Shown here: positions 1 to 32,930 of the stretch, one piece after another
Numbering within the stretch: position 1 is the stretch's first letter
Layout: every line of letters begins with the position of its first letter
Origin: an uncultured Gammaproteobacteria bacterium
GTDB lineage: Bacteria > Pseudomonadota > Gammaproteobacteria > Pseudomonadales > Pseudohongiellaceae
Assembly (NCBI GenBank): GCA_913031035.1
Contig: CAJWGN010000020.1
Location: 1-32,930 of the forward strand
Direction of reading: 5' to 3'
Length of the DNA stretch: 32,930 nt
Position numbers and translations under genes: made by a program
Notes under the pieces: generated by a model
Database searches by the model: none
Seen by the model: the letters and a program-made list of their open reading frames with translations, nothing else
Told to the model about the DNA's origin: nothing

Positions 1-132
1 TCAGCGGCTCGCGCACTAACTCAGAACACCGATATGGAGGCCCGTCAAATAGTCGAAAAAAGTCTGACGATCGCTGCTGATATTTGTGTTTATACAAACC
101 TCAACCACACAATCGAAGAGCTTAGCTATTAA
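1..132 (+). CDS. hslV: ATP-dependent protease subunit HslV (3' end only)
   Basis: The window opens inside this gene; the last 43 codons and the TAA stop are present. The peptide contains the stretch [20 protein letters not shown] followed by IEEL, the usual C-terminal end of HslV. HslV is the threonine-protease core of the HslUV (ClpQY) cytoplasmic protease, a double hexameric ring fed by the ATPase HslU. The catalytic N-terminal Thr lies outside the window. hslU follows 72 nt downstream, the standard hslVU operon order. The final residues SY after EEL are a short species-specific extension. Confidence 0.93.
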
Positions 133-204
133 CTGCTGCGACTTAGTATGCAGCTAAACAATTGTCGCGCACGCTAAGCAACGACTATTTTACAGGTTTA
201 TTCA

Positions 205-1542
205 ATGTCCCAAATGACCCCAAGAGAAATTACTTCAGAGCTGGACAAGCATATCGTCGGGCAAAAGTCGGCCAAGCGTGCGGTGGCTATTGCGCTGCGA
301 AATCGCTGGCGGCGCATGAAGCTTGACGAGGATTTAAGAGCGGAAGTAACACCAAAGAACATCTTAATGATAGGCCCCACCGGCGTCGGTAAAACCGAAA
401 TCGCCCGCCGTTTAGCGAAACTCGCTCAGGCGCCATTTATTAAAGTTGAAGCCACTAAGTTTACTGAGGTCGGTTATGTGGGCAGAGACGTTGAATCAAT
501 TATTCGAGATCTTGTGGATATCTCTGTAAAAATGCTAAGAGAAAAGGAAGTGTTAAAAGTCCAGCGAGCAGCTGAAGACGCTGCCGAGGAGCGCATTCTT
601 GATGTCTTACTACCGCCACCAAGAACCGACTCAGCCGACACCAAAGATATCGAAGAATCTGCCTCGAGGCAGGTCTTTAGAAAGAAACTGAGGCAGGGGG
701 AGCTAGATGACAAAGAAATTGAAATCAAAGTTGCCGAGTCACCAGCCGGCGTAGAAATTATGGCGCCTCCGGGCATGGAAGACATGACCAGCCAACTTAA
801 GAATATGTTCTCCAGCATGAATAGCGGCCGCAAGAAAGCACGGAAGTTGACTGTAAGTGCCGCGCTGCGCATTCTAAAAGATGAAGAAGCCGCCAGATTG
901 ATCAACGATGATGAGATTAAAAACCTCGCCATTGATGCGGCAGAACAAACTGGAATAGTATTCATCGATGAAATAGACAAAGTAACCAACCGCCACGATC
1001 AGGGCGGCGCAGGCGTCTCACGTGAAGGCGTACAAAGAGATTTGCTGCCGTTAATTGAAGGATCGACGGTGACTACCAAATATGGCAGTGTGAAAACTGA
1101 TCACATCCTGTTTATAGCATCAGGGGCCTTTCACTTGTCTAAGCCTTCCGACTTGATTCCGGAATTGCAGGGCCGACTGCCCATAAGAGTTGAATTAGAA
1201 GCACTCACCGCAGAGGACTTCGAACGCATTTTAGAAGAACCCGACGCATCGCTAACCAAGCAATATCAGGCCCTGCTTGCAACAGAGGGCCTAGACGTAG
1301 AATTTACTAAAGACGGTGTTTCCAAAATTGCCGAGATTGCGTTTGAGGTCAACGAGCGCACTGAGAATATTGGAGCGCGCAGGCTCCACACCATAATGGA
1401 AAGATTGTTAGAAGAGGTCTCGTTTGCCGCCGCGGATTTGGCCATCGGTGAAAATAGCAAAATAGTTGTCGATAGGGCCTACGTCGAAAATCAATTGGAT
1501 GACCTTGCTAAAGATGAAGATCTTAGCCGTTTCATCCTTTAG
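205..1542 (+). CDS. hslU: HslU, ATPase/unfoldase of the HslUV protease
   Basis: AAA+ ATPase that unfolds substrates and feeds them to HslV in the cytoplasm. The 445 residues match the family length (E. coli 443). The Walker A motif GPTGVGKT is at residues 57-64 and Walker B VFIDEID at 252-258. The inserted I-domain lies between them, roughly residues 110-240, and includes the Met-rich stretch around [16 protein letters not shown]. The arginine-bearing GRLPIRVEL segment starts at residue 323. The C-terminal end DLSRFIL is the conserved tail that docks into HslV. ATG start; no strong Shine-Dalgarno is visible, which fits translation downstream of hslV in one operon. Heat-shock control, if present, would act upstream of hslV, outside the window. 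Confidence 0.97.
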
Positions 1543-1668
1543 CGGTAATTCGTATGGCATCGGTTCGCGGAGCATTAGGCCAAGTGTTATTTTATCAAGA
1601 AACATATAGAGCCAGCGGCATAAACCATTTAATAACAGAACTTGATACAGCCCAGATGATGAGACCGA

Positions 1669-2076
1669 ATGACCATCCCAACACCGACAGAGGTTAAGCT
1701 ACACAAAAAATCGGCAATCCTAGAGCTTGTTTACGGCAGCGGTGAGCGCTATGAATTAAGCGCCGAATTTCTTCGGGTTCATTCAACTTCCGCAGAAGTT
1801 AAAGGCCACGGACCGGGACAAGAAGTCCTGCAATACGGCAAACAAGGCGTGGCTATTCTCAAGCTCGAGGCCACTGGTAGCTACGCCATCAAGCCAAGCT
1901 TTGACGATGGCCATAGTTCCGGCATTTACACTTGGGCATATCTGTATGAGCTTTGCCGCCATCACACAACCCTCTGGCAAGATTATCTCGACAAGCTGCA
2001 TACAGCAGGCAAGCTCAGACAGGCATTGCCTGATCAGACTGAGGTCATTACACTTAAGGTCTCACCTAAACAGTAG
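1669..2076 (+). CDS. DUF971 / GBBH-like N-terminal domain protein
   Basis: Small protein of 135 residues belonging to the DUF971 (gamma-butyrobetaine hydroxylase-like N-terminal) family. It has the family pattern of a VKLHKKS-type first strand, LELVYGSGERYELSAEFLRV, a central GVAILKLEATGSYAIKPSFDDGHSSGIYTW core, and a C-terminal helix (YLYELCRHHTTLWQDYL). In gammaproteobacteria this gene typically sits between hslU and ubiE, as here. Its biochemical role is not firmly established; family members have been discussed in connection with iron-sulfur or metal handling, but nothing in this sequence proves that. ATG start, with only a weak GATGAG-like ribosome site about 8 nt upstream. Confidence 0.88.
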   Translation: MTIPTPTEVKLHKKSAILELVYGSGERYELSAEFLRVHSTSAEVKGHGPGQEVLQYGKQGVAILKLEATGSYAIKPSFDDGHSSGIYTWAYLYELCRHHTTLWQDYLDKLHTAGKLRQALPDQTEVITLKVSPKQ

Positions 2077-2115
2077 GCAAAGGCCTCCGTGCCAGCCCCC
2101 AAAGAAAGATATCCT

Positions 2116-2877
2116 ATGAGCAAGCCCGAAAACTCAGAAGCCACAACCCACTTTGGCTATCAGGAAGTCCCCGTTGCAGAAAAAGAGCAGCGCGTAGGGG
2201 ATGTCTTTAGGTCCGTTGCGGCGCGCTATGACGTGATGAATGACATTATGTCACTCGGGTCACATCGGCTAATTAAACGCTACACCATCGAGCTCAGCGC
2301 GCTGAGGGCTGGGCACAAGGTGCTCGACCTAGCTGGCGGCACCGGCGATTTCAGCCTAAAGTTTTCTGAAATTGTAGGCCCATCCGGACAAGTTGTCCTT
2401 GCTGATATAAATGAGGCAATGCTAAGCGTCGGCCGCGATCGAATTATCGACAAAGGCATGAGCGCCAATATCGATGTCGCGCAAGTTAATGCCCAATGTC
2501 TGCCCTTTGCAGACAATACCTTCGACTGTGTTTGCATCGCTTACGGCCTTCGCAACGTAACCGATAAAGATGCCGCACTAAAAAGCATTCAGCGTGTATT
2601 GAAGCCAGGCGGACGTTTGTTAGTACTGGAGTTTTCCAAACCCACCAATGCGTTAATAGGCAAAAGCTATGATGCATTTTCAAACCTGTGGCCCATAGCT
2701 GGGAAACTAATCACCGGTGACGCTGACAGCTATCGCTATTTGGTAGAGTCTATTCGGATGCACCCTGACCAAGACACCCTTAAGCAAATGATGGAAGACG
2801 CAGATTTAATCAACTGTAAATACCATAATGTCATGAGCGGTATTTGTGCGATTCACATTGGATTCAAACCACATTAG
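2116..2877 (+). CDS. ubiE: UbiE, ubiquinone/menaquinone C-methyltransferase
   Basis: SAM-dependent methyltransferase for the C-methylation step of ubiquinone (and menaquinone) synthesis, cytoplasmic or membrane-peripheral. The start is taken as ATG 2116 (253 aa; E. coli 251). An in-frame GTG at 2089 would add nine residues not seen in the family, and AGAAAGAT lies just upstream of the ATG. Counting from that ATG, the SAM-binding motif DLAGGTGD is at residues 71-78 and ADINEAM at 96-102. Also present are the N-terminal THFGYQ, the [16 protein letters not shown] signature, LEFSKP, and [11 protein letters not shown] near the C-terminus. It is first in the ubiE-ubiJ-ubiB group, whose products all act in coenzyme Q synthesis. 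Confidence 0.97.
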
Positions 2878-2902
2878 CCAACCGACACTTTAAGGTGATC
2901 TC

Positions 2903-3529
2903 GTGAATCAACTGCTAGCATCTGCGGCGCTTTGGCCTATCGAAATAGCGCTCAACCAACTTATAAAGTCTGACCCGCATCTGCAGGGAATCGCGCAAAA
3001 ATTTAACGATCAACTCCTCGAAATCCACACCACTGCGCCTAACGCGTTCATCTGCGTTCATTTTGCCAACAGCGCTATTAGGCTAAGCGCAATATCCAGC
3101 GGTGATCTCGGAGTAACGGCCACCGCTTCGGTTTCCGCCAAGGCAACGTCACTTCTAAACCTCTTACTCACAACGGCAGATTCTGCAGCTCTATCCAACC
3201 CGGAGATCGAGATCCGTGGGGATGCCCAGTTCGTGCACTCCATTTTTCAAAGTCTAAAAAACCTCGACCTGCGCTGGGATGATTTGCTGGCACCATGGAT
3301 AGGTGACCATTCAACCCATCTTGCCAAAAGCAGTAGCGACAGCATTAGGCAGTGGAGTCGCCAGTCCAAAACAAGTGTTTCTGTAGCCGTCAGTGATTAC
3401 CTCACCGAAGAATCTAGACTTTTACCTCCTCGTGGCAGACTCGATCAATTCAATGGCGCAATGGACGACTTAAAACTGCGCATTGACCGTGCGAAGGCGC
3501 GAATAGAGCGATTAAACAGTCGCTTGTGA
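2903..3529 (+). CDS. ubiJ: UbiJ, ubiquinone biosynthesis accessory factor
   Basis: Aerobic ubiquinone-synthesis accessory protein of 208 residues (E. coli 201). The family has an N-terminal SCP2-type lipid-binding domain that holds the hydrophobic intermediate for the Ubi enzyme complex, and a C-terminal coiled coil. Here residues about 15-120 form the SCP2-like region. The last 35 residues are charged and helical (DDLKLRIDRAKARIERLNSR), consistent with the coiled coil. Sequence conservation in this family is low, so the call rests mainly on position between ubiE and ubiB, length and domain layout. GTG start at 2903 with a good AAGGTG ribosome site at 2892-2897. Confidence 0.88.
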   Translation: MNQLLASAALWPIEIALNQLIKSDPHLQGIAQKFNDQLLEIHTTAPNAFICVHFANSAIRLSAISSGDLGVTATASVSAKATSLLNLLLTTADSAALSNPEIEIRGDAQFVHSIFQSLKNLDLRWDDLLAPWIGDHSTHLAKSSSDSIRQWSRQSKTSVSVAVSDYLTEESRLLPPRGRLDQFNGAMDDLKLRIDRAKARIERLNSRL

Positions 3530-3626
3530 TTAGCTAACAGGTATTCGGCAACGCCCTTCCTTGTGAGCAGTTCGAGCAGGTGGTATCTTTGCCAATCTTC
3601 AAAATCCTTAAGTAATCTCAACGCCT

Positions 3627-5267
3627 GTGTCTTTTTTATTCCGCCTAGTTAGCATTCTCAATGTTGTCGCCAAGTATCGACTCGGCGAATTTTTGCGCGG
3701 AAAACCAGGTGGGACGGCCATAAGGTTGCTGCTGCTTCCTTTTTCTATGCTATGGCTTTTTTCAAAGCTGAGGTTTGAGTCCAAGGAAGTCAGGCTCAAG
3801 CTGGCTCTGGAAGAATTAGGCCCTATCTATATTAAGCTGGGCCAGCTGCTTTCTACTCGACGAGACTTTTTAGATCCTTTGTTAGCCGATGAGCTGGCCT
3901 CGCTGCAAGACAACGTCCCCCCTTTCAAGACCCCTCCTATCGAATCTATTGTTCTTAAGGCATTGAATATTGATTCTGCGCAGGTCTTCAGTCACCTCGA
4001 CGCCGAACCTTTCGCATCGGCATCCGTCGCCCAGGTGTATGCAGCGACTTTGCACAGCGGCGAAGAAGTTGTCATTAAGATTGTCCGCCCGGGCATTGAG
4101 AAACTAGTAAAGTCAGACATTAAGATACTTAAGTGGCTCGCTAAGCTAATTGAGAACCACACTGACGTCGGAAAAAGACTGCGCCCTATAGAAATCATCA
4201 ATGACTATGAACTTGTTATTCTCGAAGAATTAAACCTTCAATCTGAGGCCGCCAACACCTCAGAGTTAAAAAGAAATTTTGAAGATTCACTTGAATTGTA
4301 TGTGCCGAAAATTTATTGGGACTATGTCTCTCGCGGCACTATGGTAATGGAAAAAATTGATGGCATCCCTGTCTCCGACATCCCTTTATTGAAAGCTCAT
4401 AAGATTAATTTACAAAAACTCGCTGAGACCGGCGTTAACATTTTCTTTACCCAAGTTTTTGAGCACAACTTTTTTCATGCAGACATGCACCCAGGCAATA
4501 TTTTTGTTGCTAAACACAGCCCAGAGAACCCTCAATATATCGCTATAGATTGCGCCATAATTGGCTCGCTAACGGACTCGGACCAGGACTATCTTGCAAA
4601 AAATCTGCTGGCAATGTTGAGACGAGATTACCGCCGCGTTGCACAATTACATGTTGCTTGCGGTTGGGTTCCTAGTGACACTAAAGTCCACGAATTCGAG
4701 TCAGCCATTAGGACCGTGTGCGAACCTATCTTCGAAAAGCCTTTAAAGGAAATTTCGTTTGCTAATCTTTTGCTTGAACTCTTCCGCACAGCGGGCAGGT
4801 TCAAGATGGAGGTTCAGCCGTCATTAGTCTTATTGCAAAAAACACTTCTCAATATTGAAGGCTTAGGCCGACAGCTATACCCTGATTTAGACCTATGGGA
4901 AACGGCCCTGCCTTTCCTAGAAAGATGGCAGGCGAAACGCCTCAGCCCTCTTACACTGTTGAGTAAAATTCGTGACAATTTACCGGAGCTAGTGGAAATG
5001 CTGCCTGAGATTCCCCAGCTTGTAATAGACGCAGCAGCCCAACAAAAACAACTCTCAAATATCAATTCTACGCTTAAATCTGAAATGCTCGCTCGCAGTG
5101 CCTTGGCTCTTCGCTCGCGCCGAAGATCACGAATAACCGGCACAGCGCTGCTCGCTCTAGCCTTAATAAGCACTATTCCTAGCGCGAACCAACTTCTTAA
5201 CAGCATCCCTCTGGTCAGCTTGGGACTTGCTGTAAGCGGACTCTACCTTTTGTGTTTTAGACCTTGA
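3627..5267 (+). CDS. ubiB: UbiB, atypical kinase-like ubiquinone biosynthesis protein
   Basis: Member of the ABC1/ADCK/UbiB protein-kinase-like family, needed for aerobic ubiquinone synthesis. The protein has 546 residues (E. coli 546). Family signatures are the KxGQ motif (K70-Q73, in YIKLGQLLSTRRD), the Ala-rich loop FASASVAQVYA (129-139), the nucleotide-binding Lys in VVIKIVRPG (K151), HADMHPGN, and the DFG-equivalent, which here reads IDCAIIG (Asp308). Two hydrophobic segments near the C-terminus are the expected membrane anchors. The only plausible start is GTG 3627, because an in-frame TAA lies 18 nt upstream; no clear ribosome site is seen. The Ala after DC, where E. coli has Gly, is noted in the findings. 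Confidence 0.96.
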   Translation: MSFLFRLVSILNVVAKYRLGEFLRGKPGGTAIRLLLLPFSMLWLFSKLRFESKEVRLKLALEELGPIYIKLGQLLSTRRDFLDPLLADELASLQDNVPPFKTPPIESIVLKALNIDSAQVFSHLDAEPFASASVAQVYAATLHSGEEVVIKIVRPGIEKLVKSDIKILKWLAKLIENHTDVGKRLRPIEIINDYELVILEELNLQSEAANTSELKRNFEDSLELYVPKIYWDYVSRGTMVMEKIDGIPVSDIPLLKAHKINLQKLAETGVNIFFTQVFEHNFFHADMHPGNIFVAKHSPENPQYIAIDCAIIGSLTDSDQDYLAKNLLAMLRRDYRRVAQLHVACGWVPSDTKVHEFESAIRTVCEPIFEKPLKEISFANLLLELFRTAGRFKMEVQPSLVLLQKTLLNIEGLGRQLYPDLDLWETALPFLERWQAKRLSPLTLLSKIRDNLPELVEMLPEIPQLVIDAAAQQKQLSNINSTLKSEMLARSALALRSRRRSRITGTALLALALISTIPSANQLLNSIPLVSLGLAVSGLYLLCFRP

Positions 5268-5284
5268 GCCCTCATACTTGAGCC

Positions 5285-5671
5285 ATGACCGACTACTTCA
5301 ATCAAATCAAGTGGAATGCCGACGGCTTAATCCCCGTGATAGCTCAAGATGCGACGAGTAATCGGATTTTGATGCTAGCGTGGCTCAACGAAGAAGCATT
5401 AAAAACCGCCGTTGCAGAGAATCGCGCGGTATACTGGTCTCGCTCGCGTGGCAAACTTTGGCGCAAGGGAGAAGAGTCCGGCCACATTCAGAAATTGATA
5501 GGCATTTATCTCGATTGCGACAACGACTGTGTTTGCTATAAAGTAGAGCAAGTTGGCGGAATTGCCTGCCATACAGGCCGAGAAAGCTGTTTTTTCCAGA
5601 AGTTAGAAGCTGGCAATTGGCAAAACGTTGAACCAGTGCTAAAACAAGCAGACGAAATCTATCAAAAATAG
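5285..5671 (+). CDS. hisI: HisI, phosphoribosyl-AMP cyclohydrolase
   Basis: Third step of histidine synthesis: opens the adenine ring of phosphoribosyl-AMP. It is a zinc enzyme of 128 residues and here a stand-alone cyclohydrolase, not the HisIE fusion of enterics. Metal-binding residues are visible in LDCDNDC (D77, C78, D79, D81) and in ACHTGRESC (C95, H96, C102). The [14 protein letters not shown] segment (54-67) is the family signature. It starts 17 nt after ubiB stops, so it is probably cotranscribed with ubiB. The ribosome site is weak (GAGCC). Confidence 0.97.
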
Positions 5672-5685
5672 AAATAGAGATAACG

Positions 5686-6021
5686 ATGTCAGATGTTCTA
5701 AGCCAATTAGCCGGTATACTGGAAGCACGAAAAGCTATGACTGCTGACGAGTCCTATGTCGCCTCTCTCCACAAACAGGGGTTAAATAAGATTCTAGAAA
5801 AAGTCGGTGAGGAAGCTATAGAAACTCTGCTTGCAGCGAAAGATGCCGCTTCTGGCTCCGCTGGATCAAAGCAGGCGGTTATTAGTGAAACCGCCGACTT
5901 GTGGTTTCACTGCATGGTGATGCTGAGTCATTTAGACCTTCACCCTGATCAGGTGTTGGAGGAACTGGAAAAACGTTTTAACATATCAGGCCTCGAAGAA
6001 AAGGCCTCTAGGACAAATTAG
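5686..6021 (+). CDS. hisE: HisE, phosphoribosyl-ATP pyrophosphatase
   Basis: Second step of histidine synthesis: hydrolyses phosphoribosyl-ATP to phosphoribosyl-AMP, feeding HisI encoded just upstream. All-alpha NTP-pyrophosphohydrolase fold of the MazG-like type, 111 residues. The acidic magnesium-binding motifs EKVGEEAIE (38-46) and ETADLWFH (68-75) are intact. ATG start 14 nt after hisI, preceded by AGAGAT. The hisI-hisE pair, separate from the hisBHAF cluster later in the window, is the usual arrangement in Pseudomonas-like gammaproteobacteria, where it precedes tatABC. Confidence 0.97.
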
Positions 6022-6068
6022 ATAGTTGCGATCGGTATTTAACTCGATAGCAACCTAGGAGAAACATC

Positions 6069-6305
6069 ATGGGTTTAGGCGGAATAGGCGTTTGGCAATT
6101 AGTTATCATCCTCTTGATAGTCTTTATGCTGTTTGGCACCAAGAAATTACGAAACATGGGCTCTGACCTTGGCGGCGCTTTGAAAGGCTTTAAAAGCGCA
6201 ATGGGCGATGATGACAAGGATCAGGACCAGACTCAACTTTCGGAGAGTGCTGAGGATATTGACGGTGAAACTGTCGATTCCCCTTCTGAAAAAACCGATA
6301 AGTAA
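6069..6305 (+). CDS. tatA: TatA, twin-arginine translocase pore subunit
   Basis: Small inner-membrane protein of 78 residues that multimerises to form the Tat export channel for folded proteins. One N-terminal transmembrane helix (about residues 7-23, [16 protein letters not shown]) is followed by the [21 protein letters not shown] hinge and amphipathic helix, then an acidic tail. The start is supported by a strong AGGAG ribosome site at 6058-6062, the best in this part of the cluster. This fits TatA being made in excess over TatB and TatC. Confidence 0.96.
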
Positions 6306-6334
6306 ATTAACCCCCACACACCGAACCGCTGTCG

Positions 6335-6356
6335 GCCCTTTACTAAGTTAGAGGGC
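6335..6356 (+). other. Small hairpin between tatA and tatB
   Basis: GCCCT (6335-6339) and AGGGC (6352-6356) can pair around a 12-nt loop, followed by TTCTT. The stem is only 5 bp, so this is a weak candidate for an attenuator or processing site in the 97-nt tatA-tatB gap. Confidence 0.25.
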
Positions 6357-6402
6357 TTCTTGGAGCTTCGGCAAAGTAATCTGCAGTCCGTGGCATCAGC
6401 CT

Positions 6403-6918
6403 ATGTTCAATATTCATTCAACTGAATTGTTACTGGTATGTGTTGTGGCCCTCATAGTTATTGGGCCAGAGAAACTACCAGGCGCGATTAAAACAGTGAG
6501 CCTTTGGGTTGGCCGTTTCAGACGTAGCTTTTATAAAGTAAAAAATGAAATCGAGCGCGAGCTTAATGCCGACGAAATCCGAAGACAGCTGCACAATGAA
6601 TCTGTCTTGGAAGATATTGAAGATGCCAAATCAAGAATGAGCGAATTGGCTAAAGAAACCGAAAGGTCGGTTAATAATTTAGTAAATTCAGATACCTTTG
6701 ACCCCGGTGCCGTCACTCCCCTAAAAGCTGACGATGAAGATCAAGAGACTGGCCAGTCTGCTCCGGAAACATCTGAAAACCCACCTGAGAAAACTGTAGT
6801 GGGCGAAATCCCTGCGTTCGCTGAGCAGATTGAAGAAGCTGAAGAAGCGACAAAAGAGCAGCTTTACGGCATCGGCAAAAACCCTAAACTCAGTAGCAAC
6901 AACGACGATGACACTTAA
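6403..6918 (+). CDS. tatB: TatB, twin-arginine translocase receptor subunit
   Basis: Partner of TatC in the receptor complex that binds twin-arginine signal peptides. The protein has 171 residues. One N-terminal helix begins with [20 protein letters not shown], and the diagnostic [11 protein letters not shown] at residues 21-31 separates TatB from TatA. A long amphipathic and charged helix (about 40-95) and a disordered acidic tail follow. The last codons overlap the start of tatC, suggesting translational coupling. No strong ribosome site is seen upstream of the ATG. Confidence 0.95.
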
Positions 6919-7693
6919 GCAGAAACCAATGATCGAAGTAGAAAACGAAAAAGAGCTCACTTTGATCGATCATTTAGTCGAGCTTAGAGATCGAATTTTA
7001 AAGTCACTGCTTGCAGTGATTGTCTTGTTCCTAGCACTGTTTGCATTTTCGAATGATATTTATACCTATGTTGCCGATCCGCTAATTTCTGCCCTTCCCG
7101 AAGGCACGAGCATGATTGCGATTGACCCAACGTCGCCATTTTTTGCACCATTCAAACTAACTTTCTACGTGGCATTTCTAATCGCTGCCCCCTATATCCT
7201 CTATCAGCTGTGGTCATTTATTGCCCCTGGACTGTATAAAAACGAGAAAGCTGTCGCTATCCCGCTTTTCATTTCAAGTGTCGCTCTTTTCTATGGTGGG
7301 GTAGCCTTTGCCCGCTATATTTTATTCAGCATCGTATTCAGCTTTTTCATTTCCGTCGCCCCAGAAGGTATTCAGGTAGCACCGGATATCAGTAGTTTTT
7401 TAAGCTTTGCTCTGACAATCTTTTTTGCTTTTGGTGTCGCTTTCGAAATACCGATAGCGGTATTCCTTTGTATTTGGTCAGGCATGGCAGAGCCAGATGC
7501 ACTCACTGAGAAAAGGCCGTATGTCGTCGTTGGCTGTTTTGTAGCGGCAATGCTGCTAACGCCGCCCGACCCTTTTACACAATCGATGCTGGCGTTGCCA
7601 ATGTGGGCTTTATTCGAGGTGGGAATACTCGCCGGACGCTTAGTTAAAAAACGTCAGGTTCGTGACGATGATGAAAATAACATTGCTGGCTAG
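6908..7693 (+). CDS. tatC: TatC, twin-arginine translocase core subunit
   Basis: Six-helix inner-membrane protein that recognises the twin-arginine motif. The conserved N-terminal [11 protein letters not shown], the periplasmic loop [32 protein letters not shown], and [24 protein letters not shown] are all present. The reading frame stays open upstream to 6830, but that part overlaps tatB and has no family similarity. ATG 6908 (261 aa, 11-nt overlap with tatB) is chosen; ATG 6929 (254 aa) is equally possible because neither has a clear ribosome site. Last gene of the plus-strand group; dtd converges on it after 7 nt. Confidence 0.95.
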
Positions 7694-7700
7694 CCCCGGT

Positions 7701-8138
7701 TTAGGCTTTTAGGATAAAGGTCACCGGGCCATCATTTTCTAATACCACCTGCATGTCTGCGGCAAACACTCCGGTCTCGACAAATTCATGCTGGTTGCCC
7801 GCCATCTCCACCAACTGATTATAAATTTGCTCAGCCTCAGCGGGTTCTTTTGCTGAAGAAAAACTTGGGCGCAACCCTTTATCCGTGCTGGCAGCCAATG
7901 TGAATTGGGACACCAGCAGCAATTCACCCCCAATATCCTTGATGTCCAGATTCATCTTTCCTTCTGAATCTGCAAACACTCGAAAAGCCAATAGCTTCCT
8001 CAGCAACTTGTCAGCCGTTGCCAATGTATCTTCTTTTTCCACACCAATGAGCGCAAGCAAGCCCTGACCAATCTCAGCTTGGAGCCTTTTTTCTATATGA
8101 ACTTGAGCCCAGTTGACTCGTTGAATAAGTGCGATCAT
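7701..8138 (-). CDS. dtd: Dtd, D-aminoacyl-tRNA deacylase
   Basis: Proofreading enzyme that removes D-amino acids (and glycine) wrongly attached to tRNAs, cytoplasmic homodimer. 145 residues, the family length. Both active-site motifs are present: SQFTLAA (starting near residue 76) and the cross-subunit Gly-cisPro motif in NDGPVTF at the C-terminus. The N-terminus MIALIQRV matches E. coli Dtd. It lies 37 nt downstream of pip on the same strand, so it is probably the last gene of the typA-pip-dtd transcript. The 7-nt gap to convergent tatC leaves no room for a dedicated terminator. Confidence 0.97.
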   Translation of the reverse strand: MIALIQRVNWAQVHIEKRLQAEIGQGLLALIGVEKEDTLATADKLLRKLLAFRVFADSEGKMNLDIKDIGGELLLVSQFTLAASTDKGLRPSFSSAKEPAEAEQIYNQLVEMAGNQHEFVETGVFAADMQVVLENDGPVTFILKA

Positions 8139-8175
8139 GTTAGATGTCCTGTTTACGCGCAGAACGGTGGAATCG

Positions 8176-9135
8176 TTAGGTAGTGGCTTTTAGTTGCTTA
8201 GCGATATCTTGAACAGCATGAATCAGAGCGTCGACATTGCCAGGTTCTGAAGCAGAATGGCCAGCATCTCGCACAATATGCAACTGCGAGTCACTCCACA
8301 ACTTATGCAGAGATTGCGCGTTTTCGAGAGGACAAACCATATCATAGCGACCGTGAACTATCTGACCCGGAATGCCACTTAAGATCCTTGCATTTGCTAA
8401 AATGTGATTCGGTTCAACAAAGCCGTCATTAAAGAAGTAATGTGCTTCAATTCTAGAGAGCGCGAGAGCGTTATGAGGTTTAGTGAATTTTGCAAGAGTT
8501 TCAGCGCTAGGACGTAATTTCGAGCAGCTTGCTTCCCATGCTGACCAAGCTTTTGCAGCTCCCATTCGGACGAGCTCGTCGCTACCTGTGAGTCTTTTGT
8601 AATAAGCTAAGACTAAATCAGTGCGTTCAAACTCTGGAATCGGTTTAATAAACCCTTCCCAGTAATCGGGAAAGACGCGGTTCGCCCCTTCTTTGTAAAG
8701 CCAATCTATATCGGTGTGACGGCACAGAAATATGCCTCGCAGAATTAGAGCCAAGACGCGACCAGGGTATTCGATGGCGTAGAGTAAGCTTAATGTTGAA
8801 CCCCAAGAACCGCCGAATAAGACCCATTTATCAACAGCAAGGGCTTCTCTTATTTTCTCTATATCTTGAATCAGCGCTGGCGTGTTGTTGTCCCTTAACT
8901 CACCATGAGGGGTGGATCGCCCGCAGCCACGCTGATCAAATGTGATAATTCGATAAACAGCTGGATCGTAAAAGCACCGTGAACTTGCATCACATGCACC
9001 CCCGGGGCCGCCGTGAACAAACAAAACTGGAATCCCATCGGGATTGCCAGCCTCGTCTACGTACAACTCGTGCCGATCTGACACTTTTAGCTGGTGTCGC
9101 TTATACGGTTTTATTGGCGGATACAGAACCAGCAT
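8176..9135 (-). CDS. pip: Proline iminopeptidase (alpha/beta hydrolase)
   Basis: Cytoplasmic serine exopeptidase that releases N-terminal proline from peptides, S33 family, 319 residues. The oxyanion-hole motif HGGPGG is at 41-46, followed by FDQRGCGRS (66-74). The nucleophile elbow GGSWGS carries Ser110, and the rest of the catalytic triad is Asp265 (GRYDMVCP) and His293 (AGHSASEP). The N-terminal YPPIKPY is typical of Pip. The start ATG at 9135 is preceded by an AGGATGATGAG ribosome region. It starts 58 nt after typA ends. The pip-dtd pairing is common in gammaproteobacteria. Confidence 0.95.
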   Translation of the reverse strand: MLVLYPPIKPYKRHQLKVSDRHELYVDEAGNPDGIPVLFVHGGPGGACDASSRCFYDPAVYRIITFDQRGCGRSTPHGELRDNNTPALIQDIEKIREALAVDKWVLFGGSWGSTLSLLYAIEYPGRVLALILRGIFLCRHTDIDWLYKEGANRVFPDYWEGFIKPIPEFERTDLVLAYYKRLTGSDELVRMGAAKAWSAWEASCSKLRPSAETLAKFTKPHNALALSRIEAHYFFNDGFVEPNHILANARILSGIPGQIVHGRYDMVCPLENAQSLHKLWSDSQLHIVRDAGHSASEPGNVDALIHAVQDIAKQLKATT

Positions 9136-9193
9136 TAGCTCATCATCCTGTCAGCTTAGCTTTTATTAATGTTCACAAGAAATTACTCACCGC

Positions 9194-11020
9194 TTAGCCT
9201 CTAGAGACACTGCCACGGTTGTGACGCTTGCGCTCATTCTCTGTCAAAAACCGCTTACGCAGGCGAATGTTATCTGGCGTCACTTCCACTAGTTCATCAT
9301 CTGCAATAAATTCCATTGCTTGCTCTAACGTATGCTTTACCGAAGGCGAAAGAACGATGTTTTCATCAGTGCCGGACGCTCTAACGTTGGTCAACTGTTT
9401 ACCCTTGATAGGGTTTACCGCAAGGTCATTCTCGCGACTGTGCAGGCCAATAATCATACCCTCGTAAACCTCAACGTTCGGCTCCACGAATAAACGGCCA
9501 CGATCTTGCAGATTGAATAGAGAGAAACCAAGCACTTTACCAGTAACCATCGACACCAGAACTCCGCGGCTTCTACCGGCTAGATCTATGTCTTTATAAT
9601 CACCGTAATGATCAAACACGTGTGTCATCAAACCAGAACCGGATGTCATGCTCAGAAACATCGAGCGAAAGCCAATCAAACCCCTTGTTGGAATAAGAAA
9701 TTGCAATCTAACGCGGCCTTTGCCGTCAGGAAGCATGTCTTGCATCTCAGCACGACGCAGACCTAACTCTTCCATTACCGAACCTTGGTGTTGATCGTTA
9801 CAGTCCACAACCAATGATTCGAAAGGCTCTTTCAAGACACCGTCTTCTTCGTGGATGATAACTTCCGGTCGAGATACGGCAAGCTCGAAACCTTCTCGGC
9901 GCATGCTTTCAATCAAAACGGAAAGGTGTAATTCACCCCGACCTGACACTTTGTACTTGTCAGGTGTTTCACCGGGCTCGACACGCAACGCTACGTTATA
10001 AAGAAGCTCTCGGTCTAAGCGTTCTTTTATCTGGCGCGTCGTAACATATTTACCTTCACGTCCAGCAAAAGGGGAATCGTTTACCTGAAAAGTCATGCTG
10101 ATCGTGGGCTCGTCAACCGACAGCGGCGTCATCGCCTCAGGCCTTTCTGGGTCGCAAACGGTGTCAGAAATATTAAGTTTATCGATACCGGTAATACAGA
10201 CGATTTCACCAGCGCTGGCCTCATCCACATCAATTCTTTCAAGCCCAAGATGGCTTTTTACCTGCAGGATTTTTGCCTTGCGCTGCTTCCCTTCGCGGTC
10301 GATGACGATAACCGGCTGGTTATTGCGTATCTTGCCACGGGTTACCCGTCCAATACCTATAACCCCAACATAGCTGTTGTAATCTAGCGCACTGATCTGC
10401 ATTTGCAGAGGAGAATCGACGACGACATTCGGCGGAGGAACTTTGTCCACGACAACTTCCAGCAGAGGAATCATATCCTCAGCCATCTGATCAATTTCCT
10501 GGCCAGCGAATCCCATCAAGGCAGAGGCATAAATAATCGGAAAATCCAGCTGCTCGTCGGTGGCACCTAGCTTATCAAATAGGTCAAAAACTTCATTAAC
10601 GACCCAGTCTGGTCGGGCGCCATCTCGGTCAACTTTGTTAATTACCACGATAGGGTTTAAGCCTTGGGCAAATGCTTTTTGAGTTACGAACCGAGTTTGA
10701 GGCATAGGGCCATCAACCGCATCGACTAACAAAAGCACACTATCAACCATGGAAAGAACGCGCTCCACTTCGCCACCGAAATCAGCGTGTCCAGGGGTAT
10801 CAACGATGTTAATGTGGTAGCCGTTCCAATTGATTGCCGTGTTCTTGGCTAGAATCGTGATTCCACGTTCCCGTTCCTGATCGTTGGAATCCATCACTCG
10901 CTCTACCTGAGCGCCTCGTGATTCCAGTGTTCCTGATTGATGCAGCAACTTGTCCACCAAGGTTGTTTTACCATGGTCAACGTGGGCAATAATGGCGATG
11001 TTGCGGATTTTTTCTATCAC
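9194..11020 (-). CDS. typA: TypA/BipA ribosome-associated GTPase
   Basis: Translational GTPase related to EF-G and LepA that helps ribosome assembly and stress adaptation. The 608 residues match the family. GTP-binding motifs: G1 AHVDHGKT (12-19), G2 ERGIT (51-55), G3 DTPGH (74-78), G4 NKVD (128-131). The C-terminal domain includes SRGLIGFRS and KLTN-like ([13 protein letters not shown]) segments specific to TypA. The start codon is GTG at 11020, giving [10 protein letters not shown] as in E. coli; the only ribosome-site candidate is a TGGA about 8 nt upstream. It heads the minus-strand typA-pip-dtd group. Confidence 0.97.
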
Positions 11021-11100
11021 GATTTTTCCAGTAAATGAGTAGGCTTTTAGATCTTTAAACAGCAGACCTGCTAGCGAAGGTAATTAGACTGCGACGCCTT

Positions 11101-11140
11101 GGCTTAAAACTCAAGGTTTAAAACTCAGGATTTAAAATTT
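11101..11140. repeat. Three degenerate 13-14 bp tandem repeats
   Basis: Three consecutive units start at 11101, 11115 and 11128: GGCTTAAAACTCAA, GGTTTAAAACTCA and GGATTTAAAATTT. They share a GG-N-TTAAAA core. They lie in the predicted 5' leader of typA. Confidence 0.6.
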
Positions 11141-11211
11141 GGCGAATAAAGCCTTATATAGAGGAGCTAATGGAGCCTTAAAGCTCTTTTTCTCCGGCAC
11201 AAAAGGCGGCG

Positions 11212-11241
11212 AGTATACACGACTCAGTAAGGTTTTATGAA
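11212..11241 (-). promoter_or_regulatory. Candidate sigma-70 promoter for typA
   Basis: On the minus strand, TATACT (11212-11217) can serve as a -10 box with TTCATA (11236-11241) as -35 at 18-bp spacing. This implies a leader of about 185 nt for typA. The -10 and the following GC..CCTTTT segment closely match the sequence upstream of the rhodanese gene (19061-19080). Confidence 0.4.
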
Positions 11242-11710
11242 ATGAATCTTATACGTGTATGGTTAAGCGTCGCAACCTACCCCCCAAAACTAGGTATTTG
11301 ACCTCCAAACCCGCCACAGATACCTTAAAAACAGAGTTTCCTGTGTCAATCCCTTACGAATTCGTTTCATCTCCGTTTGCAAAGATCCATAGCGCGGGCG
11401 GGTGCGGGTTCTAAGCAAATTTAGCAGTGAGTCTTTTCTAATTTTAGAAATCCTACCCCCGCTCAAGGGACAAAGGTTTTTGGCCCTCAAATAGTAATAG
11501 CATCAGCTTTTTCTGCACCGATGGCTTTACCGCCCGCGGGGTGGTCTCTCTAGATTACATCGTTTTTCTTATTTGCTTTTCTCTATTGCTTTCTTTGCCA
11601 CTGCGCCGGCCGCAGTCTCGCTCGCCTAGCTTAGTGTCCTGTTGCACCTGTACCATTAAGAGTCTACGCAGATTAAGGCCGCACTATAAACCTGCAAGCT
11701 TGGGGGTAAA

Positions 11711-11757
11711 TGCACCATAATAGACCGCTAATGGCGCGAATGCGCTTTTGTAGTGCC
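11711..11757 (+). promoter_or_regulatory. Two NtrC-like enhancer sites upstream of glnA
   Basis: The distal site TGCACCATAATAGACCG (11711-11727) and proximal site TGCGCTTTTGTAGTGCC (11741-11757) resemble the NtrC dyad TGCAC-N7-GTGCA. Their centres are 30 bp apart, close to the 32 bp at E. coli glnA. They lie at about -125 and -95 from the predicted sigma-54 start. The half-sites are imperfect, but the same layout recurs upstream of ntrB. Confidence 0.6.
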
Positions 11758-11817
11758 CTTGTTGTTGAAGTTTATGACAAGGTCCAGTAAATTCGGCCAT
11801 TGCAGGAAATCAGCCAA

Positions 11818-11833
11818 TGGCATACATCTTGCT
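11818..11833 (+). promoter_or_regulatory. Sigma-54 promoter of glnA
   Basis: TGGCATACATCTTGCT matches the RpoN consensus TGGCACG-N4-TTGCW, with the correct spacing between GG (11819-11820) and GC (11831-11832). Predicted transcription start is about 11844, leaving a leader of about 186 nt before glnA. Confidence 0.75.
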
Positions 11834-12029
11834 GTTTACCCGTAACGATGGCTAATGCCATATAACAAAAGAGTTGGCATCGCTCCGATTCTCAGATGCG
11901 ATAGATGTTGGCGCAGTTTGCCGTGACGATTTAACGAATCAAAAAACCCAGGAACACGCTTAAGGTTAGATTTTCCGCCGAAGTCAGTGTTTAACAAGAA
12001 GTCGTAATTCATTAGGAGAAAGACACGAA

Positions 12030-13043
12030 ATGAAATCTAAACTGGAATACATCTGGCTGGATGGTTATGCACCCACACAAAGCCTTAGAAGCAAGACACA
12101 AGTCAGAGATAACTTTGGCGGTACTTTGGAAGAATGCCCAATGTGGTGTTTCGATGGCAGCTCAACGCAACAAGCCGCCGGAGATGATTCGGATTGCTTA
12201 CTCAAGCCAGTCGCTATCTATCCAGACCCAGACCGTGACAGCTCTTATCTAGTCATGACTGAAGTTTTAAACGCTGACGGCTCGCCTCACATCAGCAATG
12301 GCCGCGCTACCATCGATGATGACGATGAAGATTTTTGGTTCGGTTTTGAGCAAGAATATTTTCTTTGGGACACCAAAACTAATCTTCCTCCTGGTTTTCC
12401 AGCAGGCGGTTATCCTGCACCCCAGGGCCCTTATTACTGTTCAGTAGGTGCTGCTAATTCGTTCGGTCGCGACTGTGTAGAAGAGCATTTTGATATCTGC
12501 CTGGAAGCCGGCATCAACGTTGAAGGCATAAATGCTGAAGTCGCTGCAGGCCAATGGGAATTTCAGGTTTTTGCTAAAGGCGCTAAAGACGCTGGCGACC
12601 AAACCTGGATAGCACGCTACATTCTAGAAAGAACCGGCGAGCGCTACGGTTATTCAATCAATTGGGAGCCTAAGCCACTTGGCAAGGATCTGGATTGGAA
12701 TGGCTCTGGCATGCACGCCAACTTCTCTAACGGACCAATGCGCGATGATGGTGACGAGTCAGTTTTCACAAAGATTTGCGAAAGCTTTGGCAAGAATATA
12801 GAACGTCACATCAGCGTTTATGGCGCCAACAACGAACAACGCCTAACCGGCTTGCACGAAACTCAAGCCATTGACGAGTTCAGCTACGGAGTCTCTGACC
12901 GTGGCGCATCAATTCGCATCCCTATTACTACAGTGGAAGACGGCTGGAAAGGTCGTTTGGAAGACCGAAGAACAGCTTCCAACGCTGATCCGTACAAAGT
13001 TGCGGCTGCGATCATCAAGACTACGAAAGAAGCTCTTGCGTAG
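12030..13043 (+). CDS. Glutamine synthetase, type II (GSII, eukaryote-like)
   Basis: ATP-dependent synthesis of glutamine from glutamate and ammonia. At 337 residues it is far shorter than the usual bacterial GSI (about 470), and its motifs are those of GSII: EYIWLDGY near the N-terminus, MWCFDGSSTQQA, FGFEQEYFLWD (metal/substrate acids E107 and E109), GPYYCSVGA, VEGINAEVAAGQWEFQ, WNGSGMHANFS, and RLTGLHETQAIDEFSYGVSDRGASIRIP near the C-terminus. The GSI adenylylation loop (NLYDLP type, target of GlnE) is absent. AGGAG at 12014-12018 precedes the ATG by 11 nt. It occupies the glnA position upstream of ntrBC behind a sigma-54 promoter and NtrC-like sites, so it is probably a nitrogen-stress-induced ammonia-assimilation enzyme. 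Confidence 0.95.
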   Translation: MKSKLEYIWLDGYAPTQSLRSKTQVRDNFGGTLEECPMWCFDGSSTQQAAGDDSDCLLKPVAIYPDPDRDSSYLVMTEVLNADGSPHISNGRATIDDDDEDFWFGFEQEYFLWDTKTNLPPGFPAGGYPAPQGPYYCSVGAANSFGRDCVEEHFDICLEAGINVEGINAEVAAGQWEFQVFAKGAKDAGDQTWIARYILERTGERYGYSINWEPKPLGKDLDWNGSGMHANFSNGPMRDDGDESVFTKICESFGKNIERHISVYGANNEQRLTGLHETQAIDEFSYGVSDRGASIRIPITTVEDGWKGRLEDRRTASNADPYKVAAAIIKTTKEALA

Positions 13044-13149
13044 TGCAAAAGAGCAGATTGAGTTTGGGGTGTTGGCTAGTTGATGTCAGCGTTTTTGTTT
13101 GCACACCCATAGGCTAAACCTAAGAACTCAGACTGCAATCAGATTAGAA

Positions 13150-13176
13150 AGGCCCGGTGATCCGGGCTTTTTTTTT
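13150..13176 (+). terminator. Rho-independent terminator after the glutamine synthetase gene
   Basis: GCCCGG (13152-13157) pairs with CCGGGC (13162-13167) around TGAT, followed by nine T (13168-13176). Strong, well formed, 106 nt after the stop. Confidence 0.9.
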
Positions 13177-13348
13177 GCCTAGGGTCATGAATTTGTACAG
13201 ATCTTGCTACCTATCGGTTACCCTTTTTTTGCAATCAAGCCTGCAGATTACCCGGGCACTCTCTCATACCGACTAACCTTTCCTAACTTTTCTCAACTTC
13301 CTGCACGTGCACTTCCATGGACTTAAGTTCTTTGCCGCACCTCAATAA

Positions 13349-13395
13349 TGCACTATTATAGGGCGTAAGTTTGGAATCCGAATCATAGCGGTGCC
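13349..13395 (+). promoter_or_regulatory. Two NtrC-like sites upstream of ntrB
   Basis: The distal site TGCACTATTATAGGGCG (13349-13365) matches the distal glnA site at 13 of 17 positions. The proximal region 13379-13395 carries one good half-site (GCGGTGCC). Centres are at about -125 and -95 from the predicted ntrB start, the same distances as at glnA. Confidence 0.5.
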
Positions 13396-13455
13396 CGCAA
13401 GGCATTTTATCTCCATAAACCTGCCGCAAACCTACTGATTCGGCATGCACAGTTT

Positions 13456-13471
13456 TGGTTTGCTTTTTGCA
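13456..13471 (+). promoter_or_regulatory. Sigma-54 promoter candidate of ntrBC
   Basis: TGGTTTGCTTTTTGCA has the invariant GG (13457-13458) and GC (13469-13470) at RpoN spacing and a perfect TTTTTGCA -12 half; the -24 half is weaker (TGGTTTG). Predicted start is about 13482, 44 nt before ntrB. Confidence 0.6.
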
Positions 13472-13525
13472 TAGTAGCCTAGACTGCAAACGTAACGTAA
13501 CAACACAGCGAGCCCGAATAAGCGC

Positions 13526-14626
13526 GTGAACCTAGACAATGTACATAAACGCCTACTCGACACGTTGAAAACCGCGGTGATTCTTCTCGACGAAAATTTG
13601 TGTCTGCTCTATATCAACATGGCCGCCGAGACCCTGCTCGACATCAGTAACCGCCAGGCTAAGAACTGCTTTATTGGCGATTTATTTTTGAACGCCGCAG
13701 CAGATATCAATGAAATACAGGCCGCGCTTGCAAACGAGAGGAGTATCACTAGACGCAAGGCCGAGCTGCGCACATTCCACAACAAAGCAATTGTTGTGGA
13801 CTACACAATCAGTCCGTTTGATGAAAATGGGGAAATTCAAGCTTTAATAGAGCTCAACTCTTTAGAGCACACCCATCGAATAAGCCGAGAGGAAACTTTG
13901 CACTCGGCTCACGCAACGACTCAGGAATTAGTGCGGGGCTTGGCCCACGAAATTAAAAATCCCCTGGGCGGAATCCGAGGTGCGGCGCAGTTACTAGCGA
14001 GGGAAATTCCAGGTGATGAGCTTAATGAATATACCAACGTTATTATTGAGGAAGCCGACAGACTTCGAAACCTTGTCGATCGACTCGTTGGCTCGAAAAA
14101 ACCCTTAGACAAAAAAGAGATCAACATTCATGAAGTACTGGAGCGAGTTCGTAGTTTAGTCACCGCGGAAATCGCAGACCAAAATATTTCAGGCATCGAA
14201 TTAGTCCAAGACTACGATCCAAGCATCCCAACGATCGCCGCTGATGCTGAACAATTGATTCAAGCTGTGCTAAATCTTGTAAGAAACGCGATGCAATCCT
14301 TAACCAGTCCTGACATAGAACACAACCTAGGCAAGATTATCCTTCGCTCTAGGATCATACGAAATTCAACCATCGATTCTAAGTTTCACCGCTTGGCGGC
14401 AAGTATCGAGATCATCGACAACGGCCCAGGAGTTCCGGCTAACCTCATTGACACAATTTTCTATCCGATGATTAGCGGTCGCGCTGACGGTACTGGGTTG
14501 GGTTTATCAATTTCCCACGGAATAATAAATCAACATGATGGCATGATTGAATGCCGAAGCGATCAGACAGAAACAAAATTTACAATAGTACTACCCCTTG
14601 AACCAACTGCAGTAAAATCTGCGTAA
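13526..14626 (+). CDS. ntrB: NtrB, nitrogen-sensing histidine kinase
   Basis: Cytoplasmic two-component kinase/phosphatase that sets the phosphorylation of NtrC in response to PII. 366 residues (E. coli GlnL 349). An N-terminal PAS domain (about 5-110) is followed by the dimerisation and phospho-acceptor motif LVRGLAHEIKNPLGGIRGAA with His141. The ATPase domain has the N-box VLNLVRNAMQSL, the G1 box DNGPGVP, and GRADGTGLGLSIS (G2). No membrane segments, as expected for NtrB. GTG start without a strong ribosome site. It precedes ntrC by 36 nt and is probably transcribed with it from the sigma-54 candidate upstream. Confidence 0.96.
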   Translation: MNLDNVHKRLLDTLKTAVILLDENLCLLYINMAAETLLDISNRQAKNCFIGDLFLNAAADINEIQAALANERSITRRKAELRTFHNKAIVVDYTISPFDENGEIQALIELNSLEHTHRISREETLHSAHATTQELVRGLAHEIKNPLGGIRGAAQLLAREIPGDELNEYTNVIIEEADRLRNLVDRLVGSKKPLDKKEINIHEVLERVRSLVTAEIADQNISGIELVQDYDPSIPTIAADAEQLIQAVLNLVRNAMQSLTSPDIEHNLGKIILRSRIIRNSTIDSKFHRLAASIEIIDNGPGVPANLIDTIFYPMISGRADGTGLGLSISHGIINQHDGMIECRSDQTETKFTIVLPLEPTAVKSA

Positions 14627-14662
14627 CCCGTTTTATGGGTTAAAGAAAAGGTGTACCTAAAC

Positions 14663-16102
14663 ATGGCCAATCACAATTCCGTCTGGATACTTGACGACGA
14701 CCGTTCAATTCGTTGGGTGTTAGAGAAATCACTTACTAAAACCGGGCTCAGTACCGAAACTTTTGAGAACGGCGACCAGTTGCTGCACCGGCTCGCTCAT
14801 GAATTACCTGACGCTATTATCAGTGATATTCGAATGCCTGGAATCAACGGACTCGATTTGCTATCCACTATTCAGGAAAAGCATCCGCTACTGCCAGTCA
14901 TTATAATGACTGCTCATTCTGATTTGGACAGCGCTGTTTCGTCCTATAGTCGCGGCGCTTTTGAGTATTTGCCAAAGCCTTTCGACATTGATGAGGCGGT
15001 CGCTGTCACCAAACGCGCATTGCAACATTCGAAAGAGCAAAGCAGCGGCCCGGCAGAAGAAGCTCCTATAAAAGATCAAGAAATCATCGGCGAAGCGCCA
15101 GCTATGCAGGAAGTATTCCGAGCAATTGGCCGGCTCTCCCAGTCTAATATCTCGGTATTAATCAACGGTGAGTCTGGCACCGGCAAGGAACTAGTTGCCC
15201 ATGCCCTTCACCGCCACAGCCCTCGCAGCAAACAGCCTTTTATCCCTTTAAACGTCGCGGCAATCCCGAAAGAGCTTATTGAATCGGAATTGTTCGGTCA
15301 CGAAAAAGGCGCCTTCACTGGCGCCACCTCCCAGCGTACTGGCCGCTTTGAGCAAGCTGATGGGGGCACTTTGTTTTTAGATGAAATCGGCGATATGCCA
15401 GCAGAAACTCAAACCAGACTATTGCGAGTGTTGTCCGATGGCGAATTTTACCGTGTTGGCGGCCATATCTCGATCAAAGTAGACGTGCGCATTATTGCAG
15501 CAACACATCAAAACTTAGAACAACTAGTAGAAAAGCATTTGTTCCGAGAAGACCTTTTTCACCGTCTCAATGTGATCCGCATTCACATACCAAAACTCGC
15601 CGATCGCCGCGAAGACATCCCAACTCTTGCATCATATTTTTTGAAGTCGGCCGCGAAAGAGTTAGATATGGAACCCAAGGTTCTCAGACCAGAAACTGAA
15701 ATCTATCTAACCGGTCTTAGCTGGCCTGGCAATGTTAGGCAATTGGAAAACTTTTGCCGCTGGGTCACGGTTATGGCCTCCAGTCGCGAAGTCTATATGA
15801 CAGATCTACCTCCAGAGTTTTCGGCGCAAGAAGCCCAGAGCAGCAACACTGGCAGCTGGACGTTTGCTCTTCAGGCTTGGGCTGACCAGCAATTAAGTCT
15901 GGGTAATACCGGCATTCTTGACCAAGCTACACCGCTGTTCGAACGCACTCTGATTGATATAGCCCTGAAGCACACCTCAGGCCGGCGTAGAGACGCTGCC
16001 AATCTTTTAGGCTGGGGACGAAACACATTGACTCGCAAGATCAAGGAACTAGGCTCATCTCACCCTAAAAGCACTGATTCAAGCCCTGACTTAGACGACT
16101 AA
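14663..16102 (+). CDS. ntrC: NtrC, sigma-54-dependent nitrogen response regulator
   Basis: Response regulator that, when phosphorylated by NtrB, activates sigma-54 promoters. ATG 14663 (479 aa) is chosen; an in-frame GTG at 14651 adds four residues, but AAAGGTG at 14647-14653 is well spaced as the ribosome site for the ATG. Receiver domain: phospho-acceptor Asp55 in IISDIRMPG. AAA+ domain: Walker A GESGTGKE (169-176), sigma-54 contact loop GAFTGA (216-221), and GGTLFLDEIGDMP (Walker B). The C-terminal Fis-type helix-turn-helix ends in LLGWGRNTLTRKIKELG, nearly identical to enteric NtrC, so its DNA target should resemble the known NtrC site. A terminator follows. Confidence 0.97.
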   Translation: MANHNSVWILDDDRSIRWVLEKSLTKTGLSTETFENGDQLLHRLAHELPDAIISDIRMPGINGLDLLSTIQEKHPLLPVIIMTAHSDLDSAVSSYSRGAFEYLPKPFDIDEAVAVTKRALQHSKEQSSGPAEEAPIKDQEIIGEAPAMQEVFRAIGRLSQSNISVLINGESGTGKELVAHALHRHSPRSKQPFIPLNVAAIPKELIESELFGHEKGAFTGATSQRTGRFEQADGGTLFLDEIGDMPAETQTRLLRVLSDGEFYRVGGHISIKVDVRIIAATHQNLEQLVEKHLFREDLFHRLNVIRIHIPKLADRREDIPTLASYFLKSAAKELDMEPKVLRPETEIYLTGLSWPGNVRQLENFCRWVTVMASSREVYMTDLPPEFSAQEAQSSNTGSWTFALQAWADQQLSLGNTGILDQATPLFERTLIDIALKHTSGRRRDAANLLGWGRNTLTRKIKELGSSHPKSTDSSPDLDD

Positions 16103-16181
16103 GGCTTGAATTGGTAAATTGGGTCGCTGGAAGGACTTTAGGAAAGACTGCAGAAAAAACAGTCTAATCAATGAACTTTAG

Positions 16182-16213
16182 GGTTGGCTGGGGCTTTCGG
16201 CCAACCTTTTTTT
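16182..16213 (+). terminator. Rho-independent terminator of ntrBC
   Basis: GGTTGGC (16182-16188) pairs with GCCAACC (16200-16206) around an 11-nt loop, followed by seven T (16207-16213). Confidence 0.85.
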
Positions 16214-16579
16214 GGTGATGCAGCTTCTAACTTTTAATCTCAAACTGGCAACGCGCAAAGTTGAATCTCTAACCGTTAAAGCCGAGTCGCTGTTTTTTGA
16301 CTATCTATTCCTAAAAGCTAGCTTTGAGGGATGCAGTCCAGTCAGGCATTGCTGCTGCTTGAAATAGACTCGCCTGATCCAACATCCTGTCCTCTGGCCT
16401 GTTCAAGCAGGCCCGTTCTTATTTGGAGCGGTCTTAGGTTTAACAGTAACCGTTCTCTCTTAGCTAAGCTGTGTTGGCTTAGCCTCGGCGCATAGCTATC
16501 TTGGACAAAAAGGCCAAGTCAAACACCTCTTACTAGGTTTGTATGACTATTCACGGATAAGATGCTCAATGTAACCAGG

Positions 16580-16669
16580 CGGCCCTTTAGTGGTAGTGCT
16601 TTAAGTAGTAGTGTTTTAAGTAGCTGTCTTTTAAGTAGCGACATCCTAATCAGCCATATCCTAACTAGG
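16580..16669. repeat. Six degenerate 15-bp tandem repeats
   Basis: Consecutive 15-nt units start at 16580, 16595, 16610, 16625, 16640 and 16655. The clearest are AGTGCTTTAAGTAGT, AGTGTTTTAAGTAGC and TGTCTTTTAAGTAGC; the outer units have drifted (for example GACATCCTAATCAGC). The period is exact across 90 bp. Confidence 0.75.
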
Positions 16670-16718
16670 TTTTCTTTTTGAAAACCTCAGCGAGATAGCT
16701 GTTTTCGCGCGTCTCTTT

Positions 16719-17000
16719 TTAATTGCCAGGCTCAACGTTAGGCGCCTCGACCAAATGCAAATTGTAATCTTTTGGGTTGAGGACAAAGCTGCACTGAGTT
16801 CCCTCCATTTCGTACTCTTTCACCAAATCCTCAAGTATTGCCGCAGCCTCTGTTGGCGATGCTAAAGGCACTCTTTTACAGTTGAGCATAAAAGGGGATC
16901 CACCTCTTTGATCCACATGAGCAAGCACAAGCTGATCGGACTGCACCATAAGTCCAACTCGGCCTGTCGCCTTTGTTTTTTTCTTCAAAAACTGAAGCAT
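16719..17000 (-). pseudogene. Truncated MshI-like (MSHA pilus biogenesis) N-terminal fragment
   Basis: An ORF of 93 residues resembling the first part of MshI, a PilM/actin-like component of the MSHA type IV pilus machinery. The visible pattern is a basic start (MLQFLKKKTK), GRVGLMVQSDQLVLAHV, a middle region ending in EYEMEGTQCSFVLNPKDYNLHLVEAPNV, and then a stop after EPGN. In the family this last motif is followed by an EEL..A.RW..KDLI segment and a long remainder, which is missing here. No other msh gene is nearby. It could be a decayed gene or a small protein still in use. The family assignment rests on motif recall, not on a search. Start ATG at 17000; three 11-bp repeats lie just upstream. 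Confidence 0.55.
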
Positions 17001-17019
17001 TACTCAATTACCTGTTTTC

Positions 17020-17052
17020 GTGCCTTTTAGGTGTCTTTTAAGTGCCTTTTTA
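17020..17052. repeat. Three 11-bp tandem repeats
   Basis: GTGCCTTTTAG, GTGTCTTTTAA and GTGCCTTTTTA follow one another immediately upstream of the minus-strand mshI-like ORF. The CTTTTAAG core resembles that of the 15-bp repeats at 16580-16669. Confidence 0.65.
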
Positions 17053-17241
17053 TAAAAGCCAGAACTAAGAGCCAAAGTTATCGCTACTGGCGCTATTGCT
17101 TGTATTTCGCATAGTCTCTAGGGAGATATTTATGCGGAGCAATCTGTCTTAAAAACTCTGTACCGGCGCACGCGTGTGCGAAGCCTAAGAAACCCATAAA
17201 GATTATCGTTTATGTAGTTAAATTCTAAACCAAATTTGACC

Positions 17242-17273
17242 TATAATCGGGATAAACTAGGGTAAGTACCCTA
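17242..17273 (+). promoter_or_regulatory. Candidate promoter and palindromic operator upstream of trmL
   Basis: A perfect -10 hexamer TATAAT (17242-17247) is followed 10 nt later by the inverted repeat TAGGGTA-AG-TACCCTA (17258-17273). The -35 is poor (TTAAAT, 18 bp upstream). The palindrome would overlap the first transcribed bases, a common repressor position. Confidence 0.35.
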
Positions 17274-17418
17274 CTTCTAGTCGCAAGCCCCCTGTTTATA
17301 GGGATATAGCGGGTTAAAGTTGGGAAGAATTCGAATATATAGGCAATGCAAGTCTGGCTGATTGTAATAATCAGTAACTGTTAACGTGTCTTATTGACTA
17401 TAACCGAGTGGCTAAATT

Positions 17419-17883
17419 TTGATCAACATCGTTCTTTTCGAACCAGAAATACCCCCTAACACGGGAAATATTATCCGATTAGCAGCAAATACAGGCTCAC
17501 AGCTTCATTTAATCAAACCTTTTGGTTTTGAGCTTGATGATAAGCGCATGCGCCGAGCGGGACTGGATTATCACGAGTTTGCAGGCATCACAATCTATGA
17601 TAATTGGGAGGATTTTAAAGAAGTTAACGCCAAGTCACGCCTTTTTGGCATTTCCACAAAGGGCCGCAGCAATTACACTGAAATTAAATATGAAAAAGGG
17701 GATTTTTTGGTGTTCGGGCCTGAAACGCGCGGCTTACCGGATTCTATAAGGGATGAATTAGGCCCTGAAAGCCTCGTTCGAATACCCATGCTGCCTGAAA
17801 GCAGAAGCCTTAACCTGTCTAATGCCGCGGCTGTCTTAGTGTACGAAGCTTGGCATCAGCTAGGCTTCGAGTCGGGCCTTTAA
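17419..17883 (+). CDS. trmL: TrmL, tRNA (cytidine/uridine-34 2'-O)-methyltransferase
   Basis: SPOUT-family enzyme that 2'-O-methylates the wobble base of tRNA-Leu isoacceptors. 154 residues (E. coli 157). The family sequence is clear: IVLFEPEIPPNTGNIIRLAA at the N-terminus, KRMRRAGLDYHEF, the SAM-binding trefoil-knot segments FGPETRGLP and RIPMLPESRSLNLSNAAAV, and the VYEAWHQLG end. The start appears to be TTG at 17419, since the protein begins exactly at the conserved INIVLFEPEIP; GAGTGG about 9 nt upstream may be the ribosome site. Confidence 0.96.
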   Translation: MINIVLFEPEIPPNTGNIIRLAANTGSQLHLIKPFGFELDDKRMRRAGLDYHEFAGITIYDNWEDFKEVNAKSRLFGISTKGRSNYTEIKYEKGDFLVFGPETRGLPDSIRDELGPESLVRIPMLPESRSLNLSNAAAVLVYEAWHQLGFESGL

Positions 17884-17902
17884 AAGCCGCGTTAAGCGGC
17901 TT
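17884..17902. terminator. Shared terminator between convergent trmL and secB
   Basis: AAGCCGC (17884-17890) pairs with GCGGCTT (17896-17902) around GTTAA. On the minus strand the stem is followed by a TTTT run, so it is best suited to end the secB transcript. On the plus strand it is followed by the weaker TTCTCT. Confidence 0.75.
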
Positions 17903-17922
17903 CTCTCAGGCAGCCAGCATTT

Positions 17923-18465
17923 TTACTGCGTAGTTTCAGATGCTGGTGCTTCAGAGGCGGCATCGCCCCCATCAGCGACTTGCTCGGCTTGATTTTGCTT
18001 TTGCTGGGCATACAAAGCATCAAAGTTTATTGGTGCTAGCATCAGCGCAGGGAAACTACCCTTGATCACTAAGCTGTCTACAGCTTCGCGAGCATAAGGA
18101 AAAAGAATATTCGGGCATACTGTCGCCAGAACCTGCTCTAGCTGAAGATCATCAAAATCTTTAGCCGTGAATATGCCCGCCTGATGCACCTCCACTACGA
18201 ACGCTGCCTTCTCTTCAATTTGCGCCTCTGCGGTTAATATCAAGACAACTTCGTACACATCATCTTGAACTTTGCTGCTGCGAGTCTTGATATCAAAATT
18301 AATCTTAGGGCTCCACTGCGCCTGAAAAATGAGCGGACTGCGGGGCGATTCAAAGGACGAATCCTTCAAAAATATTCTTTGTAGCGCGAACTGAGGCCCT
18401 GCAGGTTGTTCATTTCCCTGAGGCGCAGCGGCCGCTTCTGTTGTGTTCTCTTCGTTCTCGGCCAT
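17923..18465 (-). CDS. secB: SecB, protein-export chaperone
   Basis: Cytoplasmic homotetrameric chaperone that keeps preproteins unfolded and hands them to SecA. 180 residues; the core FALQRIFLKDSSFESPRSP, the VYEVVLILTAEA strand, QAGIFTAKDF and CPNILFPYAREAV are family signatures. The N-terminal 22 residues and the C-terminal 25 are Ala/Glu/Gln-rich and poorly conserved, making it somewhat longer than E. coli SecB (155). ATG at 18465 with TAGGAT a few nt upstream. The rhodanese gene lies upstream on the same strand; the glutaredoxin gene often found between them is absent here. Confidence 0.96.
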   Translation of the reverse strand: MAENEENTTEAAAAPQGNEQPAGPQFALQRIFLKDSSFESPRSPLIFQAQWSPKINFDIKTRSSKVQDDVYEVVLILTAEAQIEEKAAFVVEVHQAGIFTAKDFDDLQLEQVLATVCPNILFPYAREAVDSLVIKGSFPALMLAPINFDALYAQQKQNQAEQVADGGDAASEAPASETTQ

Positions 18466-18599
18466 AATAAATCCTATAGAGTCTTTGTATCGCTTAAATT
18501 ATGCTCGCTGGCGAGTGAGTGATCGCTAACAAACAGGCTTAACTGTAGATTTTTACTTTGGGTGTTTATTACTGCTTTTTGCTTACCGCCTGTTATCTA

Positions 18600-19016
18600 T
18601 TACTTGTTAACAACAGGCAACGACTGGGCTCGCCACTCGCTCATGCCACCTGAAAGCTTATAAACATCTGAAAAGCCCGCGGCTTGGATCTGCTTTACAG
18701 CCATTCCTGATTGCTGACCAAGCTTACAAACCACAATTAGCGGCTTTTCTTTATGCTTTTCCAGCTCGGTCAGCCGCTGAGCTAGCTTCGCGTAAGGCAT
18801 GTTGACCGAATCAACAATATGCCCCACTTCAAATTCTTTCTTGTCTCGCAAATCAATCACAATCCCGTCATTACGATTTATAAGCGTAACTGCCCCTTGG
18901 GGGCTGACAGACTTGGAACCTGTGCGCTGGTGGAAGAAAACAATCCCAGTAGCCACTAGCAACCAAGCTGACGCCAAGATTATGTGATTTCCTATAAATT
19001 CTATAAATTGAGCCAT
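18600..19016 (-). CDS. Membrane-anchored rhodanese-like protein (YibN type)
   Basis: 138 residues: one N-terminal transmembrane segment (about 11-28) and a single cytoplasmic rhodanese domain. Conserved elements include DLRDKKEFEVGHI, NMPYAKL, and the active-site loop VVCKLGQQSG with Cys97, then the KLSGGMSEWR C-terminal signature. This matches YibN, which is encoded near secB in many gammaproteobacteria. Its physiological role is not settled; an intact Cys suggests possible sulfurtransferase activity. Start ATG at 19016 without a clear ribosome site. It is divergent from gpmI across 179 nt. Confidence 0.92.
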   Translation of the reverse strand: MAQFIEFIGNHIILASAWLLVATGIVFFHQRTGSKSVSPQGAVTLINRNDGIVIDLRDKKEFEVGHIVDSVNMPYAKLAQRLTELEKHKEKPLIVVCKLGQQSGMAVKQIQAAGFSDVYKLSGGMSEWRAQSLPVVNK

Positions 19017-19071
19017 CTTAAATCAGCTATATCCCACGGGCATTTAAGCGCCGCTACCGCAAAAGGCAAGG

Positions 19072-19100
19072 AGTATACACGGACCGCCGCCGCTAAAGAA
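19072..19100 (-). promoter_or_regulatory. Candidate promoter for the rhodanese-secB transcript
   Basis: Minus-strand TATACT (19072-19077) lies about 55 nt upstream of the rhodanese start, with TTCTTT (19095-19100) as a weak -35 at 17 bp. The segment 19061-19080 matches 11201-11220 upstream of typA at 17 of 20 positions. Confidence 0.4.
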
Positions 19101-19195
19101 GATGCTCATCGTGATTCACTCGCTATGAATCGGGGTTTCAAGGATAATATTGAATCAGATTAAAACTCAAACTGACTCGGAATAAAGCGCCCTCC

Positions 19196-20743
19196 ATGAC
19201 CCACAAGAAAACTGCACTTTTACTCGTCCTTGATGGCTGGGGCCATCGAGAAGAAACAGCCAGCAACGCAATCCATGCTGCTAACAGCCCAAACTGGGAC
19301 AAACTCTGGCGAGAACAGCCCCACACACTAATCACTACCTCTGGAAAATCGGTAGGGTTGCCAGCCGGCCAAATGGGGAATTCCGAAGTAGGACATATGA
19401 ATCTCGGTGCTGGCCGCGTGGTGTATCAGAGTCTTACGAGAATCGACAAGGCCATTGAGGATGGATCATTTTTCACAAACCCAGTCCTGCGCAGCGGTAT
19501 ACGTAGGGCAATGGACAGTGAAACCGCTATTCACATCATCGGCCTTCTCTCCTGCGGCGGCATTCACAGCCACGAGAACCAAATCAATGCCATGGTTGAA
19601 ATGGCCATAGCTCGTGATGCTCGGCAAATATTTGTGCATGCTTTTTTGGATGGTCGCGACACCGCTCCACGCAGCGCGCTGGCCTCGCTTCAGAAAACCG
19701 ATGATCTTCTTAGAAAATCCGGTCGCGGGCGCGTCGCCTCTTTTTGTGGCCGCTTCTTTGCCATGGATAGGGACAATCGCTGGGATCGCGTGCAACCGGC
19801 TTACGATCTGCTCACGCAGGGCAAGGCCCCGTTTAGTTACAGCGATGTGAGTGACGCGCTGGCCGCCGCATACGAGCGCGGCGAAGACGATGAGTTTGTT
19901 CAGGCCACCTCAATCACCGACTCAGACGACAGCGTTAGCGCTATAGGTGACGGTGATGTGGTTTATTTCATGAATTTTCGCGCCGACCGCGCTCGAGAAA
20001 TCAGCCGCGCCTTTGTTAATGACCAATTTACTGGCTTCAGCCGCGAGGTTAGGCCCATGCTAGGCGATTTTATTACGTTGACACAATACGCTGCCGATAT
20101 TGAGGCAGCCGTTGCCTATCCGCCCGTGGCATTGGCAAATGTTCTAGGCGAGTATCTTGCCAACACCGGCAGAACTCAGCTGCGCATTGCCGAGACAGAA
20201 AAATATGCTCATGTAACTTTCTTTTTCAACGGCGGCCGCGAACAACCTTTTACTAACGAAGATCGCGAACTTATCCCGTCTCCGCAGGTTAAAACCTATG
20301 ATCTAAAACCTGAAATGTCAGCTTTTGAACTCACCGAAAAGCTAGTCGAAGCAATTAATTCAGGCAAGTACGATGTCATCATTTGCAATTACGCCAATGG
20401 CGATATGGTAGGCCACACTGGGAATTTCGCCGCCGCTGTTAAAGCCGTAGAAGCCATCGATAAATGTTTGAAGCCTATTTGTGATGCCATTCTAGCAACC
20501 GATGGTGAACTACTAATAACAGCTGACCACGGCAACGTCGAGCAGATGCTTGATCTAACAACTAACCAGCCTCTCACCTCCCACACCGCAGGTCCGGTAC
20601 CATTGGTCTACTTGGGCAAAAGCGGGTTTCAATTTACTCAAGATGGCAGCCTATGTGACATCGCACCAACCCTTCTCACGCTGCTAGACGCAGAGGTACC
20701 CGCAGAGATGACCGGCCAGGTACTCGTTTCGAAGGGCAGCTAA
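19196..20743 (+). CDS. gpmI: 2,3-bisphosphoglycerate-independent phosphoglycerate mutase
   Basis: Glycolytic and gluconeogenic enzyme that interconverts 3- and 2-phosphoglycerate using two manganese ions. 515 residues, the usual length. The phosphoserine nucleophile is Ser63 in QMGNSEVGH; metal ligands begin with Asp13 in LVLDGWG. Other signatures are [36 protein letters not shown] and [12 protein letters not shown] start with no evident Shine-Dalgarno. envC follows after only 8 nt, the conserved gpmI-envC pairing. Confidence 0.97.
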
Positions 20744-20751
20744 GGGTTCCG

Positions 20752-21960
20752 GTGTCCTTTTTAATTTGGTGGCGGTTAAAAACTTACCTCAACAAGCGGT
20801 CGCTTGGTTTTACGGTGGCTTTGCTTTTTTCTACCCTGGGCTCTAGTCAAGCGCTTAGCCAGGCCACCAGTAACAACCGGCAAGCCCAGCAAGAGCTGGA
20901 ATCGGTTGCCGCTGCAATCGAAGACATACGTGGCTGGCTCAACACTGCCAATCAAACCATAAGCTCGGAGCAGAGCGCTCTTAGGCAAGCCGAAACTGAA
21001 TTGGCCGAGCTCAGTAACCGCACCGACCAAACCCGCACAAGCATCCAACTAGCCCAGACTGAATTAGATGCTTTAGCGTTTGAAGCCCTGACCCTAAACG
21101 TATTAAAGACTGAGCAAGCAACAATCCTCAACCAACTAATTCGCGCTGCATACATTCGAGGCGCTCCAAACTTGCTGAAAGATCTCTTCAGCCAAGACGG
21201 TCAAGACAGTATTACCGACGCCGCGCGAATGCTCCACTACACGCTAAAATATTCCGAGGCACAGCTGCAAAAAATCAATGAATTCGAATCACTAATAGAA
21301 CAAATTAAAAAGACGGAAATCGCAGCTGCAGCAAAAGTAGCCGATCTCCAAGAGCAAGACACTGCTCTGCGCAATCAGCTCGCGGCACTAGATTCAGCTA
21401 GGCTGGAGAAACAAAACGCACTGATTTCTCTCAGAACTAGCATTGCCTCTAAGGGCCAAGAATTAGAACAGCTAGAAATCAATCAAGCGGATCTGCAGCG
21501 ACTTGTTGAAGAAATACGAATCGTGATGGAAGGGGTAAGGTCGTTTGCCGATGTACCACCTTTTGCCTCCGCTAAAGGTCGGCTTACTCAACCTCTGAGC
21601 GGCCGCTTTAGCAGCCGCTTTGGCGAGCGCTACGGTGATGGCAACCTGAGCCGTCAAGGCATAACTATTCAGGCAAAAACAGGCACACCAGTGCGGGCTG
21701 TTCATGCCGGCCACGTAGTCTTTGCAGATTGGCTGCGAGGCTCCGGATTGCTGGTCATTATTGATCACGGCGAGGGGTTTTTGAGTCTTTATGGCGGCAA
21801 TGAAGCCCTTTCTGCAATTGCAGGTAACTGGGTTGATGCCGGTGACATCCTATCCACATCGGGCACATCTATCAGCAGCGGCGTGGATGGTTTATATTTT
21901 GAAATCAGGCGCAACGGCCAACCTCAAGATCCTAGCCCTTGGTTTAACTCTAATCGCTAA
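20752..21960 (+). CDS. envC: EnvC-like murein hydrolase activator (degenerate M23/LytM)
   Basis: Periplasmic activator of cell-division amidases. 402 residues: a signal peptide (hydrophobic 17-30, Ala-rich end near 34-37), a long coiled coil (about 40-265, including ELESVAAAIEDIRGWL), and a C-terminal LytM domain from about 276 (GRLTQPLSGRFSSRFGERYG). The metal-binding residues of active M23 peptidases are not there: the HxxxD site reads RQGITIQA and the HxH site reads LSLYGGNEAL. The protein is therefore an EnvC-type regulator and not a peptidase. GTG start with AAGGG just upstream. Confidence 0.93.
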   Translation: MSFLIWWRLKTYLNKRSLGFTVALLFSTLGSSQALSQATSNNRQAQQELESVAAAIEDIRGWLNTANQTISSEQSALRQAETELAELSNRTDQTRTSIQLAQTELDALAFEALTLNVLKTEQATILNQLIRAAYIRGAPNLLKDLFSQDGQDSITDAARMLHYTLKYSEAQLQKINEFESLIEQIKKTEIAAAAKVADLQEQDTALRNQLAALDSARLEKQNALISLRTSIASKGQELEQLEINQADLQRLVEEIRIVMEGVRSFADVPPFASAKGRLTQPLSGRFSSRFGERYGDGNLSRQGITIQAKTGTPVRAVHAGHVVFADWLRGSGLLVIIDHGEGFLSLYGGNEALSAIAGNWVDAGDILSTSGTSISSGVDGLYFEIRRNGQPQDPSPWFNSNR

Positions 21961-22283
21961 CCATCATTTGCCAGCCAACCCTGCCGCTGAGGATTTATTT
22001 TCTATAGCGTGGTCTGTCTATTTACCCAGTCATTGAGGCTATGTTGTCGAACACGGGAACTAAAAATCAGTGTAAGGGGTGAAAATACGTCCAAAGGCCC
22101 CACCTTTAACTCTGATAGGGTAGTTTCCGAATTGCCATTACACGAATAAACTGAAACTATTGGTTTATTCGTATAACTAATTTCAAGCAGCTAATTCGCC
22201 GCTCATTAGCTTCTTGTTAGCAACCCAGGCATCGCTTCTTTATAACAAAGCAAAAGCCCAGTAAGCGCCACTAGGAAAGTCTT
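21961..22283. other. Intergenic region, envC to ctpA
   Basis: 323 nt without a gene. Its one clear structure is the 10-bp inverted repeat at 22142-22172. Confidence 0.6.
22142..22172. repeat. Perfect 10-bp inverted repeat upstream of ctpA
   Basis: ACGAATAAAC (22142-22151) and GTTTATTCGT (22163-22172) are exact reverse complements, separated by 11 nt. Centre-to-centre distance is two helical turns, and no T-run follows, so an operator is more likely than a terminator. Confidence 0.75.
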
Positions 22284-23672
22284 ATGATTTCGCTCCAAAA
22301 TACTCACACCCAGCTTAAGTCTTTAAGTTTGGCTTTGGCTCTGGCAGGTTCCTGCTTAGCACTTCCCGCGACGGCCCAAGACCAACTCCCTCTGCCCCTA
22401 GAAGAGGTGAGAATATTTACTCAGGCATTAGACCGTATTCGCGCCGCCTATGTAGAAGAGGTTGACGACCTTACTCTGCTGGAAAACGCCATAAAGGGCA
22501 TGCTCTCAGGGTTAGACCCTCATTCGTCCTACCTTGTCGGCAATGACTATGAGGCGCTTCAAGAAACCACAACTGGCGAATTTGGTGGCCTGGGCATCGA
22601 AGTCGGCCGTGAGGATGGCTATATCAAGGTGATCAGCCCTATCGATGATTCACCAGCGGATCGCGCCGGAATTCAGGCAGGCGACCTAATCATTCAGATA
22701 AACAACCGCCCCTTAAGAGAGTTGCTGCCAGACGAAGCCGCAAAGATGATGCGCGGAGCTCCAGGCAGCGAAATTACAGTTACCATCGCTAGAGAGGGCG
22801 TTGATGCCTTTGATGTCACCGTGGTGCGCGAGATTATCACCATTGCCAGCGTCCGCAGCCGCATGGTTGATCCTAGCTATGCCTATTTACGAGTTTCTCA
22901 ATTTCGTGCCAACACCGGCAATGAAGTGCAGGAAGAAATCACTGAGTTACTGGCGGAAAACGAGTCCCTGAAAGGGCTGATTCTAGATCTGCGCAATAAT
23001 CCAGGCGGCGTACTCCAAGCCTCAGTTGGCGTTGTGGACGCGTTTATTAACCAAGGCAGAATCGTCTCTACTAAAGGCCGCATGGAAGATTCCGGCATGG
23101 AGTTTAACGCAACCCGAGCCACCGTCGGCGGAGACATACCGTTAGTTGTCCTGATCAATAATGGGTCGGCATCCGCGTCAGAAATCGTCGCAGGCGCATT
23201 GCAAGACCATGGCCGGGCAATCATTATGGGTACGCGGAGTTTCGGTAAAGGCTCAGTACAAACCATTCTGCCGTTAGGGGAAGACCGGGCGATAAAACTA
23301 ACCACTTCGTTGTACTACACACCTTCTGGCCGCTCGATTCAGGCGCAAGGCATAGAACCGGATATTATTGTCGAAGAAGCATTCGTGACTCGCCGCTCAA
23401 GAAACGCAGCGCAATACAGCGAATCTGACCTGCCGGGCCATTTGGATAACGGTAATGGAGATGAAGACGGAGACAGTGAAAATAACCGCAGCAACATTAC
23501 CAGCAACAATACAAAGGCAATGGCCGAGGCATTGATTTCTGCAGAGGAAGTGCTGGTAAGTGATTACCCACTGAACGAAGCCTTGAATGTGCTGAAGGGA
23601 ATAAATGCTTTTAGACCACCACAGGCTCGAGCAGCATCAGGTGATTTTGCTCAGCGAGCAACTGATCACTAA
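22284..23672 (+). CDS. Carboxy-terminal processing serine protease, S41 family
   Basis: Periplasmic PDZ-containing protease with a Ser/Lys dyad. 462 residues: signal peptide (about 1-31, cleavage probably after ATA), an N-terminal helical part, PDZ domain (about 97-180, with GGLGIEVG), then the S41 core. Ser297 in NNGSASASE and Lys322 in SFGKGSVQ are 25 residues apart, as in the CtpA/D1 processing protease. A linker rich in Asp/Asn (about 385-410) precedes the C-terminal helix. AGGAAAG gives a good ribosome site. Position after gpmI-envC is conserved in gammaproteobacteria; such proteases trim cell-envelope proteins and peptidoglycan enzymes. Confidence 0.94.
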   Translation: MISLQNTHTQLKSLSLALALAGSCLALPATAQDQLPLPLEEVRIFTQALDRIRAAYVEEVDDLTLLENAIKGMLSGLDPHSSYLVGNDYEALQETTTGEFGGLGIEVGREDGYIKVISPIDDSPADRAGIQAGDLIIQINNRPLRELLPDEAAKMMRGAPGSEITVTIAREGVDAFDVTVVREIITIASVRSRMVDPSYAYLRVSQFRANTGNEVQEEITELLAENESLKGLILDLRNNPGGVLQASVGVVDAFINQGRIVSTKGRMEDSGMEFNATRATVGGDIPLVVLINNGSASASEIVAGALQDHGRAIIMGTRSFGKGSVQTILPLGEDRAIKLTTSLYYTPSGRSIQAQGIEPDIIVEEAFVTRRSRNAAQYSESDLPGHLDNGNGDEDGDSENNRSNITSNNTKAMAEALISAEEVLVSDYPLNEALNVLKGINAFRPPQARAASGDFAQRATDH

Positions 23673-23681
23673 AAATTATTC

Positions 23682-23696
23682 GCGCTGATAAAGCGC
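23682..23696. terminator. Weak hairpin between convergent ctpA and hisF
   Basis: GCGCT (23682-23686) and AGCGC (23692-23696) flank GATAA. It is only 5 bp; on the minus strand an AT-rich GAATAATTTTT follows, so it may help end the his transcript. Confidence 0.35.
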
Positions 23697-23721
23697 CTTA
23701 ACCTAACGCCTGCAATCACCC

Positions 23722-24495
23722 TTACAAGCGAACTTCAATTCCCTGCGAGGCCATATATTTTTTGGCCTCGTCCACACTAAATTCACCAAAATGAAAAATA
23801 CTTGCAGCCAGCACAGCATCTGCTTCCCCTTCTACAACTCCATCTACAAGGTGTTGAAGATTCCCAACACCGCCGGAGGCTATGATAGGAACTTGTACCG
23901 CTTGGCTGACGGCCTTATTCAAGGCTAGATCGAACCCTATTTTAGTGCCATCTCTATCCATACTGGTTAGTAAAATCTCTCCAGCGCCGTATTTCACCAT
24001 TCGCACAACCCATTCGATAACGTCAATGCCAGTGGCGTTGCGACCTCCGTGGGTGAATATTTCCCAGCGATCGATTTCACCCAGCCCTGAAACTTTCTTA
24101 GCGTCTATGGCAACAACGATACATTGAGAGCCAAAGCGTTGGGCCGCCTGACGCACAAATTCCGGGTTAGTTACCGCCGCGGTATTGATAGACACTTTAT
24201 CAGCACCTGCATTTAGCATGGTACGAATGTCCTCGAGAGTTCGAATCCCGCCGCCAACAGTCAAAGGAATAAACACTTGGCTGGCAATAGCTCGGACCGT
24301 ATCAACAGTTGTCTCTCGACCTTCGTGACTGGCGGTAATATCTAGGAACGTTATCTCATCGGCGCCAGCATCGCAGTACCGTTTGGATATCTCGACAGGA
24401 TCACCTGCGTCTCTTATATTTAAAAATTTTACACCTTTGACTACCCGGCCATTTTCACAGTCAAGACAAGGGATTATTCGTTTTGCTAAGGCCAC
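23722..24495 (-). CDS. hisF: HisF, imidazole glycerol phosphate synthase cyclase subunit
   Basis: TIM-barrel cyclase that joins ammonia from HisH to PRFAR, giving imidazole glycerol phosphate and AICAR. 257 residues. Catalytic acids are Asp12 (RIIPCLD) and Asp131 (VVAIDAKK), matching Asp11 and Asp130 of the usual numbering with one extra residue after the initiator Met. Phosphate-binding GGGIRT and ASGGVGN loops are intact. Last gene of the hisB-hisH-hisA-hisF minus-strand group, 8 nt after hisA. Confidence 0.98.
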
Positions 24496-24503
24496 GGTAA
24501 CTC

Positions 24504-25244
24504 CTACTCGTCACACAGCTGCTGAGCCATAGAGAGATCGAGCATGCCTTCGTAGATCGCACGGCCCGTGATCACACCAATTATGCCAGAACCATATTCT
24601 GATTCGGAGGCCTCGCGAATGGCAGCAATGTCTGCCAACTTACTGATTCCGCCGGAGGCGATAACTGGAATAGGAGAATGATTTGCCAATTCTTTGGTTG
24701 CTTCGATGTTGACGCCTTTCATCATCCCGTCGCGAGCGATATCCGTATAGATAATGGCGGAAACTCCGAAATCAGCGAGCTTTTCAGCCAAATCTATTGC
24801 CAACACTTCACTGACTTCTGCCCAGCCTTCGGTGGCAACCATGCCATCCATCGCATCAATCCCAACAATAATTTTGCCAGGATAAGCCTCGCAAGCCTGA
24901 CGCACGAAGTCCGGGTCTTTAACGGCCTGAGTTCCTATGATGACGTAGCTAACACCAGCGTCTAGATAGGACTGAATGATTTCTAAATTGCGGATTCCGC
25001 CGCCAATTTGAATAGGTAAATCTGGGTAGGCTTTGGCTATAGCCGCTACAATTTCAGCATTCACCGGGGTGCCGGCAAAAGCACCATTGAGATCGACTAT
25101 GTGCAGGCGCCTTGCGCCTTTTGCAGCCCATATTCCCGCCATGCTAACCGGGTCGTCTGAGAAAACGGTAGAGTCCTCCATCCGCCCTTGTTTTAATCGA
25201 ACGCACTGACCATCTTTTAAATCAATTGCTGGAATTACTAACAC
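24504..25244 (-). CDS. hisA: HisA, phosphoribosylformimino-AICAR-P isomerase
   Basis: Fourth step of histidine synthesis, an Amadori rearrangement on a TIM barrel, giving the substrate of HisF/HisH. 246 residues. Catalytic Asp8 in IPAIDLKDG and Asp130 in [10 protein letters not shown] are present, with the GGGIRN and ASGGIS phosphate-binding loops. It sits 10 nt after hisH and 8 nt before hisF. Confidence 0.98.
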
Positions 25245-25254
25245 GTAAGTTTAC

Positions 25255-25926
25255 TCACTCTGTTGAACCATCCCATTGTAGGAAGTTTTTAAGCAACGTC
25301 AGACCCGCAGTTTGGCTTTTTTCTGGGTGAAATTGCGTTGCGAATAGTTTGTTGTCGGAAATGGTTGCAGCCAGATCAACACCATAATTGGTGACACCTG
25401 TCACCTTTTTGCGGCCCGCCGCATGAACGTAGTAACTGTGCACAAAATAAAAACGGCTGTTGTCGGGAATGTCTTTCCATAAAGGATGGGGAGCTGTTTG
25501 CTTAACCTGATTCCAGCCCATATGGGGGACTTTTAATCGGTGACCATTTTTGTCCATATGATCATCCCCAAAATAGCGAACATCACCCTCGATAAAACCC
25601 AAACACTTCACCCCATCGTTTTCTTCACTGTGCTGCATTAATGCCTGCATGCCAACGCAAATGGCCAACACAGGTTTTGACTTTATAGCGTCTTCAACAA
25701 TCTGGCCAATGTTTAGCCGGTTGATCTCAGCCATGCAATCACGAATAGCGCCAACCCCGGGGAAAATCACCCGATCAGCGGCAGCAATGATATTTGCATC
25801 AGCCGTGACGGAAACATCGGTGACCTCACCAGTGGATATTTCAAGTTCACGACCAACATGCTCTACCGCCTTGGCAACAGAGTGAAGGTTTCCCATGCCG
25901 TAATCGATTACTGCTACTTTGTTCAT
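25255..25926 (-). CDS. hisH: HisH, imidazole glycerol phosphate synthase glutaminase subunit
   Basis: Class I glutamine amidotransferase that supplies ammonia to HisF. ATG 25926 is preferred (223 aa), beginning [13 protein letters not shown] as in the family; an in-frame TTG at 25938 would add four residues. The triad is Cys90 (LAICVGMQ), His200 and Glu202 (TQFHPEKSQ), and FPGVGA is the oxyanion-region motif. No clear ribosome site. A 136-nt gap separates it from hisB upstream, larger than the other his gaps. Confidence 0.97.
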
Positions 25927-26062
25927 CGTTGAGTTCAACTGCGTATTTTTTGTTAATTGCTAAAAGAAGCCAGAGCCAGGCATGACGACTGTTGACGTAT
26001 TAACTCACAGCGCCTTTAGTTCAGCTAAAGTCCAGCTAACTGGCTCTAAGGAGAATTCCGGT

Positions 26063-26686
26063 CTAAAGCACACCCTTAGTAGAGGGAATCGTGGTGGAAG
26101 ATCTTGGATCAATTTCCATCGCGAAGCGCAATGCTCTGCCAAAGGCTTTAAAAATAGTTTCAACTTGGTGGTGGGAATTTTTGCCGCGAAGGTTGTCGAT
26201 GTGCAGGGTAACCAACGCGTGATTTACAAAACCTTGAAAAAATTCGTGAAATAGATCCACGTCAAAATTGCCCACTGTGCCTTTTACAAATTGGACGTGG
26301 TAGTCCAAACCTGGACGGCCAGAAAAATCTATGACAACCCTGGACAGCGCTTCATCTAATGGCACATAGGCGTGGGCATAGCGGCGAATGCCGGTTTTAT
26401 CCAGCGCCTTGTTAAAAGCCTGACCTAAGGTGATACCAATATCTTCAACTGTGTGATGGGCATCAATCGCCAAATCCCCAACCGCTCTCACTTTTATGTC
26501 AATGAGTCCGTGGCGGGCAATCTGATCCAACATATGGTCAAGAAAAGGTAGACCTGTTTCAACATCTAACTTACCTGTGCCATCGAGATTTACTGTCACA
26601 GAAATTTGAGTTTCTTTAGTATTTCGTTCAACACTGGCTTGACGAGGGCTACGGATGGCGTCAGCGCTCGGAGATAGTTCGCTCAT
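26063..26686 (-). CDS. hisB: HisB, imidazoleglycerol-phosphate dehydratase
   Basis: Manganese enzyme that dehydrates imidazole glycerol phosphate. 207 residues, dehydratase only; the histidinol-phosphatase domain fused in enterics is absent. Metal-binding motifs [10 protein letters not shown] and [13 protein letters not shown], plus [15 protein letters not shown] and the [11 protein letters not shown] segment, are intact. ATG at 26686 with AAGGAC about 5 nt upstream. The order hisB-hisH-hisA-hisF is standard for Pseudomonas-like gammaproteobacteria. Confidence 0.97.
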
Positions 26687-26995
26687 GGAAGTCCTTGTAT
26701 GCCGAATGCCTTTGAGAAGCCTTCGGTGACCTTAAAAGAACCCAGTATAAAGGTCGTGCTGCCGCTTTGATAGCAAGGGAAAGAGCTATTCCCATGAAAA
26801 AGGTAAGCTTTTGCCTTGGATCGAGGTAAATTCGACAAACTACCGCGAAATTTCATCAATCGTGCAACAAACCTGTGATTCCGTTAAACTAAGCGCTACC
26901 AGCTTACTCTATTGCACAAGCCTAAAATGAAGAATACGACTACCTGCTATCTAGCTCGAACTGATCTAGTTTAGATAAACACAGAAGCTAACTCG
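26687..26995. other. Divergent intergenic region, hisB to asmA
   Basis: 309 nt without a gene; should hold divergent promoters. A minus-strand TATACT at 26744-26749 is a plausible -10 for hisB, though its -35 is unclear. I see no convincing box for asmA. Confidence 0.4.
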
Positions 26996-29065
26996 ATGTT
27001 CAAAGTACTCTTAAAATCTGTCTTAGGTATAGCGGCTCTGGCCGTTGCGCTTACAGTAGGCCTGATAATACTTGTTGACGCCAATCAATATAAATCGGCT
27101 ATAGAATCTGCCGTTGCAAGTAATAGCGGCTACGAGCTTTTTATAGCCGGCGATCTGGAACTGGATTTTTTCCCCACTTTAGGCCTTACACTCAATGATG
27201 TAAGACTGAAAAATCCTGCATATCCACAGGAATTGGCATCCACCTCAGCTGTATCCTTAAAAATTGACGCCGGCGCTTTGCTGAGGGGTAGGCTACTAAT
27301 TAAAGAATTTATCACTGATGATTTTCACGTTAATTACACAATCGGTGAGTCCGGCATCAGCGGTTGGGAGGTCGAAAACACTACCCCCGAAAACGTCCAA
27401 ACTAACCCCAACAGCTCTGATGCAAATGGAATTGTCTCGGCAACGTTCGAGCGCATCAATATTTCTAATGCCAGCATAGATATACAAGACCTATCCCAGG
27501 GGACTCGCTACAGCCTTGCCAATGTTAATTTGCAGAGCAGCCTAACCAATATCGATGGCATCCCTTTTCCTGTCGAACTCCAATTCGATTATGTTACTTA
27601 TAGCGATACAACGGGATTGGCTGAAACAACCCCCATGGGTCTGCGCAGCGTTGTTAGCGCAGACTTAAACAGCGGCATTATTGACATCAGAGAATTCAAC
27701 TTCAGTTTGACTCCTATGCTGTTACAAGGGCAAATTTCTATTACTGGATTGAACGATTCAATTCAGGCGACTGGCTCAATACTGGCCAACTCATTTGACC
27801 TAGCAGGTCTTATGCAAACCCTAAGCGGAAATAAAAATCAGGGCAGCGGAATAAGCCTCGGCGCGAGTTTAAATTCCACCCCAGCAATACCAAGACTTTC
27901 TTTTACGCTGGATTTTAGTGGCAATCAATCACAGTTTTCTATTTTGGATCTAGGCATAACCCTTGGCGATTCCGTTATCCAAGGCAACGCCGATATTCGC
28001 TTACCTACTGACTTTACACCGATGAATGTAAGCTATAACCTGTCCTCCTCGGCACTGAACTTAAGCCCTTTCATGACGCCGGAAGAAGACACTTCGTCAG
28101 CACAAAATCAATCGAATACAACTAACGCGGTCGGCGCAGAAGCCAGTGCCGCCAGCGGCTCAGCTGCAGATACTGCCATGCCCATAGAATTGCTTAGCAG
28201 CTTTGACGTGATTGGAAGTATATCGATTGATTCTCTAATCGCTAATGAGTACCTGCTCGAAGATATTACTGTTTTTACCAACATTGAAAGCAGCGTGTTA
28301 GACGTCGAAATTCAGCCTATTTCCGCATTCGACGGTACGGTTTTCGGCAATATCAGAGTAGACGGCCGCTCTCCGGAGGCGCCAATGACTTTAAGCCTAA
28401 CCGTCAACCAGCTTAACTTGGTTGACCTGGCACCTTACATATCAAGATTTAATTCGGTAACCGGCAAACTCAACATGACCTCACAGTATACTGCCCGTGC
28501 CGCAAGCACTGGCAGCATAGCGAACTCCCTAACCGGCTCAACTCAGTTCGCTATCTCAGAAAACTCTGTGGACATCGGTGTTATTAAACAAATATTTACC
28601 ACTATTTCTGCCCTCAGCCCATCCGGCGGCAGCATTCAACAATGGCCAGATCAGATTCAGTTTAGCGAGCTTGGTGGTTACATTGTTTTGGACAACGGCA
28701 TTGCCGAGAACCAATTGATAAACCTCAAGATGGACAATTTCCAGCTGGACGGCGTTGGCGCAGTTGATTTAGCCTCAAGCTCTTTTAATTATCAGCTCGC
28801 ATTTGCATTGCTTGGCGAGCCAGAATTACAAACGATACCAATAGACGAACTTTATTACGGCGTTCAGTGGCCGGTAGAATGTGCTGCCGCCTTTGCTGAT
28901 GAGGTTAGCCAATATTGCCGTCCTAACTTCACCGGCGTTCGTGAATTATTTACCCAGCTGGGCAACAACGCACTACGCAACACCCTTGAAGAGGCCGTCA
29001 CTGAGAGAGTACCTGAAGATCTCCGCGATGCTGCGCGCGGCCTACTGCAAAAAATATTGAACTAG
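26996..29065 (+). CDS. AsmA family envelope protein
   Basis: Large envelope protein of 689 residues: one N-terminal transmembrane helix (about 4-27) and a long periplasmic part rich in beta strands, ending with the AsmA C-terminal domain (about 440-650). Family features are [27 protein letters not shown] near the start, [11 protein letters not shown], and later [18 protein letters not shown]. AsmA-like proteins are bridge-like relatives of lipid-transfer proteins affecting outer-membrane lipid homeostasis; the exact role of this one is not known. A low-complexity Ala/Ser/Asn stretch (about 365-395) separates two halves. AsmA upstream of mutY is a common gammaproteobacterial arrangement. Confidence 0.92.
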
Positions 29066-29108
29066 TGCTATCGACACCCTTCAAAGTCATCAACTGTCAA
29101 AACTACTA

Positions 29109-30164
29109 ATGCCTAGTTTTTCAACACTGGCTCTAACGTGGTTTGATGAGCACGGCCGCAAGAATTTGCCCTGGCAGTCTAACCGCACACCCTATCGTGT
29201 TTGGCTATCCGAAATAATGCTCCAACAAACTCAGGTCAGCACCGTTATCCCCTACTTTGAAAGATTCACTAGCAGGTTTCCGACCGTTAACGATTTAGCA
29301 AACGCAGACATAGATCAGGTTTTGTATTTGTGGACTGGGCTCGGCTACTATGCCCGCGCTCGAAACTTACACAAAGCAGCTAATCAAGTCGTCGACAAGT
29401 TTGGCGGCGCATTCCCCCGCACTGTAGAAGCCTTGGAGTCACTGCCAGGAATCGGCCTCTCAACCGCGGGGGCCATTGCCTCATTATCAATGAATATTCG
29501 TGCGCCGATTCTGGATGGCAACGTGAAACGTGTGCTAACTCGTTTCCACGCCATCTCAGGCTGGCCTGAGCAGGCAAAGATCAAAACTCAGCTGTGGAAA
29601 GTCGCTGAGGCACTGTTACCTAGCGCCCGCTTTGCCGACTACACTCAAGCCATGATGGATCTCGGTGCCACGGTCTGTACTCGCAGCAAGCCTTTTTGTG
29701 AAAGCTGCCCATTGTCCACTGACTGCTTGTCACTTAAACAGGGTAAGATTACTGAGATACCCGGTAAAAAACCGAAAAAGACGCTCCCGGTAAGGGAAGT
29801 GACGCTTTATATCCTTCGCAGCGCTCGTAATGAAGTGCTATTGGAAAAACGTCCTGCCAGCGGCATCTGGGGCGGCCTCTACAGCCTACCCGAGGGGCAA
29901 ACAGCAATAGCCCCTAGCATTCCCAATTTATCGATAGATGCCGCCAGCAGATCTGAGCTGACTGTATTTAGACACACGTTTTCTCACTATCATTTAGATA
30001 TTTCACCAGTAGAATACACCGCAGAAGAGCAATCATCCGGCGTCTGCGAAGCCGACCGCTGGCTTTGGTATCCGATAATCCAAAAAGGCACGGCTGGAAT
30101 AACAGAAATTGGCTTAGCTGCCCCTATCAAAAAGATATTAAAACAACTGGCCCGCGTCAAATAG
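29109..30164 (+). CDS. mutY: MutY, A/G-specific adenine DNA glycosylase
   Basis: Base-excision repair enzyme that removes adenine paired with 8-oxoguanine. 351 residues (E. coli 350). Catalytic Glu35 in [10 protein letters not shown] and Asp136 in [10 protein letters not shown] are present, as are the helix-hairpin-helix [12 protein letters not shown] and the iron-sulfur cluster Cys190, Cys197, Cys200 and Cys206 (C-X6-C-X2-C-X5-C). The C-terminal NUDIX-like domain (about 230-345) that reads 8-oxoG is complete. ATG start 43 nt after asmA; yggX follows. Confidence 0.97.
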
Positions 30165-30210
30165 CCGGCCACAAGTACTGACTCGCACCCAACCGCGCAA
30201 AGGAATCACT

Positions 30211-30483
30211 ATGTCTCGCACAGTTAACTGCAAAAAGTATGGCAAAGAACTACCAGGTCTCGTCGTGGCGCCTTATCCGGGACCCAAGGGTCAGGAGATC
30301 TATGAGAACGTCTCTCAACAGGCCTGGAAAGACTGGCAAACCCTTCAAGTCATGCTGATCAACGAAAAACAGCTGAGTATGGTCAACGGCGATGACAGGA
30401 AGTATTTGCAGGCAGAAATGGACAAATTCTTCAATAACGAGGACCACGACCACGCCGAAGGCTATGTTCCAGAGGACAGATAA
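30211..30483 (+). CDS. yggX: YggX, Fe(2+)-trafficking protein
   Basis: Small cytoplasmic protein of 90 residues linked to protection of iron-sulfur clusters from oxidative damage. Family features are [11 protein letters not shown] with conserved Cys7, [30 protein letters not shown] and the GYVPEDR end. AAGGA about 7 nt before the ATG is a good ribosome site. The mutY-yggX pairing is conserved in gammaproteobacteria and places it beside an Fe-S repair enzyme. Confidence 0.96.
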
Positions 30484-30814
30484 ATAAACCAAAAAGCAAA
30501 GCCCTTGACACATAAGGGCCGTGAAGGTTTAATACGCGGCTCGCGAAAGAGCCGCATTACATATTTTGAGCGTCGCGAGTAAAAGCGAAACAAGCCGAGA
30601 GCCGATTCGATTAAGGAAGCTCAGATCAGTTGACTGACAAAGAGCTCGGGCTTCAGCGAAGTAACGCCACTCAAAGCAGGTCAAACACAACCATGATTTT
30701 GAACGTCATGTGCGCAGTGAAGACGAGGCAGGTGTCTTGACGAGAGAAGGAACCTAGATTTGTAGGTGACTAATTGGAGATTGGCCTCCTAACGAAGTAA
30801 GCAGCTTAAAATAT
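30484..30814. other. Intergenic region with two hairpins, yggX to tRNA-Phe
   Basis: About 330 nt with no gene found. Two inverted repeats follow yggX: GCCCTT-N7-AAGGGC (30501-30519) and GCGGCTC-GCGAAA-GAGCCGC (30536-30555). The second is a perfect 7-bp stem; neither has a proper T-run. The remaining 260 nt up to the tRNA are purine-rich and unassigned. Confidence 0.6.
30536..30555 (+). terminator. Hairpin, possible terminator after yggX
   Basis: GCGGCTC pairs with GAGCCGC around a GCGAAA loop, with ATTACATATTTT downstream. The stem is strong but the U-tract is broken, so termination is uncertain. Confidence 0.4.
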
Positions 30815-30871
<57 letters not shown>

Positions 30872-30890
<19 letters not shown>

Positions 30891-31066
30891 TATTCAAAAA
30901 GCCTCGCTAAAAGCGGGGCTTTTTTATATCTGGAGTTCAGGGGCCGGATGAGAACCACTGTCTGGTTCGAATAATTGCGCAGCGATTTTCAACGAGCGCT
31001 ATGCGCGAAGCCCGAAGGGTATAAGCAGGCTTAAGCCTGATTATATTATTCCGCCCCTGGGCACCA
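30872..31066. mobile_element. tRNA 3'-end direct repeats enclosing a 157-bp segment
   Basis: The 19 bp ATTCCGCCCCTGGGCACCA at the 3' end of tRNA-Phe (30872-30890) are repeated exactly at 31048-31066. This is the pattern left by site-specific integration into a tRNA gene, with the tRNA restored at one end. The enclosed 157 bp contain the tRNA terminator and several palindromes but no integrase. It may be an excision scar, a remnant, or a minimal non-autonomous element. Confidence 0.55.
30901..30926 (+). terminator. Rho-independent terminator of tRNA-Phe
   Basis: GCCTCGC (30901-30907) pairs with GCGGGGC (30913-30919, one G-U pair) around TAAAA, followed by a T-run. Confidence 0.85.
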
Positions 31067-31355
31067 ACTTCCAGTAACATCCCACTACCACTCCACCAAA
31101 ATAACCTCTAAAGCCTTGCAAAAACTGGCATGCGGTTGCTCCGGGCATTGCAAGGACGAGACCGAATCCAGGCACATGCTCGCTACGATAGAGCATCGCC
31201 TTGGTCATTCAAAAAGGACAATTACTCACTACTCTAAATCGTCGCTGATCTAGGGTGTGACTAGCAAGCGTGATGTAGTTTTCTGTACAAATTGTTAAAT
31301 TTGATTTTACGAAATGAAATGTAATGATATAAAAATCTTCAGGTTTGGTATTAGA
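31067..31355. other. Leader region of the secreted heme protein gene
   Basis: No gene found. Contains a 7-bp inverted repeat CCTTGCA (31114-31120) / TGCAAGG (31149-31155). Near the gene is a possible promoter, TTTACG (31306-31311) and TATAAA (31328-31333) at 16-bp spacing, inside an AT-rich stretch. Confidence 0.4.
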
Positions 31356-32930
31356 ATGCTTCAAAACCTTAAAATTGCTGCGATTTTTGCAATATTAGTG
31401 GCGCCGCTCTCGGCTCATTCGCTAGAGATTGCCTCGCCTATTGCTACAATTGGCTCAGCATCGACCGATGGCAGTCCAAGCGCAAGCGTCTTTGAGCTAA
31501 GCGTGCAATCTTCTGTTTTACCGACCGGTCTTACAACTACTACAGACTTTTTAGTCTCGCTCACTTTACGCCCACAGGCTGCAGATCTCACTAAAAACGC
31601 CTCTGTCTACATCATCATCGTGGCCAACAACCAGTTCTTTAAATTGGAACCCGATGGCAGCTACGCGCCATGGAGCGGTGCTTTAGAGACGCTTACGCCA
31701 TTCGCCAGCGATCAAATGCTGGCAAGCTCTCAGACCTTAGTTCTTCTTGATGGCACTATGGCCGAAGCTGGTGACTATCTTTATTTCGCCGCCTACAGCG
31801 TCGAGGGCGAATCTACACTTCACTATACGTCCGAACCTGCGCAGATCTCGGTGAAAGCCTCTACCGAACTCCCAAACAACAGCACATCACAAGCCGCAGT
31901 CACATTCGAAAGTGAAGTTGAAACCGCTATTGTGCAAACGCTCTGCATCGCGTGCCATGTTGAAGGTGGCTTTGCTCGGAATTCTGCGCTCCAATTTCAG
32001 CGTACCAATACCGCCTCTGCGCTAAACAACTTTGGCGCACTCTCCAATTACATCCAGGAAAAAGGCGCTGATCTCCTGCTGTCTAAAGTCAACGGCGGCA
32101 ACGGCCACGCTGGGGGAGTGCAGCTAGCATTAGGTGGCGAGGGTTATCAGGCTGTTCAGAAAGTGGTCGACGAGTTATCAGCTTATAATGAAGTAACGAG
32201 CTATACCTTTAGCGGAATGGACGATGGAGCAAACGCACGACAGGCTAGCTTCCTAACTGAGGTCATACTCGAACCGCGGCAGGCAACACTGCGTCGAGCT
32301 ACACTGTTGCTTCAGGGCCGAATCCCGACCAACGCAGAGACCAATTCGATTGTGTCAGACGCCGCGTTGCGCAAGGTGCTGCGCACACTCATGGCGGGAG
32401 CTGCGTTCAGAGAGTTTGTTGTCACAAGCGTCAACGATAGATTACTAACAAAGGGGGCAGGTGAGCCTCTTAATGCAGCTTATAGCCACTTTGTTAAACT
32501 CCACAATGAAAGAGCCCGAACAAATCTTCTGGGTGACTCAGGTAATCCTGCTGTAGGAGGCGTTACAAATGCCTTACAGCGAACAGCAGGAGAACTAGTC
32601 GCTTATGTTATTGAGAACGAATTACCTTATTCCGAAATTCTCACTGCTGATTACATGATGATGAACCCTGTGCTTAACACATGGCTCGAGGGAACAGCCT
32701 CCTTTTCAGCTGATGATGACGCGCAGCTATTCAAGCCATCAGTCGTGCAAGGTTACTATAACGACCCAGACGCTCTGGAAGAAGTAGAGTCTCGCGAAAA
32801 CTCGAATGGTACTTTCCGCGTTATAGGCCAGCCTCTTCAAAACTTTCCTCATGCTGGACTGCTAAATGATTTTGGCTTCCTCTCACGGTACCCAACAACC
32901 GCAACTAACCGTAACCGCGCGAGAGCACGC
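31356..32930 (+). CDS. Secreted protein with c-type heme motif (partial, 3' end outside the window)
   Basis: Open frame of 525 codons running off the window without a stop. An N-terminal signal peptide (MLQNLKIAAIFAILVAPLSA) indicates export. Residues about 45-165 look like a beta-rich domain. CIACH at 197-201 is a single c-type heme-binding motif. Further on, ATLRRATLLLQGRIPT and the segment HAGLLNDFGFLSRYPTTATN followed by RNRARAR recall the planctomycete-type cytochrome families (DUF1549 / DUF1588-1592 group), also found in marine gammaproteobacteria. The exact family and substrate are not determined. It lies directly after the tRNA 3'-end duplication, so it may be accessory. Confidence 0.7.
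   Translation, partial: MLQNLKIAAIFAILVAPLSAHSLEIASPIATIGSASTDGSPSASVFELSVQSSVLPTGLTTTTDFLVSLTLRPQAADLTKNASVYIIIVANNQFFKLEPDGSYAPWSGALETLTPFASDQMLASSQTLVLLDGTMAEAGDYLYFAAYSVEGESTLHYTSEPAQISVKASTELPNNSTSQAAVTFESEVETAIVQTLCIACHVEGGFARNSALQFQRTNTASALNNFGALSNYIQEKGADLLLSKVNGGNGHAGGVQLALGGEGYQAVQKVVDELSAYNEVTSYTFSGMDDGANARQASFLTEVILEPRQATLRRATLLLQGRIPTNAETNSIVSDAALRKVLRTLMAGAAFREFVVTSVNDRLLTKGAGEPLNAAYSHFVKLHNERARTNLLGDSGNPAVGGVTNALQRTAGELVAYVIENELPYSEILTADYMMMNPVLNTWLEGTASFSADDDAQLFKPSVVQGYYNDPDALEEVESRENSNGTFRVIGQPLQNFPHAGLLNDFGFLSRYPTTATNRNRARAR

Follow-up and report, generated by a model that had tools for sequence, protein, structure and literature searches.

Probable displacement of type I by type II glutamine synthetase at a gammaproteobacterial glnA-ntrBC locus

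The synthetase of the locus

In the window, i.e. the whole stretch of 32,930 nucleotides analysed here (contig C20 of the 3.96 Mb, 307-contig draft assembly G000, which is 92.5% complete), a glutamine synthetase gene is followed by ntrB and ntrC. The original prediction held that the synthetase gene and ntrB share one NtrC/sigma-54 geometry, and that NtrC drives both the synthetase and itself. The locus raises the questions of whether this shared geometry is meaningful and which class of synthetase the NtrC system would control here. As listed in Table 1, the order of a glnALG locus (typA, synthetase, ntrB, ntrC) was found. The synthetase was similar over its full length to glutamine synthetases of approximately 340-380 aa with solved structures, and both PF03951 and PF00120 scored above their cut-offs. 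Its best solved relative was 4bax (E 1.3e-94, residues 3-335), which we take to be a type II enzyme. With the type I (GSI) model TIGR00653 it reached 55 bits against a cut-off of 429, and it was not identified as the GSI of a glnALG operon. The match to NF041605, the GlnII equivalog, extended over the full length at 383.6 bits, under the curated cut-off of 500, and the protein was therefore assigned to the eukaryote-like type II class (GSII) only, not to the GlnII equivalog. The original prediction had missed that a type II enzyme stands in the place of GSI, and that neither GSI nor GlnE was found in the genome.

An Rfam search at gathering thresholds gave no match between 8000 and 18600. In the gap between ntrC and trmL, a 93-aa ORF (16719-17000, minus strand) had no NCBIfam match; a 44% relative of it lies at L190:3708-3965, in a sister genus.

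Table 1. Features of the typA-GSII-ntrBC locus, in positions of the window
Feature	Position	Strand	Remark
typA/bipA	9194..11020	-	divergent from GSII; anchors the glnA locus on the left; TIGR01394 931 bits (cut-off 757)
Distal NtrC-like site of GSII, TGCACCATAATAGACCG	11711..11727	+	8/12; centred 99 bp before the first -24 base
Proximal NtrC-like site of GSII, TGCGCTTTTGTAGTGCC	11741..11757	+	8/12; centred 69 bp before the first -24 base
Predicted sigma-54 -24/-12 element of GSII, TGGCATACATCTTGCT	11818..11833	+	11/12; no other window site reaches 11 on either strand
Predicted 5' leader of GSII	11844..12029	+	start placed from the -12 element; conserved block at the ribosome-binding site (alignment A1, 17 leaders)
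GSII, type II glutamine synthetase, 337 aa	12030..13043	+	single PF00120 match of the genome
Intrinsic-terminator-like hairpin and T run, GSII/ntrB gap	13151..13177	+	hairpin scan across relatives
Further NtrC-like 17-mer, CGCACCTCAATAATGCA	13336..13352	+	9/12; overlaps the distal ntrB site
Distal NtrC-like site of ntrB, TGCACTATTATAGGGCG	13349..13365	+	8/12; degenerate counterpart of the relatives' palindrome TGCACTATTATGGTGCA or near forms (alignment)
Proximal NtrC-like sequence of ntrB, CGAATCATAGCGGTGCC	13379..13395	+	8/12; doubtful, not conserved
Predicted sigma-54 -24/-12 element of ntrB, TGGTTTGCTTTTTGCA	13456..13471	+	9/12; TGGTTTGNTTATTGCA or similar in many relatives
ntrB (NR(II))	13526..14626	+	NF008293 358.2 bits (cut-off 240)
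ntrC (NR(I))	14651..16102	+	TIGR01818 744.7 bits (cut-off 558.6)
trmL	17419..17883	+	right anchor of the locus; TIGR00185 205.9 bits (cut-off 190.6)

Predicted promoters of GSII and ntrB

The sigma-54 elements were scored over 12 consensus positions, with GG and GC obligatory. Both RpoN-type elements were present where they had been predicted, and the two distal 17-mers were identical at 13 of 17 positions, as claimed; the two proximal 17-mers were alike at 8 of 17. The site centres lie 125 and 95 bp upstream when counted from the predicted transcription starts (~11844 and ~13482), but not when counted from the start codons, from which the distances are 311/281 bp for GSII and 169/139 bp for ntrB. 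The GSII element was a near-consensus GG-N10-GC element and the only one of its score in the window. The ntrB element at 13456 was one of 16 window sites scoring 9/12, and is thus unremarkable alone. The consensus of the paired NtrC boxes is given as TGCACCAnnnTGGTGCA in the accessible part of a published account (PMC8743547). NtrC-like scores across the window amounted to 8 at 58 positions and 9 at 11 positions, with none higher, and all four claimed sites scored 8/12. In dinucleotide shuffles, two shared NtrC distances (99 bp and 69 bp, measured from each -24 element) were obtained in 0 of 20,000 and one shared distance in 41, and a 13/17 identity at equal offset was obtained in 0 of 3,000; since the score threshold was set after the sites had been seen, the true chance is higher than these counts. 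As a positive control, identical scoring of E. coli glnA gave its sigma-54 element 11/12, and the NtrC sites at 114 and 82 bp upstream received 11 and 10 of 12.

The same-genus set comprised 37 rows including the window, of which 3 were unusable; the 33 other loci came from 32 genomes (G012 twice). The GSII sigma-54 element was present in all 34 usable loci, window included, at 11/12 in 28 and 12/12 in 6. Among the 33 other loci, a distal NtrC site (8 or more, 97-103 bp) was found in 25 and a proximal one (8 or more, 67-73 bp) in 24, compared with 0 to 4 of 33 in control bands. Paired NtrC boxes upstream of GSII are weak in the window (8/12) and positionally conserved in its relatives. In a wider set of 56 loci that matched both GSII and NtrB, window included, the element scored 10-12 in 53 of the 53 with enough upstream sequence; at L125, which has an assembly gap, a sigma-54 match far upstream of GSII is uninformative. 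The strong conservation supports the prediction that GSII is under NtrC/sigma-54 control.

Two further stretches upstream of GSII showed conservation. A CCAGTAAA...TTGCAG stretch at 11784-11806, downstream of the NtrC sites and ahead of the sigma-54 element, was partly conserved in the genus. Just before the GSII start (11998-12020), a block aligned with GTAGTCG...ATCGATTAGGAGA of relatives and was conserved in 17 genus leaders; it is possibly a translational or small-RNA target.

The promoter of ntrB showed a different pattern of conservation. A sigma-54 element was found upstream of ntrB in 25 of 34 same-genus loci, window included; the nine lacking it were L089, L093, L106 and six loci of one subgroup. 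In the wider set, the ntrB promoter was absent from 7 of 56 loci, all of one subgroup (L043, L110, L120-L124), which suggests that ntrB is co-transcribed with GSII there. Of the 24 other same-genus loci having the element, 21 carried an NtrC site of 8 or more at 89-112 bp, but just 7 carried one at 97-103 bp. The proximal site (8 or more, 67-73 bp) was present in 2 of 24, which is background (control bands 0 to 3 of 24), and it is likely a chance match. In an alignment of the window with 18 relatives, the distal site of the window proved to be a degenerate version of the relatives' palindrome, which reads TGCACTATTATGGTGCA or a near form of it. Moreover, a hairpin of -9 kcal/mol or lower before a T run lies upstream of ntrB in 34 of 44 genus-like loci, window included. 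A separate predicted sigma-54 promoter with an NtrC site before ntrB is supported by the presence of the element in most same-genus loci and by its recurrence in sister genera and in family f47, which makes positive autoregulation by NtrC probable.

It could be argued that the GSII sites are real and that the ntrB pair is a chance occurrence, ntrBC being transcribed in some other way. The modest score of the ntrB element, its proximal site at background level and the subgroup without any ntrB promoter fit such a case. Against it, both the element and the distal palindrome can be aligned throughout the genus, and they recur in 3/3 g24, 4/6 g23 and 4/4 f47 loci with NtrB; we regard chance as an improbable source of the ntrB pair. 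The broader notion that all the motif pairs are due to chance was rejected for the GSII pair, the ntrB -24/-12 element and the ntrB distal site.

The matching spacing had been offered as evidence that the sites are real. This argument failed, because the GSII spacing is kept whereas the ntrB spacing drifts among same-genus loci and the ntrB proximal site is not conserved. Equal spacing as a shared design was rejected; the exact match in geometry is thus a local trait of this genome. The NtrC loop itself fared better: NtrC control of GSII is supported by conservation, and the ntrB element and distal site recur in relatives. Alignment across related genomes, which had been proposed as a check, upheld the GSII sites, the ntrB element and the ntrB distal site and spoke against the ntrB proximal site.

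The exact palindrome TGCAC-N7-GTGCA occurs as a single copy in the whole 3.96 Mb assembly. Within 450 bp upstream of GSII or ntrB, it was found in 29 of 44 genus-like loci, window counted. The NtrC sites seem to be eroded in the window species, and their weak scores together with the single exact palindrome suggest that NtrC control may be feeble there. An altered NtrC specificity was rejected as the reason for the weak sites, since the C-terminal helix of NtrC (GWGRNTLTRKIKEL) is unchanged from that of most aligned relatives.

GSI, GlnE and the history of GSII in the order

Apart from the sub-cut-off score of GSII itself, a TIGR00653 search of the draft genome gave no match to GSI. The PF03710 search for GlnE gave no match in the draft either, and an adenylylation cascade was not found in it; the E. 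coli, Caulobacter and Corynebacterium controls were positive. As the draft is 92.5% complete, these absences are not proof. The genome retains GlnD, PII, AmtB, NtrBC and sigma-54, and two of its PII genes lie beside ammonium transporters. A third PII-like protein of this genome, at L202:2120-2479 (minus strand), is weak (29 bits). Among the 37 genomes of the genus, the window's included, GSII was found in 36, GSI above cut-off in one (G002) and GlnD above cut-off in 35.

The pairing of GSI with GlnE was tallied over 90 genomes of the order (58 + 32), in which GSI was counted if over the cut-off or present as a contig-edge fragment (G038, G242), and GlnE if one domain exceeded 100 bits. GlnE was present in 38 of the 39 genomes with GSI, and full GlnE in none of the 51 without it. 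The exception to the pairing was G002, which has GSI and GSII but no GlnE. Fisher's test gave 1e-24 for the association, a value that ignores the kinship of the genomes and stands on few independent contrasts. One such contrast is g1 against g23 and g24 within one family; another lies in f13, where four GSII-only genomes (70-91% complete) stand against G048 (GSI and GlnE) and G242 (GSII, a GSI fragment and GlnE). Furthermore, neither GSI over the cut-off nor a full GlnE was found in the nine genomes with GSII that were sampled from f25 and f40.

Several weaker matches were seen alongside this tally. G008 has an 81-bit GlnE fragment at a contig edge. Five genomes gave weak GlnE matches (G017, G020, G021, G032 and G140). 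The two that were scanned, in G020 and G140, were rejected as GlnE; they are fusions of approximately 790 aa (L204:2123-4483, minus strand, and L205:1777-4167, plus strand) of a fatty-acid desaturase domain with a GlnE-like nucleotidyltransferase region. In G040 (family f5), GSI, GSII and GlnE were all missing; a frame of 760 aa there, which matched GS weakly, is possibly a type III enzyme. The GSI of G002 (G002:C28:3496-4878, L191) is 55% identical to sister-genus GSI and lies on a contig of 7.6 kb in which neither typA nor ntrBC was matched; it is either a contaminant or a recent gain.

The sister genera g23 and g24, of the same family, present the alternative state. None of the nine listed genomes of these genera had GSII at E 1e-60 or better, and all nine had both GSI and GlnE. 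In all nine, GSI lies beside ntrB/ntrC with typA on the other side, approximately 2 kb away in seven and approximately 6 kb in L187 and L217. Their GSI promoters carry NtrC sites of 8 or more at 99-101 and 69-71 bp in 5 of 6 g23 and 2 of 3 g24 loci, the exceptions being L217 (111/81) and L188, with its only site at 70. These sister-genus GSI promoters and the GSII promoter of the window's genus are of one form.

For transfer and INTERMEDIATES, the window was compared with the loci outside the genus in the GSII clade: identities were 82-88% for GSII, 64-74% for TypA, 39-47% for NtrB and 63-69% for NtrC. Within the genus and the near named loci, they were 79-90% for TypA, 73-84% for NtrC and 80-88% for GSII. 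The excess of GSII over TypA identity outside the genus points to horizontal transfer of GSII alone. A GSII tree of 132 rows, built by a quick method with SH-aLRT support only and with 47 of its 128 inner branches open, placed the genus rows in one cluster of 43 (support 93). A neighbouring cluster of 21 (support 93) held f13, f40 g42, Porticoccaceae and others, mostly beside ntrBC or typA, and the two clusters joined at 64 rows with a support of 90. GSII of f47, f29, f25 and f40 g79 fell elsewhere in the tree.

The joint cluster of 64 rows, which unites the genus with other ntrBC-linked GSII, would also suit a history without any GSII transfer, in which the ancestor of the order already had GSII at glnA, and GSI together with GlnE was either kept at another place or gained anew. 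Such a history is hard to reconcile with sister genera of the same family that have GSI at the identical place, with a GSII far more alike across genera than TypA, NtrB or NtrC, and with the restriction of GSII (E 1e-60 or better) to 25 of 293 genomes sampled from the order; we consider it very unlikely.

Whether the incoming GSII was placed under the resident glnA promoter or brought an NtrC/sigma-54 promoter of its own is harder to judge. The divergent GSI/GSII loci L011 and L039 each carry a separate sigma-54 element for GSII, and its NtrC sites lie at 99/68 and 109/69 bp. Outside the motifs, moreover, the enhancers of the genus were no closer to those of sister-genus GSI (mean z 1.9 and 1.0) than to those of f40 g42 GSII (1.6) or of other outside loci (2.0). 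On the other hand, the 99-100/69-70 spacing of the genus equals that of sister-genus GSI, while the spacing is 108-109/68-69 at the three GSII loci of f40 g42, which belong to the same clade, and varies among the other outside loci. An own promoter that travelled with GSII is thus a serious possibility, to which we assign somewhat less than an even chance.

Loci that hold both enzymes look like intermediates of the displacement. GSII and GSI are in tandem in G242 (arranged like L006), G173, L013 and L041, and divergent in L011, L023, L039, f47 and f29; both genes have typA on one side and ntrB on the other in L011, L023, L039, L184 and L219. In L011, a Halieaceae MAG, the divergent pair (4000-4500) has outward sigma-54 promoters at 4113 (minus) and 4338 (plus), which share two NtrC sites 31 bp apart (centres 4239 and 4270); this NtrC pair looks like one bidirectional enhancer. 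In the three f13 loci with GSII and ntrBC that were mapped, the mapped stretch contained no typA, and GSII adjoined neither typA nor ntrB in any of the six f25 and f40 g79 loci. Some losses of GSI therefore came about otherwise than by a swap at the locus itself.

Proposed control and comparison with known systems

Our reading of the locus, which we hold with considerable confidence, is that GSI of a typA-glnA-ntrB-ntrC locus was displaced by a horizontally acquired GSII under a glnA-type NtrC/sigma-54 promoter, and that GlnE was lost and control moved to transcription. It draws on the sites and their conservation, the order of the locus, the absence of GSI and GlnE from the draft, the presence of GlnD, PII, NtrBC and RpoN, and the discordant similarity of GSII. 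GlnE acts on GSI by adenylylation, and once GSI was gone GlnE would have been without a substrate, which presumably led to its loss; control of ammonia assimilation would have passed from modification of the enzyme by GlnE to transcription by NtrC. In the Ntr system as outlined in the accessible part of a rhizobial report (PMC5127829), GlnD uridylylates PII at low nitrogen, NtrB phosphorylates NtrC, and NtrC-P activates sigma-54 promoters. By this route, when nitrogen is short, GlnD and PII would let NtrB phosphorylate NtrC in the window species. NtrC would bind its two sites, which lie 99 and 69 bp ahead of the -24 element with approximately 30 bp between them, and activate the sigma-54 polymerase at GSII. 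At the second promoter, located after the terminator, it would raise ntrBC transcription in a positive feedback.

Over the order as a whole, we lean towards a horizontally spreading GSII that entered the glnA-ntrBC locus more than once and, by way of loci with both genes (GSII+GSI), took the place of GSI; every swap that ran to completion would have removed GlnE and left NtrC as the main control. Control of GS by GlnE is the textbook cascade of regulation by covalent modification. A lineage that kept GlnD, PII and NtrBC, exchanged the enzyme class and dropped the modifier would show which half of this cascade is dispensable, with the promoter layout kept.

The locus resembles the enterobacterial glnA-glnL-glnG (glnALG) locus, in which typA (bipA) is likewise divergent and the synthetase gene is followed by ntrB and ntrC. 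E. coli glnA, too, combines a sigma-54 element with a pair of NtrC sites, spaced by 32 bp. However, E. coli has GSI and GlnE, whereas GSII and no GlnE were found here, and the 300 bp upstream of its glnL hold no GG-N10-GC site, whereas ntrB of the window has its own predicted sigma-54 element. The predicted transcription of GSII through NtrC-P and RpoN is like that of rhizobial glnII; in the accessible part of the S. meliloti report, glnII is a direct NtrC target and GSII is controlled mainly at transcription, which fits the mechanism proposed here (PMC5127829). Unlike the rhizobia, in which GSII is second to GSI with GlnE, the window's genome has GSII as the only GS found, at the glnA-ntrBC locus.

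As far as these partly accessible sources go, NtrC control of GSII (PMC5127829) and adjacent GSI/GSII pairs (PMC1821046) are already known. Titles and abstract openings, from a partial coverage of the literature, contained no description of GSII taking the place of GSI at glnA together with a loss of GlnE, which is not proof of novelty. The Global Ocean Sampling survey of 2007 recorded abundant type II GS in marine bacteria and called the reason unclear; its accessible part lists a signal transduction histidine kinase among the neighbours and 19 adjacent type I/type II pairs (PMC1821046). Replacement at glnA, promoters and loss of GlnE are not reported in that part of the survey (PMC1821046). 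The swap described here bears on the survey's question of the abundance of type II GS at sea and of side-by-side type I and type II genes (PMC1821046). If repeated swaps did take place, they would help to explain both that abundance in ocean bacteria and the adjacent GSI-GSII pairs.
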